Shown one piece after another: positions 1-64,000 of a DNA stretch of 64,000 bases (positions are counted from its first letter, which is position 1; the number at the start of each line of letters is the position of its first letter). The position numbers and the translations under genes are program-made. The notes under the pieces are model-generated. The model had not been told where the DNA came from and ran no database searches. It was given only the letters and a program-made list of their open reading frames with translations. The DNA is from Rhizobium johnstonii 3841. Lineage in GTDB: Bacteria > Pseudomonadota > Alphaproteobacteria > Rhizobiales > Rhizobiaceae. Where the stretch lies: contig NC_008380.1 of assembly GCF_000009265.1 (NCBI RefSeq), forward strand, positions 2,051,501 to 2,115,500, read 5' to 3'.

Positions 1-1869
1 GCTCTCGCCATGCGCCGCACGGCGATGGTTGCGAATGACCTTGAGCATGCTCTCGCGGTTCGGCGCGAAATTCGGAAACGGGCCGAGCTCGGCGGCCATT
101 TCGGCCGAGGTCGCATAGCAGATGCCGGTCATGATCGCGGTCAGCGACCCTGCAATCGCGCGGGCCTCCGTGGAGTCATAGGGAATGCCCGACGACATAA
201 GCAGGCCGCCGATATTGGCGTAGCCAAGGCCGAGCGTGCGGTATTCGTAGGAGAGTTCGGCGATGCGCTTCGACGGGAACTGCGCCATCATCACCGAGAC
301 TTCGAGCACGACGGTCCACAGGCGAACCGCATGTTCGTAATCGGCGATGTTGATGCGCTTGGTGGCCTTGTCCTTGAACTGCAGCAGGTTCAGCGAGGCA
401 AGGTTGCAGGCCGTATCGTCGAGGAACATGTATTCCGAGCACGGGTTCGAGCCGCGGATCGGGCCGCCGGCCGGCGAAGTGTGCCAGTCGTTCATCGTCG
501 TGTTGAAATGGATGCCCGGATCGGCCGAAGCCCAGGCAGCGTAGGAAATCGTTTCCCAGAGATCGCGGGCCTTGAGCGTCTTCATCACCCGGCCGTCCTT
601 GCGGGCGGTCAGGTTCCATTCGCCATCATTTTCGACGGCGCGCAGGAAGTCGTCCTTGATCGAGACGGAATTGTTGGAGTTCTGGCCGGATACCGTGAGG
701 TAGGCTTCCGAATCCCAATCCGTGTCGTAGGTCTTGAATTGGAGATCCTTGTAGCCCTGGCGGGCGAACTGGATGACGCGCTGGACGTAGTTCTCCGGAA
801 CCTGGTCCTTCTTGGCGGCGCGGATTTCGCGCTTCAGGGCAGGGTTCTTGTTGGGATCGTAGCAATCGCCGTTGTCGCCGCCTTCGCAGTTGAAGCAGGC
901 CTTCATGATCGCCTTCAGATGCTTGGCGACGACCTTCGAGCCGGTCACGAGAGCCGCAACCTTCTGCTCTTCCTTGACCTTCCAGTTGATGTATTCCTCG
1001 ATATCCGGATGGTCGATGTCGACGACCACCATCTTGGCGGCGCGGCGCGTCGTGCCGCCCGATTTGATGGCGCCTGCGGCGCGGTCGCCGATCTTCAGGA
1101 AGCTCATCAGGCCGGAGGAGCGGCCGCCGCCGGAAAGCTTTTCGCCTTCGCCGCGCAGCATCGAGAAGTTGGAGCCGGTGCCGGAGCCGTATTTGAACAG
1201 GCGCGCTTCACGCACCCAGAGGTCCATGATGCCGCCTTCGTTGACGAGATCGTCCTCGACAGACTGGATGAAGCAAGCATGCGGCTGCGGATGTTCGTAG
1301 GCCGACTTGGACTTGGTCAGCTTGCCGGTGAAGGGATCGACATAGAAATGGCCCTGGCCGGGACCATCGATGCCGTAGGCCCAATGCAGGCCGGTGTTGA
1401 ACCACTGCGGCGAGTTCGGGGCGACGCGCTGGGTGGCGAGCATATAGGCAAGCTCGTCCTTGAAGGCCGATGCATCTTCCTCGGAGGAGAAATAGCCGCC
1501 CTTCCAACCCCAATAGGTCCAGGTGCCGGCAAGACGGTCGAAGACCTGGCGCGCATCGATTTCGGAGCCGGTCTGCTCGTCCTTGGACAGGGTCTTCAGC
1601 GCAGCATCGTCGGGAACGGAGCGCCACAGGAAGGAAGGAACATCGTTTTCCTCGACCTTCTTCAGCCGGGTGGGAACGCCGGCCTTGCGGAAATACTTCT
1701 GCGCCAGAACGTCGGTCGCGACCTGGGAGAACTGCGCGGGAACGTCGATGTTCTCGAGGCGGAACACGATCGAACCGTCAGGGTTCTTGATCTCGCTCGT
1801 CGCCTTGCGGAATTCGATATCCGCATAGGCGCCTTGGCCGGCCTTCGTGAAACGACGTTCGATGCGCAT
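1..1869 (-). CDS. nrdJ: Vitamin B12-dependent ribonucleotide reductase, N-terminal half (cut by window edge)
   Basis: Class II ribonucleotide reductase, which reduces ribonucleotides to deoxyribonucleotides using adenosylcobalamin. The 623 codons seen start MRIERRFTKAGQGAYADIEF, as is usual for rhizobial NrdJ. They include the glycine-rich GSGTGSNFSMLRGEG stretch and the active-site segment NPCSEYMFLDDTACNLASLN near residue 478. The frame runs open to base 1, so the C-terminal half lies outside the window. The start at 1869 is supported by a GAGGTC ribosome site just upstream. A long open frame on the opposite strand is only a GC-rich shadow. Tandem NrdR-type boxes lie about 130-175 bp upstream of the start codon, as expected for a gene repressed when deoxynucleotides are plentiful. 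The identification is firm. Confidence 0.95.
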   Translation of the reverse strand, partial: MRIERRFTKAGQGAYADIEFRKATSEIKNPDGSIVFRLENIDVPAQFSQVATDVLAQKYFRKAGVPTRLKKVEENDVPSFLWRSVPDDAALKTLSKDEQTGSEIDARQVFDRLAGTWTYWGWKGGYFSSEEDASAFKDELAYMLATQRVAPNSPQWFNTGLHWAYGIDGPGQGHFYVDPFTGKLTKSKSAYEHPQPHACFIQSVEDDLVNEGGIMDLWVREARLFKYGSGTGSNFSMLRGEGEKLSGGGRSSGLMSFLKIGDRAAGAIKSGGTTRRAAKMVVVDIDHPDIEEYINWKVKEEQKVAALVTGSKVVAKHLKAIMKACFNCEGGDNGDCYDPNKNPALKREIRAAKKDQVPENYVQRVIQFARQGYKDLQFKTYDTDWDSEAYLTVSGQNSNNSVSIKDDFLRAVENDGEWNLTARKDGRVMKTLKARDLWETISYAAWASADPGIHFNTTMNDWHTSPAGGPIRGSNPCSEYMFLDDTACNLASLNLLQFKDKATKRINIADYEHAVRLWTVVLEVSVMMAQFPSKRIAELSYEYRTLGLGYANIGGLLMSSGIPYDSTEARAIAGSLTAIMTGICYATSAEMAAELGPFPNFAPNRESMLKVIRNHRRAAHGES

Positions 1870-1997
1870 AGTCTTGACCTCGCGTTGGCGCCCGGTCCCC
1901 ACGACCTCAGGCGCAAAATTCCTATCCGGCGGCACTTTGTCGTCGCGCAGCCAGTCTCGTTTCCGTATTGTGACAGGGGTGTCATCCGGAGATGTCC

Positions 1998-2044
1998 TTC
2001 CTGTATCTTGTGGTGATGGTGGCTGCAAACACTAAATATAGTAT
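1998..2044 (-). promoter_or_regulatory. Tandem NrdR-type boxes upstream of nrdJ
   Basis: The sequence ACACTAAATATAGTAT at 2029-2044 matches the published NrdR consensus acaCwAtATaTwGtgt at 14 of 16 positions. A weaker copy at 1998-2013 (TTCCTGTATCTTGTGG) matches 10 of 16 and starts exactly 31 bp from the first, which is the three-helical-turn spacing typical of paired NrdR sites. Both lie between nrdJ and its upstream neighbour. This is a motif comparison by eye. No nrdR gene is in the window. The remaining stretch 2045-2460 shows no gene. Confidence 0.65.
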
Positions 2045-2273
2045 TAACAGCTTATTATCGCCAGCCCCGATGTCACTTTTTTTGGAGGCTGAAAACCGCG
2101 CAGAAATCCTGTCTGGCCTGAACCGTTCCCGGTCCATCGCCCTGATTCCGCGTCCTAATTTTCAAAAGGGAACCGGGCTCGTTACCTCCGGTCCTGTCGC
2201 CGCCGCAACATCAGGATCAGTAAAGTTTGAAACAGCTGATTCCGTCAAGGGCTGGCTTTTAATTGATTGCTAA

Positions 2274-2289
2274 CCACAACATGTTGTGG
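2274..2289. repeat. Perfect 16-bp palindrome CCACAACATGTTGTGG
   Basis: A perfect inverted repeat with no spacer lies in the gene-free stretch between nrdJ and the exported protein at 2509. It resembles an operator for a dimeric regulator. It is about 400 bp upstream of nrdJ and downstream of the convergently placed neighbour, so its target is unclear. Confidence 0.5.
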
Positions 2290-2474
2290 ATGCGCCTGTG
2301 GAGATTGGGGAAAGCCGGGGAGCGCTGAAATTACAATGGCTTGCAGGCATTGCCGGCTAAGGAAAACCTTAGAATGGCAAAAAAGCGTCCTGCGGCAAAT
2401 CTTGTGATGGCATTTCCGGCGCAAATGGGCATGCCGATTCGCCGGTGAAATCAGCGCTCCTAAAGCGCGTCCTT

Positions 2475-2503
2475 ATCGCAAAACCGCAAACTTTTGCGCG
2501 ACA
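2475..2503. repeat. Degenerate short palindromic repeat
   Basis: The arms TCGCAAAA and TTTTGCGCGA surround a short CCGCAAAC centre. This resembles the dispersed rhizobial palindromes that also occur at 5865 and 13317. It lies immediately after the stop codon of the minus-strand gene at 2509-3099 and may serve as its 3' hairpin. Confidence 0.4.
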
Positions 2504-2508
2504 TGGTC

Positions 2509-3099
2509 TTAAATCGCATCGATGGCGATGGTGACGATGGCGACGCCGATCGGCCTGTTCTCTTTGTCCATGACGACGAAGCTCGCCTGCGTCTCGAGAT
2601 TTTGGCTGGATTCGTTGCGTTCCGCCCGGTCGATGAAGATCTCGCGGGAGCCGTTGGCGAAGGTTCTGAGGTATTTCTCCTCGTCGCCCTGCCAATAGTC
2701 TGCGGTGATGGTGCTCTGCCCGACATTCAGCCCATGCGAGTCGGTGACGAAAAATTCGAGAATCGCGCCCTGCGAGGCGTCCTGCTTTTCCCTCAGGTAA
2801 TGCGACACGGATTTGTCGAGCAGCAGCTTGACCATCTGCAGGTGGTGCTGATCGACCTCAGACCGGTAGGTCTCGTCGAGCACCCGCATATCCATTTCGC
2901 TGACATTGCCGAATTTTGCGTTCTGCTCGGCAATGGCTTTCAGCACCAACGGCGTTTCCACTATCGGCCGGATTCGTTTCTCAACATAGTCGCGCACGAG
3001 GGGAATATAGGCAGGTTCAGCGCGGACAGGCGCCAGCGGCAACAGAAAGGCCGCCAGCCCGACGGTCACAACCGCTCTTATATGCCCCCACCGCGCCAT
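2509..3099 (-). CDS. Exported sensor-like (PDC/Cache-type) protein of unknown function
   Basis: A 196-residue protein with a clear signal peptide: after the start MARWGHIRAVVTVGL comes a hydrophobic stretch ending at PVRAEP. The mature part has the flavour of a single periplasmic PDC/Cache sensing domain, with a helical N-terminal part and a C-terminal ligand-pocket-like segment (SFVVMDKENRPIGVAIVTI). No histidine kinase, HAMP or GGDEF domain follows, so it is a stand-alone periplasmic domain. The start at 3099 was chosen because AAGGAAACG precedes it. An upstream in-frame start at 3144 lacks a ribosome site. The specific ligand or partner cannot be told from the sequence. Confidence 0.6.
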   Translation of the reverse strand: MARWGHIRAVVTVGLAAFLLPLAPVRAEPAYIPLVRDYVEKRIRPIVETPLVLKAIAEQNAKFGNVSEMDMRVLDETYRSEVDQHHLQMVKLLLDKSVSHYLREKQDASQGAILEFFVTDSHGLNVGQSTITADYWQGDEEKYLRTFANGSREIFIDRAERNESSQNLETQASFVVMDKENRPIGVAIVTIAIDAI

Positions 3100-3165
3100 C
3101 TCGTTTCCTTGTACCGTACCGATCATTGCACGCTTTAAGCGCAATTTGACACGATTCGCACGCCC

Positions 3166-3272
3166 TACAGCGCCGCGCGTCTTTTCGAGAGCCGCAAAGG
3201 ACGCTGTAACATTTTGAATTGCTGCATAATTTCATCCTTGAATCGATTCCGATTGAAGGAATTAGACAGCAG
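3166..3272 (-). repeat. RIME1-like intergenic mosaic element, copy A
   Basis: About 107 bp with two palindromes: a GCATAATTTC arm system and a TACAGCG...GCGCGTCTTTTCGAGA system. It matches copies at 20022 and 34892, in the opposite orientation to both. The family is known from Rhizobium and Sinorhizobium chromosomes. It is the most diverged of the three copies here. Confidence 0.75.
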
Positions 3273-3395
3273 TCTATGAGCAAAAGATAAAATAGATGTG
3301 CAGATCCCGATAGCGGATTCAGGAAACCTCGCCGACAAAATCTGGAACAATTTAAAGTGGTAAATCCGCGGGTCGCGCGCTTTGATCGGTGGCGA

Positions 3396-3890
3396 TCAGC
3401 CCGCACCCTTGGCGATCGGCTCCTGATAGGTGAAGCCCATGTCCCAGGGGAAGTAGATCCAGGTGTCCTGGCTCACCTCGGTGATGAAGGTATCGACGGT
3501 CGGCACGCCCTTCGGCTTGGCGTAGACGCAGGCGAAATGTGCTCTCGGCAGCATGGTGCGCACCTGTGCGGCGGTCTTGCCGGTATCGGTCAGATCGTCG
3601 ACGACCAGCACGGTTTCGCCGCCATTCTCCATAAGTTCGGGCGCTATTCCCTTGAGCAGCACCATGTCGCCCTGGTTCACATAGTCATGATAGGAAGCGA
3701 CACAGACGGTCTCGATCAGCCGGATGTTCAGCTCGCGCGAGATGATCGCAGCCGGAACGAGGCCCCCGCGGGTGATGCAGACGATCGCCTTGAACGTCTG
3801 ATTCAAGCCGGCAAGCCGCCAGGCAAGGGCGCGCGCATCGCGGTGGAACTGATCCCAGGAAACGGGAAAGGCTTTATCGGGAAGGGACAT
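3396..3890 (-). CDS. gpt: Xanthine-guanine phosphoribosyltransferase
   Basis: A 164-residue type I phosphoribosyltransferase that salvages xanthine, guanine or hypoxanthine to the nucleotide using PRPP in the cytoplasm. The PRPP-binding signature [13 protein letters not shown] is at residues 94-106 and the RGG turn (ITRGGLVPA) is near 40-47. The C-terminal segment [15 protein letters not shown] is typical of Gpt. The start at 3890 gives the usual family length. A longer frame upstream has no sensible N-terminus. It stands alone between the stress protein gene upstream and a RIME1 element downstream. Confidence 0.88.
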
Positions 3891-4071
3891 CGGGCTGCTC
3901 CGCGGCATGAAAAAACGACACGCCGTTTGCCGGCGACCGGATGGGCTTGAAGCGGCGATTGGCAAAACGCAAATCGCGCAGTCGGAACTGCGCGAGATGG
4001 GGCCGAGGCTCGAAGCTGTCATCGGTCGCCGCAATTAGCGGGATTTGCCGGCAAAAGGCAAGAGCAGCCAA

Positions 4072-4914
4072 TCAACGCGATAACAGGGTCAGCGCCGTCA
4101 TCGATTGCAGCAAGGTTTTCGTCGTGCCGCCGAAGATCATCTGCCAGAGCCAGGAATGCGTATAGGCGCCCATGACGAGAAGATCGATGCTGCTGTCCGA
4201 AAGCCGGTTCTCGATGACATGCGATGCGCTCTTATCCACACTCTGGGCCGTGGAAAGCGTCGCCTTCACGCCATGACGCGCAAGTGTCGCGGCGATGTCG
4301 GCGCCGGCGGTCAGCGGCGATTGCAGCGCCGTGTCGGCCGGATCGACGGAAAAGATCTCCACATCGTCAGCCGCCTTCAGGATCGGCAGTGCGTCGAAGG
4401 TTGCGCGCGCCGCCTCTTTCGATCCGTTCCAGGCGATCAGCACCCGCTTGATCGGCTTCGGCTGGCGAATGATATAGGGGATCATCAGCACCGGCCGGCC
4501 GGTTTCGAAAAGGAAACTGTCGACGTCGACGTGGCTGTCGGAAGGTCTGGCCGGGTCGGCCTGCGAGGCGATCAGGAGATCGGCGCTGCGCGCACTTTCG
4601 ATCAGCGGTGCGGAGCCGTATCCGGTTGATGTGGCAAAGCTGCGCCATTCGAAGGAGGCTCCAGCCGCCTCCGCTTTCGCCCTGAAGATGCGCTCGACGG
4701 CAATCGTTTCGCTATGCGCCATATCCTGCAGCGCCTGCACGGCAACGGGATCGGGGATTTCCATCGGCGCGACCAGCGGCACGGCGGAAATGATTTCGGC
4801 ATGCAGGCCGATCACATGGGCGCCGCTTTCAGCAGCGATGGCAAAGGCGAAATCGGCAACCGCCCCGCTATTGTCTGATGTATCGAGAATGGCGAGAATG
4901 GTTTTGTAAGACAT
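4072..4914 (-). CDS. Universal stress protein with two tandem Usp domains
   Basis: A 280-residue protein starting MSYKTILAILDTSDNSGAVA, with two UspA-like domains at about residues 3-147 and 155-280. The second domain keeps an ATP-loop-like segment (VMGAYTHSWLWQMIFGGTTK) near the C-terminus, which is the usual nucleotide-binding position in UspA proteins. The first domain has lost it, a pattern common in tandem Usp proteins. AGGAGA precedes the ATG at 4914. The gene is monocistronic by spacing. Usp proteins support survival under starvation or redox stress, but the specific trigger here is unknown. Confidence 0.85.
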   Translation of the reverse strand: MSYKTILAILDTSDNSGAVADFAFAIAAESGAHVIGLHAEIISAVPLVAPMEIPDPVAVQALQDMAHSETIAVERIFRAKAEAAGASFEWRSFATSTGYGSAPLIESARSADLLIASQADPARPSDSHVDVDSFLFETGRPVLMIPYIIRQPKPIKRVLIAWNGSKEAARATFDALPILKAADDVEIFSVDPADTALQSPLTAGADIAATLARHGVKATLSTAQSVDKSASHVIENRLSDSSIDLLVMGAYTHSWLWQMIFGGTTKTLLQSMTALTLLSR

Positions 4915-5022
4915 ATCAATTCTCCTTGCGCTGAAATGGCTTGCGCGAGGGAAGGAATGCGCCGGACCGTTCTACTGTTCCTTGAACGGGATCAAGGATG
5001 GCCTCCAGTTCCGGCGTTGCCC

Positions 5023-5799
5023 TCAAGCCTCGGCGGAATGGTTTTCGGCGATGTCCTTCCTTTGGCGGATGGCGTCGATCATCGCCTGCACCTCGGCGCC
5101 GGCCGCATCGATTGCCGCCTGCGAGCGGCCGCGTACGACGATCTCGGTCGAAAATTTCTGGCCGATATAGCGTGGGTAGGAACCGATGCTGGTTTCCGGA
5201 TGTGCCTTCTGGATCGCGGTCAGTGGCGTGCCGATCTCGCCTTCGCCGTAAGGGCAAGCGATGGCGAGCGAAAGCACCGGCGTGCCGGTTCGAAGCGTCG
5301 GCAGCACATTGTCGACCATCGCCTGGAAGACCTGCGGCACGCCGGCCATGACATGGACATTGCCGATGATGAAGCCTGGCGCTGTCGAGACTGGATTGGC
5401 GATGTGCACAGCGCCGCGCGGCATGCGCGCCATACGCTGGCGCGCCTCGGTGAATTCCATCTCGCGGCGCCGGTACATCTCGGCAAGCAGCGTCATTGCT
5501 GTTTCGTCGTATTCGCAGGGCACGCCGAAAGCCTTGGAGATGGCATCGGCGGTTATGTCGTCATGCGTCGGCCCGATGCCGCCCGAGGTGAAGACGTAAT
5601 CATACTTGCCGCGAAGCGCGTTCAGTGCCTCGACAATCGCGTCCTCGTCGTCGGCGACGATCCGCACTTCCTTGAGGTCGATGCCGGAAAGCGTCAGCAA
5701 ATCGGCGAGGTGGCCGATATTTTTATCCTTGGTGCGGCCGGAGAGAAGTTCGTCGCCGATGGCGAGCATGGCGGCGGTGACGACGATGTCTTGGCTCAT
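5023..5799 (-). CDS. CinA-like molybdopterin-binding domain protein (competence/damage-inducible protein A)
   Basis: A 258-residue MoCF/MoaB-fold protein with the motifs AIGDELLSGRTKDKN near residues 12-26 and TSGGIGPTHDDITADAI near residue 75. These are diagnostic of the N-terminal half of CinA. The C-terminal nicotinamide-nucleotide amidase domain of full CinA is absent, so this is the short alphaproteobacterial form. Members of this group are linked to pyridine-nucleotide or FAD repair, but the activity of the short form is not settled. The start at 5799 (MSQDIVVTAAMLAIG) removes an upstream extension that overlaps the dispersed palindrome at 5865. Confidence 0.82.
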   Translation of the reverse strand: MSQDIVVTAAMLAIGDELLSGRTKDKNIGHLADLLTLSGIDLKEVRIVADDEDAIVEALNALRGKYDYVFTSGGIGPTHDDITADAISKAFGVPCEYDETAMTLLAEMYRRREMEFTEARQRMARMPRGAVHIANPVSTAPGFIIGNVHVMAGVPQVFQAMVDNVLPTLRTGTPVLSLAIACPYGEGEIGTPLTAIQKAHPETSIGSYPRYIGQKFSTEIVVRGRSQAAIDAAGAEVQAMIDAIRQRKDIAENHSAEA

Positions 5800-5864
5800 G
5801 GGATGTTCCGTGATGTGAGGCTGGGGAATAGGTAGCGCCGTTCGCTCGCTTTGCAAACACCAGA

Positions 5865-5908
5865 GCATGATGCCGAAAAGTGCAGGCGGTTTTTGGACGA
5901 CATCATGC
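5865..5908. repeat. 44-bp dispersed palindromic repeat, copy 1
   Basis: The arms GCATGATG and CATCATGC enclose CCGAAAAGTG...GCGGTTTTTGG. It matches the copy at 13317-13360 at about 39 of 44 positions. It lies upstream of the CinA-like gene. Such elements are spread widely in rhizobial genomes. Confidence 0.7.
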
Positions 5909-6084
5909 GCCAACTCTCTAATTCGGGCGATGCGTCATTTTGCCGAAATGAAAACCGCAAGCGAATTTTCGTCTCCGGGTGGTGAACACTGAGTTCTTGA
6001 CGGAAGGGCTGTGTTCGCCCAGACGCGCTGATAGAAATCGCGTCGGACACGAAATTCAACCCGATGTTTCAAGGAAGATAGAAG

Positions 6085-6681
6085 ATGGCGAAGGTTCTCG
6101 TCCTTTATTATTCGGCTTACGGCCATATCGAAACCATGGCCTATGCGGTCGCCGAAGGCGCGAAGTCGGCCGGCGCCGAGGTCACCGTCAAGCGCGTTCC
6201 GGAACTGGTTCCGGAAGACGTCGCCAAGGCTTCCTATTACAAGGTCGACCAGGCGGCTCCCATCGCCACCGTCGACGAACTGGCGGACTATGACGCGATC
6301 ATCGTCGGCGCCGGCACCCGCTTCGGCACGGTCGCCTCGCAGATGCGCAATTTCTGGGATCAGACGGGCGGCCTCTGGTTCGCCGGCAAACTCGTCGGCA
6401 AGCTCGGTTCGGTCTTCACCTCTTCGGCCACCCAGCACGGCGGCCAGGAATCGACCATCCTCGGCTTCATCCCGACCTTCCTGCACCAGGGCATGGTCGT
6501 TGCCGGCCTGCCTTATGCCTTCCAGGGCCAGATGGGCACCGAGGAAGTCAAGGGCGGCTCGCCCTACGGTGCCTCCACCATCACCAACGGCGACGGCTCG
6601 CGCCAGCCTTCCGAGATCGAACTGGAAGGCGCGAAATACCAGGGCGCCCACGTCGCCAAGCTTGCTGCCAAGCTCGCCTGA
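6085..6681 (+). CDS. wrbA: NAD(P)H:quinone oxidoreductase, WrbA type
   Basis: A 198-residue flavodoxin-like enzyme that reduces quinones by two electrons using FMN and NAD(P)H, limiting semiquinone formation. The FMN phosphate-binding loop [12 protein letters not shown] is at residues 8-19. The [20 protein letters not shown] segment and the conserved [20 protein letters not shown] region follow in family order. Length is typical of WrbA. The ATG at 6085 has AGGAAGATAG upstream. The gene ends in a strong hairpin terminator. Confidence 0.93.
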
Positions 6682-6700
6682 TCTTTGACGCTGAAATAAA

Positions 6701-6745
6701 GAAGGCGCGGCGGGCATGGGGCTCGCCGCGCCTCTTCTGTTTTTT
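6701..6745 (+). terminator. Rho-independent terminator of wrbA
   Basis: The arms GGCGCGGCG (6704-6712) and CGCCGCGCC (6724-6732) pair perfectly, flanked by GAAG and CTTC, and are followed by TGTTTTTT. Confidence 0.85.
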
Positions 6746-6898
6746 CCCACGAGAGACTGGCAGCCTTCATCGGCGAGGGCATTCGGGAGGGAAATGCCTG
6801 GCCGATCATTCGTCGGTGCTGCCGGAAAACCAAGCATAATTTTTACGCCTCGCGGCTCTTCCCATCGCCCATGACGCAAGATATTGAAAATGCCGCAA

Positions 6899-6983
6899 GC
6901 GGGCGTGGCGAAACTGGTAGACGCAAGGGACTTAAAATCCCTCGGCCTTGGCTGTACGGGTTCGACCCCCGTCGCCCGCACCA
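6899..6983 (+). tRNA. tRNA-Leu (anticodon TAA)
   Basis: An 85-nt class II tRNA. The acceptor arms GCGGGCG and CGCCCGC pair over seven bases, followed by A and an encoded CCA (6981-6983). The anticodon stem GGGA..TCCC holds the loop CTTAAAA with anticodon TAA. A long variable arm and GGTTCGACCCC in the T arm are present. It reads UUA (and UUG by wobble). Confidence 0.97.
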
Positions 6984-7123
6984 CCTTCATAATCCTGTTC
7001 GAATATGCTTGTATTATGCCTGTATATTGTGGATAAAAGCGCGCTATTGCTTGCATTTGGCATTTTCGGAGCAAGGATTGCGCCGCGGCGGTTGAGTAAG
7101 TGTTGTCTTGTGGGAGTAAGACG

Positions 7124-7255
7124 ATGGTTTACGATTGGAGTGGGGCAAGGACTAGGCGCATCCGGGTCTTCAAGGCCAGTGTCGCGCTCGTTCTCGCGAC
7201 TGCGATGGCCGCGATACCACTGTTCTTCTGGGCAGTGCAATTGCGCGCTTTCTAG
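7124..7255 (+). CDS. Small single-pass membrane protein, 43 residues, unknown function
   Basis: A short frame starting MVYDWSGARTRRIRVFKASV with GGGAG nine bases upstream. A basic N-terminus is followed by one hydrophobic segment, roughly residues 18-40 (ALVLATAMAAIPLFFWAVQL), ending at AF-stop. The positive-inside layout and good ribosome site make it a believable small membrane protein. It sits between the tRNA-Leu and the minus-strand VanZ-like gene and ends 16 bases before it (convergent). I recognise no function. Confidence 0.6.
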   Translation: MVYDWSGARTRRIRVFKASVALVLATAMAAIPLFFWAVQLRAF

Positions 7256-7271
7256 TCGATCCCGCCGATAA

Positions 7272-7646
7272 TCAGCGTTCTGCGAACGGAAGGGCGTTTG
7301 GCGCCTTCGTATCGCGCCATTTGTTGATCACCCAGCCGGCCAGCAGCCCGAGGGCTGTACCCATGGCCTTGATGCTCGCGTCATGCAGGCGCGGATGGCG
7401 GGTCGGCGCGAAATATTGCAGCCATTCGATGGCGAATGCGCCGACGATCAGCAGCACCGCTACGGTTTTCCACTGCTTTGGATAGGCAAGCGCAAAGGCG
7501 AAGCCGACGAGAAGATAGGCGGCGGCACGGTCGACATCGACCGTGGTGACCGTATCCGGCCTCTCTCCGATCGGCGAAACCGTGACGAAGAGGATGAGGG
7601 CGAGCAGCAGCCAGGCGAGCGGTTTTGCGAATTTGAAGATCATCAT
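7272..7646 (-). CDS. VanZ-like family membrane protein
   Basis: A 124-residue protein with about four membrane segments. The N-terminal MMIFKFAKPLAWLLLALILF and the pattern FVTVSPIGERP, DRAAAYLLVGFAFALAYP and EWLQYFAPTRHPRLHDASIK fit the VanZ-like family. The family is named after a teicoplanin resistance accessory protein, but most members have no known role. The start at 7646 was chosen over the longer open frame because the upstream part is low-complexity and out of character. Convergent with the 43-residue protein gene. Confidence 0.7.
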   Translation of the reverse strand: MMIFKFAKPLAWLLLALILFVTVSPIGERPDTVTTVDVDRAAAYLLVGFAFALAYPKQWKTVAVLLIVGAFAIEWLQYFAPTRHPRLHDASIKAMGTALGLLAGWVINKWRDTKAPNALPFAER

Positions 7647-7844
7647 AGCTTCATATAAGTGGCCGCCCTTTTCATTGACAGTTAAAATCAGTTCATGTGC
7701 CGCCAATTTCGCGATTGGCTTAAGAAAGCCTTCCTCGGAGCGAAACGGTCCGGGAGCGAACCGGAAACGGCCCAAACGAGCTTTCCTTTGCCGGCCGGCC
7801 TGTGCCATAGCGGCGGTGGCTAATTGAGAGAATGGACCACGCCC

Positions 7845-9095
7845 GTGACGAGACTTGATGTCGAAAGCGCCGAAGAGGCGATGCGCAGCCTTTTTCCGGC
7901 AACGCCGCTGCAGCTCAACGATCATCTGTCGGCCCGCTACGGTGCCGATATCTGGCTGAAGCGCGAGGATCTGTCGCCGGTGCGCTCCTACAAGATCCGC
8001 GGCGCCTTCAATTTCTTCCGCAAGGCGATCGGGCAGGGTGCTGCCGGCAAGACCTTCGTCTGCGCCTCAGCCGGCAACCACGCCCAGGGCTTTGCCTTCG
8101 TCTGCCGCCATTTCGGCGTGCCGGGCGTCGTCTTCATGCCGGTGACGACACCGCAGCAGAAGATCGACAAGACCCGCATGTTCGGCGCCGAATTCATCAC
8201 CATCCGGCTGTTCGGCGACTTCTTCGACCAGTGCTACCAAGCCGCCCGCGAACATGTGGAGGCGATTGGCGGCGTCATGGTGCCGCCCTTCGACCATGCC
8301 GACATCATCGAAGGCCAGGCGACCGTCGCCGCCGAAATCATGCAGCAGCTGCCGGAGGGAACAGTGCCGGACATGGTCGTCCTGCCGGTTGGCGGCGGCG
8401 GACTTGCCGCCGGCATCACCAGTTATCTCGACGGCACGGTGCCGAAATCGGCTTTCGTCTTCACTGAGCCGGCCGGCGCGCCGAGCCTTAAGCGCAGCAT
8501 CGAAGCGGGCAAGGTGACGACGCTTGCCAAGGTCGACAATTTCGTCGATGGCGCTGCAGTCGCCCGGATCGGCGACCTGAATTTCGCCGCTCTTCGCGAT
8601 TTTCCGGCCGAGCAGGTGCAACTCATACCGGAGAACGCCATCTGCGTCACCATTCAGGAGATGCTGAATGTCGAGGGCGTCGTGCTGGAGCCGGCCGGCG
8701 CCCTGTCGCTGACGGCGATCGCCGCGATGGACGGCCAAGCGATCCGCGGCAAGACCATCGTTGCCGTCGTCTCCGGCGGCAATTTCGATTTCGAGCGTCT
8801 GCCTGACGTGAAGGAAAGAGCCATGCGTTACGCAGGGCTGAAGAAATACTTCATCCTGCGGCTCGCCCAGCGCCCCGGTGCGCTCCGGGATTTCCTCAAT
8901 CTGCTCGGCCCCGACGACGATATCGCCCGCTTCGAGTATCTGAAGAAATCGGCACGTAACTTCGGCTCGATCCTGATTGGCATCGAAACCAAGGCGCCTG
9001 AGAATTTCGCTCGGCTGATCGGAAATTTCGAAGCAGCCGGCATGGGTTACGAGGATATTACCGAAAACGAGATCCTCGCCAATCTGATCATTTGA
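7845..9095 (+). CDS. ilvA: Threonine ammonia-lyase (threonine dehydratase)
   Basis: A 416-residue PLP enzyme that deaminates threonine to 2-oxobutanoate, the first step towards isoleucine. The Schiff-base lysine lies in SYKIRGAFNFF near residue 45. The phosphate-binding loop is VLPVGGGGLAAGI. The C-terminal 90 residues (YFILRLAQRPGALRDFLNLL) form a single ACT-like regulatory domain. This is the shorter IlvA form rather than the two-ACT E. coli form. The start is uncertain: GTG at 7845 or TTG at 7824 are both in frame, and neither has a strong ribosome site. Confidence 0.9.
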   Translation: MTRLDVESAEEAMRSLFPATPLQLNDHLSARYGADIWLKREDLSPVRSYKIRGAFNFFRKAIGQGAAGKTFVCASAGNHAQGFAFVCRHFGVPGVVFMPVTTPQQKIDKTRMFGAEFITIRLFGDFFDQCYQAAREHVEAIGGVMVPPFDHADIIEGQATVAAEIMQQLPEGTVPDMVVLPVGGGGLAAGITSYLDGTVPKSAFVFTEPAGAPSLKRSIEAGKVTTLAKVDNFVDGAAVARIGDLNFAALRDFPAEQVQLIPENAICVTIQEMLNVEGVVLEPAGALSLTAIAAMDGQAIRGKTIVAVVSGGNFDFERLPDVKERAMRYAGLKKYFILRLAQRPGALRDFLNLLGPDDDIARFEYLKKSARNFGSILIGIETKAPENFARLIGNFEAAGMGYEDITENEILANLII

Positions 9096-9132
9096 CTTGG
9101 CGACAGCGATACGGTCGTGCTAAAGGCGGAGC

Positions 9133-9459
9133 ATGGCTTCGTTCATTTCAAATATCTTTTCGATGTTCTCCGGTGGCGGCAAACCGGCTTCGGAGGCGGC
9201 AGGCCCTTCCGGCGAGCCGCAGCTTTACGGCGATTGCACGATCTATGCCGAGCCGCGCAAGGAAGGCGGCCAGTATCGCCTTGCCGGCCGCATCGAAAAG
9301 AAGGTTGGCGACGAGGTACTGGTGCGCAATTTCATACGCGCCGATCTGTTTTCCTCCTCCGATGACGCGCTCGAATGCACGGTGCGCAAGGCGCAGCAGA
9401 TTATCGATCAGCATGGTTCGTCGCTCTTTGGCGACGGCGAGAAGCTTCGTCAGGTCTGA
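9133..9459 (+). CDS. HlyU-family protein
   Basis: A 108-residue protein that starts MASFISNIFSMFSGG and matches the small HlyU-like family found across alphaproteobacteria. The segment YGDCTIYAEPRKEGGQYRLAG and the closing LFGDGEKLRQ are typical. The family name comes from a Vibrio haemolysin regulator, but these short rhizobial proteins have no demonstrated DNA-binding role. It lies 37 bases after ilvA on the same strand and could be co-transcribed. Confidence 0.7.
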   Translation: MASFISNIFSMFSGGGKPASEAAGPSGEPQLYGDCTIYAEPRKEGGQYRLAGRIEKKVGDEVLVRNFIRADLFSSSDDALECTVRKAQQIIDQHGSSLFGDGEKLRQV

Positions 9460-9694
9460 AACGGCATCCGGGCATAGGTCCCAGATACCGGCTGCAACTA
9501 TTCCTGTATGTGACCCGGCTGCGCTCCAGCGAGTGCGTTCTCGCTCACGCAATCTTAAAGGATTGCGGTGAAAGGTATCGCCTGCAGGATTTGCAGGACA
9601 CCCCCGTGTTTGACTGTTTCGGACGATTGACCAAAGGATTCGCTGTCGCGATCACCGCGCCAGCAGGAGGCCGAACGTCCGGAGCCGAGGTCTC

Positions 9695-10966
9695 ATGATG
9701 GAGACACTCAACCTCCTTCTCTTCGTCGTCGAAGCCATCGCCTATTTCGTGCTGATGGTGACGCTTCTGCATTTCCGTCACCGGCTCGGTCTCGGGGTTT
9801 TCCTGACGGCGCTCGGCGTCATGCATTTCATGGAGACCTATCTGGCCGCGGTCTTCTATGTCTCGCTGCCGTTCGGGGATGTGTCGCCGGGCTCATCCGT
9901 CTTCTTCTCCGGCAAGCTGATGATGATCCTGATGCTTTACCTGCAGGAGGATGCAGCGACGGTGCGCCAGCCGATCTACGGCCTGTTCCTCGGCAACCTG
10001 CTCACTGTCGGCATCGCCTGGGTGCTGCAGTTGCACCAGCCGCTGCAGATATCGACCAACCACACACCCGACGTCGACTTCCTCAAGGAGATGGGCTGGC
10101 TGATGGTCTGGGGCACGGCGCTGCTCTATGTCGATTCGCTCGGCATCATCCTGCTTTACGAAAAACTCGGCGATTTCTTCCGCCGCCGCGTCGTCCTGCG
10201 TTTCCTGATTTCGGGCTTCGTGCTGCTGACATTCGACCAGATCGGCTTCTTCGCGGCGCTGCATTACTTCCTGGATGTGCCGATCGCCGCATTCTGGGGC
10301 GGATGGAAGGCGAAAATGCTTGCCGTCTGCCTCTACGCGGCGATGTTCGCATTCTATGAATATCGTATTCGCCGTATCGGCGCAGCCGGGTCCGCACGTT
10401 CGATCAGCGACGTATTCGGTGACCTGACGTTCCGCGAGCGCTACAACGATCTGCTGGAGCGCACCGGCCGCGACATGCTCACTGGTGTCTACGATCGGAC
10501 GCGCATGGAAATGGAAGCGCCGCTGATGCTGCTCGAGGCACTGAAGCAGGGGTCATTCGCCACCGTCCTCATTATCGACGCCGATCACTTCAAGGATGTC
10601 AACGACGGCTACGGCCATCTCCAGGGCGACGAGGTGCTGAAGGCGATCGCCGCCCGATTGGGCACGACGTTGCGCTCGAGCGATCGCGTCTTCCGCTTCG
10701 GCGGCGAGGAATTCGTTGCCGTTTGTCCAGGCACGGGCCACGAAGAAGGCCTGCTGCTTGCCGAGCGCCTGCGCTGGACAATCGCAACCAGCGTCAAGAC
10801 GCCGGATGACAGTCCGATCACGGTCAGCATCGGCGTTGCGACTGCCGACGAGGACGGTATCGATTTCACCGCCGTGCTGACGGCTGCCGACGGCAGGCTC
10901 TACGCAGCAAAGAAGAGCGGCCGCAACTGCGTCGTCGGCCGCTCCGGCGTGGTGAAACTCAGTTAG
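9695..10966 (+). CDS. Membrane-bound diguanylate cyclase (GGDEF)
   Basis: A 423-residue protein with an N-terminal membrane sensor of about seven segments (residues 5-230), followed by a GGDEF domain (residues 250-420) that makes cyclic di-GMP from GTP. The active-site motif is intact (FRFGGEEFVAVCPG). RSSD sits five residues before it, matching the RxxD product-inhibition site. It has no EAL domain. GGAGCCGAGG precedes the double ATG at 9695. The membrane part resembles MASE-type sensors, but the exact class cannot be named by eye. Confidence 0.88.
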   Translation: MMETLNLLLFVVEAIAYFVLMVTLLHFRHRLGLGVFLTALGVMHFMETYLAAVFYVSLPFGDVSPGSSVFFSGKLMMILMLYLQEDAATVRQPIYGLFLGNLLTVGIAWVLQLHQPLQISTNHTPDVDFLKEMGWLMVWGTALLYVDSLGIILLYEKLGDFFRRRVVLRFLISGFVLLTFDQIGFFAALHYFLDVPIAAFWGGWKAKMLAVCLYAAMFAFYEYRIRRIGAAGSARSISDVFGDLTFRERYNDLLERTGRDMLTGVYDRTRMEMEAPLMLLEALKQGSFATVLIIDADHFKDVNDGYGHLQGDEVLKAIAARLGTTLRSSDRVFRFGGEEFVAVCPGTGHEEGLLLAERLRWTIATSVKTPDDSPITVSIGVATADEDGIDFTAVLTAADGRLYAAKKSGRNCVVGRSGVVKLS

Positions 10967-11162
10967 GCCCGGTGGGCTCGTCGATCAGCGCAGCGCCGTC
11001 GGCCGCGGGTGTTTAGGATGTTGCGTAAACAGAAACATGATCCCATATATTTACGTATTTTCAACAGGTTATGAGAACCATAAAAACGGCTTGTTAGCAT
11101 AACGCAAACATGATCTCCATTGCCGCAGCATTCCGATGAGCTTTCCTGCGAGGGGCGTGGAC

Positions 11163-12392
11163 ATGAGTGATTCAGTTGCAGCACAGAAAGTCGATGGCGG
11201 CGAGTTTGCCGTTTTGTGTATCGGCGGGTTTCTTCTTTCGATCGCCTATGGCGTGACCTTTCTGATCCCGGTGCTGGTGGGTGAGCGCGGCGGCGACGAG
11301 GCGCTGGCCGGCCTGATCATTTCGGCTGCGACTGTCAGCACCGTCATTCTCGTGATCCTGTCCGGCCACATCGCGGATGCCATTGGCTCGGCGCGGGCGG
11401 TGGCTGTTTCGGGATTGTTTCTTGCCGCGTCAGCGCTCGGATTCGCCATGGTTCCCTCAGTTGGGCTGAGCCTGATGGCGGTCGGTTTCATCCTCGGCGT
11501 AGGCTGGGGCACCTTCTATGCGCTCGGCCCTATTCTGGTCGCCGCGATCGTCGAACCCGAACATCGGATCAGGTTTTTTGCCCTGCTTTCGGGATCGATG
11601 ATGTCGGGCATCGGCGCCGGACCGATCATTGGCCGCGTTGCTACCATCTGGTCGATGCCGATCGAGGCGGCCTTCGCATTTGCGTTCCTTGCCAGTCTTG
11701 CCGGCGGTGCGCTTTACTTTTTGCTCCATATCCGGCTGACCAATGCCGGCAAGATTTTGCCTCATGTCAACAAGATCTCATTTGGCTCAGCGCGTGAGGT
11801 GATCGGCTCGAGGGCCATCTATTCCATCATTATGGTCGGCATCGGCGGCGCGATTTTCGGCGGGTTGTCCAGCTTTCAGACCAGCTACGCCAAGGCGCAT
11901 GGGTTCGACTACTCCCTGTTCTTCATCGGCTTCATGTCCGCCGCGATTCTGAGTCGGCTGTTCGTGGCGGGATATGTGGTCAAGAAAGACCCACTCTATT
12001 CGCTTTTGGTCCTGACAAGCCTGACGCTGGCATCGATCCTGCTGTTCCTGATGCTGACATCAAATCAGCTTGCCTATCTGGGAGGCGCGGCGATGCTGGG
12101 GGTGGGTTATGGCTTGACTTATTCCGTCATCAACGGTCTGGCGGCCAATGAGGCTCCCGCCGGCCTTATGCCGCAGTCGCTTTTGTTATTCTCGCTCGCC
12201 TATTCCATCGGCGTCTTCGGCTTTCCATTGATCGCCGGCAATCTGATCGTTTCCGCCGGTATCCAGACCATGCTCTGTGTTTTGCTCCTGCTTGCCGTCC
12301 TGAATTTGGCAATCGTCCTCTTTCGTGTTGCCCACCGTGCGACGCAAGAACGAAACAAAGCATCCGTAAGAGACAATACAAGCACTCTATGA
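11163..12392 (+). CDS. MFS transporter
   Basis: A 409-residue major facilitator with about twelve hydrophobic segments. The loop LSGHIADAIGSARAVAVSGL between segments 2 and 3 fits the MFS signature. Substrate cannot be told. The start at 11163 (MSDSVAAQKVDGGEFAV) is preferred over 11136 because GAGGGGCGTGG precedes it. It stands alone, with an AT-rich likely promoter stretch at about 11040-11110 and an SDR gene facing it downstream. Confidence 0.8.
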   Translation: MSDSVAAQKVDGGEFAVLCIGGFLLSIAYGVTFLIPVLVGERGGDEALAGLIISAATVSTVILVILSGHIADAIGSARAVAVSGLFLAASALGFAMVPSVGLSLMAVGFILGVGWGTFYALGPILVAAIVEPEHRIRFFALLSGSMMSGIGAGPIIGRVATIWSMPIEAAFAFAFLASLAGGALYFLLHIRLTNAGKILPHVNKISFGSAREVIGSRAIYSIIMVGIGGAIFGGLSSFQTSYAKAHGFDYSLFFIGFMSAAILSRLFVAGYVVKKDPLYSLLVLTSLTLASILLFLMLTSNQLAYLGGAAMLGVGYGLTYSVINGLAANEAPAGLMPQSLLLFSLAYSIGVFGFPLIAGNLIVSAGIQTMLCVLLLLAVLNLAIVLFRVAHRATQERNKASVRDNTSTL

Positions 12393-12416
12393 CGGGTGAC
12401 CGAGGTCGGCGAGGGG

Positions 12417-12446
12417 GCCGGGCAAATTTGAACTGCCCAGCCCGGC
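12417..12446. terminator. Hairpin between convergent MFS and SDR genes
   Basis: The arms GCCGGGC (12417-12423) and GCCCGGC (12440-12446) pair, with a 16-base loop. No T-run follows on either strand, so termination is plausible but not certain. Confidence 0.4.
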
Positions 12447-12450
12447 TTAC

Positions 12451-13227
12451 TCAGGCAGCGCGGAAGATCTTGGCGCCGGATGGGGCGCTCGTCATGCCGC
12501 CGTCGACGGTGATCTCGATGCCGGTGACATTGGCCGAATCATCCGAGGCCAGATAGAGCGCCGCCTTGGCGATTTCGTCGGCTTCGCTCATGCGGCCGAG
12601 CGGGCTCATGCCGCCGATTCGGGCCTCGAGCGCCGACATGGCGTCTTCTGTCTGGGCCATCGGCGACCAGATCGGCGTCTTGGTGCCGCCGGGCGTTACC
12701 TGATTGACGCGGATGCCGCGCGGCGCAAGCTCGGATGCCATATTGCGCGTCATTGCCCGGACCGCTGCCTTGGTTGCCGCATAGGCCGTCCATCCGGGAG
12801 CGCCGAGCACGGCATGCACCGAACCGTTGAGGATTACCGAAGCGCTGTCATGGAGATGCGGCAAGGCCGCTTGCACCGTGAAGAAAACCGCCGTGAGATT
12901 GGTGCTGATGATCTGGTTGAACTGCTCTGGCGATGTCTCGCCAAGCGGCGTCGCGCCGCCGATGCCGGCATTGGCGAAGACGATGTCGAACTTGCCGACC
13001 TTTCCGGCGGCTTCCGCAAACGCCTTCTCGGTGGCGGCGGCATCGGTGACGTCGACCTTCAGCGCCAGCACGCCGGCGCCGAGCGCCTTTTCGGCAGCCG
13101 CGAGCGTTTCCGGGTTGCGACCGGTGATCACCACCCTGGCACCCTCGTCGATGAAGACCCTGGCGGTCGCAAGACCGATGCCGCTGTTTCCGCCGGTAAT
13201 CAGGGCGACCTTGTTTCTTAGACGCAT
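12451..13227 (-). CDS. SDR family oxidoreductase
   Basis: A 258-residue classical short-chain dehydrogenase. The nucleotide-binding motif TGGNSGIG is at residues 11-18, FANAG follows in the centre, and the catalytic serine (NGSVHAV) and YAATK are near residues 140-160. The C-terminal EITVDGGMTS is typical of the family. Substrate is unknown. It is transcribed away from a TetR gene, with palindromic operator-like repeats in the shared upstream region, so it is the likely target of that regulator. Confidence 0.85.
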   Translation of the reverse strand: MRLRNKVALITGGNSGIGLATARVFIDEGARVVITGRNPETLAAAEKALGAGVLALKVDVTDAAATEKAFAEAAGKVGKFDIVFANAGIGGATPLGETSPEQFNQIISTNLTAVFFTVQAALPHLHDSASVILNGSVHAVLGAPGWTAYAATKAAVRAMTRNMASELAPRGIRVNQVTPGGTKTPIWSPMAQTEDAMSALEARIGGMSPLGRMSEADEIAKAALYLASDDSANVTGIEITVDGGMTSAPSGAKIFRAA

Positions 13228-13260
13228 GATTCATGCTCCTCTTGGAATTGGCAACGATCT

Positions 13261-13300
13261 GGATTATGATCGTTATCTACAAGGATTATGATGATAATCC
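13261..13300. promoter_or_regulatory. Probable TetR operator repeats in the SDR/tetR intergenic region
   Basis: The sequence GGATTATGATGATAATCC (13283-13300) is an inverted repeat with 7-bp arms and a 4-bp centre. The same GGATTATGAT stretch occurs 22 bp earlier at 13261 with a poorer right arm. Two phased sites between divergent genes fit a TetR dimer binding site. Confidence 0.55.
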
Positions 13301-13316
13301 ACATGAGTCAAGAGAA

Positions 13317-13360
13317 GCATGATGCCGAAAAGTGTAAGCGGTTTTCGGCCGACATCATGT
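13317..13360. repeat. 44-bp dispersed palindromic repeat, copy 2
   Basis: The same element as at 5865-5908, with five differences. It sits between the operator repeats and the tetR start, so it is probably within the tetR leader. Confidence 0.7.
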
Positions 13361-13389
13361 TCATTCGATTGGTGCCGGGGAGATGTCCG

Positions 13390-13965
13390 ATGGGGCGTTC
13401 GCAGTTGGAGAAACAGAAGACGCACGAGAAGATTGTCGAGATCGCGTCGAAGCGGCTGCGCGAGGAGGGGCTCGAAGGTATTGGCGTCGCCGACCTGATG
13501 AAGGAGGCCGGACTGACCGTCGGCGGCTTCTACAAACATTTCGCCTCCCGTGACGATCTGGTTGCCGAAGCGATCCAGTCCGCTTTCGATTCATGGGGGC
13601 GCAAGCTGGAGGCCGAGGGGGTGAACCCGGCGGAGATGACGGCTGCCGATGTCGCCGATCGTTATGTGAGCGCCTATCATCGCGACAATCCTGGCGAGGG
13701 TTGCCCTTTCGCAGCGCTGACCTCCGACATATCCCGCAGCGGCGAGAAGGCGCGGGGGATCGCCACGGACGGGCTCCGGCGCAATTTCGCGTCATTGGCG
13801 GGCAAGGCTGCGGGAGCGGACGATAGGGAACGGCGGCGCAAGGCGATCATGGCCTTCGCGATGATGGCCGGCGGCGTCGGCCTTGCCAGGATTTCGTCCG
13901 ATGAAGAACTCTCGGCCGAAATCCTGGCGACGGTCCGGGATTCTGTCGCCGATATCGACAAATGA
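13390..13965 (+). CDS. TetR family transcriptional regulator
   Basis: A 191-residue regulator. The N-terminal helix-turn-helix spans about residues 10-55 (IVEIASKRLREEGLEGIGVA, then DLMKEAGLTVGGFYKHFASR). The C-terminal ligand domain resembles those of TetR proteins that control oxidoreductases. The start at 13390 has GGGGAGATG upstream. An upstream in-frame extension would translate the dispersed palindrome and is unlikely. It is divergent from the SDR gene and probably represses it and itself. Confidence 0.85.
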   Translation: MGRSQLEKQKTHEKIVEIASKRLREEGLEGIGVADLMKEAGLTVGGFYKHFASRDDLVAEAIQSAFDSWGRKLEAEGVNPAEMTAADVADRYVSAYHRDNPGEGCPFAALTSDISRSGEKARGIATDGLRRNFASLAGKAAGADDRERRRKAIMAFAMMAGGVGLARISSDEELSAEILATVRDSVADIDK

Positions 13966-13969
13966 AAAA

Positions 13970-13989
13970 CGGCCGGCAAACGCCGGCCG
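13970..13989. terminator. Bidirectional hairpin between tetR and azoR
   Basis: The arms CGGCCGGC and GCCGGCCG enclose a 4-base loop, preceded by AAAAA on the plus strand. It serves the convergent ends of tetR and azoR, and the A-run makes a T-run for the minus-strand azoR transcript. Confidence 0.65.
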
Positions 13990-14012
13990 TCCGTGAAGCA
14001 TTTGGGAGCCGA

Positions 14013-14627
14013 TCAGGCCGCCAGTGCGATTTCCTGGACGCGTGACTTGGCGGCGTCGATCGCCTTTTCGGCAGCTTCCGGACCAAAGGCCAGGCCTTCG
14101 ACATAGATGGTCTCGATATCGCTGATGCCGAGGAAGCCGAGAACCGACTTCAGATACGGCACGGCATGGTTCAAGGGGGCGGCCGGTCCCTGCGAGTAGA
14201 CGCCACCCGAGGCGAGCACCACATAGACCTTCTTGCCGGTTGCGAGGCCAACCGGGCCGCTTTCCGTGTACTTGAAGGTCAGGCCGGCGCGGGCAACGTT
14301 GTCGATCCAGGTCTTCAGCGACGAATAGATGTTGAAGTTGATGAGGCCGGTGCTGATGACGATCGTGTCGGCGGCGAGCAGTTCGTTGACAAGCTCGTCG
14401 GAGGTCTTGACGGCCACGGTTTCCTCAGCGGTGCGGGCCTCGGGCGGCTTGCGGATCGCGCCGGTGAAGAGGTCATCGATATGCGGCAGCGGGTTGGCGG
14501 CAAGGTCGCGGCGAACGACGACGCTGCCCGGATTCTGGCTCTTCAGCTTTTCGGCGAGATCGACGGCGATCGGCGTCGAGAGAGAATCGGCACGCGGGCT
14601 GGACGTCAGAAGCAGGATGGACGACAT
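14013..14627 (-). CDS. azoR: FMN-dependent NADH-azoreductase
   Basis: A 204-residue flavodoxin-fold enzyme that reduces azo compounds and quinones with NADH. The N-terminus (SILLLTSSPRADSLSTPIAV) carries the phosphate-binding region. The core NFNIYSSLKTWIDNVARAGLTFKYTESGP and VVLASGGVYSQGP are family hallmarks. It is divergent from a LysR regulator whose predicted site lies between them, which is a common arrangement for azoR. Confidence 0.88.
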   Translation of the reverse strand: MSSILLLTSSPRADSLSTPIAVDLAEKLKSQNPGSVVVRRDLAANPLPHIDDLFTGAIRKPPEARTAEETVAVKTSDELVNELLAADTIVISTGLINFNIYSSLKTWIDNVARAGLTFKYTESGPVGLATGKKVYVVLASGGVYSQGPAAPLNHAVPYLKSVLGFLGISDIETIYVEGLAFGPEAAEKAIDAAKSRVQEIALAA

Positions 14628-14712
14628 GGTGCATTTCCTTTCGAATGGGATTTGACGGCCCGTTGCTGGGAGGTGAGCCGCAGTCTCGATGAGGAAAATA
14701 GGTCTGGCCTGC

Positions 14713-14731
14713 TATCGAAAAAACGGTGATA
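14713..14731. promoter_or_regulatory. LysR-type T-N11-A site between azoR and lysR
   Basis: TATC-N11-GATA is a perfect inverted-repeat LysR box placed midway between the two divergent start codons. It is the likely site through which the regulator controls azoR and its own gene. Confidence 0.5.
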
Positions 14732-14766
14732 ATGTAGATCGAAACTATCGATGGAATGGATAGAAG

Positions 14767-15735
14767 ATGCTGCCAAACCCCACTCTGGACCAATTGCAGG
14801 TGTTTCTGACCGTTGCCGAGACCGGTAGCTTCTCGGCCGCTTCGCGGGCGCTGAACCGGGCGCAGTCGGTCGTCAGCTATACGATCGCCAATCTGGAGGC
14901 GCAGCTCGAAGTCCCGCTTTTCGAGCGTTCCGGCGCGCGTCAGCCGAAGCTGACGGAGGCGGGCAAGGCGATGCTGGAGGATGCGCGGCGCATTCTGGGC
15001 GATCTGCAAGTCATGCGGGCGCGCGTCAAGAGCCTGAGGGAAGGGCTCGAAGCGGAGGTTTCCGTCGCCATCAGTGTCATGGTGCCTTCGCGAGCCCTGG
15101 TGGACGTCCTCCGCGAATTCCGGGAGATGTTTCCATCCGTTTCGTTAAGCCTCAATGTAGGTGAGCTCGGAATGGTCATGGATCTCGTCCTCAGCGGCAA
15201 GGCGACGATCGGGATTGGCGGCGCGGTCGTCAAGCAGGACGATTCGATCGTCACGGAGCGTATCGGTCATTCCTTCATGTTGCCGGTTGCCGCGCATAAC
15301 CACCCGCTTGCTGGGATCGGCCGACCGCTGACGCTCGGCGACGTGCGCGAGGAAGTGCAACTCGTCGTCACCGATGCATCGGGACGGACGAAGGGGCGCG
15401 ATTTCAACGTTCTCTCCTACAAGACATGGCGCGTCAGCGATATTGCGACGAAACACCAGCTCATCAAGGCCGGCCTTGGCTGGGGCGGCCTCCCGGCTTC
15501 CGTGATTCATGACGATCTGACGAGCGGCAGGCTCGTTCATCTCGATCTGGATGCCTACGAACAGGGGGAATATCCGATATATTCGGTCCGTCAGCTCGCC
15601 AACCCGCCCGGACCTGCCGCCACCTGGATGATCGACGCGTTCCGCACGCGGCTTTCCGCCTGTCCGAGCCAAGCCGATTTCCATGCTCAGATAGCGGAAC
15701 TGCAGGACGCTGGTACGGCGCTCGCGGCCGAATGA
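14767..15735 (+). CDS. LysR family transcriptional regulator
   Basis: A 322-residue LysR protein. The winged helix-turn-helix is at residues 5-64 (LDQLQVFLTVAETGSFSAAS, SVVSYTIANLEAQLEVPLFE), followed by a periplasmic-binding-like effector domain from about residue 92. Effector is unknown. Divergent from azoR, which is the likely target. Followed directly by a strong terminator hairpin. Confidence 0.88.
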   Translation: MLPNPTLDQLQVFLTVAETGSFSAASRALNRAQSVVSYTIANLEAQLEVPLFERSGARQPKLTEAGKAMLEDARRILGDLQVMRARVKSLREGLEAEVSVAISVMVPSRALVDVLREFREMFPSVSLSLNVGELGMVMDLVLSGKATIGIGGAVVKQDDSIVTERIGHSFMLPVAAHNHPLAGIGRPLTLGDVREEVQLVVTDASGRTKGRDFNVLSYKTWRVSDIATKHQLIKAGLGWGGLPASVIHDDLTSGRLVHLDLDAYEQGEYPIYSVRQLANPPGPAATWMIDAFRTRLSACPSQADFHAQIAELQDAGTALAAE

Positions 15736-15760
15736 CGAAGGCGCGGGTGCCGCGCCTTCG
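15736..15760. terminator. Hairpin between lysR and cpdB
   Basis: A perfect 11-bp stem (CGAAGGCGCGG with CCGCGCCTTCG) and a 3-base loop, between convergent genes. Confidence 0.7.
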
Positions 15761-15777
15761 CTGATATTGTCTTCCGC

Positions 15778-17766
<1,989 letters not shown>

Positions 17767-17945
17767 GGAAATTCTCCTAATAGGGGTCATGCATCGTCCG
17801 GCCCGTCAGAATTAGGACGATTTGCCGAGGAGTACACCGTGAAAATGACAGAACGGCAAAACAATCCGTCGGAAAAGCGGCGTGGTCGTGAAATGCAATT
17901 TATGGTACAGTGGTAACAGCTGGAACCATTGGGGGAGATGGGATT

Positions 17946-18668
17946 ATGAACAAGGTTGTTATCGCTTTGGTCGGAGGTTTCGGAGGCATCGCACCCAGTC
18001 TGGTCGACAAGGCGCAGGCGCTCTACAGCGGCGATGTGGAGAAATGGCTGACGACGACGGCAAACCCTTGGATCTCGGTTGCCTGCGCGCTTGCCGCCAT
18101 CGTCGTCTTCTTCATTATCGGCGGCGCCATCGCCCTGATCTATCGCGAACAGCAGTTGCAGAAGGCGCTTCTTCTTGGCATCGGCGCACCGGCCCTCATC
18201 ATGGCCGCTGCGCAGGGGAGTGCAGCCAACCCGAGGCCGATCGAGGTCAGCTCGGCCGCCAGCCTGTTCGGCATCGTCGGCGTCGCCCTTGCTCAGGATG
18301 GCACTCGCTCGCTGCCGCCGCGGGTCGAGTTGAAAGTTAATCCCGGCTGGACGCAGGGCGAATGCCAGACCTGCGATATCAAGTTCCTGGGTGGAGACGG
18401 CCAGATCATATCAAGCGAGCCGCTCTCCAGCAGCCAGGCGCCTGGCGCAGTCAACGTGCCGCTTGGCACGGAAACGATCCTGCTGTCCGGCGCCAACGCC
18501 AATACCGCCACGGTTAACATCAGGGACCTCGGCGCCAGGCTGCCGCAGACGCAAGGCTCGGTCACCCTCGACGTCAACGTCAACCGCAGCTACTGGAACG
18601 ATCTCAGCCGGTCATTCGGCGCCAAGGCCGTGCAGCCTTACGATTTCAGCGTCGACGTTGCCAAATGA
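17946..18668 (+). CDS. Hypothetical membrane protein with a C-terminal soluble domain
   Basis: A 240-residue protein I do not recognise. The N-terminal part has two likely membrane segments, near residues 42-65 and 72-92. A soluble, beta-rich-looking C-terminal part follows, with a close CxxC pair (GECQTCDIKF) near residue 143. The start at 17946 has GGGGGAGATGG upstream. Its last 31 bases overlap the 3' end of the convergent PilZ gene. No operon partner is apparent. Confidence 0.55.
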   Translation: MNKVVIALVGGFGGIAPSLVDKAQALYSGDVEKWLTTTANPWISVACALAAIVVFFIIGGAIALIYREQQLQKALLLGIGAPALIMAAAQGSAANPRPIEVSSAASLFGIVGVALAQDGTRSLPPRVELKVNPGWTQGECQTCDIKFLGGDGQIISSEPLSSSQAPGAVNVPLGTETILLSGANANTATVNIRDLGARLPQTQGSVTLDVNVNRSYWNDLSRSFGAKAVQPYDFSVDVAK

Positions 18669-19042
18669 GGCATCCGGTCGCTATTGGCGCCGGCTTTGGC
18701 CAGTTGGCGTACCGCCAGCACCGGCCGCATCTCCTTATGGAAAAAGCGGAAATAGGAGGAAATCTGCGCCCGCGCATTCGAATTCACGTCGAACTGGATG
18801 CCGACGCGGCCATTGTGCTTCCAGCGGATGATGCCTTCGAGCAGCCCGAGGTTTTCGGCCTCGATGCGCACCTTGCTGCCTGAGGCGGCATGGAGCGGCC
18901 CCTTCATCTCCAGGGCGGCACCGGTCAGTGATAGGTCGAGGATGCGGGCATCCACCTGGCTGTTCAGATATTTGACATGGCCGAAAACGCGGCAGTTTTT
19001 CCGATCAGTCTTCCGGGCCGTGATTTTCAAGTTGCGGGTCAT
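18638..19042 (-). CDS. PilZ domain protein
   Basis: A 134-residue protein. The N-terminal RKNCR matches the RxxxR half of the PilZ cyclic di-GMP site, and DLSLTGAAL matches the (D/N)xSxxG half about 30 residues later. GVGIQFDV-like spacing (RVGIQFDVNS) closes the barrel. It therefore probably binds the messenger made by cyclases such as the one at 9695. The start at 19042 has AAGGGAGA upstream. Partner unknown. Confidence 0.8.
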   Translation of the reverse strand: MTRNLKITARKTDRKNCRVFGHVKYLNSQVDARILDLSLTGAALEMKGPLHAASGSKVRIEAENLGLLEGIIRWKHNGRVGIQFDVNSNARAQISSYFRFFHKEMRPVLAVRQLAKAGANSDRMPHLATSTLKS

Positions 19043-19127
19043 ACTGTCTCCCTTGATATAGCGAGGGAGCATAGCGTCGGAAAATTGAAATGGTTTTAGG
19101 GGCTTGGCTAAAATTGCAGTGAAACAA

Positions 19128-20009
19128 TCAATTGGCCGCAGTGGCCCTGCTTCCGACCACATGCTCGCGCCAGACCGTAAAAATCCCGGCGGCAACCACG
19201 ATGATCGAACCGATGATCGTGTTGAGACTGAGCGTTTCGTCATAGACCGCCATGCCGATGACCGAGGCGTAGACAAGTGACAGATAGGTCAGCGGCTGGA
19301 CGGCGGCGGCATCGAGAACATCATAGGCGCGGATCAGGAAATAATGGCTGGAAATGCTGGTGACGCAGACGAGCGCCATCCAGACCCAGTCGCCCGACGA
19401 CATCCAACTCCAGTAGAACGGTCCGACCAGCGTCATCGTGACGCCGCCGACGACGCCGGTATAGAAGAAGCTGGTCATCGACGAATCGTCGCGGCTGACC
19501 AGACGGGTGGCGATAACGTAGAAGGCGAAGTTGAAGCAGGAAATGACGGCGAGAAGCAGCTTCACGTCGAAAAATTCGCCTTCCGGTTTGAGGATCAACA
19601 GCACCCCGAAAAGTCCGGCGCCGATCGCTGCCCACCGCCGCCACCCGACCCGCTCGCCGAGGATCGGCATCGCCAGCAGTGCGATCAGGATCGGCGTCGC
19701 GGAAAAGATCGCCTGTGAACGGGCAAGGCCGATCATCGCAAAGCAGGTGATGGCGAGGACCACCTGAACGGCAAGCAGCACGCCGCGGGTCACCTGCAGG
19801 AGAGGGCGTTTGGTGCGGGCCGTCGCCTTGATGCCGCCGCGCATCTTCGCAGCGAGGATGATCGTGAAAAGCGCAAAGGCCCAGTAACGGATCATCGTCA
19901 CGAAGATTGGCGGATAGGCCGTCGCCAGATGTTTCGAGATGGCATCCTGCAGGGAGAAGATGGTGATCGCCAGCAGCGCGAAAATATAGCCTTGGGTCTT
20001 CGATGTCAT
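19128..20009 (-). CDS. DMT superfamily (EamA) transporter
   Basis: A 293-residue protein with ten predicted membrane segments made of two EamA repeats (residues about 8-140 and 150-285). The second repeat contains QPLTYLSLVYASVIGMAVYDE, typical of the family. It is an inner-membrane metabolite or drug exporter of unknown substrate. A RIME1 element lies directly upstream. Confidence 0.82.
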   Translation of the reverse strand: MTSKTQGYIFALLAITIFSLQDAISKHLATAYPPIFVTMIRYWAFALFTIILAAKMRGGIKATARTKRPLLQVTRGVLLAVQVVLAITCFAMIGLARSQAIFSATPILIALLAMPILGERVGWRRWAAIGAGLFGVLLILKPEGEFFDVKLLLAVISCFNFAFYVIATRLVSRDDSSMTSFFYTGVVGGVTMTLVGPFYWSWMSSGDWVWMALVCVTSISSHYFLIRAYDVLDAAAVQPLTYLSLVYASVIGMAVYDETLSLNTIIGSIIVVAAGIFTVWREHVVGSRATAAN

Positions 20010-20021
20010 GACTTGCCATTA

Positions 20022-20128
20022 CTGCATAATTTCACGCTTAAATTGATTCCGATTTAAGCGTGAAATTATGCAGAAGTCCAAAGTGTTACAGCGTCCTCTG
20101 CGCGTCTGAAAAGACGCGCGGCGCTGTA
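20022..20128 (+). repeat. RIME1-like intergenic mosaic element, copy B
   Basis: About 107 bp made of two palindromes: ACTGCATAATTTCACGCTTA pairing with its complement across GATTCCGA, then a GCGTC...GACGC stem in GCGCGTCTGAAAAGACGCGC. It is nearly the same as copy C at 34892. Confidence 0.85.
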
Positions 20129-20188
20129 GTGGGGAAACGCGTGCGCGCGACGAAAGTCTGGGCAGGCTTTCGGCAAAGATGCAAGGCC

Positions 20189-20650
20189 TCAAAGGCCGAC
20201 ATTCGGCTTGTCGATGATTTCTCTGAGCGCGAAGCTCGAATTGATCTTGACGACGTGGGGTAGGGCCGACAGCCAGTCGCGGTGGATGCGCTCATAGTCC
20301 TCCAGGTCGCGGGCGGCGACGCGCAAGATGTAGTCGTATTCGCCCGACATCAGGTAACAGACGAGCACGTTCGGGCAGAGCTTCACCGCTGCCTCGAATT
20401 CCGCCAGCGTCTTGGCGAACTGGCCGGAAAGCGAGATATGCACGATGGCGATCATCTTATAGTCGAGCGCCTTGTGTGAAAGCCGCGCATGGTAGCCGCC
20501 GATGACGCCGCTTCTTTCCAAGATGTCGAGCCGGCGCGAACAGGCCGAAGGCGACAATCCGATCCTTTCGGCAAGCTCGGCGTTGGTGATGCGGGCATTG
20601 GCCTGCAATACCCGGAGAATCGCAAGATCGATGGTATCGAGATCGGCCAT
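20189..20650 (-). CDS. Lrp/AsnC family regulator, probable activator of ald
   Basis: A 153-residue Lrp-type regulator. The helix-turn-helix is at residues 5-60 (ITNAELAERIGLSPSACSRR) and a C-terminal RAM/ligand domain follows (YLMSGEYDYILRVAARDLED). It is divergent from alanine dehydrogenase with a 156-bp intergenic region. This is the standard arrangement for an alanine-responsive Lrp/AldR-type activator. The start at 20650 (MADLDTIDLAILRVLQ) is the family-typical N-terminus. Confidence 0.85.
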   Translation of the reverse strand: MADLDTIDLAILRVLQANARITNAELAERIGLSPSACSRRLDILERSGVIGGYHARLSHKALDYKMIAIVHISLSGQFAKTLAEFEAAVKLCPNVLVCYLMSGEYDYILRVAARDLEDYERIHRDWLSALPHVVKINSSFALREIIDKPNVGL

Positions 20651-20806
20651 TCGAAGAACCTTCGAAGAAAGATAGAAGTAGCGCAATAATCGCCGAAAAA
20701 TCGCGTCTTCGCAAATCGTCTTTGCAAGGACATTTCACTGTCTTGATGGTTGGATTCCTCATCTGAAAAAATCCGCGGCCGCGGAGATAAAATGAGAGGA
20801 ACGCGC

Positions 20807-21925
20807 ATGCGTGTCGGTTGCCCGAAGGAAATCAAGAATCATGAATATCGCGTCGGCCTGACGCCGGCTTCGGTGCGCGAATATGTTGCCCACGGCCACG
20901 AGGTCTGGGTGGAGACCAAGGCGGGCGTCGGTATCGGCGCTGATGATGCCGCCTATGCCGCGGCTGGCGCCAAGATCGCCGCCTCCGCCAAGGATATCTT
21001 CGAAAAGTGCGACATGATCGTCAAGGTGAAGGAGCCGCAGCCTGCCGAATGGGCGCAGCTCCGCGACGGTCAGCTTCTCTACACCTATCTGCATCTGGCG
21101 CCGGATCCCGAACAGACCAAAGGCCTCATCGCCTCCGGCGTCACCGCGATCGCCTATGAGACGGTGACCGACGAGCGCGGCGGCCTGCCGTTGCTGGCGC
21201 CGATGTCGGAGGTCGCCGGTCGCCTGTCGATCCAGGCAGGAGCGACCGCCCTGCAGAAGGCCAATGGCGGCCTCGGCGTCCTCCTCGGCGGCGTGCCCGG
21301 CGTGCTGCCGGCCAAGGTCGCAGTCATCGGCGGCGGCGTCGTCGGCCTGCATGCGGCCAGGATGGCCGCCGGCCTTGGCGCCGATGTCAGCATCCTTGAC
21401 AAGTCGCTGCCGCGTCTGCGCCAGCTCGACGATATCTTTGCAGGCCGCATCCACACCCGTTATTCCAGCATCCAGGCGCTGGAGGAGGAAGTCTTCTCGG
21501 CCGATCTCATTATCGGCGCCGTGCTGATCCCGGGCGCTGCCGCCCCGAAGCTCGTCACCCGCGAGATGCTGTCCGGCATGAAGAAGGGCTCCGTCATCGT
21601 CGACGTTGCCATCGACCAGGGCGGCTGCTTCGAGACCTCGCATGCGACGACCCATTCCGATCCGACCTATGAAGTCGATGGCGTCGTGCATTATTGCGTT
21701 GCCAACATGCCGGGCGCCGTGCCGGTCACCTCGGCACACGCGCTGAACAATGCCACATTGGTTCATGGCCTGGCGCTTGCCGATCGCGGCCTGCGCGCCA
21801 TCGCCGAAGACAGGCATCTGAGGAATGGCCTCAACGTCCACAAGGGCCGCATCACCAGCAAGCCGGTCGCCGAAGCGCTGGGCTACGAGGCCTTCGCGCC
21901 GGAAAGCGTGCTGAACGTAGCGTAA
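20807..21925 (+). CDS. ald: Alanine dehydrogenase
   Basis: A 372-residue NAD-dependent enzyme that interconverts alanine and pyruvate plus ammonia. In rhizobia this matters for alanine use and for nitrogen export in bacteroids. The N-terminus [20 protein letters not shown] carries the substrate-binding arginine, and [10 protein letters not shown] the catalytic lysine region. The NAD motif is [20 protein letters not shown], and the active-site HALNNATL near the C-terminus is intact. Start at 20807 preceded by AGAGGA. Followed by a terminator hairpin. Confidence 0.95.
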
Positions 21926-21974
21926 GCTAACTGACTCCAGGTGACGGCTTACAGCTCTATTTTTCGGCGGGGAG

Positions 21975-22003
21975 GGCGGTATCCGAGGGGATGCCGCCTT
22001 CTT
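21975..22003 (+). terminator. Rho-independent terminator of ald
   Basis: The arms GGCGGTATCC and GGATGCCGCC (one G-T pair) are followed by TTCTTT. Confidence 0.7.
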
Positions 22004-22151
22004 TGTATGACGGCGTAGCTGTAATTGAACCGCGACCTTCGACGACGTTGCAGGTATGCTTTTCCCTGTCAATCAGAGCGATGAGTTGTGTCCCGCCGAC
22101 CAGTGCCTATCGTATCATGCCGATGGGCAGTCGCATCTAAACGGAGCAGCA

Positions 22152-23081
22152 ATGAAGGTCGATAGTCGAGAGGAAATATCGCCGGTCCCGCTTCGAACGT
22201 CACCTGCCGGCCTCGAAACATATATTGCCGGCAGAACACTCGTCAGCGGAGATGGACCGGCCTGGACGGATATATTCGTGCAGGTGTTTTCCCGCCTGAC
22301 GGTGCAACGCCCCTTTCTTGTTCCGGCGGTCGCCGAACCTCTCGTTGTTTGGGTGATCTCAGGTCAGGCACGCGTGGAAGAACGCGATCTGGATGGGGAG
22401 TGGGAGGCCAACACAGTCAGAGTCGGAGACTTTTTTCTGACGCGGTCGCCCACGCCATACGAAATGCGCTGGCGTGCCGAGGGAGACGAACCTTTCCAGG
22501 TGATGCATCTCTATCTCTCCGTTCCGTTGTTTGAGCGGGTGGCGGAAGCGGTTCTCGGCAAGGCTGCCAGCGCCTTGCGCCTGCGCGACATATCGGGCGG
22601 CCGCGACCAACATCTTTCAAGCATGCTGGAACTGATCCATGCCGAACTGACGGCAGAAGGGGAGGGAAGTCGGCTCTTCGTTGAGGGATTGGCACAGACG
22701 CTCGCCGTTCATCTTATCCGGCAATACGCAACATTTGACGCAGAGGCACGGCCGTCAAATGCCCTCCCCGGCGCAAAGCTACGGCGGGCCATCGCATTCA
22801 TGGAAGCCAACCTCCAGGAGCCGTTTGATCTCGCACGTCTGGCGCAAACGGCCGGCATGAGTGCGTTTCACTTCAGCCGCCTCTTCAAGAAGGCCACCGG
22901 CCTTTCTCCATCCCATTATTTCATTCGCCAACGCATAGCCAAAGCCCAGCAACTTCTGCAGGAAACCAGTACCAGCATCATCGAGATCGGCATGTCCGTG
23001 GGGTATTCGAGCCCTAGCCATTTTGCTCAGATTTTTCGCCGTGAGGCTGGCGTCTCCCCCAGCGACTACCGTCGCAGCTGA
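22152..23081 (+). CDS. AraC family transcriptional regulator
   Basis: A 309-residue regulator. The N-terminal cupin-like effector domain covers about residues 40-150 (VWVISGQARVEERD). The C-terminal AraC DNA-binding domain with two helix-turn-helix units is at about 207-307 (FDLARLAQTAGMSAFHFSRL, SIIEIGMSVGYSSPSHFAQI). The start at 22152 follows CGGAG. It precedes an SDR, a flavin reductase-like gene and a DUF1330 gene on the same strand and probably controls them. Confidence 0.87.
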   Translation: MKVDSREEISPVPLRTSPAGLETYIAGRTLVSGDGPAWTDIFVQVFSRLTVQRPFLVPAVAEPLVVWVISGQARVEERDLDGEWEANTVRVGDFFLTRSPTPYEMRWRAEGDEPFQVMHLYLSVPLFERVAEAVLGKAASALRLRDISGGRDQHLSSMLELIHAELTAEGEGSRLFVEGLAQTLAVHLIRQYATFDAEARPSNALPGAKLRRAIAFMEANLQEPFDLARLAQTAGMSAFHFSRLFKKATGLSPSHYFIRQRIAKAQQLLQETSTSIIEIGMSVGYSSPSHFAQIFRREAGVSPSDYRRS

Positions 23082-23235
23082 AGCGCGTCGCGATTTTAGA
23101 ATTGCTGATTTGAGCAAGATCCCGACAGATCCCGCAAGGTCCCGAGAGAGGGATCAGGCCCTCCTCCTTATGTTCCTCCTTGTCGAACACGACCGCCCTT
23201 TCAGTTGGAAGGACGCCAAGACAAGGAGATAAACC

Positions 23236-23985
23236 ATGACGAATATCAATGGAAAAGTCGCGCTGGTCACCGGCGCCTCGAGCGGCATCGGTGCCGCAAC
23301 CGCATTGAAGCTCGCGGAGGCCGGCGCAAAGGTCGGTATCGCCGCCCGTCGCACCGAAAAGCTTGCAGACCTCAAAAAGGAGATCGTCTCGAAGGGCGGT
23401 GAGGCCCTCGTTATCGAAATGGACGTGGTCGATCCAGCCTCCGTCGAAGCCGGCGTCAAAAAGCTGGTGGGTGCCTACGGTTCGATCGACATTCTCGTCA
23501 ACAATGCTGGCCTGATGCCGCTTTCGGATGTCGATCAGTTCAAAGTCGACGAATGGCACCGGATGGTCGACGTCAATGTAAAAGGCCTGCTGAACACCAC
23601 GGCTGCCGTTCTGCCGCAGATGATCAACCAGCATTCGGGCCATATCTTCAACATGTCGTCGATTGCTGGCCGCAAGGTCTTCAAGGGCCTGTCGGTCTAT
23701 TGCGCCACCAAACATGCGGTCGCCGCATTCTCCGACGGCCTGCGCATGGAAGTGGGCCAGAAGCACAATATCCGGGTGACCTGCATCCAGCCGGGCGCCG
23801 TGGCGACCGAGCTGTACGATCACATCACGGAGCCTGACTATATCAAGCAGATGGACGACCTTGCCAAGCAGATGACGTTCCTGCAGGGCGCAGACATCGG
23901 CGACACCATCGTCTTCGCTGCGCAGGCGCCTGCGCATGTGAATGTCGCGGAACTCTTCGTTCTGCCGGTCGAACAGGGCTGGTAA
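23236..23985 (+). CDS. SDR family oxidoreductase
   Basis: A 249-residue short-chain dehydrogenase: TGASSGIG at residues 12-19, NNAG near 90, the SS serine pair in NMSSIAGRK near 140 and YCATK near 155. The IQPGAVATELYDH segment fits the NADP-type subgroup often annotated as YdfG/oxidoreductase. CAAGGAGAT precedes the ATG. Likely the first target gene downstream of the AraC regulator. Substrate is unknown. Confidence 0.87.
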   Translation: MTNINGKVALVTGASSGIGAATALKLAEAGAKVGIAARRTEKLADLKKEIVSKGGEALVIEMDVVDPASVEAGVKKLVGAYGSIDILVNNAGLMPLSDVDQFKVDEWHRMVDVNVKGLLNTTAAVLPQMINQHSGHIFNMSSIAGRKVFKGLSVYCATKHAVAAFSDGLRMEVGQKHNIRVTCIQPGAVATELYDHITEPDYIKQMDDLAKQMTFLQGADIGDTIVFAAQAPAHVNVAELFVLPVEQGW

Positions 23986-24051
23986 CCACGCCAGAACGTC
24001 TGTCAGCTTCCCCGCATAGGTGCGGGGAAGAGACCCGCGAAGGAGCGCAGG

Positions 24052-24600
24052 ATGAAAGAGATTTCCGCTTCCCAGGCCTATCGCTTGCTCGAACCTGGCC
24101 CGATCGTTCTTGTGACGACGAGCCTTGAGGGTACGCAGAATGTGATGACGATGGGTTTTCACATGATGATCCAGCATGCGCCGCCGCTGATCGGGTGCGT
24201 CATCGGCCCCTGGGACTTCAGCCACCACACCCTGAAGAAGACCGGCGAATGCGTGATTGCGATTCCAGCTGTCGACCTCGCCGAAACCGTGGTGGACATC
24301 GGCAACTGCTCCGGCGACACGGTGGACAAGTTCGAGCGGTTCAGCTTGAGGACTCGTCCAGCAAAGGATGTTGCAGCACCGTTACTGGTGGACTGCCTTG
24401 CCAATATCGAATGCCGTGTTGCCGATCCGAGCCTCGTCGATCGATACAATCTCTTCATCCTCGAAGCGAAGAGGATCTGGATCGACGAGACCAGCAAGGA
24501 ACGACGGACCATGCATCATCGCGGTGACGGCAGCTTCACCGTCGATGGCGGCACGCTCGATCTCCGCAAGCGCATGGTTAAGTGGCGGCATTTGCCCTAA
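24052..24600 (+). CDS. Flavin reductase-like domain protein
   Basis: A 182-residue protein of the FMN-binding split-barrel flavin reductase family: the N-terminal PGPIVLVTTSLEGTQNVMTM and the central CVIGPWDFSHHTLKKTGECV are the usual flavin contacts. It may supply reduced flavin to an oxygenase or be a flavoredoxin-like electron carrier. It sits 66 bases after the SDR on the same strand. Confidence 0.78.
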   Translation: MKEISASQAYRLLEPGPIVLVTTSLEGTQNVMTMGFHMMIQHAPPLIGCVIGPWDFSHHTLKKTGECVIAIPAVDLAETVVDIGNCSGDTVDKFERFSLRTRPAKDVAAPLLVDCLANIECRVADPSLVDRYNLFILEAKRIWIDETSKERRTMHHRGDGSFTVDGGTLDLRKRMVKWRHLP

Positions 24601-24663
24601 GGCGCGCCGCCGCACGCAAAACACACACCCCCTGAACTTCACATTGATTGAAAGGATATGAGC

Positions 24664-24948
24664 ATGTCCGCCTACCTCGTTGTCGATCTCGACATCCACG
24701 ACCCCGAAGCCATTGCCGATTACCGCTCGAGGGCTCTGCCGTTGGTGGCAAAGGCCGGCGGCCGTCTCATTGCTCTTGATGACGCGCCGCTCGAACTCGA
24801 AGGCTGGCAGGCGACCAATATGCTGATCATCGAGTTTCTCGATATGGATGCCATCCGTGGTCTCTTTGCATCGCCCGAATATGCGCCGCTCGCACACCAA
24901 CGGCAGGCTGCCGCAGGTTCGCGGATCATTGCCTTGCGCGGCGTTTAA
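24664..24948 (+). CDS. DUF1330 domain protein
   Basis: A 94-residue ferredoxin-like alpha/beta-barrel protein of the DUF1330 family (MSAYLVVDLDIHDPEAIADY; FDMDAIRGLF-type centre LDMDAIRGLFASPEYAPL). Function is unknown. The ATG at 24664 is chosen because AAAGGA lies seven bases upstream. The in-frame ATG at 24658 would be too close. Last gene of the presumed AraC-linked cluster. Confidence 0.75.
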   Translation: MSAYLVVDLDIHDPEAIADYRSRALPLVAKAGGRLIALDDAPLELEGWQATNMLIIEFLDMDAIRGLFASPEYAPLAHQRQAAAGSRIIALRGV

Positions 24949-25001
24949 GAACATTAGAAGGCGCGCGATCCCGACAGATTGACGACTTCCTGTTCCGCCT
25001 A

Positions 25002-25505
25002 TCAGGCGCCGGCCTCCACCAGGGCCGGCGCCTTTACCTTGTCGATCCGGCATTGGAAGCAGTTGTTGCGCGCGGAACGCACATGCACATAGGCGATATC
25101 CGATCGTCCCAGCAGCTCTTCGCCATAGGCTGAAATATCGCCGATAGCAGTCACCGCGCCGGTGCCGTAGACGATGCGGTCATTTTCGCTATAGCCGCGG
25201 ACGATGAAGTCACGGCTCGTCGTCAGCACCGGCGGCATGATCTCTTCGGCGGCATAGCGTGCACAAGGTTGCTTGTGCAGGAAGACCGGGCCGGTTTCGG
25301 CATAGGGCTGCAGCTCGGGGAAGGGCCGGTAAGCGAAGACCAGCAACGCCTCGCCCGCATCGATATTTTCGAGGCAATGGCGGCAGGGATGACCGGGGCC
25401 ATCGGAAACGATCGTCTCGGGCGGCCTGTCATAGGCGTCGCGGCCGCCGTTCCAGAGGTGTTCGGCGTCGGTCGTCGGCATGGCAACAAAACGAGTGGCG
25501 GTCAT
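25002..25505 (-). CDS. DUF1203 domain protein
   Basis: A 167-residue protein with two CxxC pairs, HPCRHCLENI near residue 46 and NNCFQCRIDK near the C-terminus, fitting the DUF1203 family. Function unknown, and the cysteines suggest metal binding. Start at 25505 preceded by GGAGATCTGCC. The 3' end of the gene contains a strong hairpin (25005-25032) that may also end the convergent DUF1330 transcript. The gene's upstream side abuts the IS110-type element. Confidence 0.75.
   Translation of the reverse strand: MTATRFVAMPTTDAEHLWNGGRDAYDRPPETIVSDGPGHPCRHCLENIDAGEALLVFAYRPFPELQPYAETGPVFLHKQPCARYAAEEIMPPVLTTSRDFIVRGYSENDRIVYGTGAVTAIGDISAYGEELLGRSDIAYVHVRSARNNCFQCRIDKVKAPALVEAGA
25005..25032 (+). 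terminator. Hairpin at the shared 3' ends of DUF1330 and DUF1203 genes
   Basis: GGCGCCGGCC and GGCCGGCGCC pair perfectly with an 8-base loop and are followed by TTTA on the plus strand. It lies inside the last codons of the DUF1203 gene. Confidence 0.45.
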
Positions 25506-25776
25506 GGCAGATCTCCAATGAAAGAACGCAAGGGGCAGAACACCACCATTTGGCGGCTTTTCCTTGGGTTCGGTTAAGTTTTGACCGGCATTCGCACCGA
25601 TCGGCAAAGTCTCTCTTTCCGCCGGACAGATCGCTTTGCTGTCCTTCGGTTCTTGAACCAGTCTCCAATGCGTGACCTGATGCCTGGGGCTTCGGTCACA
25701 GAGTGGCGTTCGGCTCCCGGTTTCCCATTCTCCTTGAGAAGCGCAACCCAGTTCTACCGGGCTCGCTAGACTGCCA

Positions 25777-26844
25777 TCAGGACAACCGGGATATCGTCGA
25801 CGCGCCTTCCATGGTGCTTTCGCCGCGCGGCTCGTAGGCGCGCTGGTCACGCAGGATCTGGAAGGTGATCGTCAAAAGCTTGCGCGCAATCGCCACCCGC
25901 GCCTTGTTTATTCCTTTGATCTTCAGATGCTCGTATTGGGCGCGCAGCTGTGGATCGCTGGCGATGGCAGGAGCGACGGCTTCGACGAAGGCCCAGCGCA
26001 GCCACTTGTTGCCCTGCTTGATGATCTTGCCGTGGAAGGTCTTGCCGCCGGAGGAATGGGTCGACGGCACAAGCCCGGCATAGGCGGCAAGCTTCTTCGA
26101 GTGGCGGAACCGCGATATGTCGTCGATCTCCGCATCGATCAGCCGGGCGAAGAACTCGCCGATGCCGGGGATCGTCTTCAACAGCTTGACGTTGGCATTG
26201 GCCTTGGTCATCGCCCGGATCGTTGCTTCCGACTGTTTGATCCGCATGTCGATGTCGCCGATGAAGGCGAGACCACGGTCAATCTGGATGCGGTCGATCT
26301 CAGAGACGTTCACTTGAGCCAGCTGGACGCGGCCGGCCTTGCCAAACAGGTCGCCAAGCTTCTTCAATTGCGCCGTCTGCTCCGGATAGCGGTCGAACAC
26401 CGTGACGATGCGGTTCTTGGTCATCGTGCGCAGCCGCACGTAAAACATCCGCTCGCGCAGCGCGACGCGAAGGTCCCGCGATCTCTCGCTTGGCGCCCAG
26501 GCTTCGGGTACCAGATCGGCTCTGAGCAGATGTGCCAGCACCGTCGCGTCGATCTTGTCGGTCTTGATCTTGGCGTCGGCGATCGCCTTAACCTTCAGCG
26601 GATGAGCGAGAACGACATCATCACAAATGTCGTCGAGCCAGTCGTACATCACCATCCAGTTGCGCGTCGCTTCGACAACCGCATGCGAGTTCTCCCGATA
26701 GCGTTCGAGAAACCCGCCGAGCGACTGTCGGTCGTTCTTCACCCGGCCGGATCTCAGCGTCTTGCCGCTGCTGTCCTGAACCACCAGGTGGCTGTAGGAT
26801 TTGTGGTAGTCGACCCCGATATGGTATTCATAAGAGGCAGTCAT
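25777..26844 (-). CDS. IS110 family transposase
   Basis: A 355-residue DEDD-type transposase. The N-terminal RuvC-like domain starts YEYHIGVDYHKS, with further acidic residues in VVEATRNW and KTDKIDATVLAHL. The C-terminal Transposase_20 domain has IPGIGEFFARLIDAEI, LAAYAGLVPSTHSSGGKTFH and KQGNKWLRWAFVEA, where the serine motif sits. Such enzymes recombine circular intermediates guided by an element-encoded bridge RNA. The start at 26844 follows AAGGGAG. The gene looks intact. The exact ends of the element are not visible because IS110 elements lack clear inverted repeats. Confidence 0.88.
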   Translation of the reverse strand: MTASYEYHIGVDYHKSYSHLVVQDSSGKTLRSGRVKNDRQSLGGFLERYRENSHAVVEATRNWMVMYDWLDDICDDVVLAHPLKVKAIADAKIKTDKIDATVLAHLLRADLVPEAWAPSERSRDLRVALRERMFYVRLRTMTKNRIVTVFDRYPEQTAQLKKLGDLFGKAGRVQLAQVNVSEIDRIQIDRGLAFIGDIDMRIKQSEATIRAMTKANANVKLLKTIPGIGEFFARLIDAEIDDISRFRHSKKLAAYAGLVPSTHSSGGKTFHGKIIKQGNKWLRWAFVEAVAPAIASDPQLRAQYEHLKIKGINKARVAIARKLLTITFQILRDQRAYEPRGESTMEGASTISRLS

Positions 26845-26980
26845 GCTTCCAACTCCCTTATTGAGATCTTCGAAACCCCAATAGGATAAGCCGAAAGGCT
26901 GGAAGTGTGACTGTCCCTCGATCATCATCTGCATCTCAGTGATCCGTTCTCTCAACGGGCGCGGCCTCTTTCATGCCACC
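26845..26980 (-). other. Non-coding flank of the IS110-type transposase (possible bridge RNA region)
   Basis: About 130 bp upstream of the transposase carry a short hairpin (AGCC-GAAA-GGCT, 26889-26900) and no convincing gene. A near-perfect ribosome site (AAAGGAGGTGGC) leads into only twelve codons starting at 26974. In IS110-group elements the guide RNA is encoded in such a flank. The RNA structure itself was not modelled. The rest of the gene-free stretch up to 27377 holds only the remnant at 27160. Confidence 0.3.
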
Positions 26981-27159
26981 TCCTTTGTGATTGCCATGAA
27001 ATGCACCCGGACGAGCGTGCAAGCCACCCGATTCTTGCGCGCCGCAGGCATTGGGCGATCGAGCGAAACGCGGAATATGCCACTTTCGCAGCCGCACGCT
27101 CCCACGCTCCTCGTAAACTCAGACACTGCGGGAATTCGCCAAAAGCAGGTCACCACGGG

Positions 27160-27347
27160 TCACCCCCAAGCGGGTCGAGGCCTGTCATGGACCAGCTTTC
27201 TTCTCGCGGCAGCCTGTCGTCGCCTCGATCGTGTCTCTCGTCGCGGCGCCGGGTATGTTTGCCGTCTTCATACCGTGGTACACGATCGGGTGGCACATGG
27301 TCGGGCCGCTGCTCGGTTTTGAGAGGGTACGCTGCCTGGGTGGCTAA
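27160..27347 (+). pseudogene. Remnant of an isoprenylcysteine carboxyl methyltransferase-like membrane protein (N-terminal part)
   Basis: An open stretch without a start codon encodes FFSRQPVVASIVSLVAAPGM followed by FAVFIPWYTIGWHMVGPLLG and FERVRCLGG before a TAA. The pattern resembles the N-terminal membrane segment of phospholipid/isoprenylcysteine methyltransferase-like proteins (AAPG...IPW...LLGFE..R.LGG). Both the usual start and the whole C-terminal enzyme part are missing. It lies next to the IS110-type element and is probably a deletion scar. Identification rests on remembered family patterns. Confidence 0.4.
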
Positions 27348-27377
27348 CCCATCACGAATTTCGGTTTGGAGGGACAG

Positions 27378-28205
27378 ATGGTGGCTGAAGAAGCAGCATT
27401 GAACTTCGCGGACTTCTATGATGCCGAGCTTGCTCTTCACAACGCGCATTTTCGGGTCACCGCCGCGGTCGGGCGGTCTGATCGTGTTCTCGATGTCGGT
27501 TGCGGCGCCGGACAAACCACACGTGACGCCGCTCGCGCTGCGGAAGCAGGACGGGCGCACGGGATAGACCTGTCCGCCACGATGCTGGAGATTGCCCGCC
27601 GGCGCAGCGCCGAGGAGGGATTACCCAATGCGACGTTCGAACTGGCGGATGCACAGAACTATCACTTCGCAAAAGGGGAATTCGACCTTTGCATCAGTCG
27701 ATTTGGCGTCATGTTCTTCGCCGATCCGGCGGTGGCTTTCGCCAATATCGCCAACGCCGTACGCCCGGGCGGGCGTTTCATTTTCATGGTCTGGCAGGGC
27801 AGAGACCACAATGAGTGGGCGACCGCTATACATGAGGCGCTTGATCCGGATTCAACCGGTCCGGTTGCGGCCGGCAAAGCCTTTTCGCTGAGCGAAACCT
27901 CGGTAACGTCCGGACTGCTCGAAACGGCAGGATTCACTGCCATCGAGTTTCGTGAAATCAACGAGCCTGTGTTCTACGGTCCGGATCCCGAGACTGCATT
28001 GGTGACGATTCAGACATTTGAAAATGTGAAGAACGCCCTCGATCGTCCCGCCACGACAGCCGAAATACGAGCGCGGCTGCTCGACATGCTGGAGGCGCAC
28101 CAGACGCCCCACGGAGTTCAATTCGATTCGCGCGCATGGCTGATCACCGGCGGCCGGTACGGCGACAGTCCCCCGTGCTTTATTGGTGATTTCCGCTCAG
28201 CGTGA
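27378..28205 (+). CDS. Class I SAM-dependent methyltransferase
   Basis: A 275-residue methyltransferase. Motif I VLDVGCGAGQTTRDAA is near residue 38, the acidic residue of motif II is in AHGIDLSATML, and GEFDLCISRFGVMFFADP and AVRPGGRFIFMVWQ follow in order. It resembles ubiE-like/methyltransferase-11 enzymes, but the substrate is unknown. The start at 27378 follows GGAGGGA. Confidence 0.85.
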   Translation: MVAEEAALNFADFYDAELALHNAHFRVTAAVGRSDRVLDVGCGAGQTTRDAARAAEAGRAHGIDLSATMLEIARRRSAEEGLPNATFELADAQNYHFAKGEFDLCISRFGVMFFADPAVAFANIANAVRPGGRFIFMVWQGRDHNEWATAIHEALDPDSTGPVAAGKAFSLSETSVTSGLLETAGFTAIEFREINEPVFYGPDPETALVTIQTFENVKNALDRPATTAEIRARLLDMLEAHQTPHGVQFDSRAWLITGGRYGDSPPCFIGDFRSA

Positions 28206-28286
28206 ATCTCGGCTTTGGGCTAAGCCGACATGGCTGGCATTTGCTATCGGATTCCGCAAAACTGCATGACGAAAAGGAAAAAGCCC

Positions 28287-28454
28287 ATGCCCGATGTCGA
28301 TCTCGCGCTGCTGGCGCAACAGAATGCGGAAATACTGGAAGAGCTCAGGGCTCTGCGGCGGGAAGTGGCGGAACTGAAGGAACAGTCGGGCCGCACGCTC
28401 GATTTCGAGCGCCGCAACGATCCGCGCCGCCCGAACAGCCTGACGCAGCGTTAG
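28287..28454 (+). CDS. Small coiled-coil protein
   Basis: A 55-residue protein: MPDVDLALLAQQNAEILEEL followed by RALRREVAELKEQ shows clear heptads over residues 5-40, with a charged tail. AAAAGGAAAAAG precedes the ATG at 28287. An in-frame ATG at 28266 would add seven residues. Function unknown. Confidence 0.6.
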   Translation: MPDVDLALLAQQNAEILEELRALRREVAELKEQSGRTLDFERRNDPRRPNSLTQR

Positions 28455-28484
28455 TCGCCTCCACTTACGTCGGGAAAGAAGCCG

Positions 28485-29045
28485 TCAGCTTTTCCGCGCA
28501 ATCTCCAGAAGCTCCTTGTCGCTGAGCGGCCGGACGATGCCGGTGCCGGTCGAGACGGGGGAGAAGCCGTACATCTGGTAGAGCTGCAGCGCGCGCGGAT
28601 GGTCGAGGTTGTTGGTGGTGGTGGTGACCCGCTTCGGATTGAGCGACCAGATGGCATAGAGCGCCTGCAGCAGGAACCATTTGCCGATGCCGAGACCGAG
28701 CGCATGTTCGATCAGGCCGAAATGGCTGAGCTCGATCATATCCTCGTCTTCGCAGAAATATTCGTAGAAGCCGGCGGGCGCGCCGTTCACGTAAAGAACG
28801 CTGATATTGTTGCGCTTGTCGTTCAGCGTCTCGGCAAGCTGCTCGTCGCTCATGCGCAACCGGTCCACCCATTGCCAGCGCGCACCCACCTGCCGGTAGA
28901 GATAGCGGTAGAACGGCAATGGGATCTCGGGAGTGCGCATGATCGCCGTCTGGATATTGACGGGCACCGGCATGCTCGCCTTCGGCGGCGCCGTCATTTC
29001 GAGCCGGGTGATGTGAGCTTTCAGCGAAGCGGGTGCCTTTCCCAT
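28485..29045 (-). CDS. GNAT family N-acetyltransferase
   Basis: A 186-residue acetyltransferase. The acetyl-CoA-binding motif A region is IEHALGLGIGKWFLLQALYA, and the C-terminal DHPRALQLYQMYGFSPV fits motif B. Acceptor unknown. It begins 5 bases after the sseA stop codon and is the last gene of the run cysK-alaX-sseA-GNAT. Confidence 0.82.
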   Translation of the reverse strand: MGKAPASLKAHITRLEMTAPPKASMPVPVNIQTAIMRTPEIPLPFYRYLYRQVGARWQWVDRLRMSDEQLAETLNDKRNNISVLYVNGAPAGFYEYFCEDEDMIELSHFGLIEHALGLGIGKWFLLQALYAIWSLNPKRVTTTTNNLDHPRALQLYQMYGFSPVSTGTGIVRPLSDKELLEIARKS

Positions 29046-29050
29046 GGCGA

Positions 29051-29920
29051 TCAGACTTTGACCGGCGTCGGCGGACCGGTGACGATGGGCGTATCGTCAC
29101 GACTGCCCCATTCGCTCCACGAGCCGTCATAAAGCTTGTTGTCGTGATGGCCGAGCGATTCCAGCGCCAGCGTGATGATCGCGGCGGTGATTCCCGAGCC
29201 GCAGGAGGTGACGACAGGCTTGGACAGATCGATGCCGGCATCCTCGATCGTCTGCCTGAGTTCGGGCAGCGACTTGAATCGGCCCTGGCTGGCGAAGGCG
29301 CCGGAGGGCAGGCTGCGGGCGCCAGGCATATGGCCGGAGCGCATGCCGGCACGCGGTTCGGGTTCGGCGGCTGCGAAGCGGCCGGCGCTGCGGGCATCGG
29401 CGATCTGCATCGCGCCGCTGGAGACGATGTCGCGCATCGTATCAAGCGTCACCACGCGGCTTTCATCGAAATGCGGCGTGAAGGTCGCCGGCGCAGGATT
29501 GGGCGCCGTGGTTTCAAGCGGACGGCCCTCGGCCTTCCAGCCGTCGAGACCGCCATCGAGCACGAAGACATTTTTCGCGCCCATCACCCGGAACAGCCAC
29601 CAGACGCGCGGCGAGGCGAACAGGCCGATGCCATCATAAACGACGATCCGATCATTCTCGTTGATGCCGAGCCGGCCGACTTCGGCGGCGAAATAGTCGG
29701 GCGAGGGGATCGTGTGCGGCAGCGACGTCGAATGGTCGGCGATCTTGTCTTGGTCGAAACGGATGGCGCCGGGAATATGGCCGGCCGCATATTCGGCATC
29801 GGCATCGCGCTTCTGCGCCGGCAGATAAAAGGAGGCGTCCAGCACCCGCAGGTCAGCTTTGCCAAGCTCGGACTGCAGCCAGTCGGCCGAAACGACGAAA
29901 CGGCTCTTGGTCTCACTCAT
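29051..29920 (-). CDS. sseA: 3-mercaptopyruvate sulfurtransferase
   Basis: A 289-residue tandem rhodanese-domain enzyme that transfers sulfur from 3-mercaptopyruvate, a cysteine breakdown product, to thiol acceptors or cyanide. The catalytic loop CGSGITA (with Cys near residue 240) is the mercaptopyruvate type rather than the thiosulfate type. The inactive N-terminal rhodanese domain has VVYDGIGLFASPRVWW. GGGAGACC precedes the ATG. Its operon with cysK fits a role in cysteine sulfur handling. Confidence 0.92.
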   Translation of the reverse strand: MSETKSRFVVSADWLQSELGKADLRVLDASFYLPAQKRDADAEYAAGHIPGAIRFDQDKIADHSTSLPHTIPSPDYFAAEVGRLGINENDRIVVYDGIGLFASPRVWWLFRVMGAKNVFVLDGGLDGWKAEGRPLETTAPNPAPATFTPHFDESRVVTLDTMRDIVSSGAMQIADARSAGRFAAAEPEPRAGMRSGHMPGARSLPSGAFASQGRFKSLPELRQTIEDAGIDLSKPVVTSCGSGITAAIITLALESLGHHDNKLYDGSWSEWGSRDDTPIVTGPPTPVKV

Positions 29921-29938
29921 GATGGTCTCCCTTGATGG

Positions 29939-30676
29939 TCAAGCTTCGTCGCCGGGCGTGCCGAAGCGGATGCGGAAGCGCCGGTTCTCTTTGCCCTTCT
30001 TCTCGATCTTGGCGATAAGGATCCGGCCGACTTCCTGAGTCTCGGAGACATGTGTGCCGCCGCAGGGTTGGCTGTCAATCGAGGAGTTCTCGCCGATGCA
30101 CACGAGGCTGACGCGCCCGAGCCCCATCGGCGGGCGGACGTTTTTCGACTTGACGATATCGGGATTGACCACAAGCTCCTCGTCGGTGATCCATTGCAGA
30201 GTGACAGGATGGTTCTGCTCGACCAGTTCCATCAGCTTGGCCGTCACCTCGTCCTTGTCGATCGTCTCGATCATGTCGAAGTCGACGCGGCTTTCTTCCT
30301 CGCCGACGGCAGCCCCGGTGATCGGATAGGAGCAGACGACGGAAAGCAGGTGGCAGGCCGTGTGCATGCGCATCAACCTGTAGCGGCGCGGCCAGTCGAC
30401 ATGCAGCACCAGCGTCTCGCCGAGCACGGGCCGTGGCGCACCTTCGAGCGGCACGTGGATGATGACATCCTTGCTCGGACCATGTTTCGTCTGGCCGAGC
30501 GCGATCTTGCTGCCGTCGGCGCGCTCGAGCTCTCCGGTGTCGCCGGGCTGGCCGCCTGATGTGGCATAGAAGCAGGTCTGGTCCAGTTCGATGCCCCCGT
30601 CTTCGTGAACGGCGGTGACGACCGCCTCGCACGTCGAGAGATAGAAGTCGTCACGATAAAGGGCATTGACGGGCAT
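29939..30676 (-). CDS. Alanyl-tRNA editing protein (AlaX-like)
   Basis: A 245-residue free-standing editing domain that removes serine or glycine wrongly attached to tRNA-Ala. The zinc-binding motifs are HTACH near residue 125 and CGGTH near residue 207. ATSGGQPGDTG near residue 40 is the other AlaX/AlaRS-editing hallmark. It starts 6 bases after the end of cysK, so they are probably co-transcribed. Confidence 0.87.
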   Translation of the reverse strand: MPVNALYRDDFYLSTCEAVVTAVHEDGGIELDQTCFYATSGGQPGDTGELERADGSKIALGQTKHGPSKDVIIHVPLEGAPRPVLGETLVLHVDWPRRYRLMRMHTACHLLSVVCSYPITGAAVGEEESRVDFDMIETIDKDEVTAKLMELVEQNHPVTLQWITDEELVVNPDIVKSKNVRPPMGLGRVSLVCIGENSSIDSQPCGGTHVSETQEVGRILIAKIEKKGKENRRFRIRFGTPGDEA

Positions 30677-30682
30677 GGCGTC

Positions 30683-31720
30683 TCACACGGGCTCGTAGGG
30701 AACGTGGATATCTGATGATTTGGCCATCCAGCCCGGAACGGGCAGCCCCTTCGACGTCAGGAAATCCGGGTTGAAGAGCTTCGACTGATAGCGGTTGCCG
30801 TAATCGCAGAGGATCGTCACCACCGTGTGACCAGGTCCGAGATCCCGGGCGAGGTTGACCGCGCCGGCAATGTTGATCGCCGTCGAGCCGCCGAGGCAGA
30901 GGCCCTCGTTCTCGACGAGGTCGAAGAGATAGGGAAGCGCTTCGGCATCCGGAATCCGATAGGCATAGTCAGGCGTGAAACCCTCGAGATTGGCGGTGAT
31001 GCGGCCCTGGCCGATGCCCTCGGTGATCGAGGATCCCTCGGATTTCAGCGCGCCGTTCTGGTAGAATTCATAGAGTGCGGCGCCGTCGGGATCGGCGATG
31101 CCGATCTTGACGTCTGCCTTGAAAGCCTTGAGGCCCGCAGCCACCCCTGCCAGTGTGCCGCCGGAACCGACCGAGCAGATAAAGCCGTCGACCTTGCCGT
31201 CGGTGTCTTGCCAGATTTCTTTTGCCGTCGTTTCGACATGCGCCTGGCGGTTGGCGACGTTGTCGAACTGGTTTGCCCAGATCGCCCCGTTCGGCTCGGT
31301 CTTCGCCAATTGCTCTGCCAACCGCCCGGACACCTTCACGTAGTTGTTCGGGTTCTTGTAGGGAACGGCGGGCACTTCGACGAGTTCGGCGCCGAGCAGC
31401 TTCAGCGCGTCCTTCTTTTCCTGGCTCTGCGTTTCCGGGATGACGATGACGGTGCGATAACCGAGCGCCTTGGCGACCAGCGTCAGCCCGATGCCGGTAT
31501 TGCCGGCCGTGCCCTCGACGATGACGCCGCCCGGACGAAGCAATCCCTTCCGCTCTGCGTCGCGGATGATGTAGAGCGCGGCGCGATCCTTGACCGACTG
31601 GCCGGGGTTCAGGAACTCCGCCTTGCCGAGAATGGTGCAGCCGGTCGCCTCTGAGGCACCCTTGAGTTTGATCAGGGGCGTGTTGCCGATGGCTTCAAGG
31701 ACGGAGGGGTGGAAGGTCAT
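30683..31720 (-). CDS. cysK: Cysteine synthase A
   Basis: A 345-residue PLP enzyme that makes cysteine from O-acetylserine and sulfide. The N-terminus SVLEAIGNTPLIKL and the lysine motif NPGQSVKDRAALYII (Schiff-base Lys near residue 44) are diagnostic. EGTAGNTGIGLTLVAKALGY binds the substrate and GSGGTLAGV the phosphate. It is longer than E. coli CysK by about 20 residues, common in rhizobia. First gene of the minus-strand run down to 28485. Confidence 0.93.
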   Translation of the reverse strand: MTFHPSVLEAIGNTPLIKLKGASEATGCTILGKAEFLNPGQSVKDRAALYIIRDAERKGLLRPGGVIVEGTAGNTGIGLTLVAKALGYRTVIVIPETQSQEKKDALKLLGAELVEVPAVPYKNPNNYVKVSGRLAEQLAKTEPNGAIWANQFDNVANRQAHVETTAKEIWQDTDGKVDGFICSVGSGGTLAGVAAGLKAFKADVKIGIADPDGAALYEFYQNGALKSEGSSITEGIGQGRITANLEGFTPDYAYRIPDAEALPYLFDLVENEGLCLGGSTAINIAGAVNLARDLGPGHTVVTILCDYGNRYQSKLFNPDFLTSKGLPVPGWMAKSSDIHVPYEPV

Positions 31721-31880
31721 AGAATCTGCCTCTATTCGAACTCTTACTTTAGGAACGGTCTTTTCCCTTCACAAGGCTGAGTTGGCAAGAAAAGCTATTC
31801 CACACCTCTGTCGGCCGCGATAAAATTTGGCTTTCCTCCTCCGAAATGACGCATGGCCCGCAATCCCGCCGTGTGAGGGG

Positions 31881-31910
31881 TGATCCGAAGATTGACTTTC
31901 CCCGTACGGA
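31881..31910 (+). promoter_or_regulatory. RpoE/ChrR-type promoter in front of chrR
   Basis: TGATCC (31881-31886), an 18-bp spacer and TACGGA (31905-31910). The -35 TGATCC and TA-type -10 match the ECF11 (Rhodobacter RpoE) promoter pattern. The same architecture, TGATCC-N18-TAACGG, stands before the photolyase operon. The GTG start of chrR follows about 37 bases later. Confidence 0.6.
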
Positions 31911-31946
31911 TGACGACAAAGCGAAAACGGAACGCGGCAACAGGGC

Positions 31947-32606
31947 GTGACCGAAACCGACATGGTTCACGAGCAGATCGACACGATCGATGCATTGATG
32001 GCGCATTATGTTGCCGGCTCCTTGCCCGAGCCGGCGCGTGTGCTGGTGCAGTCTCATCTCGAAATGAAACCGGACAATCGCAGCCTGGTGAACAGCCTCG
32101 AGCTGCTGGCAGGCGAAGCTCTGGAAAACGCGCCTGAAGCCGCCATTGCCGATCGCAACGGGCGGCTTGCGGCGATCTTTTCCTCTGCGTCTCTCGTCCC
32201 GGCGCCACGGACGGTCGCGCGACCGGAAAACGCGCTGTTTCCGCAAGCGTTGCGCGCCCTCTTGGGCTTCGAGGCCGACGATGTGCCCTGGCGCCGGCGG
32301 TTGCCCGGTTTCAAGGAATATTCGCTCGACATGGACGGCTGCGAGGTCAGCCTGATGTGGATCCGGGCTGGCCGCGCCTTGCCGGCGCACACCCATAAAG
32401 GCATGGAGCTGATCCTCATTCTCGACGGCGCCTTCAACGATGTACGCGGCCGTTTCGGCCCCGGCGACATCTCCATCGCCGACGAGACGGTCGACCACCG
32501 GCCGGTTGCCGAAAAGGACAGGCCTTGCATCGCCTTTGCCGTCTCGGACGGACCGGTCAAGCTCACCGGATCCTTTCGTCAGATGATCGGCGACCTGCTC
32601 GGCTGA
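31947..32606 (+). CDS. chrR: ChrR-family anti-sigma factor with degenerate zinc motif
   Basis: A 219-residue protein. The N-terminal anti-sigma domain (IDTIDALMAHYVAGSLPEPA) holds the ECF sigma factor, and the C-terminal cupin senses singlet oxygen in the Rhodobacter model. The cupin ligands H150, H152, E156 and H186 are present at the same spacing as in Rhodobacter ChrR. The zinc anti-sigma motif HxxxCxxC is not intact: H37 is kept but the cysteine positions are K41 and N44. Start is GTG at 31947, and ATG at 31962 is an alternative. Unusually, no sigma factor gene precedes it. Confidence 0.85.
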   Translation: MTETDMVHEQIDTIDALMAHYVAGSLPEPARVLVQSHLEMKPDNRSLVNSLELLAGEALENAPEAAIADRNGRLAAIFSSASLVPAPRTVARPENALFPQALRALLGFEADDVPWRRRLPGFKEYSLDMDGCEVSLMWIRAGRALPAHTHKGMELILILDGAFNDVRGRFGPGDISIADETVDHRPVAEKDRPCIAFAVSDGPVKLTGSFRQMIGDLLG

Positions 32607-32705
32607 AAGCAGCCACAATGGTGTGATAGAGCCGTAAATCCGGAGGGGTTGAGGAACTTCCGGACCTGTTTTCGCATTTGATCAGGCAGCCCGGAGGAAC
32701 ATGTC

Positions 32706-33539
32706 ATGCGTGATTTCATTGCCCATCCCGAACATGGAATCGTCTGGATTTCGGGCGCAAGTTCAGGCATCGGCCGGGCGCTTGCGTTAAAGCTCGCCGG
32801 CGAAGGATACAAGGTCGCCGTCACCGCCAGAAGCCACGAAAAGCTGGTCGAACTGCAAGCCGAGGCCAATGGCCTTTCGGGCAGTATCATTGTGCTCGAC
32901 GGCGACGTCACCGATGCCGAGGACATGGAGCATGTCATGGCCTCGATCGAATATGAGCACGGCACGCTCGCCATGGCGATCCTCAATGCCGGCGTCTACC
33001 TGCCTGTTCATGCCGAGGATCTGAACCGCGCCGATTTCGAGAAGAGCTTTGCCGTCAACCTCTCCGGCGTCGTCAACTGCCTGCTGCCGGCGATCCGCCA
33101 TATGAAGGCGAAAGGGCAGGGACAGATCGCCATCGTTTCCTCCGTCACCGGCTATGGTGGCCTGCCGACGGGGGCCGCCTATGGCGCCACCAAGGCGGCG
33201 CTGATCAATATGGCCGAAAGTCTGAAATTCGATCTCGACAAGATGGGCATCCGCATCCAGCTGGTCTGCCCGGGCTTCGTCGATACGCCGGCAACGAGGA
33301 AGAATGCCTTTCCGATGCCGTCTCTGGTATCGGTCGAGGAGGCCGCCCGGGAGATTGCCGCCGGGTTGAAATCGCAGACATTCGAGATCACGTTTCCGAA
33401 GCGCTTCACCACCATGCTGAAGCTCGCGCGCCTGCTCCCCTACAGCGTTTATTTCACACTGGTGAATCGCGTGACCGGCTGGCGGGAGCGGCCGCCATCG
33501 GCTGGTCGCCACCCGGTGACACCGCATGCCGCGGAATGA
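32706..33539 (+). CDS. SDR family oxidoreductase of the photo-oxidative stress cluster
   Basis: A 277-residue short-chain dehydrogenase: SGASSGIG at residues 16-23, ILNAG near 97, VSSVTGYGG near 145 and YGATK near 160. The C-terminal tail (FTTMLKLARLLPYSVYFTLV) is hydrophobic, so membrane association is possible. It follows chrR by 100 bases on the same strand. A related SDR is commonly found with cfa, DUF1365 and photolyase genes in ChrR regulons. GGAGGAAC precedes the ATG. It is convergent with cfa, with no gap. Confidence 0.85.
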   Translation: MRDFIAHPEHGIVWISGASSGIGRALALKLAGEGYKVAVTARSHEKLVELQAEANGLSGSIIVLDGDVTDAEDMEHVMASIEYEHGTLAMAILNAGVYLPVHAEDLNRADFEKSFAVNLSGVVNCLLPAIRHMKAKGQGQIAIVSSVTGYGGLPTGAAYGATKAALINMAESLKFDLDKMGIRIQLVCPGFVDTPATRKNAFPMPSLVSVEEAAREIAAGLKSQTFEITFPKRFTTMLKLARLLPYSVYFTLVNRVTGWRERPPSAGRHPVTPHAAE

Positions 33540-34799
33540 TCAACGGCGCGAGAACACGACCTGGCGCACATCGATATTGCGGGCACGGAAGCCGGCCTCG
33601 CAATAGAACAGATAGAATTCCCAGAGCCGCTTGAAACGCTCGTCGAAGCCCATCGGGCGGATGCGTTCCCAGACCGACCAGAAACGTTCGCGCCATTCGG
33701 CAAGCGTGCGGGCGTAGTCGAGCCCGAAGCCGAAATCCTTGACCAGCGACAGATCGACCTTGCTGGCGAGTTCGGCCAGATGGTTGCGCGTCGGCAGCAT
33801 GCCGCCGGGAAAGACGTATTTCTGGATGAAGTCGGGGTTGCTGCGATACTGGTCGAAGGACTCATCCTTGATCGTGATGATCTGCAGCCCAGCCTTGCCG
33901 CCCGGCTTCAGACATTGCCTGAGTTTGGAGAAATAGGACGGCCAGTATTTCTCGCCGACCGCTTCGAACATCTCGATCGAGACGATCCGGTCATAGAGCC
34001 CTGCTTCATCGCGGTAATCCTGGAAGCGGAATTCCACGCGGTCGTCGAGGCCGGCCTTGTGGATACGTTCTTGGGCAAAGGCGAGCTGCTCGCGGCTAAT
34101 CGTCAGCCCGGTCACCTTGCAGTTCAGCTCACTTGCGGCAAATTCGGCAAAACCGCCCCAACCGCAACCGATCTCCAGCACGTGATCGCCAGGCCCGATG
34201 CCGGTTGCCTCGGCGAGCGCCCGGTATTTGGCGTTCTGGGCCGATTGAAGATCGTTGGCGCCCGTGGAATAGAGCGCTGAGGAATAGGTCATGCTCGGAT
34301 CGAGCCATTCCTTGTAGAAATCGTTACCGAGATCGTAATGGGCGGAAATGTTGCGCTTCGAGCCCGTCTTGGTATTGGTGTTCATCCAATGGCGGAGGCG
34401 CTCAAAGAGGCGGCCAAGGCCGCCCTTGCCATTGGCATAGCTGTGCGCGGCCTCGCCGTTGACGAGGAAGAGTTCGAGGAAGGCGGTGATGTCGGGGCTG
34501 TCCCAGTCGCCGTCCATATAGGTTTCGGCGACCCCGATCGTTCCGCTCGTCAGCGCCCGATAGGCAAGATTCCAGTTGTTGAGGCTGAGCGCCGCCTTCG
34601 GCCCAGGCTGCTTGCCCTCCACCAGCAGCTTGCGACCGTCGGGGAGAGTAACGGCAAGCGAGCCGTGCTGCATGCGCAGAAGCCCGCGCAACGCCAACTT
34701 CGCCTTGAAGGGCAGGCCCTTCACCAGACGAGATATGTTTTCCCCCGTCAGCGTCACCGCGTCGCGGGCCAGCAGATTCCAGTCCTGCGCCTTGCTCAT
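33540..34799 (-). CDS. cfa: Cyclopropane-fatty-acyl-phospholipid synthase
   Basis: A 419-residue SAM-dependent enzyme that converts cis-unsaturated fatty acyl chains of membrane lipids into cyclopropane chains, protecting against oxidation. The SAM motif VLEIGCGWGGFAEFAA is near residue 205, and ISAHYDLGNDFYKEWLDPSM and the EMFEAVGEKYWPSYF segment are family hallmarks. A GGAGGAGAG ribosome site precedes the start. A RIME1 element separates it from the upstream DUF1365 gene, so it may be read from the photolyase promoter or separately. Confidence 0.92.
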   Translation of the reverse strand: MSKAQDWNLLARDAVTLTGENISRLVKGLPFKAKLALRGLLRMQHGSLAVTLPDGRKLLVEGKQPGPKAALSLNNWNLAYRALTSGTIGVAETYMDGDWDSPDITAFLELFLVNGEAAHSYANGKGGLGRLFERLRHWMNTNTKTGSKRNISAHYDLGNDFYKEWLDPSMTYSSALYSTGANDLQSAQNAKYRALAEATGIGPGDHVLEIGCGWGGFAEFAASELNCKVTGLTISREQLAFAQERIHKAGLDDRVEFRFQDYRDEAGLYDRIVSIEMFEAVGEKYWPSYFSKLRQCLKPGGKAGLQIITIKDESFDQYRSNPDFIQKYVFPGGMLPTRNHLAELASKVDLSLVKDFGFGLDYARTLAEWRERFWSVWERIRPMGFDERFKRLWEFYLFYCEAGFRARNIDVRQVVFSRR

Positions 34800-34891
34800 C
34801 TCTCCTCCTCCAGTATTCTCTTGCCGGTTAGAGATGCTTACACATCCGCGACGATGCGCTCGACCGACCCCCGGCTATTGCACCGAAGGCT

Positions 34892-34996
34892 ACTGCATAA
34901 TTCCGTAAATCGGAACCGATTTGCGGATAAAATTATGCAGCAGTTCAAAGCGTTACAGCGTCCTTTGCGCGTCTGAAAAGACGCGCAGCGCTGTAA
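34892..34996 (+). repeat. RIME1-like intergenic mosaic element, copy C
   Basis: About 105 bp, with the same two palindromes as copy B at 20022. It lies between the DUF1365 gene and cfa, both on the minus strand, where its hairpins could act on the mRNA of the putative operon. Confidence 0.85.
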
Positions 34997-34998
34997 TG

Positions 34999-35850
34999 TC
35001 ATTCCGCCGCGTCCGCAAGCGGGAGGGGTTGCCGGATGCTGACTTCTGGCGGAGGCGCCGGACGCCTGACGTAGCGCGCGCCTTTCAGCCACAATTTCAG
35101 CGCTTCCCAATGAATGCAGGCGATGATCTTGAAGGTGAGGAAGGGGATGCGCGCCGTCAACCCCAGCAGCGAGGCGCTGGTCAACGGCACCTGCCGTCCG
35201 GAAAATGTCGCCGAGAGAAGCGGGCCTTCGCTGTCGTTTTCCAGGATGCGCCAACGGATTTCGGCGCCGGGCGGCAGCATGCGGAAATGATAATGCGCCG
35301 CCATACCGATGAAGGGCGAGACATGGAAGAGCTTGTCGCAGCTCTGGCGAAGCCCGCTTTCCGACATCTCGCCATGGCCGACCGGACAGATATAGCTGTG
35401 CCGCTCGCCGAAAGTATTGCGCACTTCGTAGATCATCGCGACGAGCGTGCCAGCGGCATCATAGGCGTGATAAACGGAAAGCGGGTTGAAGACATAGCCG
35501 AGAATTCGGGGATAGCAGACGAGCAGGATCCTGTCCGCGCGGTCGAGCCCTGCCTCGGCGAGCAGCCGGTCGGCATAGGCGCTCAGCGACGTGTCCCCGA
35601 TGTCGGCATGGTCCTTCTCGTGAAACGAGACGAGATTGCGCCTGTTGACGGAAAACAGCACCGACAGCCCGCCGGCCTCGTCCAGCCTGTCGAGATCGAC
35701 AAGCAGCGAGAAGACACGGTAGCGGAAGCGATGGCCGAACGGCTTCATGCGTTGATGCATGATCTCGCCGACATAGAGCGCCGCCGCAGCATTCGGTGGC
35801 GCACCGTTGGCCACCGCGTTCATGCCACGTTTTTCGCCGCGCCCTGTCAT
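34999..35850 (-). CDS. DUF1365 domain protein
   Basis: A 283-residue protein of the DUF1365 family (YVGEIMHQRMKPFGHRFRYR; CYPRILGYVFNPLSVYHAYD; FGERHSYICPVGHG). The family is almost always found beside cfa and an FAD amine-oxidase-like gene and is thought to act in lipid modification (in other bacteria, furan fatty acid formation). Start at 35850: the ATG overlaps the TGA of the preceding FAD gene (ATGA), so the two are translationally coupled. Confidence 0.85.
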   Translation of the reverse strand: MTGRGEKRGMNAVANGAPPNAAAALYVGEIMHQRMKPFGHRFRYRVFSLLVDLDRLDEAGGLSVLFSVNRRNLVSFHEKDHADIGDTSLSAYADRLLAEAGLDRADRILLVCYPRILGYVFNPLSVYHAYDAAGTLVAMIYEVRNTFGERHSYICPVGHGEMSESGLRQSCDKLFHVSPFIGMAAHYHFRMLPPGAEIRWRILENDSEGPLLSATFSGRQVPLTSASLLGLTARIPFLTFKIIACIHWEALKLWLKGARYVRRPAPPPEVSIRQPLPLADAAE

Positions 35851-37181
35851 GCCGCCGCATCCGGTTGAGGTTGTCGGGAGGTTCGGGCCGTTCGCCAGGG
35901 TATGATCCCGCCCAAGGCCTCTGCCGCCGCCAGACCGGAAGCGAGACCATCTTCGTGGAATCCGTACCCAGTCCAGGCGCCCGCGAAATGGCAATTATTC
36001 TGTCCTTGGATGGTCGTGAGCGCTTGTTGCGCGCCCATGGCTTCCGCCGAAAATTGCGGATGTTCATAGGTGAATTCGGCAAAAACCTTATGGGGGGCCG
36101 GCTCGCGGTCGGGATTGAGGGTGACGAACAGCGGGAATTTCTCGTCGATGCCCTGCAGCCGGTTCATCCAGTAAGTCACCGCGACGTCCGCGTTTCCGCC
36201 TTCACGGCTCGAACGCAGATAGTTCCATGAGGCCCAAACCTTGCGCCGCTGCGGCATCAGCGATTGGTCGCGATGCAGGACGACGCGGTTCGGCTGGTAG
36301 GGAATGGCAGCAAACAGCCTGCTTTCCCGATCGGTGGCATCGACGAGCAGGCGAGCTGTCTGATCGCTGTGGCAGGCGAAGATTACCTTGTCGAACGACT
36401 GTTCGCCGCCCGTTTCGTCTATGATCGTGACGCCGCGCTCGGAGCGCATGACCCCGCGCACGCCGCAGGAGAGTTTCACGCGTTCGCCGAGCGGCCGAAG
36501 CAGTTGGTCGAGATAGTTGCGGCTGCCGCCGGTCACTGTGCGCCACTGGTGCTGGCGGCGATAGATCAGCCGGTGATTGTCGAAGAAATTGACGAACTGC
36601 TCAGCGGGAAACTGCAGCATGCGGGCTGATGGTGTCGACCAGATCGCCGCCGCCATCGGCACGAGATAGTTGTTGGTGAAACCGGGCGAGAAGCCGCGCC
36701 AGTCGAGATAATCGCCGATCGAGCGCGAGGCGAGGTGACCGGCGGTGCGGTCTTCGAGGCAGGTGCGGTTGAAGCGGAGGATCTCGCGGATCATCCACAA
36801 GAACGAAGGCCGCAGCAGGTTGCGCTTCTGCGCGAAGATCGAGGACAATCCGCCGCCGCTCCATTCCAGTCTGCCGCGGTCGAGCGAGAGTGAAAAGCTC
36901 ATATCGCTTGCATGCGTCGCGATGTCGAGTTCGGCAAACAGCGCCGTCAGATTGGGATAATTCTGCTCGTTATAGACGATGAAGCCGGTATCGACCGCAA
37001 TTTGAACCCCGTCGTAATCCACGTCGACCGTCGCCGTATGGCCTCCGGCCTGCGCCTGGCTTTCATACAGCGTAACGTCATGTACCTGACACAGTGCCCA
37101 GGCTGCGGAGGCGCCCGAAATGCCGGAGCCGATCACGACGATCCTCAGCCGGCGTGGAGCGGGACGGAAGTGTGCGTTCAT
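35847..37181 (-). CDS. FAD-dependent oxidoreductase (amine-oxidase-like) of the cfa cluster
   Basis: A 444-residue flavoprotein with the N-terminal dinucleotide motif VVIGSGISGASAAWAL (residues 15-30) and the C-terminal FAD-binding segment HFAGAWTGYGFHEDGLASGL. It belongs to the NAD(P)-binding/amine-oxidase-like group that accompanies DUF1365 and Cfa and probably works with them on membrane lipids. Its ATG overlaps the photolyase stop codon (ATGA), and its own stop overlaps the DUF1365 start. The upstream open extension to 37463 is inside the photolyase gene. Confidence 0.87.
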   Translation of the reverse strand: MNAHFRPAPRRLRIVVIGSGISGASAAWALCQVHDVTLYESQAQAGGHTATVDVDYDGVQIAVDTGFIVYNEQNYPNLTALFAELDIATHASDMSFSLSLDRGRLEWSGGGLSSIFAQKRNLLRPSFLWMIREILRFNRTCLEDRTAGHLASRSIGDYLDWRGFSPGFTNNYLVPMAAAIWSTPSARMLQFPAEQFVNFFDNHRLIYRRQHQWRTVTGGSRNYLDQLLRPLGERVKLSCGVRGVMRSERGVTIIDETGGEQSFDKVIFACHSDQTARLLVDATDRESRLFAAIPYQPNRVVLHRDQSLMPQRRKVWASWNYLRSSREGGNADVAVTYWMNRLQGIDEKFPLFVTLNPDREPAPHKVFAEFTYEHPQFSAEAMGAQQALTTIQGQNNCHFAGAWTGYGFHEDGLASGLAAAEALGGIIPWRTARTSRQPQPDAAA

Positions 37182-38629
37182 GCGGCATCCCTTGTTGCGC
37201 TGTAAGCGGCGAGCGCTCGGTTGCGGGCGCTCGCGTGATCGACGATCGGTCTTGGATAGGTTTGGCCAAGCGTGATGCCAGCCTCGTCGAGCATGCTCTT
37301 CGGCGCCTCGAACGGCCGGTGGATGTATTTTGCCCCGAGCTCTCGAAGCTCCGGCACGTAGGTTTTGACATAGTCGCCGTTGGGATCGAATTTTTCGCCC
37401 TGCAGCACCGGATTGAAGATGCGGAAAAATGGCGAGGCATCGGCTCCCGATCCCGCCACCCATTGCCAGCTTGCGGCATTGTTGGCGGGATCGGCATCAA
37501 CAAGCGTATCCCGGAACCAGGCCTCGCCTCGCCGCCAATCGATCATCAGATCCTTGATGAGGAAGGAGGCGACGATCATACGCACGCGATTGTGCATCCA
37601 GCCATGGCGCCAGAGCTGGCGCATGCCGGCATCGACGATCGGATAGCCGGTCATGCCGCGGCGCCACGCCTCGAAATCGTCGCTGTCGTTGCACCATTCG
37701 AGGCCGTCGAAACGATCGTTCCAGTTGGCAGAGGCAAGACGCGGAAAATGGAAAAGCAGGTGATAGGAAAATTCGCGCCAGGCGATCTCCTTGCGAAAAT
37801 GCACGATGTCGGCTGCCGGCACGCGTTGCGACAGGCCGCGTGTGGCATCCCAGATGCGGGCAGGGGATATCTCGCCCAGCGCCAGATGCGGCGACAGCAT
37901 CGACGTCGCCGGCCTCGCTGGATAGTCTCGGTTTTCCTTGTAGCCCTCGAGCGCGTCTTCAACGAAGGCATGGAGCCTCTGCTGGGCACCCTCTTCGCCG
38001 GGTGTCCAGAGATCAACGAAATCGCCTGCCCAGTCCGGCTTCGTCGGAAGCAGCTTCCAGCTCTCCAACGTTTCCGATGTCGGAAGTTGCGATGTCAGCC
38101 GCAGCTCCGCCGGCGCCTCCAGCGGCGGCTCCGGTTCGTCGCCGCCCTCCAGCGCGCGCCAGAATGGCGTGTAGACGCGATAGGGCGTGCCGTTGCCGGT
38201 CATCAGCCGGGAAGGTTCGTGCAGCAGCTGGCCGCCAAAGCTTCTTGCCTCGATCGCCTGCTTTTCCAGTTCGTGCTTGATACGGGCGTCGATGGAGATT
38301 CCGGCTGGATCGTAGCGCCGGTTCCAGAAGACGGCTTCGGCACCGCTTTCCTTGATAAAGGCGCGGAGCACTTCGAGCGCCTCGCCGCTTGCCAGCACCA
38401 GCCGTCCATGCCGCTTTTGCAGTGACCTGTTGAGCGCTTCCAGTGAATGATGCAGCCACCAGGCTTGTGCAGCACCCAGTGGACCGGTGCCTGCTGCTGC
38501 CGGTTCTCCAATATAGAGCGGGATGATCGGCCGCCCGGAGCGATGGGCGGCGGTGAGTGCCTGATTGTCGTCAAGGCGCAAGTCCTTGCGAAACCAGAGG
38601 ATGACCGGTTTTGCCGCGTCCTTTGCCAA
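37178..38629 (-). CDS. phrB: Deoxyribodipyrimidine photo-lyase (CPD photolyase)
   Basis: A 483-residue light-driven DNA repair enzyme that splits pyrimidine dimers. The N-terminal photolyase domain (VILWFRKDLRLDDNQAL) binds the antenna pigment and the C-terminal domain binds FAD (WREFSYHLLFHFPRL, RMIVASFLIKDLMIDWRRGE, NNAASWQWVAGSGADASPFF). These are class I CPD signatures. The start is TTG at 38629, giving the usual N-terminus MAKDAAKPVI. The ECF-type promoter lies 33 bases upstream. First gene of the phr-FAD-DUF1365-cfa operon. Confidence 0.92.
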   Translation of the reverse strand: MAKDAAKPVILWFRKDLRLDDNQALTAAHRSGRPIIPLYIGEPAAAGTGPLGAAQAWWLHHSLEALNRSLQKRHGRLVLASGEALEVLRAFIKESGAEAVFWNRRYDPAGISIDARIKHELEKQAIEARSFGGQLLHEPSRLMTGNGTPYRVYTPFWRALEGGDEPEPPLEAPAELRLTSQLPTSETLESWKLLPTKPDWAGDFVDLWTPGEEGAQQRLHAFVEDALEGYKENRDYPARPATSMLSPHLALGEISPARIWDATRGLSQRVPAADIVHFRKEIAWREFSYHLLFHFPRLASANWNDRFDGLEWCNDSDDFEAWRRGMTGYPIVDAGMRQLWRHGWMHNRVRMIVASFLIKDLMIDWRRGEAWFRDTLVDADPANNAASWQWVAGSGADASPFFRIFNPVLQGEKFDPNGDYVKTYVPELRELGAKYIHRPFEAPKSMLDEAGITLGQTYPRPIVDHASARNRALAAYSATRDAA

Positions 38630-38661
38630 TGAAACCGTTCCCCGCTTGTGTTCTTTTCAAC

Positions 38662-38691
38662 CCGTTACGGATATACGGAACGCCCGGATCA
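38662..38691 (-). promoter_or_regulatory. RpoE/ChrR-type promoter of the photolyase operon
   Basis: Read on the minus strand: TGATCC, 18-bp spacer, TAACGG, then the photolyase TTG start about 33 bases on. It has the same elements and spacing as the site in front of chrR at 31881. This supports joint control of both transcripts by an ECF sigma factor encoded elsewhere. Confidence 0.7.
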
Positions 38692-38734
38692 AAAGTTTCA
38701 TCCGGCGGAAAAAAGCTGGCTGTCGGCGGCATGA

Positions 38735-38763
38735 AAAAAGGCCGGTGTAAACCGACCTTTCTG
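38735..38763 (-). terminator. Rho-independent terminator after the small exported-protein gene
   Basis: On the minus strand the arms AAGGTCGGT and ACCGGCCTT (one mismatch) are followed by TTTTT. Confidence 0.7.
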
Positions 38764-38779
38764 AGAGCGGCGGTCTCGC

Positions 38780-39131
38780 TTAGTTGTCGTATTCGCGGCA
38801 GGCTTCGCTGATCGATGCGCCGCTCTGGCCGCCGCGCGTGTCGACGCCGGACATCTGTTGCGGCATGCCGGGGCACTCCATCGTCTGCGGTCGGCCGATG
38901 CTCTGTGTCGTCATCGGATCGACCGGCGAGACGGGTACCGGACGAATGCCGTTGTCATCGTTGGTGTAGTCGGATGAATAGGTACCTCGAACTCGGATCA
39001 GTCGAGCCGCCATTCGTCGGCCCGATTGGATCGGGGTTCGACTGCGCAAAGGCTGACGACGCCATGCCGATTGCAAGCAGCGAAGCGGCGATAAGGCACG
39101 TAGACGTGGGATATCCTCCTTGGATTTTCAT
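38780..39131 (-). pseudogene. Small exported protein gene with an apparent frameshift
   Basis: From ATG 39131 the frame gives a signal peptide (LIAASLLAIGMASSAFAQ) and then SNPDPIGPTNGGSTDPSS. It then closes quickly in the out-of-frame tail RYLFIRLHQR. The neighbouring frame continues instead from about 39000 to 38780 with GTYSSDYTNDDNGIRPVPVS and ends EACREYDN before a good terminator. The two halves read as one exported protein of about 117 residues broken by a shift near 38995. I do not recognise the family. Confidence 0.5.
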
Positions 39132-39318
39132 CTTGGATGACCCAGCGGTAACTGCCTGATGGAATCATTGTTCCGAAATTTGCCGAAACCTGCATTCAAG
39201 CCTCACGGCATACCCGCATGGTTATGCGTAAACCTTAACGGGCGATGTCGCTGGATCGGCGCCAGCACATGTCCTACTTGCATGCGGAGATACTAAAAAA
39301 CCGTGGCATGAGGCCGCT

Positions 39319-39636
39319 ATGTTCATCTCCTTTCGCGAAGCCGCAGATCTGGGTCTCCAGATCGTACTTGCACTCACCCTGACGCTGAGTGGCATGGCGG
39401 TCGCCTCCTACTCCGTCAGGAACGACAAGGCCAAAATTTCAGCGATCGACGTCAGCCGTCCCTCGCTCTGGACCGCCGCTCCGATGCGCGTCGATCCAGC
39501 TACGCAAGCCTACCTGCGCGCCGATGCTTCGGCCGCATTGGAACTCGCCGATGGTGCCGACGACCTCTGCAACGACCCGATCGGCCTCCGGCTTTCCTGC
39601 GACTTGATCGTCACCTCTGGTACTGCGGCTTTTTAG
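39319..39636 (+). CDS. Hypothetical membrane-anchored or exported protein
   Basis: A 105-residue protein with one hydrophobic segment at residues 12-32 (LGLQIVLALTLTLSGMAVAS), followed by a soluble part with a cysteine pair (DLCNDPIGLRLSCDL). No family recognised. Its coding character (codon bias, start MFISFREAADL) is reasonable, but there is no strong ribosome site. Confidence 0.5.
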   Translation: MFISFREAADLGLQIVLALTLTLSGMAVASYSVRNDKAKISAIDVSRPSLWTAAPMRVDPATQAYLRADASAALELADGADDLCNDPIGLRLSCDLIVTSGTAAF

Positions 39637-39755
39637 GTGAAGGCGGTCGGGAGGCGTCACTCATCCCCGAAAGCTTGCAAAACCCGATGATTTGCCGTTT
39701 CATCGCGATAGTAACCACCGTCCGACTCTTTCCCTGAAGGATCAGCCTTTTGTCC

Positions 39756-40427
39756 ATGCCGATGCCCCGCGGCTTCGAGAAGCCCTATGCCGCTTTCCTG
39801 TTCGATATGGACGGCACCATCCTCAATTCGATCCGCGCGGCCGAGCGTGTATGGAGCGACTGGGCAAGGCGTCACGGGCTCGATGTCGCCACCTTTTTGC
39901 CGAAGATGCATGGATCGCGCGGCATTGACACGATAACCCGGCTGAACCTGCCGGGAGTCGATCCCGAACATGAATCGAAGCTGGTGACCGAGGCCGAAAT
40001 CGCCGATGTCAGCGACGTCGTGGCCGTTCCCGGCGCCGCGACCTTTCTGAGTTCACTGCCCCCGGATCGTTGGGCGATCGTCACCTCCTCGCCGTTGCGC
40101 CTTGCTCACCGGCGGCTGGAGGCGGCAGGCTTGCCGGTGCCGAAATTCATGGTGACGGCGGAGGACGTGAAGGTCGGAAAGCCCGACCCGCAATGTTATA
40201 TTCTCGGCGCCGAGCGCCTCGGCGTCAGCACCCAGGATTGCCTGGTGTTCGAGGATGTCGCAGCCGGCATTACCGCCGGCGAGGCAGCGGGTGCCGATGT
40301 CATGGTCATCACGACAACACATCACCAAAAGATGGAGACGCCGCACCCGACGCTTTCATCCTATGACGAGATCTCGGTCCGCATCTCCTCCGATCACAGG
40401 ATGCTGATCGTCCCGAACGCGGCCTGA
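39756..40427 (+). CDS. HAD family hydrolase (sugar-phosphatase-like)
   Basis: A 223-residue HAD hydrolase. The nucleophile motif FLFDMDGTIL is near residue 15, AIVTSSPLRLAHRRLEAAG is motif II, KVGKPDPQCYILGAERLGV is motif III, and CLVFEDVAAGITAGEAAGA is motif IV. The cap type resembles small sugar phosphatases such as 2-deoxyglucose-6-phosphate phosphatase. Start at ATG 39756, with an in-frame TTG at 39750. Convergent with nasA. Confidence 0.85.
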   Translation: MPMPRGFEKPYAAFLFDMDGTILNSIRAAERVWSDWARRHGLDVATFLPKMHGSRGIDTITRLNLPGVDPEHESKLVTEAEIADVSDVVAVPGAATFLSSLPPDRWAIVTSSPLRLAHRRLEAAGLPVPKFMVTAEDVKVGKPDPQCYILGAERLGVSTQDCLVFEDVAAGITAGEAAGADVMVITTTHHQKMETPHPTLSSYDEISVRISSDHRMLIVPNAA

Positions 40428-40464
40428 CAGTGCTCCGGCTGCGTTCTGCTTGCTTTTGTGCGGT

Positions 40465-43122
40465 TCACTCCGCCGCTGCGGCAAGACAGCGATCGATGAT
40501 GCTGCCGATTTCGCTGCGGCAGGAGCCGCAATTGGTTCCAGCGCTGGTTTCCTTGCCGACCGCCTCGACGCTGTGACATCCGCCGCGTACGGCAGCAGCG
40601 ATCTGGTTAACCCCGACGCTGAAGCAGGAGCAGACGGTTGCGCCCGGATCCGGCCTGCCTGCTCCCGGTCGACCCGCGACGAGCGCAAAGCGTTTCCTGA
40701 GGTCGCCATGTGAGGCGGAGAGCTGCGAAATCGCCCAGTTGCGCGCGACTGCGACGGGCTCGCGGGCCAGAAACAGCGCCGCAAGCAGGACCTCGCCATC
40801 GAAGAAGGCGAGCCTGAGGTCGCCGGATTGCCGGTCGGCATAACCAAGCGGTTCGATCTCGGCCGGAATGGCGAAAACCGCCCGGCACCAGGCCGTCCAG
40901 TCTTCGACGGTTTCGCCGAAAGCAAGCTCCAACCGCCAGCCGCCGGCGGCTTTTGCCAGCGCCCAATAGGCGGCGTCGGGCGTGGCGGGTTTTGTGGCGG
41001 AGACGGCGAAACCGTAATGGGTGGCGCGAAAGGGCCGAACGGCGACGGCAACGTTCTTCGATGCCGGCTGACCGGAAATGGGATCGGTTATCGGCGCGAC
41101 CACGGCGTCGATTCGCGCTCTTGCGGCGAACTGGTCGTTCCAGTGCATCGGCGCAAAGATGCCACCGCGGGCTTGGCGATCGGTCACCAGTGCCCTGACG
41201 ATTGCCTTGCCGTGCGGGCTGTCGATCTCGACGAGGCCCGCGCTTGCTATACCGGTCTCGATCGCGTCGCGTGGATGGATCTCGGCAAAGGGTTCGGCGA
41301 TATGGGCGGAAAGCCGCGCGCTCTTTCCTGTTCGCGTCATCGTGTGCCACTGGTCGCGGATGCGCCCGGTATTCAGGGTAAAGGGGTACTCGGCATTGGT
41401 ACGATCGGTTGCGGGCGGCTTGACCGCGACGAAGCGCGCCTTGCGATCGGGGTGGAAGAAACCACCTTCGGCGAAGAAGCGGGTGATGCTCGGTTCTGTC
41501 CCTGCCGCCTGCGGCCATTGGAAAGGCGACAGTTCATCATAGGCGCCGCCGCTCAAGCCGGCCCGCGCGCCGATGTCGAAGTCGCGGCTGCCGTTATTTT
41601 CGAAGGCGGAAAGCGCGGCGTGTTCGTCGAAGATTGCGGCCGGCGCATCAAAATCGAAGGCGGCGGCAAATCCCATGCGGCGTCCGACCTCCGCAAGCTG
41701 CCACCAGTCGGCCCTTGCATCGCCGGGGACATCGAGAAACGGCCGCTGCCTTGAAATGCGCCGTTCGGAATTGGTGACGGTGCCATCCTTCTCGCCCCAG
41801 CCGAGCGAGGGCAGAAGCACATTTGCGTGCCGGGTCGTATCCGTTTCTTTGAGGATGTCCGACACGACGACGAAGGGACAGGCGGCGATCGCGCTTTCGA
41901 CGCTGTCGGCATCCGGCATCGAGACGACGGGATTGGTGGCCATGATCCACAGCGCCTTGATGCGCCCGTCGGCCACGGCTTGGAACATGTCGACCGCCTT
42001 CAGGCCGGGCTTTGCGGCGATCACGGGCGAGTTCCAGAAGCGCTGCACACGGTCCCGGTCTTCGGAATTTTCGATCGCCATATGGGCGGCAAGCATATTG
42101 GCGAGACCGCCGACCTCGCGCCCACCCATGGCGTTCGGCTGGCCGGTCAGCGAAAACGGTCCCATGCCGGGGCGGCCGATGCGGCCGGTCGCCAGATGGC
42201 AGTTGAGGATGGCATTGACCTTGTCGGTGCCGGAGGAAGATTGGTTGACGCCCTGGCTGTAGCAGGTCACGACCTTCGGCGTCGTCTCGAACAGCCGGAA
42301 GAACTCCCTGATCTGCATGGCCGGCAGGCCGGTCCGTTCCAGGAGATCGTTGATATCGAGCGCGGCGGCGGCGGCAAAAGCGTCGCCGAAACCTTCGGTA
42401 TGGGCGCCGATATAATTCTGGTCGATTGCCGGACTGGTCGCGAGATGGGCAAGCAGTCCCATAAACAGCGCAACGTCGCCGTCCGGACGGATGGCGAGAT
42501 GCAGGTCGGCGATGTCGCAGGTCATCGTCCGGCGCGGATCGATGACGACGATCCGCATGTTTGGCCGAGCCGTCTTTGCGGCGGCAAGCCGCTGGTAGAT
42601 GACGGGATGACACCAGGCGAGGTTGGAGCCGGTCAGGATCACCAGATCCGCGAGTTCGATATCCTCATAGGTACCGGGCACCGTATCGGCGCCGAAGGCA
42701 CGGCGATGCCCCGCCACGGAGGAGGACATGCAAAGCCTTGAATTGGTGTCGATATTGCCGGAGCCGATGAAGCCCTTCATCAGCTTATTGGCGACATAGT
42801 AATCCTCGGTCAGCAACTGGCCCGAGACGTAGAAGGCAACGGCGTCAGGCCCGTGTTCGGCGATCGTTTCAGAAAAACGGCGGGCGACCAGATCAAGCGC
42901 CTCGTCCCAGCCGCTCTGTTTGCCTTCGATCTCGGGATGGAGAAGGCGGCCATCGAGATCGATAGTTTCGGCGAGGGCTGAACCCTTCGAGCAGAGCCGG
43001 CCGAAATTCGAAGGATGCTCCGGATCTCCTTTGACGCTGACTGCGCCGGCCTCGTCGACCGTGGCGAGAACGCCGCAGCCGACACCGCAATAGGGACAGG
43101 TGGTCTTGACCTCAGCCGCCAT
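40465..43122 (-). CDS. nasA: Assimilatory nitrate reductase catalytic subunit
   Basis: An 885-residue molybdopterin enzyme that reduces nitrate to nitrite in the cytoplasm. The N-terminal [4Fe-4S] ligands are C9, C12, C16 and C44 (CPYCGVGCG, GRLCSKG). The Mo-bisMGD core follows, and a C-terminal BFD-type [2Fe-2S] domain (VCSCFSVGVNQIAAAVRGGC, TNCGSCRS) is the usual extension in bacterial NasA/NasC that takes electrons from the partner. Its ATG directly abuts the nirD stop codon (TAGATG). Last gene of the nas operon. Confidence 0.93.
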   Translation of the reverse strand: MAAEVKTTCPYCGVGCGVLATVDEAGAVSVKGDPEHPSNFGRLCSKGSALAETIDLDGRLLHPEIEGKQSGWDEALDLVARRFSETIAEHGPDAVAFYVSGQLLTEDYYVANKLMKGFIGSGNIDTNSRLCMSSSVAGHRRAFGADTVPGTYEDIELADLVILTGSNLAWCHPVIYQRLAAAKTARPNMRIVVIDPRRTMTCDIADLHLAIRPDGDVALFMGLLAHLATSPAIDQNYIGAHTEGFGDAFAAAAALDINDLLERTGLPAMQIREFFRLFETTPKVVTCYSQGVNQSSSGTDKVNAILNCHLATGRIGRPGMGPFSLTGQPNAMGGREVGGLANMLAAHMAIENSEDRDRVQRFWNSPVIAAKPGLKAVDMFQAVADGRIKALWIMATNPVVSMPDADSVESAIAACPFVVVSDILKETDTTRHANVLLPSLGWGEKDGTVTNSERRISRQRPFLDVPGDARADWWQLAEVGRRMGFAAAFDFDAPAAIFDEHAALSAFENNGSRDFDIGARAGLSGGAYDELSPFQWPQAAGTEPSITRFFAEGGFFHPDRKARFVAVKPPATDRTNAEYPFTLNTGRIRDQWHTMTRTGKSARLSAHIAEPFAEIHPRDAIETGIASAGLVEIDSPHGKAIVRALVTDRQARGGIFAPMHWNDQFAARARIDAVVAPITDPISGQPASKNVAVAVRPFRATHYGFAVSATKPATPDAAYWALAKAAGGWRLELAFGETVEDWTAWCRAVFAIPAEIEPLGYADRQSGDLRLAFFDGEVLLAALFLAREPVAVARNWAISQLSASHGDLRKRFALVAGRPGAGRPDPGATVCSCFSVGVNQIAAAVRGGCHSVEAVGKETSAGTNCGSCRSEIGSIIDRCLAAAAE

Positions 43123-43452
43123 CTATTCCGCCGCCATCATCAGGCTTTCCAGGGCGACGAACAGCCTGCCGTCTTCGTTCAGCACCGGTATCGTCCGGAC
43201 CTCGCCGTCGTCGGCGCCGAGCGCCTTGCCTGTTTCCAGCGAGATAACCCAGTTGTGCAGCGGGCAGGTGACTGACTTGGCGTGGACGATGCCCTGGGAG
43301 AGCGGGCCGCCCTTGTGCGGGCAGTGATCCTCGATGGCGAAGACCTCGTTTTCGGCCGTGCGGAAGACGGCGATCTTGCCCTGCGGCGTCTTCACGCAGC
43401 GCGCCCCGCGCAGCGGGATGTCGGAGATGTCACCGATTGCGATCCAGTTCAT
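43123..43452 (-). CDS. nirD: Nitrite reductase (NADH) small subunit
   Basis: A 109-residue Rieske-type protein: CPHKGGPLSQG (near residue 43) and CPLHNWVISLETGKALG carry the Cys-x-His and Cys-x2-His cluster ligands. It pairs with NirB. Start at 43452 is chosen because AGGAG lies six bases upstream. The in-frame ATG at 43458 is too close to it. It follows nirB by 10 bases. Confidence 0.92.
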   Translation of the reverse strand: MNWIAIGDISDIPLRGARCVKTPQGKIAVFRTAENEVFAIEDHCPHKGGPLSQGIVHAKSVTCPLHNWVISLETGKALGADDGEVRTIPVLNEDGRLFVALESLMMAAE

Positions 43453-43462
43453 GTCCATCTCC

Positions 43463-45913
43463 TTATTCTGCAGCCTGCGGATAGCCGATCGTCGCCATCG
43501 GCTTGAACTCATGCTTGTCCTTGCCGGAAACACGCTCCGACCAGGGATCGACCTGGGCAAATTTCTGGGAGAAGACGAAGCGCTCGTAATAGGCTTTGCG
43601 CTTTTCGGCATCGCCCATGATCTGGCGGCGGATTTCCTCCAGGCCGATGCGCTTGGCCCATTTGTAGATGCGCTCGAGATAGCGGGCCTGCTCGCGGTAC
43701 ATCTGCGTCAGGGCCACGATATACTCCAGCGCCTCGTCCTCGGTGCGGACAAGACCAAGGACCTCCGTGCCCTTGATGTCGAGACCGGCCGCACCGGCGA
43801 AATGGATCTCGAAACCGGAATCCACGCAGATCACGCCGATATCCTTGCAGGTTGCTTCCGCGCAGTTGCGCGGGCAGCCGGAGACGGCCATCTTCAGCTT
43901 GGCCGGCGTCCAGGAGCCCCACATGAACCTTTCGATGCGGATACCGAGGCCGGTGGAATCCTGCGTGCCGAAGCGACACCAGTCCGAACCGACGCAGGTC
44001 TTTACGGTGCGCAGGCCCTTGGCATAAGCTTGGCCGGAGACGAAGCCGGCCTTGCCGAGATCGGCCCAGACGGCGGGCAGGTCTTCCTTCTCGATGCCGA
44101 GCAGGTCGATACGCTGGCCGCCGGTGACCTTCACCATCGGGATCTCGAACTTGTCGACGACATCGGCGATGGCGCGCAGTTCGTTCGAATTGGTGACGCC
44201 GCCCCACATGCGCGGAACGACGGAGTAGGTGCCGTCCTTCTGGATGTTGGCATGCACGCGTTCATTGATGAAACGCGACTGGTAGTCGTCGGCATATTCG
44301 TCCGGCCAGTCGCAGACCAGGTAATAGTTGAGCGCCGGCCGACATTTGGCGCAGCCGCAGGAGGTCTTCCATTCGAGCTCCTGCATGACGGCAGGGATGC
44401 TCTTCAGACCCTTGGCCTTGATCAGCCGGCGAACGTCGTCATGGCCGAGTTCGGTGCAGGTGCACATCGGCTGTACGGCAGTCGGATTGTAGCTGTCGCC
44501 GAGCGTCAGCGCCATGAGTTGTTCGACGAGGCCGGTGCAGGAGCCGCACGAGGCGGATGCCTTTGTGTGGGCGCGTACATCGTCGAGCGACGTCAGCCCC
44601 TTGCCTGAAATCGTCGAGGTGATCTTGCCCTTGCATACGCCGTTGCAGCCACAAATCTCCGCGTCATCCGGCAAGGCTGCAACGGCCGCCATAGGGTCCA
44701 GCGGCGACCCTCCCTGATAGGCCTGTCCGAAGATCAGCGTCTCGCGCATCTCCGAAATATCGGTTGCCTTCTTCTTCAGGTCGTTGAACCAGGCACCATC
44801 GGCGGTTTCGCCGTAAAGCACGGTGCCGATGATCTTATTGTCCTTCAGCACCAGGCGCTTGTAGACGCCGGCGCTGGCATCGCGCAGCACGATCTCCTCG
44901 CGGTCGTCGCCGTCGGCGAAATCGCCGAGTGAATAAAGCTCGATGCCGGTGACCTTGAGCTTGGTCGGCGTATCCGCATGAACGAAGGCGGGCGAGCGAT
45001 CGCCGGAAAGATGCGAGGCGGCGATACGGGCCATTTCATAGAGTGGCGCAACGAGGCCATAGACCATGCCGCCCACCTCGGCGCATTCGCCGAGCGCGAG
45101 AATATCGCCGTCCGAGGTCTGCATGCCGGCATCGACGACGATGCCGCGATTGACCGCAATGCCGGCGTCCTTCGCCAGGCCCACACTCGGACGAATGCCG
45201 ACGGCCATCACGACCAGCGTTGCCGGGATGATGCGGCCGTCGTCAAGTTCGATGCCCTCGACCTTGCCATTGCCGACGATCGCCTTGGTATTGGCCTTGC
45301 AGATGACCTTGATGCCGCGTTCCTCGACCGCCTTCTGCAGCAGATAACCGGCGGCCGGGTCGAGCTGGCGTTCCATCAGCGTTGGCATGACATGCAGCAC
45401 GGTGACGTCCATGCCGCGCTGGGCAAGGCCGGCCGCTGCTTCCAGGCCAAGCAGGCCGCCGCCGATGACGACGGCCTTTTCGCGCGACTGGGCGGCAAGC
45501 AGCATCGCCTGCACGTCGTCGAGATCGCGATAGGTGATGACTCCGGGCAGATCCTTGCCGGGAACGGGGATGATGAAAGGCACGGACCCGGTTGCGATCA
45601 CCAGCTTATCATAGCTTTCGGTGACGCCGTGGTCGGAGGTGACGGTCTTGGCGGCGCGATCGATATTGACGATCTTGTGGCCCTTATAGAGCATGATGCC
45701 GTGCTTGATATACCAGCCGTCACCGTGAATGATGATCTGCTCGTAGTCCTTTTCTCCGGAGAGAACCGGCGACAGCATGATGCGGTCGTAATTGACGCGC
45801 GGCTCGGCATTGAAGATCGTAACTTCATAGCGACCCGGCGCCTGCTCGAAGAGGTGCTCCAGCATGCGCCCGGGCGCCATGCCATTGCCGATGATGACAA
45901 GTTTTTCGGTCAT
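43463..45913 (-). CDS. nirB: NADH-dependent nitrite reductase large subunit
   Basis: An 816-residue enzyme that reduces nitrite to ammonium with six electrons. In order: an FAD/NAD pyridine oxidoreductase domain (LVIIGNGMAPGRMLEHL; VVIGGGLLGLEAAAGLAQRG), a BFD-type [2Fe-2S] domain (CGCNGVCKGKI ... CGSCTGLVEQL), and the siroheme/[4Fe-4S] domain (AVSGCPRNCAEATCKD with the preceding CVGSDWCRFG). Operon with nirD and nasA. Confidence 0.94.
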   Translation of the reverse strand: MTEKLVIIGNGMAPGRMLEHLFEQAPGRYEVTIFNAEPRVNYDRIMLSPVLSGEKDYEQIIIHGDGWYIKHGIMLYKGHKIVNIDRAAKTVTSDHGVTESYDKLVIATGSVPFIIPVPGKDLPGVITYRDLDDVQAMLLAAQSREKAVVIGGGLLGLEAAAGLAQRGMDVTVLHVMPTLMERQLDPAAGYLLQKAVEERGIKVICKANTKAIVGNGKVEGIELDDGRIIPATLVVMAVGIRPSVGLAKDAGIAVNRGIVVDAGMQTSDGDILALGECAEVGGMVYGLVAPLYEMARIAASHLSGDRSPAFVHADTPTKLKVTGIELYSLGDFADGDDREEIVLRDASAGVYKRLVLKDNKIIGTVLYGETADGAWFNDLKKKATDISEMRETLIFGQAYQGGSPLDPMAAVAALPDDAEICGCNGVCKGKITSTISGKGLTSLDDVRAHTKASASCGSCTGLVEQLMALTLGDSYNPTAVQPMCTCTELGHDDVRRLIKAKGLKSIPAVMQELEWKTSCGCAKCRPALNYYLVCDWPDEYADDYQSRFINERVHANIQKDGTYSVVPRMWGGVTNSNELRAIADVVDKFEIPMVKVTGGQRIDLLGIEKEDLPAVWADLGKAGFVSGQAYAKGLRTVKTCVGSDWCRFGTQDSTGLGIRIERFMWGSWTPAKLKMAVSGCPRNCAEATCKDIGVICVDSGFEIHFAGAAGLDIKGTEVLGLVRTEDEALEYIVALTQMYREQARYLERIYKWAKRIGLEEIRRQIMGDAEKRKAYYERFVFSQKFAQVDPWSERVSGKDKHEFKPMATIGYPQAAE

Positions 45914-45930
45914 ATTTCCAGGTCCTTAGA

Positions 45931-47199
45931 TCAGGTTGCAGCCACGGGCGCCGAGTGCCCTTGGCGCGACAGTTGCTTGACGGACAGGTGCATCCAGATG
46001 AGAGAGATCACGACGATCGCAAAGAGCAGCAGGAAACAGCTGGACCAAAGGCCAGTCATGTCCTTGAGGAGGCCAAAGGCGATCGGAAGGATGAAGCCGC
46101 CAAGGCCGCCCATCATCCCGACGACGCCGCCGACTGCGCCGACGTTTTCGGGGTAGTAGGCCGGGATGTGCTTGTAGACGGCAGCCTTGCCGAGGCTCAT
46201 GAAGAAGCCGAGCACGAAAATGACGACGATGAAGATGACGGGGGTGATGCCGAACGCCGGACCCGTCCCGGACCCAGAAGCAGCCGGCAGCGAAAGGATG
46301 AGGGTGGCGACGGCCGACACGGTAAGCATCGTATACATCACGCTGCGCGCGCCCTTCTTGTCCGACAGCACGCCGCCGAAGGCGCGGAAGATGCTGCCCG
46401 GGATGGAGTAGGCGGCGGCGACCATGCCGGCGGTTTCCAGATTGAAGCCGTAGACGCCGACCAGGTAGCGCGGCAGCCACAGCGACAGGGCGACGAAGCC
46501 GCCGAAGGCGAAGAAATAGTAGAGCGAGAAGCGCCAGACCTGAACGTTCTGCAGCGGCGCGAATTCTTCGACGAAACTCTTGGTGGCGACGCGGCGTTCG
46601 CGGCGGAGACGGAAGGCCGGATCATCGGTCGTGGTGAACCAGAAGACGATTGCCATCAGCGCCAGGCCGACGGCCCAGATCTCCGCAACCGCCTGCCAGC
46701 CCCATGCGATCAGCACGAAGGGGGCTGCGAATTTGGTTACGGCCGCGCCAACATTGCCGGCGCCGAAGATGCCGAGCGCGGTCCCCTGCTTCTCCGCCGG
46801 GAAGAAAGGCGAGACATAGGCGACACCGACCGCGAAGGAGCCGCCGGCGAGGCCGACGCCGAGGCCGGCGATCAGCATCTGCGTATAGGTCTGGGCGTAA
46901 GAGAGCAGAAAGGTTGCCAATGCGGCGGCCAGCATGGTGAGCGTGTAGACGAGACGGCCGCCGTAACGGCCCGTCCAGATGCCAAGGACGATGCGCACCA
47001 GCGAACCGGTGAGCACGGGGGTGCCGACCAGCAATCCGAACTCGGCCTCGTTCAGGCCGAGATCCTGCTTGATGCGAATGCCGATGATCGCGAAGATCGT
47101 CCAGACGGCAAAACAGAGGGTGAAGGCTACAGTGGAGATCCACAATGCCTTGGCTGGTTCGCCGGCAGACATTGGCTGTGCTTTCTCGATGACAGACAT
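45931..47199 (-). CDS. Nitrate/nitrite transporter, NarK/NasA-type MFS
   Basis: A 422-residue major facilitator with about twelve segments. The two nitrate-porter signatures are visible: AGLGVGLAGGSFAVGVAYVS and GVVGMMGGLGGFILPIAFG. It imports nitrate (and perhaps nitrite) for the enzymes encoded downstream. Start at 47199 (MSVIEKAQPMSAGEP) preceded by GGAG. First coding gene after the long leader with attenuator and sigma-54 promoter. Symbols nasA, narK and nrtP are all used for this family, so none is assigned. Confidence 0.9.
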   Translation of the reverse strand: MSVIEKAQPMSAGEPAKALWISTVAFTLCFAVWTIFAIIGIRIKQDLGLNEAEFGLLVGTPVLTGSLVRIVLGIWTGRYGGRLVYTLTMLAAALATFLLSYAQTYTQMLIAGLGVGLAGGSFAVGVAYVSPFFPAEKQGTALGIFGAGNVGAAVTKFAAPFVLIAWGWQAVAEIWAVGLALMAIVFWFTTTDDPAFRLRRERRVATKSFVEEFAPLQNVQVWRFSLYYFFAFGGFVALSLWLPRYLVGVYGFNLETAGMVAAAYSIPGSIFRAFGGVLSDKKGARSVMYTMLTVSAVATLILSLPAASGSGTGPAFGITPVIFIVVIFVLGFFMSLGKAAVYKHIPAYYPENVGAVGGVVGMMGGLGGFILPIAFGLLKDMTGLWSSCFLLLFAIVVISLIWMHLSVKQLSRQGHSAPVAAT

Positions 47200-47249
47200 A
47201 ACTTCTCCGAGGCCCGACAAGGTCGTGCCGATCCATCGCTGAGGGTTAA

Positions 47250-47400
47250 AACAAAAAGCCGCTGGTCAGGACGCGCATACCCGAGGCGCGCGAAATATCC
47301 TGATCAGCGGCTTTGCTGGTGGCGCCCGCCGTTGGACGCCGAATTCTTGGGCCTTCTGGCCCAGTTGCCTGGAGGCAATCCGTTGGCCGGATTGCCCAAG
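47250..47400 (-). promoter_or_regulatory. Nas operon leader: hairpins plus attenuator terminator, likely NasT target
   Basis: On the minus strand, in transcript order: a hairpin with arms GGCAATCCG/CGGATTGCC (47374-47396), a second with TGGGCC/GGCCCA (47348-47363), then a long stem AAGCCGCTG...CAGCGGCTT (about 47256-47314) followed by TTTGTTTT. Two small hairpins ahead of an intrinsic terminator are the layout of ANTAR-protein antitermination leaders. An ANTAR protein (NasT) is encoded just upstream. The exact loop consensus was not matched by eye. Confidence 0.75.
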
Positions 47401-47506
47401 CTAAAACCTACCTCTTCAATCCGAAGAGCAATCTCTGTGTCTTCCGTGAGCGTCTATTGCGCGCTCATTCTGCGCTGATCGTCATTGACCGGCGCTATAA
47501 TGGTCA

Positions 47507-47522
47507 TGCAAGCTGCGTGCCA
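47507..47522 (-). promoter_or_regulatory. Sigma-54 promoter of the nas operon
   Basis: TGGCACGCAGCTTGCA on the minus strand fits the -24/-12 consensus TGGCAC-N5-TTGCA completely, with GG and GC at the required ten-base spacing. Transcription would start near 47495, some 295 bases before the transporter start codon, leaving room for the leader. Together with an upstream activator such as NtrC (gene not in window) this makes the operon nitrogen-controlled. Confidence 0.85.
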
Positions 47523-47680
47523 GTTTGGTGATTTGCATTCAAGTCACTGAATAAAAATGATATTTTACGAAACGCGTCGCCTGCTTGTTTTTCGGGCCGC
47601 CACCCGCTCATGCAAATATTTTGTGCGCTTGTCGTGAGGCGGGCAGATGCTTGCTGGCGTTTTGTGCAGGCCGGCATCGG

Positions 47681-48955
47681 TTAGACCTCGTCGTCGGGAA
47701 CGAAGGCGAGGGCGCTTTTGACGGCAAAACCTGCGACATAGTCCGGCAGTCTCGCCGGGTCGAAGACGTGGCCGTCCATGAAACGGTCGCGCTCGTCACT
47801 GCCCTCGATGCGGATATCGGCATCTTCAGGTGCGTTGCCCTCACCGAGAGCCGTGCGATAGAGATCCGGGCGGTAAGCGGATGCTGCGGCCCTTGCCATG
47901 TTAAGGCTTATCTCAGCCTGTCCCCAGCGGATCATCTGGCTGTAGATCCACAGCGCCTGGCTAGGCCGGGGATAATTGGCGAAGCCGGAATGGAACATGA
48001 AATAATCGGCGATGATGCGACGGTTACCCTTTGCGTCGAGGCTGAATTCGCCGGCGAGCACACGGCGAATGATTTCGACGGGGGCAGCGATATAGCGCGG
48101 GTCGGCAAGAGCTGCCGCCAGCGCATCGTGATTTTCCGGCCGGTCGCACCATTGGGCTGCCGCGTCGAGCGCCACGATCAGCCGGGAAACGGTTTCCGGA
48201 TGGCTTTCCGCCCAGTCCGGCCGCATGCCGATCACCTTTTCCGGTGCCGACGGCCAGATATCCTGTTTGGCGGCGACGATGCGGCCGACGCCGCGCTCCG
48301 AAGCGACCATGTTCCACGGCGCACCGACGCAGAAACCGTCGATCGCACCGGCCGCCAGCGCATCCGAAGTCATGGGCGGCGGCACGACCACGAGCTTGAC
48401 ATCCTTGTCGGGATCGATGCCGCCGGCTGCCAGCCAGTAGCGGAATTCGTAATTGTGCGAGGAGAAGGGGTAGGTGACCCCGAAAGTCGGCAGCGGCTCG
48501 CCGCGGGCCTTCATTGCTACCAATGTTTTTGCCAGGGCGCGGGCATTGTCGAGCGCGCTTGCCGTTTCCGGCAATCCCACGTCATTCCGCATCCTGTCGA
48601 AGAGCCGCGTCGACAGCGTAATTGCGTTGCCGCCGCGCCCCAGCGAAAATGGCGTGATGGTCGGTGAGGGATTGGAGCCGAGACCGAGCATGGAGGCGAC
48701 GGGCATCGGTGACAGCATGTGGGCGATGTCGAACTGGCGGAATGCCAGGCGGTCGCGCACATTCGCCCAGGAGACGTCCTTGACGAGATCGAGTGTCAGG
48801 CCTTCCTTCCGTGCGAAGCCGAATTCCGCCGCCGCAATCAGCACCGATGCATCGACGAGCGGAATGAAACCGGCCCGCAGTACTTTCGGTCCTTCGTTGT
48901 TCACCCGCACCGGCGAGGGCAGCTCGCCGCCGGAGTTGGAGGTCGTTGTCATCAT
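47681..48955 (-). CDS. nasS: Nitrate sensor NasS (NrtA-like binding protein)
   Basis: A 424-residue cytoplasmic protein of the nitrate-binding NrtA/NasS family (LRAGFIPLVDASVLIAAAEFG; RLAFRQFDIAHMLSPMPVAS; FCVGAPWNMVASERGVGRIV). It lacks a signal peptide, which marks it as the sensor that sequesters NasT when nitrate is absent rather than a transport component. Start at 48955 with GGAG five bases upstream. It begins 40 bases after the nasT stop codon. Confidence 0.9.
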   Translation of the reverse strand: MMTTTSNSGGELPSPVRVNNEGPKVLRAGFIPLVDASVLIAAAEFGFARKEGLTLDLVKDVSWANVRDRLAFRQFDIAHMLSPMPVASMLGLGSNPSPTITPFSLGRGGNAITLSTRLFDRMRNDVGLPETASALDNARALAKTLVAMKARGEPLPTFGVTYPFSSHNYEFRYWLAAGGIDPDKDVKLVVVPPPMTSDALAAGAIDGFCVGAPWNMVASERGVGRIVAAKQDIWPSAPEKVIGMRPDWAESHPETVSRLIVALDAAAQWCDRPENHDALAAALADPRYIAAPVEIIRRVLAGEFSLDAKGNRRIIADYFMFHSGFANYPRPSQALWIYSQMIRWGQAEISLNMARAAASAYRPDLYRTALGEGNAPEDADIRIEGSDERDRFMDGHVFDPARLPDYVAGFAVKSALAFVPDDEV

Positions 48956-48995
48956 ATCCACTCCGGTTTCCTCCGGAAATTCATCAGGTCGGCCA

Positions 48996-49583
48996 TTACA
49001 TCAACAGCCCCGCGGCAGTGACGACGCTCTGGGCGATTTCCGACATCTTCTTCTTTTCGTTCATCGCTGTCTGGCGCAGCAGGGCGAAAGCCTCTTCCTC
49101 CGACAGGCCGCGCATCTTCATCAATATGCCCTTGGCGCGCTCGACCAACTTGCGTTCCTCCAGCGCGGAGCGGGCATCGGCAAGCTCCCGCCGTAGCCGG
49201 TTAAACGCATTGAAGCGGCTGACGGCCATGTCGAGGATCGGTTTGACGCGTTCCTTCTTCAATCCGTCGACGATATAGGCCGAGACGCCGGCATCGACGG
49301 CAGCCTCGATCGAGGCCGTGTCGGAGCGATCGACGAACATCGCGATCGGACGGCTGACCGTGCGTGTCAGCTGGAACAGATGCTCCATCATGTCACGGTT
49401 GGGATTCTCGATATCGATGATGATCACGTCGGGCATCAGCGTTTCGATGATTCGCGCGATGCCGTTGACCTCGTGGACCACGGTGACGCGCACATGCCCT
49501 GCCTCGCGCAGGCCTTCTTCGATGATGGAGGCGCGAATGGCATTTTCGTCGATCACCAGAATTGTCAGATCGAGATGCGTCAT
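48996..49583 (-). CDS. nasT: ANTAR-domain response regulator NasT (antiterminator)
   Basis: A 195-residue protein with an N-terminal receiver-like domain (LTILVIDENAIRASIIEEGL; DVIIIDIENPN) and a C-terminal ANTAR RNA-binding domain at about residues 125-185 (LEERKLVERAKGILMKMRGL, SEEEAFALLRQTAMNEKKKM). It binds hairpins in the nas leader RNA and lets polymerase pass the terminator when NasS releases it. Start at 49583 (MTHLDLTI), with 49595 an alternative. Pairs with nasS immediately downstream. Confidence 0.9.
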   Translation of the reverse strand: MTHLDLTILVIDENAIRASIIEEGLREAGHVRVTVVHEVNGIARIIETLMPDVIIIDIENPNRDMMEHLFQLTRTVSRPIAMFVDRSDTASIEAAVDAGVSAYIVDGLKKERVKPILDMAVSRFNAFNRLRRELADARSALEERKLVERAKGILMKMRGLSEEEAFALLRQTAMNEKKKMSEIAQSVVTAAGLLM

Positions 49584-49668
49584 GGCTATATTCATGGCGC
49601 AGTGCAGCAAATTTGGCAAGCGCGCCAGCCTGAAAAGTGTGCAAAAACTAAGTATGCACAATATATGA

Positions 49669-50673
49669 TCAGATTGCCGTGCTTTCGCGCGGAATCAAGG
49701 CAAAAGCGAGGTCGATCTGCTCGGCCCTCGATACCACGGAGGAATTCAACGCGGCAAGCACCCTTTCGGCCGCGAGTTTCCCGGTTTCGAAACGCCGAGT
49801 CGCGATCGAGGAGAGGGAGGGTGCGGCGCAGGCGGCGAATTCCAGGTCGTGAAATCCGATGATCGAGATGTCATCGGGCACACGGAGGCCGCGTTTGCGG
49901 CATTCCTGCATGGCGCCGAGCGCCAGATTGTCGTCAGTGCAGAAGATCGCCTCGGGCACGTCGCCACGTTCATGCGTCATGGCGAAGAGGTCGGAGCCGA
50001 GTGCCACGGAGCTATGGCGTGGCCTCTCGGCGATGATCTCCAGATTCGGCAGCTCCGCCTCCTGCATCGCCAGCCGGTAGCCGTCGAAACGCGACTGGGC
50101 GCGGTGGTCGAGATTGCCGGTCAGGAAGGCGATTCGGCGGAAACCCCGTTCGATCAGGTGCTGCGTCGCCGTCTGCCCGGCATGCTCCTGCGACATGCCG
50201 ATGTTGAGGTCGATCGGGTTTGGAGAAAGCTCGAAGGTCTCGACAACGGGCAGACGAGCCTGGGTGAGAAGCTGACGCGAGAGCGGCGTGTGATGAGTGC
50301 CGGCGATGATGATCGCCTCCACCCTTTGCCCGAGTAGTGCCTTGATGGCGTTTTCCTCCTCGATCTCGGAATAGCGGCTGTTGACGACGATCACCTGGAA
50401 GCCGGCGGCGACCAGCACCTCGTGAAGCGCAAACAGATATTCCGCGAAGATAACGTTGTAGAGGGTCGGAACGATGACGCCGATCGCATGCGTGCGCGAG
50501 GAGGCGAGGCGGCTCGCGGCAATATTCGGCACATAGCCGAGTTCCTTGACCGCGGCATCGACGCGCAGCCGCAGGCCTGGCGAGACCGCATCGGGCTTGC
50601 GCAGCACCCTCGAAACCGTGATCGGGCTGACGCCGGCAAGATTTGCCACGTCATCAAGTGTTATCCGCCGCAT
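49669..50673 (-). CDS. LacI family regulator of the adjacent sugar importer
   Basis: A 334-residue regulator. The helix-turn-helix is at residues 4-24 (TLDDVANLAGVSPITVSRVL), followed by the hinge ASRLASSRT and a sugar-binding periplasmic-type domain (IGVIVPTLYNVIFAEYLF; IFCTDDNLALGAMQECRKRG). It is divergent from a monosaccharide ABC transporter operon, with two palindromic operators in between. It probably represses the transporter until the sugar is present. Confidence 0.88.
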   Translation of the reverse strand: MRRITLDDVANLAGVSPITVSRVLRKPDAVSPGLRLRVDAAVKELGYVPNIAASRLASSRTHAIGVIVPTLYNVIFAEYLFALHEVLVAAGFQVIVVNSRYSEIEEENAIKALLGQRVEAIIIAGTHHTPLSRQLLTQARLPVVETFELSPNPIDLNIGMSQEHAGQTATQHLIERGFRRIAFLTGNLDHRAQSRFDGYRLAMQEAELPNLEIIAERPRHSSVALGSDLFAMTHERGDVPEAIFCTDDNLALGAMQECRKRGLRVPDDISIIGFHDLEFAACAAPSLSSIATRRFETGKLAAERVLAALNSSVVSRAEQIDLAFALIPRESTAI

Positions 50674-50749
50674 GCAAGTCCCGCCATTCGACCCATAATA
50701 TTGATTCTCATATTCTTCAAAAATAGAGAATATTTTCTCGTTGTTGTAG

Positions 50750-50788
50750 TTGACAGCGCTAGCAGATACGATTTGACAGCGCTGTCAA
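50750..50788. promoter_or_regulatory. Two LacI-type operators
   Basis: TTGACAGCGCTGTCAA (50773-50788) is a perfect 16-bp palindrome with the central CG of LacI/PurR-type operators. A second copy, TTGACAGCGCTAGCA at 50750, keeps the left arm. The centres are 23 bp apart, in the region shared by the lacI gene and the transporter operon. Confidence 0.75.
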
Positions 50789-50901
50789 CTATGTTAACCT
50801 AAAATTGTACCGGAAAGGGACGGGGTGGAGCCTTCCGGGACCAAGTATGCAAATCAAAGCATAGGAGAGGCGGCTCGGTCCGCCTGAGGAGGAGAACATT
50901 C

Positions 50902-52041
50902 ATGTTTAAGGTGAAAGAAGCCAAATTGGCTCGCATTGCCGCGTTTTCCGTATCCGCGCTTGCCCTGCTCTGCGGCGCGGCCAGCGCGGAACCGAAGGTC
51001 GTGTCCGGTCCGGCCGCCGAGCCCGGCTGCATGGTGCCGTGGGCAGCCGACACACAGTTCCTGCAATATCCGAAGAAGGACGGCCCCTATCGCATCGCGC
51101 TCGCCAACGGCTATATCGCCAACACCTGGCGTATCCAGATGGTGCAGACGGCCAAGGCCTACGCCGCCCAGCCCGATGTCGCGGCCAAGCTGAAGGAGTT
51201 CAAGGTCGTTTCCACAGGCGAGGATGTGCCGGCGCAAATTTCCGCCATCAACAACTTCATCGATGCCGGTTATGATGCCATCGTCGTCAACGCGCAGAAC
51301 CCGACCGCCTTCGGGCCGGTGATCAAGCGCGCCAAGGAGGCCGGGGTCGTCCTCGTCGCTTTCGACAATATCCTGGACACCAAGGACGCTATCAATGTCA
51401 ACGTCGACCAGAAGGGGCTCGGTGTCCTCTGGGCCGACTGGCTGGTGAAGCATCTGCCGAACGGCGGCAAGGTGTTGGAAGTGCGTGGCGTCGCCGGCAC
51501 CTCGGTCGATACGGATCGCCACAACGGCATCCACGAAACCTTGGACGCCTCGGGCAAGAAGTTCACGGTAACCGAGGTCGTCGGAAAATGGGATGACGGC
51601 GTTGCCCAGAAGGCAACCGCTGACGCGATCGCCACCAACGGCCCGTTCGACGGCATCACTGCCCAGGGCGGCGATACCGGCGTCGTGCAGGCGATGATCG
51701 ATGCCAAACATCCCTTCGTGCCCTTCGGCGGTGAGACGGAAAATGGCTTCCGCAAATTCTGCGCTGCCCATGCCGCCGACGGCCTGAAGTGCTCGTCCGC
51801 CGGCACCGGCCCGGCCCAGGTCGCCGTCGCCATCAAGACGGCGATTGCAGCCCTTGAGGGTCAGGTCGTGCCGCAGGCCGTCAAGCTGCCGACCGCGATT
51901 GTTTCGGATCCTGATTTCAAGGAAGGCGAGGATTATTATCCCACCCAGTCCGACAACTTCTTCGTCGGCAATTCCTTCCCCACCTGTGGCATTAATTTCA
52001 GCGCTCAGGAAATCATGGGGCAGTCCAAAGAGAACCAATAG
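50902..52041 (+). CDS. Monosaccharide ABC transporter substrate-binding protein
   Basis: A 379-residue periplasmic binding protein of the ribose/galactose-type family. The Sec signal peptide is at residues 1-29 (FSVSALALLCGAASAEP). The mature protein shows YRIALANGYIANTWRIQMVQ and ISAINNFIDAGYDAIVVNAQ, with VEVRGVAGTSVDTDRHNG-like central contacts. Start at 50902 with GAGGAGGAG upstream. First gene of the operon and probably repressed by the divergent LacI protein. Confidence 0.88.
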   Translation: MFKVKEAKLARIAAFSVSALALLCGAASAEPKVVSGPAAEPGCMVPWAADTQFLQYPKKDGPYRIALANGYIANTWRIQMVQTAKAYAAQPDVAAKLKEFKVVSTGEDVPAQISAINNFIDAGYDAIVVNAQNPTAFGPVIKRAKEAGVVLVAFDNILDTKDAINVNVDQKGLGVLWADWLVKHLPNGGKVLEVRGVAGTSVDTDRHNGIHETLDASGKKFTVTEVVGKWDDGVAQKATADAIATNGPFDGITAQGGDTGVVQAMIDAKHPFVPFGGETENGFRKFCAAHAADGLKCSSAGTGPAQVAVAIKTAIAALEGQVVPQAVKLPTAIVSDPDFKEGEDYYPTQSDNFFVGNSFPTCGINFSAQEIMGQSKENQ

Positions 52042-52118
52042 CAGCCGTCCTCCGGATCTGATTGCGGGTGTTCGCACCCGCAATCTCGAAGGTGATAGAC
52101 CGAATGGAGGCTGGATGC

Positions 52119-53657
52119 ATGACCTTGCCCGAACCGCTTTTCCGCATGGAAGGCATATCGAAACGCTATGGCGGTGCCGTCGCGCTTAAGGATGCCGATA
52201 TCGCCATCCGGCCGGGCGCGATCCATGCCGTCCTCGGCGAGAACGGCGCCGGCAAATCAACGCTGATCAAGATCATGGCGGGCGTCGTGGCGCCTGATGA
52301 AGGACGCATGCTGCTCGACGGTAAGGAGATCGCCTTCGCCTCGCCGGCCGCCGCCAATGCGGCGGGCATCGTCTGCGTTTTCCAGGAGCTTTCGCTGATC
52401 CCCGACCTCTCGGTCGCCGACAACATCGTCATCAGCAATCCACCGCTGAAATTCGGCATGATAGACCGGCGCAGGCAGCGGCGGATCGCCGAGGAAGCGT
52501 TGGCGCGCGCCGGCGCCTCCGACATTCATCCGTCCGCCTTGGTCAAGGACCTCCCTCTGTCCCGGCGGCAAATGGTCGAGATCGCCAAGGCGCTTGCCCG
52601 CAAGCCGCGGCTGATGATCCTCGACGAGGCGACCTCGGCGCTGACGCAGTCGGATGTCGAAAAGGTCTTTACCATGCTGAAGCGCCTGCGCGCCGAGGGA
52701 ATGGCGCTAATCTACATCTCCCACCGCATGCACGAGATCGCCCAGCTGGCGGATGAGTGCACGGTCTTCCGCAACGGCCGCAGCATCGAATCCTATCCGG
52801 CCGGCACGAAGACCGACCAGCAGGTGGTGGAACTGATGATTGGCCGCGAATACAGCAATGTCTTTCCGCCGAAACCGGCGCATCGCGGAGAGGTAATGCC
52901 GGTCCTTTCCTGCCGCGACCTTTCCTGGGGCGATAGGCTTTCCGGCATCACCTTCGATATCAGGCCCGGCGAGATCATCGGCGTCGGCGGCCTGGACGGG
53001 CAGGGACAGCGCGAATTGCTGCTGGCCCTCTTCGGCGTGCTGCGCGATGTGAAGGGTGAAGTCGTAATCGACGGCAGGCCGGTGACGCTGAAAAGCCCCC
53101 GCGATGCCAAGTCCGGCGGCATATCCATGGCGCTGATCCCCGAGGATCGGAAGACCGAAGGGCTGATGCTGCCGATGACCGTGCGCGAGAACCTGTCGAT
53201 TGCAGCCCTCGACCGCGTCTCGCGCAACGGCGTGATCGACCGGGCGGCCGAGCGTCGCGAGATCGACGACCTGTTCAAGCTGTTGGCGATCAAGGCCGCG
53301 ACGATCGACATGCCCGTCGCCGCCCTGTCCGGCGGCAACCAGCAGAAGGTGGTCATCGCTAAATGGCTGATGAACCGGCCGCGCATCATCCTGCTCAACG
53401 ATCCGACACGCGGCATCGATGTCGGCACCAAGCAGGAAATCTATCTGTTGCTGCGCAAGCTTGCCGATGCGGGAGCGGCGATCATCTTCTATTCGACAGA
53501 CTACGACGAACTGATCGGCTGCTGCGACCGCGTGCTCGTCATGTATGACGGCAGCATCATCCGCCAGCTCGAAGGCGCCGAGATCAACGAGCACGAGCTG
53601 ATCGGCGCTGCTCTCAACATCGCCGGCGACCACGCAGCGCAAAGGATTGCCCCATGA
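52119..53657 (+). CDS. Monosaccharide ABC transporter ATPase (RbsA/MglA-like)
   Basis: A 512-residue protein with two nucleotide-binding domains. The first has a full Walker A (GENGAGKST) near residue 42, LSRRQMVEIAKAL and LMILDEATSAL. The second has the usual altered Walker A (GVGGLDGQGQRELLLAL) and LSGGNQQKVVIAKWLMNRPR. This is the standard sugar-importer arrangement. Start at 52119 with TGGAGG upstream. The last four bases overlap the next gene (ATGA). Confidence 0.9.
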   Translation: MTLPEPLFRMEGISKRYGGAVALKDADIAIRPGAIHAVLGENGAGKSTLIKIMAGVVAPDEGRMLLDGKEIAFASPAAANAAGIVCVFQELSLIPDLSVADNIVISNPPLKFGMIDRRRQRRIAEEALARAGASDIHPSALVKDLPLSRRQMVEIAKALARKPRLMILDEATSALTQSDVEKVFTMLKRLRAEGMALIYISHRMHEIAQLADECTVFRNGRSIESYPAGTKTDQQVVELMIGREYSNVFPPKPAHRGEVMPVLSCRDLSWGDRLSGITFDIRPGEIIGVGGLDGQGQRELLLALFGVLRDVKGEVVIDGRPVTLKSPRDAKSGGISMALIPEDRKTEGLMLPMTVRENLSIAALDRVSRNGVIDRAAERREIDDLFKLLAIKAATIDMPVAALSGGNQQKVVIAKWLMNRPRIILLNDPTRGIDVGTKQEIYLLLRKLADAGAAIIFYSTDYDELIGCCDRVLVMYDGSIIRQLEGAEINEHELIGAALNIAGDHAAQRIAP

Positions 53658-54649
53658 ACAAGCATGCTTCCGGCGACCGGCGGTTCTGGTATGCGCAGCA
53701 GAAGGGAACGCTGTTTGCCGCACTCCTCTTCGTCGCCATGTTCGCCCTCTACGTCTCGAACCACCCGGCGGGCTTCACGCCCAACGTCGTGCAGACGGCT
53801 TCGAACAAGGCGACGCTGCTTGCCTTCGTCGCCATGGCGCAATGCCTGGTCGTCATCACCGCCGGCATCGATCTCTCGGCCGGCATGGTTCTGGTCCTCT
53901 GCAATTGCCTCGCCTCCTGGCTGGTCGTCGGCACGCCGCTGCAGACGGGAACTGGCATCGTCGTGGTGCTGCTCGCCGGGCTGGGCTGCGGCATGCTGAA
54001 CGGGCTCATCATCATCTTCGGCCGGCTGCAGCCGATCGTGGCGACGATCGCGACCAGCGCGATCTTCTATGGGCTGGCGCTGTTGCTGCGACCGACGCCC
54101 GGCGGCTCGGTCAACGAGGATTTGGCCGATGCCTTCACCTCGAAGCTCTTTGGGATCGTTCCGGCAAGCCTCGTGGTTCTCCTCGCCGTCATTGTCGTCA
54201 TCTGGGTTCCGTTCAGCCGCTCGGCGATCGGCAGGGCGGCCTATGCGGTGGGTTCGGCCGAGAACGCCGCCTATATGTCGGCAATGCCGGTCAAGCGGGC
54301 GAAATTCACCGCCTATGCATTGGCGGGACTGCTTTCGGCGATCGGCGGGCTCTATCTCACCTTTTTCTCCTATACCGGCGAAGCGGCGTTTGCGAGCGGC
54401 AACGCCTACACGCTCTATTCGATCGCGGCGGTGGTGCTCGGCGGCGTTTCCCTTGCGGGGGGCAAGGGAAGCGCCGTCGGCGCTGTCTTCGGAGCCCTGG
54501 CCTTTCGCACGATCGGCGACCTCCTCTTCGTCTTCGATTTCGATCCGCTTTGGCAGCCGCTGTTCCAGGGCGTGGTGTTGATGCTGGCGATCAGTATCGG
54601 CTGCATCGGGATTGCCAGGGTCCGCAATCGGCTGGAGTGGTTTCAATGA
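53654..54649 (+). CDS. Monosaccharide ABC transporter permease 1
   Basis: A 331-residue permease of the RbsC family with eight to ten membrane segments. The family motifs ITAGIDLSAGMVLVLCNCLA and LYSIAAVVLGGVSLAGGKGS are present. It overlaps the ATPase gene by ATGA and the next permease by ATGA, so all three are translationally coupled. Confidence 0.9.
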   Translation: MNKHASGDRRFWYAQQKGTLFAALLFVAMFALYVSNHPAGFTPNVVQTASNKATLLAFVAMAQCLVVITAGIDLSAGMVLVLCNCLASWLVVGTPLQTGTGIVVVLLAGLGCGMLNGLIIIFGRLQPIVATIATSAIFYGLALLLRPTPGGSVNEDLADAFTSKLFGIVPASLVVLLAVIVVIWVPFSRSAIGRAAYAVGSAENAAYMSAMPVKRAKFTAYALAGLLSAIGGLYLTFFSYTGEAAFASGNAYTLYSIAAVVLGGVSLAGGKGSAVGAVFGALAFRTIGDLLFVFDFDPLWQPLFQGVVLMLAISIGCIGIARVRNRLEWFQ

Positions 54650-55629
54650 GCGAGGAAGCGTCCCTCATGCGGCAGCTTCGAGTGCCCACACGCCTGCGCG
54701 GTGTCGATCCGGCGGTGGCGACCGCCTTCGGATGCATCATCCTGCTTCTGCTCGCCGGATCGATCTATTCGCCGAATTTCCTGTCGCCGGATTATCTGCT
54801 GCAGCAGCTGAAGGTGGCCTCGTTCCTCGGCGTCATCGCCACCGGCATGATGGCGGTCATCCTGCTCGGCCAGATCGACCTTTCGGTGCCATGGGTCGTG
54901 ACGACAGGTGCGATGATGGCCTGCGCCGCGACGGCTTACGGTACGACCGGCTCGGTTCTAGCGATCCCCTTCGGCATTTTCTGCGGCGCTGCGATCGGTC
55001 TCGTCAACGGCCTGGCGGTCGCCTATCTCCGCATTCCCTCGATGATCATCACGCTGGCGACCAATGCCGTCGCGCAAGGACTGATGGTCGTCTACACCGG
55101 CGGCTTCTCCCCGCAGGATTCGGCCACGCCGGCCATGCGGTTCCTGGCAACCGGCTACACAATCCCGGGACTCCCTAACGGGGTTCTCGTCTGGCTATGC
55201 GTGGGTTTGGCCGCGGTTTTCATGCTGACGCGGACGACCTTCGGCCGGTCGCTCTACGCCATCGGAAACCGGGAGCGCGCCGCCTACATGTCCGGCATCA
55301 ATACTCGTCGCATTACGCTTCTGGCTTTTGTTATTTCGGGAGGGCTCAGCGCGCTCGGCGGCGTTCTGCTGGCGGGTTACGCGTCAAAGGCGTCGCAATC
55401 CATGGGGGACGCCTACCTGCTGCCGTCGATCGCGGCCGTCGTTCTCGGCGGCACGCATGTGCTCGGCGGCAAAGGTTCCTACCTCGGAACGGTGGCGGGC
55501 GTCATCCTGATCACCCTGCTGCAATCCATCCTCTCGGTGATGCAGATCGAGGAAGCCGGCCGCCAGCTCATTTACGGCGCCGTCATCATCGGCATGCTCC
55601 TGCTCTACGGCCGCCAGAAGCCGGCCTGA
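54646..55629 (+). CDS. Monosaccharide ABC transporter permease 2
   Basis: A 327-residue RbsC-type permease (VILLGQIDLSVPWVVTTGAM; LLPSIAAVVLGGTHVLGGKG). With the first permease it forms a heterodimeric channel. The start at 54646 overlaps the preceding stop. A longer frame that runs in from 53647 is an artefact of reading through the first permease gene in another frame. Confidence 0.9.
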   Translation: MSEEASLMRQLRVPTRLRGVDPAVATAFGCIILLLLAGSIYSPNFLSPDYLLQQLKVASFLGVIATGMMAVILLGQIDLSVPWVVTTGAMMACAATAYGTTGSVLAIPFGIFCGAAIGLVNGLAVAYLRIPSMIITLATNAVAQGLMVVYTGGFSPQDSATPAMRFLATGYTIPGLPNGVLVWLCVGLAAVFMLTRTTFGRSLYAIGNRERAAYMSGINTRRITLLAFVISGGLSALGGVLLAGYASKASQSMGDAYLLPSIAAVVLGGTHVLGGKGSYLGTVAGVILITLLQSILSVMQIEEAGRQLIYGAVIIGMLLLYGRQKPA

Positions 55630-55747
55630 TCGGCCGCTGTCGATACTTTCATCTTTTCCAGCATCCGCTGCTTGAGGAAACCTATCGTTTCGGCGAAAAG
55701 GAGCTGCCGCGGTTCCATGTCAGCAGGGAAGTCAGAAGGTACGTTTT

Positions 55748-57580
55748 GTGGCCACCAGCGAATTTCATTCGATCGAACGGACCGCTCTGGATGATGGACT
55801 TGCTGCGCGCGCCTTGAGGGCGATCGAGGCGATTCTCGGCGTTGCCGCGGCAGTCGTTCTCGCCGTGCTGCTCTTCATGGTCCTCGTCACAGTCTGCCTG
55901 CGCTATTTCTTCAGCGCCGGCTTCATCGGTGCCGAGGATCTCGGTATCTGGCTGCATGTCAGCCTGATTGCGCTCGGCGCGCCGCTCAGTCTCAACAGTG
56001 CGCTTGCCATGCGCCTCGACGTCTTCGTCAAGATGCTGCCGGAAAACCTGCAGAAGGTGACGCGGATCGGCGCCGACGTCTTCACCGTGCTTTCGGCGCT
56101 GATCCTGAGCTTCGGCGGCAGCGAGATCATGACGATGCTTGGCGGCGTCTCGCCGACGCTCGGCGTGCCGGAATGGATCCGCTTCGGTTTTCTCGGCGCC
56201 GGCGGCGCGCTGATCCTCGTCGTGCTGCTTCTGCAGCGCATCGCCGAAGGCAAGATCCTGCCGTTTTTGTTCTCGCTTGCCGTGGGTGTCGGGCTCTATG
56301 CCGGCATCCCGCATGTCTCGCTCGATCTCGACTGGCCGCCGAGCATCTTCCTCGGACTGATCGCCGCGGTCGGTCTCGCGCTCGCCGCACCGCTGCCGCA
56401 CGCCTTTCTTGCTGCGGCCTATGTCGTCATCGCCTTCGGCAGCAGCCTGCCGGAGCCGGCGATCGTCTCCTCGACCGTCACCGGCATATCGAAATTCCTG
56501 CTGCTGGCCATTCCCTTCTTTCTGCTCGCCGGCGGTCTTCTCACTGCCTCCGGCGTCGCCAATCAGCTTGTGCGCTTCGCAGCCGCCATGGTCGGCCATC
56601 GCAGGGCCGGACTGGCGCAGACGACGTTGCTCACCAGCGTTCTCTTTTCCGGCGCCTCCGGCTCGTCGGTCGCAAATGCCGCTTTCGGCGCATCGACCTT
56701 CCAGCCCGAGCTGGTCAAACACGGCTATCGGCCGGCGCAGGCGGCGGCAATCATCGCCTCGACATCGGTTCTCGACAATGTCATCCCGCCGTCGATCGCC
56801 TTCCTGATCCTTGCGACCGCGACCAATCTCTCCGTCGGTTCGCTGCTTGTCGGCGGCTTCTTTGCCGGCGGCCTGATGGCCATATGCCTGGCGGTCGCCA
56901 TTCATCTGACCGTAGGTGAGCAAGTGCCCTTGCCGCGCGCAAACGCGAGACAGCGCTGGCAATCGGCGGTCCAGGCAATCCCGGCCTTCGGGCTCGGCGT
57001 CATCGTCGTCGTCGGCATCCGCATCGGTATCGTCACCACCACGGAAGCCGCGGCACTTGCTGCTTTCTACACGTTGCTGCTCGGCCTCGGCGCGCGCCTC
57101 GGCATTATTTCACTTTATGCCGCTTTTCGTCAGGCGGCTGTGGAGGCGGCAGCGATCGGCCTTCTCATCGGCACGGCCGGCCCCTTTGCCTTCCTGCTGG
57201 CGGTCGACGACGTATCCGGGTTGATCTCGCATCTGACGACCGTGCTCGGTGGCAGCGCGCTTGCGGTCATCCTGCTGTCGAACGTCATTCTGCTGGTCGT
57301 CGGCCTCGTTCTCGACATCGGCGCCGCGATCCTGCTCTTCGGCCCGATCCTGCTGCCGGCAGCGGTTGCCGCCGGCATCGATCCCATTCAGTTCGGGGTG
57401 ATCATCGTCGTCAACCTGATGATCCACGGACTGACGCCGCCGCTCGGCATGCTGATCTTCGTCGTCAGCGGCGTCACGCGCATTCCCGCCTCGGAGCTCT
57501 TTCGGGCGGTCCTTCCCTATCTGTTCGCTCTCCTGGTCTCGCTCGCAATCCTCTGCGTCTGGGCCATCATCTTCTCATAA
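55748..57580 (+). CDS. TRAP transporter, fused small and large membrane subunits (DctQM)
   Basis: A 610-residue protein. Residues about 20-175 form the small DctQ-type subunit with four segments (AILGVAAAVVLAVLLFMVLV; LGIWLHVSLIALGAPLSLNS). After about residue 235 comes the large DctM-type subunit with the family sequences LAIPFFLLAGGLLTASGVAN, FSGASGSSVANAAFGAS, ASTSVLDNVIPPSIAFLI and LMIHGLTPPLGMLIF. It imports an organic acid or similar solute using a sodium or proton gradient. Start is GTG at 55748. It follows the ABC permease by 118 bases with no terminator, so co-expression is possible. Confidence 0.88.
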   Translation: MATSEFHSIERTALDDGLAARALRAIEAILGVAAAVVLAVLLFMVLVTVCLRYFFSAGFIGAEDLGIWLHVSLIALGAPLSLNSALAMRLDVFVKMLPENLQKVTRIGADVFTVLSALILSFGGSEIMTMLGGVSPTLGVPEWIRFGFLGAGGALILVVLLLQRIAEGKILPFLFSLAVGVGLYAGIPHVSLDLDWPPSIFLGLIAAVGLALAAPLPHAFLAAAYVVIAFGSSLPEPAIVSSTVTGISKFLLLAIPFFLLAGGLLTASGVANQLVRFAAAMVGHRRAGLAQTTLLTSVLFSGASGSSVANAAFGASTFQPELVKHGYRPAQAAAIIASTSVLDNVIPPSIAFLILATATNLSVGSLLVGGFFAGGLMAICLAVAIHLTVGEQVPLPRANARQRWQSAVQAIPAFGLGVIVVVGIRIGIVTTTEAAALAAFYTLLLGLGARLGIISLYAAFRQAAVEAAAIGLLIGTAGPFAFLLAVDDVSGLISHLTTVLGGSALAVILLSNVILLVVGLVLDIGAAILLFGPILLPAAVAAGIDPIQFGVIIVVNLMIHGLTPPLGMLIFVVSGVTRIPASELFRAVLPYLFALLVSLAILCVWAIIFS

Positions 57581-57593
57581 ACAGGACAACCCC

Positions 57594-58592
57594 ATGGACA
57601 GTCTCAACCGACGCGATTTCCTGAAGACCACAGCTCTCGCTGGAACGGCTCTTGCTGCGCCCGCCTTCGTCCGCACGGCCGCTGCCCGCACGACGACGAT
57701 CACGATCGCCTCGCTGCTCGGCGACGACAAGCCGGAGACGATGATCTGGGTGAAGATCGGCGAACTGGTCGAAGCGAAGCTTCCCGGCCAGTTCAAGTTC
57801 AATATCGTCAGGAACGGTGCGCTCGGCGGCGAGAAGGAAGTGGCCGAAGGCGTGCGCCTCGGCTCCATCCAGGCCAGCCTTTCAACGGTCTCGTCGCTCT
57901 CCGGCTGGGCGCCGGAACTGCAGATCCTCGATCTGCCCTTCCTCTTCCGCGATGCCGACCATGTCCGCAGGACCGTTGGCGGCGATGTCGGCGCCGATCT
58001 CAAGCAGAAACTGCAGGCGCAGAATTTCGTCGTCGGCGATTTCATCAATTACGGCGCCCGCCATCTCCTGACCAAGGAACCGGTGACGCGGCCGGAGCAG
58101 CTCAAGGGCAAGCGCATTCGTGTCATCCAGAGCCCGCTGCACACAAAGCTCTGGAGCGCATTCGGCACGACGCCGATCGGCATTCCGATCACCGAGACCT
58201 ATAATGCGCTTGCAACCGGCGTCGCCGACGCGATGGACCTGACCAAGTCGGCCTATGCCGGCTTCAAGCTCTATGAGGTCGTGCCTGACATGACCGAGAC
58301 CGGTCACATTTGGGCATCCGGCGTCATCTATTATGCCTCAACCTTCTGGACCGGCCTCAATGACGAGCAGAAGGCGGTGTTCCAGCAGGCTTCCAGCGAA
58401 GGGGCCACCTATTTCAACCAGCTAATCGTTGACGACGAGTCCAAATCCGTCGAGACGGCGCTCGGCCATGGCGGAAAGCTCTTGAAGCCGGAAGCCTTCG
58501 ACGAATGGCAGAAGGGCGCCCAGGGTGTGTGGGACGATTTCGCGCCTGTTGTCGGCGGCATCGACAGGATCAAATCGGTCCAGGCCGCCTGA
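57594..58592 (+). CDS. TRAP transporter substrate-binding protein (DctP)
   Basis: A 332-residue periplasmic binding protein with a twin-arginine-like signal (NRRDFLKTTALAGTALAAPA, residues 5-24). The conserved arginine that binds the carboxylate is in LKGKRIRVIQSPLH near residue 180, followed by ALATGVADAMDLTKSAYAG. It serves the DctQM gene 13 bases upstream. A hairpin terminator after it has been split off from anything downstream by an IS1182-type insertion. Ligand unknown. Confidence 0.88.
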   Translation: MDSLNRRDFLKTTALAGTALAAPAFVRTAAARTTTITIASLLGDDKPETMIWVKIGELVEAKLPGQFKFNIVRNGALGGEKEVAEGVRLGSIQASLSTVSSLSGWAPELQILDLPFLFRDADHVRRTVGGDVGADLKQKLQAQNFVVGDFINYGARHLLTKEPVTRPEQLKGKRIRVIQSPLHTKLWSAFGTTPIGIPITETYNALATGVADAMDLTKSAYAGFKLYEVVPDMTETGHIWASGVIYYASTFWTGLNDEQKAVFQQASSEGATYFNQLIVDDESKSVETALGHGGKLLKPEAFDEWQKGAQGVWDDFAPVVGGIDRIKSVQAA

Positions 58593-58626
58593 GCGAGAGG
58601 CAGGGCGGTCGCCTGCAGATTTTGAA

Positions 58627-58653
58627 GAGACCGATGGAAAAACCATCGGTCTC
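58627..58653 (+). terminator. Terminator hairpin of the TRAP genes and left target-site copy of the IS
   Basis: Two 11-base arms (GAGACCGATGG and CCATCGGTCTC) surround AAAAA. An exact copy lies at 60179-60205 on the far side of the insertion. The left copy joins the IS end at 58654. Confidence 0.75.
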
Positions 58654-60178
58654 AGACTGCTGACAAACCCCTGGCACCGTCCAGGGGTTTGTGATTCATT
58701 GGGACATGTTGAAGAAACCTGCCCCCGCCCAGACGGCTCTTGAGATGGTGACGCTCGACAGCCTGGTGCCAAAGGATCACTTGCTTCGCAAGATCGATGC
58801 GGTGATCGACTTTTCCTTCATCCATGGCCGGGTTGCGGGGCTTTATTGCGCCGACAACGGCCGCCCGCCGCTTGATCCGACCTTGATGTTCAAGGCGCTG
58901 TTCCTTGGCTACCTGTTCGGCATCCGCTCGGAGCGTCAGCTGGTGCGCGAGATCGAGGTCAACGTCGCCTATCGCTGGTTTCTGCAGATGAAGCTGACGG
59001 ATGGTGTGTTTGACGCCTCGACGCTGTCGCAGAACCGCCGCCGGCGCTTCAACGACACCTCGGTTGCACAGGACATCTTTGATCATATCGTTGAGCAGGC
59101 GATCCGTCATGGCCTGGTGGATGGCACGGTGCTTTATACGGATTCAACGCATCTGAAGGCGAATGCCAACAAGGGCAAATATGATCTTGCGATGATCGAA
59201 AAGTCGCGTTCCGATTACTGGGCCGACCTCGACCGAGCGATTGAGGCCGAGCGGGCACTCCACGGCCAGAAGCCCTTGAAGGAAAAAGAGCGCGAGGCGG
59301 AGGTGAAGGAAACCAAGGTGTCGCGCACCGATCCCGACAGCGGCTACATGGTGCGCGACGGCAAGCCGAAGGGCTTCTTCTACCTCGATCACCGCACGGT
59401 GGATGGCAAGCTGGCGATCATCACCGACACCCATGTCACGCCCGCCAATGTGCATGACAGTATCGTCTATCTCCACCGGCTGGACCGGCAGCGTGAGCGG
59501 TTCGGCTTCGAGGTCGGTGCTGTCGGGCTGGATGCCGGCTATGCGACATCCGGCATCGCCAAGGGTCTTGAAGACCGCACCATCCTCGGTGTCACCGGCT
59601 ATCGTAATCCGACCCCGCCCAGAGCCGGCATGATGCGCAAGTCGAAATTCGGCTATGAGCCCGAGACAGACGGTTACCGCTGCCCCGAAGGCCAACTGCT
59701 CGCCTATGCCACCACCGACCGCAACGGTTATCGCCACTATCGTTCGGATCCTGCCATCTGCCGCGATTGTCCGTTGTTGGCCTCCTGCACCAATAACGCC
59801 ACGGCGACACGTACCATCACCCGCCATGTCTGGGCCGATGCCCGCCAGCGCACCGATGCCAACCGCCTGACCCCTTGGGGCAAGGCAATCTACAAGCGGC
59901 GAAAGGAGACGGTCGAACGTTCCTTCGCCGATGCCAAGCAGCTTCACGGGCATCGCTATGCCCGCTTCCGAAGTCTCACCCGCGTCTCATGCCAGTGCCT
60001 GTTGGCTGCGGCCGCCCAAAACATCAAGAAGATCGCAATGGCGCTCACCAAAGCGCCAAAACCAGCCATGGCGTGAGCCGATACATCCTTCTTCACCTCC
60101 GCCAAAACAATGCCGCCAAAAAAATCCAATCCGCAAAAACAAAACCCGCCGAAAAATCGACGGGTTTGTCAGCGGTCT
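58654..60178 (+). mobile_element. IS1182-family insertion sequence, complete
   Basis: 1525 bp bounded by 17-bp imperfect inverted repeats: AGACTGCTGACAAACCC on the left and the complement of AGACCGCTGACAAACCC on the right (one mismatch). Each end also carries its own hairpin just inside: ACAAACCCCTGG/CCAGGGGTTTGT (58662-58692) and AAACCCG(C/T)CGA-type (60143-60168). Exact 27-bp copies of a palindromic terminator flank it. It contains one intact transposase gene, so it may still be active. Confidence 0.85.
58706..60076 (+). CDS. IS1182 family transposase
   Basis: A 456-residue DDE transposase, apparently intact. The N-terminal domain is MLKKPAPAQTALEMVTLDSL and the DDE acids lie in YTDSTHLKAN, VGLDAGYATSGI and ETVERSFADAKQ. 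The CPEG ... CRDCPLLASC zinc-like segment lies before the last motif. Start at ATG 58706, with an in-frame GTG at 58691 possible. Codon use resembles that of its neighbours. Confidence 0.88.
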   Translation: MLKKPAPAQTALEMVTLDSLVPKDHLLRKIDAVIDFSFIHGRVAGLYCADNGRPPLDPTLMFKALFLGYLFGIRSERQLVREIEVNVAYRWFLQMKLTDGVFDASTLSQNRRRRFNDTSVAQDIFDHIVEQAIRHGLVDGTVLYTDSTHLKANANKGKYDLAMIEKSRSDYWADLDRAIEAERALHGQKPLKEKEREAEVKETKVSRTDPDSGYMVRDGKPKGFFYLDHRTVDGKLAIITDTHVTPANVHDSIVYLHRLDRQRERFGFEVGAVGLDAGYATSGIAKGLEDRTILGVTGYRNPTPPRAGMMRKSKFGYEPETDGYRCPEGQLLAYATTDRNGYRHYRSDPAICRDCPLLASCTNNATATRTITRHVWADARQRTDANRLTPWGKAIYKRRKETVERSFADAKQLHGHRYARFRSLTRVSCQCLLAAAAQNIKKIAMALTKAPKPAMA

Positions 60179-60205
60179 GAGACCGATGGAAAAACCATCG
60201 GTCTC
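60179..60205. repeat. Right target-site copy of the palindromic terminator
   Basis: An exact repeat of 58627-58653 (11-base arms, AAAAA centre). It is not needed by any gene on this side, so it is best explained as the duplicated target of the insertion. Confidence 0.75.
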
Positions 60206-60436
60206 TTCATCGCGCGCACTTGCCGGAAAAATAATGCCGGAGCAGGCCGGAAATCGAAAGAGCATGCCTTCGGTGATCGTGGTATATAACTTACTTAAAA
60301 TCCTGGAATGGGAAGTTTTTACCTTCGGCCGGTGCGATCCTGTTGACCGCAATGTCGCGACCGCTTCCGGCGGACGGATCCCATGGCCTCGATTTGAGAT
60401 AAACAAAATTGAACACAAGGCTTTGGAGGGCCGACC

Positions 60437-61096
60437 ATGAGCTTACGCATCAACGATATTGCCCCCGATTTTACCGCCGACACCACGCAGGGACCGATCA
60501 GCTTCCATGAGTGGATCGGCAGCGGCTGGGCCGTCCTGTTCTCGCATCCGAAGAATTTCACGCCGGTTTGCACGACCGAGCTCGGCGCCATGGCCGGCCT
60601 GGCCGCGGAATTTTCCAAGCGTGGCGCCAAGGTCATCGGCATCTCCGTCGATCCTGTGGAAAGCCATGCCAAGTGGAAGAACGACATCAAAACCGCCACC
60701 GGCTTCGACGTCGAATATCCGCTGATCGGTGACAAGGACCTCAAGGTCGCCAAGCTCTACGACATGCTGCCGGCCGGCGCCGGCGAGAGCTCGGAAGGCC
60801 GCACGCCTGCCGACAACGCCACCGTGCGTTCGGTCTTCATCATCGGTCCGGATAAGAAGATCAAGCTGATCCTGACCTATCCGATGACTACCGGTCGCAA
60901 TTTCAATGAGATCCTGCGCGCCATCGATTCCATCCAGCTGACGGCCAAGCACCAGGTGGCCACACCGGCGAACTGGAACCAGGGCGAGGACGTCATCATC
61001 ACCGCCGCGGTTTCCAACGAAGACGCAATCACGCGTTTCGGCTCCTTCGATACGGTTCTGCCCTATCTCAGGAAGACCAAGCAGCCGACGGCCTGA
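60437..61096 (+). CDS. Peroxiredoxin (1-Cys, Prx6-like)
   Basis: A 219-residue thiol peroxidase that reduces hydrogen peroxide and organic peroxides. The active site PVCTTE has the peroxidatic cysteine at residue 45. The Prx6-type C-terminal region (SIQLTAKHQVATPANWNQGE) is present, and a standard resolving cysteine is not visible. GGAGGGCC precedes the ATG. It stands alone after the IS element and ends in a strong terminator. Confidence 0.93.
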   Translation: MSLRINDIAPDFTADTTQGPISFHEWIGSGWAVLFSHPKNFTPVCTTELGAMAGLAAEFSKRGAKVIGISVDPVESHAKWKNDIKTATGFDVEYPLIGDKDLKVAKLYDMLPAGAGESSEGRTPADNATVRSVFIIGPDKKIKLILTYPMTTGRNFNEILRAIDSIQLTAKHQVATPANWNQGEDVIITAAVSNEDAITRFGSFDTVLPYLRKTKQPTA

Positions 61097-61119
61097 CTAC
61101 TGCTCTCAAGCCATTCCAA

Positions 61120-61150
61120 AAGCCGCCGCGAAAGCACTTCGCGGCGGCTT
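61120..61150. terminator. Bidirectional terminator between peroxiredoxin and peptidase genes
   Basis: A perfect 13-base stem (AAGCCGCCGCGAA with TTCGCGGCGGCTT), a 5-base loop, AA before and TTT after. Confidence 0.85.
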
Positions 61151-61163
61151 TTTACCGATCAGA

Positions 61164-61934
61164 CTAAGCGATGGCTTTATGGGCTCTCACCGCATCGCCG
61201 AATGCCTGAAACAGCGCACGATTAACAGGGTTGGTTTGTGGATCGTATTCGGCATGCCATTGCACACCGAGCGCAAATCCCGGCGCGTCCTTGAACCGTA
61301 TCGCCTCGATCGTCCCGTCCTCGGCAATGCCTTCGGCAACGACCCTCTCGCCGAGTTCGAGGATGCCCTGTCCATGCAGGGAATTCACCCGGATCGTCTC
61401 CCGGCCGAGGATCCGCGCAAACATCCCATCCGCAATGAGCTGAACGTCGTGTCGATCGCCGAAAACGATGGTAGGGTCGGGATGGATCTCACCGGTCTCC
61501 AGGCGCGGCATTCGGTGGTTCATGCGTCCGGGCAATTCCCGGATTTCGGGATGCAGCGAGCCGCCGGCGGCGACATTCATTTCCTGAAAACCGCGGCATA
61601 TGCCGAAAACAGGAACGCCTTGCGCGACACAGGCTTCGATCAATGGCAGTGCCAGCCCGTCACGATCCTCATCATAAGGCTCATGCTTGGGATCCGGCAC
61701 CATGTTGAATCGGCTGGGATGGACATTGGCTCTGGCACCCGTCAGCAGAATGCCGTCGACAACAGCCAGCAGATCCGCGATATCGGCCAGTTTAGGATTG
61801 CCGGCAAACATCAGCGGCAACGCTTCGGCGACATCGGCCACGGCCCGCAAATTGTTTTCTCCGACAAGCTGGGTCGAAAAGCGGCTTTCGATGATGCGGG
61901 CGTTCCCGATGATGCCGATTACAGGTCTTGCCAT
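61164..61934 (-). CDS. Gamma-glutamyl-gamma-aminobutyrate hydrolase family protein (peptidase C26)
   Basis: A 256-residue class I glutamine-amidotransferase-like hydrolase. The nucleophile elbow PVFGICRGFQEMNVAAGG holds the catalytic cysteine near residue 113, and GVQWHAEYDP holds the histidine near the C-terminus. The PuuD type breaks down gamma-glutamyl-GABA in putrescine degradation. No other puu genes are next to it, so the substrate is inferred. Convergent with the peroxiredoxin gene. Confidence 0.85.
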   Translation of the reverse strand: MARPVIGIIGNARIIESRFSTQLVGENNLRAVADVAEALPLMFAGNPKLADIADLLAVVDGILLTGARANVHPSRFNMVPDPKHEPYDEDRDGLALPLIEACVAQGVPVFGICRGFQEMNVAAGGSLHPEIRELPGRMNHRMPRLETGEIHPDPTIVFGDRHDVQLIADGMFARILGRETIRVNSLHGQGILELGERVVAEGIAEDGTIEAIRFKDAPGFALGVQWHAEYDPQTNPVNRALFQAFGDAVRAHKAIA

Positions 61935-62177
61935 TGCTTCTCACACCCCAAGTCGCAACGCCAGCTGCTACCCAAGCCGCCTGGCCCCTCGGGCAGGTGA
62001 TTTGCAACGCCGCGAAACCGGAACCGGCCTCTGGCTGACTGCCGCTCGGTTGTGACTATATGGTTATCCTTGGTCGCGATGCAGGTGCAAGAGCTTTTGC
62101 GACCGCCAAGGCAGGTCCGTTAAAAGCCTGAACAAGGCGAAGCTCGGAGAAGCGAATTTCCTTGGCCGGGCCGGTGC

Positions 62178-62900
62178 TCAATCCGGAACGGGAAGGGCGC
62201 GCTGGTTGTAGAGGATCTTGCGGATGCGTGCCTGTTCCTCTTCGGAGAGCTTGCTGTTGTCGGTGCTAAGATCGGCGCCGACCGCAAGGCCGCGCTGGAC
62301 GCCGGGTCTTGCGCCGACCTCCTCGAACCACCGCTTGAAGTGTTTGAACTCGTCGATGTCCTGACCCTGTGCCTGCCAGTTGACGGTCCAGGGATAGCTG
62401 ACGATGTCGGCGATGGTGAATTCGTCACCGGCCAGATAGCGCCGGTCGCGAAGCCGCATGTTGAGAACGCCATAAAGGCGGTTGGCTTCGTCGGTGAAGC
62501 GCCGCACTGCATAAGACTGGTCGCCTTCGCGATCACCAAGGCGACGGAAATGACCGGCCTCGCCGAGTTTCGGCCCCTGGTTCGCCATCTGCCAGATCAC
62601 CCAATGCGTGACCTCGTATTTGCCGCGCAGATCCTGCGGCCAGAATTTGCCGCTCTTCTCGGCGAGGTAGAAGAGGATGGCGCCGGATTCGAAGACGCTC
62701 AACGGACCGCCGCCATCGGCAGGCGCGTGATCGACGATGGCAGGCATGCGGTGATTGGGGTTGAGTCTGAGATAATCGGGTTTGAACTGGTCGCCCCGGC
62801 CGATATTGACCGGCACCAGCCGATAGGGCGTGCCGGTTTCCTCCAGGAAGATCGAAACCTTCTTGCCGTTCGGCGTCGGCCAGTAGTGGAGATCAATCAT
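62178..62900 (-). CDS. Glutathione S-transferase, Ure2p/YfcG-like
   Basis: A 240-residue GST: the N-terminal thioredoxin-fold domain (MIDLHYWPTPNGKKVSIFLE; NPNHRMPAIVDHAPADGGGP; SVFESGAILFYLAEKSGKFW) and the all-helical C-terminal domain. The TPNGKK turn is typical of the disulfide-bond-reductase YfcG/Ure2p group. The start at 62900 follows GAGGATAAGCAG. Confidence 0.88.
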   Translation of the reverse strand: MIDLHYWPTPNGKKVSIFLEETGTPYRLVPVNIGRGDQFKPDYLRLNPNHRMPAIVDHAPADGGGPLSVFESGAILFYLAEKSGKFWPQDLRGKYEVTHWVIWQMANQGPKLGEAGHFRRLGDREGDQSYAVRRFTDEANRLYGVLNMRLRDRRYLAGDEFTIADIVSYPWTVNWQAQGQDIDEFKHFKRWFEEVGARPGVQRGLAVGADLSTDNSKLSEEEQARIRKILYNQRALPVPD

Positions 62901-63123
62901 CTGCTTATCCTCGTTCGCTCGGGATTTCCTGGCAATCAGGATGACGCTACGACCATGGCAGGTCGAATTTGTTTGTTCCAAAATCGGTGGCGAAAATAGA
63001 AACCTGTGACCGTCCCGGCACCAATTCGGGTGCAGGTATGGAAATGGGGGGGAAGCGTCGCGCCTTTATCAATGGTATCTAGAATCCAGCGTCGCGATGG
63101 AAGTTCGAACCCGCCGAGATCCG

Positions 63124-64000
63124 ATGATACGTCGAAAGCGTCAGTCCGACATTGCGAGGAGATCGACGAAGGCCTTGCTTTCGCTCTGTCTTCTGTTTCC
63201 CGCCATGGACACAGTAAAGGCCCAGCCTGAGGGGAGCGCCGGGTCGCCGGCCTGCTTGTATTCGGGACCTTCGGCGGCGGGATCGGGTGAGACACTCTGC
63301 ATCCGGAAAGACAGTTTCAACTACGACCTTTGCGTCGCGATCGAGCATTTCGCCCACGCCAATCGCTTGCCAGCGGATTATTTCGCCCGTCTCATCTGGC
63401 GAGAAAGCACCTTTCGTCCCGATGCAGTCAGCTTCAAAGGAGCGCAGGGGATTGCGCAGTTCATGCCCGGAACGGCGAAACTGCGCGGTCTTGAAGACAG
63501 CTACCAGGTATTGGAAGCTCTGCGGAAATCGGCGCAGTATCTCGACGAATTGCGCAATCGTTTCGGCAATCTCGGCCTTGCCGCCGCCGCCTATAATACC
63601 GGCGAAAACGGACTTTCCTCTTACCTAACGTCAGGGAGATTACCTTACGAGACGCGCGGCTACGTCCTGGCAATCACCGCGCATACAGTCGAGGAATGGA
63701 AGGATAACCCGCCGGAAGATGCGGCCGCCCCGCTCGACAAGGACAAGTCCTTCCTCGATGGCTGCGTGACGCTTGCGGAGAGACGGACCTTGAAGGACAC
63801 GCCCTGGCGTCAGGAGGGTGAATGGGCGCCCTGGGGCGTCCAGCTTGCGGCGAATGCGAATGTCGCGGTGGCCCGGCGCATGTTTCTTGATGCCGTGCAG
63901 GATCTGCCCGCGCCCCTGAATGCGGAGCAGCCGCTGATCCTGCGCCAGCGCGATCGCAGCTTCGGTTTTCGCCCACGTTATGCCGCCCGCATCGGCCGGC
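63124..64000 (+). CDS. Lytic transglycosylase (SLT domain), C-terminal part cut by window edge
   Basis: At least 292 residues. A signal peptide (basic MIRRKRQSDIARRSTK, then ALLSLCLLFPAM, with likely cleavage after VKA) leads to a lysozyme-like SLT domain. The catalytic glutamate lies in ARLIWRESTFRPDAVSFKGA, followed by QGIAQFMPGT and AAAAYNTGENGLSSYL. It cleaves peptidoglycan strands non-hydrolytically in the periplasm, used for wall turnover or for inserting envelope machines. The frame is still open at base 64000. Confidence 0.85.
   Translation, partial: MIRRKRQSDIARRSTKALLSLCLLFPAMDTVKAQPEGSAGSPACLYSGPSAAGSGETLCIRKDSFNYDLCVAIEHFAHANRLPADYFARLIWRESTFRPDAVSFKGAQGIAQFMPGTAKLRGLEDSYQVLEALRKSAQYLDELRNRFGNLGLAAAAYNTGENGLSSYLTSGRLPYETRGYVLAITAHTVEEWKDNPPEDAAAPLDKDKSFLDGCVTLAERRTLKDTPWRQEGEWAPWGVQLAANANVAVARRMFLDAVQDLPAPLNAEQPLILRQRDRSFGFRPRYAARIGR

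Follow-up and report, generated by a model that had tools for sequence, protein, structure and literature searches.

Duplication of whole target hairpins by an IS1182 lineage that probably selects its targets by structure

In Rhizobium johnstonii 3841, a 1527-bp insertion sequence (IS) of the IS1182 family separates a dctP-type gene from a gene for a 1-Cys peroxiredoxin, and one and the same hairpin stands at either end of it. Judged from sequence comparisons, the resident hairpin is the target of the insertion and its duplication is the outcome. The element's lineage probably recognizes its hairpin targets by their structure, with insertion taking place at the stem foot. Strand transfer at the feet of a cruciform, followed by gap repair, would then duplicate the target. 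We also lean, if only slightly, towards a broader claim: that a widespread lineage (in Pseudomonadota and Bacillota) has no fixed repeat length, that the target structure sets a stagger of 16–35 bp and that each insertion regenerates its target.

The element and its duplicated hairpin

The window, the whole stretch of 64,000 nucleotides that we analyzed, carries the dctP-type gene, which encodes a TRAP solute-binding protein, upstream of the hairpin (57594..58592, plus strand; Pfam DctP, 2.9e-57). The 1-Cys peroxiredoxin gene lies downstream of it (60437..61096, plus strand; Pfam AhpC-TSA and 1-cysPrx_C). In between, the sequence GAGACCGATGGAAAAACCATCGGTCTC occurs exactly at 58627–58653 and again at 60179–60205. 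The original prediction had claimed an exact duplicate palindrome on both sides of the IS, and direct sequence matching bears this out. There is no further occurrence of GAGACCGATGGAAAAACCATCGGTCTC in the 7.75 Mb genome, allowing up to three mismatches. A repeated intergenic element (REP- or RIME-like) was considered and rejected because the window hairpin is unique in the genome, and Rfam gives no match at gathering score between 58500 and 60450.

The window copy taken alone reads equally well with a repeat of 25 or 27 bp; other copies settled the matter. We compared a boundary set of 20 copies with both IS ends. The comparison places the tips of the IS at a first base C and a last base G (CAGACTG...GGTCTG), the best reading in most of these copies. 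Hence the IS in the window runs from 58653 to 60179 on the plus strand and the repeat is AGACCGATGGAAAAACCATCGGTCT, 25 bp long. Its left copy is at 58628..58652 and its right copy at 60180..60204 (no strand assigned). The duplication first described, 27 bp around an element of 1525 bp, therefore stands, but with its sizes corrected to 25 and 1527 bp. Both flanks are present for 19 copies of the boundary set (L015 is without a right flank). An exact palindromic repeat is 18 nt or longer in 16 of them and 15 nt long in L035, while L004 and L036 have a different hairpin on the left than on the right.

Host DNA outside the duplication continues the stem. From pairing and direct reading, the outer part is TGAAG on the left (58623..58627) and CTTCA on the right (60205..60209), both without an assigned strand. 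The stem before insertion would exceed the length of the repeat, because the outer host TGAA and TTCA pair as well. Folded as a single strand, the left hairpin copy reaches –13.3 kcal/mol (z = –7.45), a value equaled by none of 200 shuffles. The hairpin had been taken for a terminator, which our results do not support: neither strand has a T-run (the tails are TCTTCATCG and TCTTCAAAA), and the target hairpin is absent from the list of the terminator scan.

The terminal inverted repeats of the IS, both read directly, are CAGACTGCTGACAAACC on the left (58653..58669, plus strand) and, as reverse complement, CAGACCGCTGACAAACC on the right (60163..60179, plus strand). They are identical in 16 of 17 bases. 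The left tip is common to distant relatives; CAGACTG or a near-identical tip is present in Bacillota relatives too. Each end also contains a hairpin of its own. The left one (58663..58692, plus strand; z = –4.81) has a 12-bp stem and begins 10 nt from the tip. The right one (60142..60167, plus strand; z = –4.79 for the fragment) is terminator-like in the minus-strand scan. In most copies of the survey described below, the IS end is a tip of about 10–13 nt followed by a hairpin. A stem score of at least 7 is reached by 68 of 89 left ends and 83 of 89 right ends, against 7 of 534 shuffled ends. The stems in 23 copies differ in sequence, with the pairing mostly kept. These hairpins, which the original prediction had proposed as possible blocks to transcription, may insulate the transposase gene or take part in the recognition of the ends.

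A genome-wide search finds the window IS as a single complete copy in its own genome. The only other match in this genome (G000) is a degraded stretch of about 122 bp at C5:324726-324847 with 73% identity to the transposase gene. Its protein match to the transposase has an internal stop.

The transposase gene (58706..60076, plus strand) encodes 456 amino acids from an ATG, or 461 from an upstream in-frame GTG at 58691. The protein scores 485.6 bits against the NCBIfam model NF033551 (transpos_IS1182), above the cut-off of 270, and so confirms the IS1182-type assignment made earlier. Its Pfam domains are DDE_Tnp_1_6, DUF772 and DDE_Tnp_1. An AlphaFold2 model built from 19 sequences has a mean pLDDT of 87.9. 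Residues D146, D276 and E404 are invariant in 19 sequences, and their place on predicted strands and a predicted helix leads us to infer that they are the catalytic triad. In Foldseek, piggyBac is the top match of the model and Tn5 the next, with low TM-scores for both. VIA-align gives the transposase of Tn5 (IS4 family) as the best match (Z 15.2, rmsd 5.6 over 276 residues, 13% identity). Tn5 makes a fixed 9-bp target repeat, whereas the repeats of the window lineage span 16–35 bp.

Hairpin targets in related copies and at sites without the element

We gathered transposase loci from whole genomes, plasmids and named genome contigs (best 80 of 571 matches). Matches or flanks that were too short (55), loci in which no IS ends could be recognized (57) and duplicates (8) were excluded. 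What remains is a non-redundant sample of 89 complete copies, with both flanks, from Pseudomonadota and Bacillota. Copies L004 and L087 are outside the 89, presumably because their transposase match is too short for the filter. We counted a hairpin at a stem score of at least 6 and the same hairpin on both sides at a repeat score of at least 12.

A hairpin lies directly against both IS ends in 79 of the 89 copies, against one end in six and against neither in four. The expectation that all insertions lie in inverted repeats thus holds for most copies but not for all. Per IS end, a hairpin is found at 164 of 178 ends, compared to 58 of 1386 (4.2%) control points in the same flanks. The same hairpin flanks both ends in 65 copies, as expected if the element duplicates whole stem-loops; in 14 copies the two hairpins differ. 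When left and right flanks are re-paired at random, 0–1 repeats (score of at least 12) arise in 20 trials, while 68 of 89 copies have one: the 65 together with L035, L191 and L291. As written, the 68 repeats are 68 distinct sequences. The targets seem to be picked by shape, not by sequence, as far as the compared flanks tell.

Hosts of copies with the same hairpin on both sides include Rhizobium, Mesorhizobium, Sphingomonas, Paraburkholderia, Litchfieldella, Alkalihalophilus, Paenibacillus and Enterococcus. Seven more loci of the lineage, with sufficient flank and IS ends not placed, show palindromic repeats in three cases and none in four. In a close group of seven annotated plasmid loci (L084–L090) the hairpins are intergenic in all seven, read by eye and from plasmid gene tables that are incomplete. 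An open frame runs across the site in 21 of the 65 copies; such frames are common in GC-rich DNA anyway.

Repeat and hairpin match in length. For the 65 copies, the repeat is 16–35 bp long (mean 22.0, sd 3.4), and its length correlates with that of the hairpin (r = 0.95). Our hairpin finder is anchored at most 3 nt from the IS end, but nothing ties the distal stem foot to the distal end of the repeat. With fixed IS ends, 62 copies can be measured; in 58 of them the hairpin sits exactly in the middle of the repeat, without a single base of difference between the two sides, if the 0–3 unpaired bases at the foot are included. The first base of the repeat is A in 51 of 62 copies and the last base is T in 50 of 62. 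Hence, an A-T pair usually closes the foot of the stem, and the join falls immediately beyond it.

Most targets have a T-rich tail, defined as at least five T in the nine bases after the hairpin. The tail is present on both strands in 37 of 65 copies, on one strand in 25 and on neither in three, the window copy among them. A tail on at least one strand is thus found at 62 of 65 targets, compared to 80 of 904 control points (either side). One-sided tails show no bias with respect to IS orientation (12 against 13). The usual target therefore resembles an intrinsic terminator, and because three targets have no tail, the tail is dispensable.

How is this behavior distributed over the IS1182 family? 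We built a tree of 118 transposases with a quick method and a midpoint root, and it comes with a long-branch warning. A branch with support 100 separates 82 rows from 36 loci of another IS1182 lineage. The side with 82 rows holds all 43 rows with the same hairpin and all 12 rows with different hairpins. Transposases of the other lineage are about 30% identical to the window transposase and fall under the same NCBIfam model (411.4 bits for its locus L113). A palindromic direct repeat was found at none of 32 loci of that lineage, where the IS ends are undelimited and another use of hairpins is possible. ISCaa15, an IS1182 member, is reported to have 4-bp repeats in two copies (PMC3196728). Hence, hairpin duplication is not a property of the whole family. 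A pneumococcal island that holds a truncated ISSmi2 (IS1182 family) is reported to be flanked by a 7-bp repeat.

Loci without the IS already contain the hairpin. Searching with the right flank of the window yields matches in 143 of 148 genomes of the genus and 29 related loci besides the window's own. Fifteen of these related loci carry the hairpin once and no IS; four of the fifteen (L058, L059, L061 and L068) have a mismatch in the stem. Because species that are related but free of the element have a single hairpin in the interval from dctP to the peroxiredoxin gene, the hairpin represents the target rather than a part of the IS. In more distant relatives, the position after dctP is taken by other stems, for example GGCCGAT...ATCGGCC in L072, which suggests that the hairpin there is partly conserved as a structure. 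A few relatives, such as L081 and L083, show no clear hairpin at this place.

We searched for such counterparts with the flanks of the window copy and of L084, L085, L003, L087, L088, L086, L006 and L010; L089 shares the site of L087. Besides the window, seven insertions (L084, L085, L003, L087, L089, L088 and L010) have an IS-free counterpart with a single hairpin. The total is eight insertions, a count that leaves out L086 and L006. The original prediction would have failed had empty sites lacked the hairpin; for these eight insertions the hairpin is there, once. Relative to the duplicated hairpin, the IS-free sites show one change in the case of L084 and two in that of L003; in the window's counterparts, it is the left arm that has changes. 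For these three the counterparts are not identical to the repeat, so the exact sequence before insertion is not read from them.

In Aminobacter, one hairpin is occupied in two strains by IS copies in opposite orientations (L087 and L089). These two copies are 98.6% identical (1.4% difference), while L087 is 99.5% identical to L088, which sits at another site. Because the IS of L087 is closer to L088 than to L089, we read L087 and L089 as separate insertions; the sequences suggest two independent events at one target.

The arms of the window hairpin are fully complementary over 15 bp, while relatives with the hairpin have at most 9 bp of unbroken pairing (23 of 29 relatives compared). The window hairpin owes its extra pairs to the left arm, whose changes fit the conserved right arm in the manner of quasi-palindrome correction. 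The repeat of L084 has one pair more than its two counterparts; in L003 the difference goes in the opposite direction.

Mechanism and known systems

The stagger with which DDE transposases join target DNA is generally assumed to be fixed. A repeat that follows the target in length can be understood if the target is a cruciform. From the sequences, we infer cruciform extrusion with strand transfer at both 5' feet of the stem. Under negative supercoiling the palindrome would extrude as a cruciform, and extrusion would juxtapose the two 5' stem feet at the four-way junction. There, a DDE transposase with ordinary active-site spacing could attach both 3' ends of the IS, one to each foot. Along the linear sequence the two joints would be separated by 16–35 nt, so that gap repair would copy, and thereby duplicate, the entire stem-loop. 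Since cruciform feet would lie side by side at any stem length, a DDE enzyme could produce repeats of variable length. The hairpin would be retained on each side of the IS and would be reusable as a target. Where the target is a terminator, termination should persist on both sides.

Could the hairpins instead belong to the IS and travel with it? Their position right at its ends and their palindromic form would suit terminal inverted repeats. Yet 68 copies have 68 different hairpin sequences and IS-free loci already hold the hairpin, which refutes this idea and leaves it next to no probability. Nearly as improbable is a stem-loop replacement of the IS1272 type, in which the target hairpin is removed and no repeat is left. 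Elements of that type share the family name and the hairpin preference (PMC5678879, PMC4923244). However, 65 of the 89 copies in our lineage retain the hairpin and have it twice, so replacement is refuted as its main outcome. An ordinary short-stagger insertion, with the hairpin duplicated later by repair or by recombination between palindromes, would fit the three copies with repeats of 7–8 bp. But such a later event would be needed at most copies, and with exact hairpin boundaries (58 of 62); we consider it very unlikely.

Alternatively, what guides the transposase to intrinsic terminators may be paused RNA polymerase or the hairpin of the RNA, with no involvement of a DNA cruciform. The abundance of T-rich tails at the targets (62 of 65, compared to 80 of 904 control points) speaks for it. 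On the other hand, three targets, the one in the window included, are without such a tail, and the orientation of the IS is unlinked to the side of the tail (12 versus 13). Terminators may also just be the commonest good intergenic palindromes, and guidance by termination does not by itself account for the match between repeat and hairpin. We regard this alternative as unlikely, although it deserves more weight than the others, and prefer target selection through a DNA cruciform.

Hairpin targeting in IS1182 is already known. Both IS1272 reports (PMC5678879 and PMC4923244) cite Siguier 2015 for some IS1182 members that target palindromes. IS1272 and TnSha1 of staphylococci resemble the window lineage in having an IS1182-family DDE transposase and inverted-repeat targets, many of them terminators, without a consensus. 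The major form of IS1272 is 1945 bp long, with a 548-aa transposase and 16-bp inverted repeats; on insertion, IS1272 removes or substitutes the target stem-loop, and no repeat results (Wan 2017, PMC5678879). For TnSha1/IS1272, Furi 2016 (PMC4923244) describes hairpin targets, of which 5 of 7 are confirmed terminators, target deletion, and both orientations of TnSha1 at one target. In IS1272 the hairpin is thus lost without a repeat, whereas in the window lineage it is retained and duplicated. The outcome in the window lineage is that of a hypothetical pathway drawn for IS1272 (Wan et al., PMC5678879).

The IS110 and IS4 elements that target REP sequences (ISPpu9, ISPpu10 and ISRm22) insert in palindromic intergenic DNA as well. 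PMC1525189 gives 2-bp repeats for ISPpu9 and ISPpu10, and 6-bp repeats at the palindrome axis for ISRm22. Their targets come from a repeated REP family, whereas the window hairpin is unique in its genome. ISRm22 inserts at the axis of the palindrome, while the window lineage inserts at the feet of the stem.

Among the literature matches listed, no title or abstract concerns IS1182 elements that duplicate an entire stem-loop. Among these listed matches, what appears to be undescribed is the duplicating outcome, the match between repeat and hairpin, and the spread of both over a lineage. If our reading is true, then the hypothetical pathway of IS1272 is realized naturally, and a repeat length set by the target would amount to a natural record, across whole genomes, of DNA that forms cruciforms or hairpins in the living cell. 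The extrusion of short palindromes in vivo, an old question, would become directly testable. It would also mean that a mobile element lands between genes and leaves hairpins, mostly terminator-like ones, on both sides. For annotation, long palindromic repeats beside such IS1182 elements would best be taken for target duplications and not for parts of the IS.

Copies that depart from the pattern

Short non-palindromic repeats at other copies would have contradicted the original prediction. While most duplications are palindromic (65 of 89), three of the 89 copies have a repeat of 7–8 bp: 8 bp in L235, and 7 bp in L281 and L293, both of the latter read by eye. The three repeats lie at the 3' arm of a hairpin or beside a T-run. 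Hence a short stagger occurs as well, and these copies possibly represent a second mode of insertion.

Inter-copy recombination or decay may explain many of the copies with differing hairpins or without two clear ones. Recombination between copies has been proposed for ISRm22 (PMC1525189) and could also have produced differing hairpins here. We checked one pair, L004 and L037, for exchanged flanks and found no correspondence. In L243, the left and right hairpins are alike in most of the stem and differ in the loop, for which plain duplication is no explanation.

Some copies are unusual in their surroundings. L276 sits within a sequence that reads as the transposase gene of another copy. The flanks of L271 are inverted repeats of each other, and in L291 five additional bases separate the hairpin from the IS. 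L203 (genome G655, contig C1, transposase at 502936-504276) has the order IS-hairpin-IS: its right hairpin copy directly abuts the left end of a second IS copy.

Four copies in genome G562 (L190, L196, L199 and L201) have one in-frame TGA each in the transposase match. An inactive form may have spread in this genome, or the TGA may be read through.
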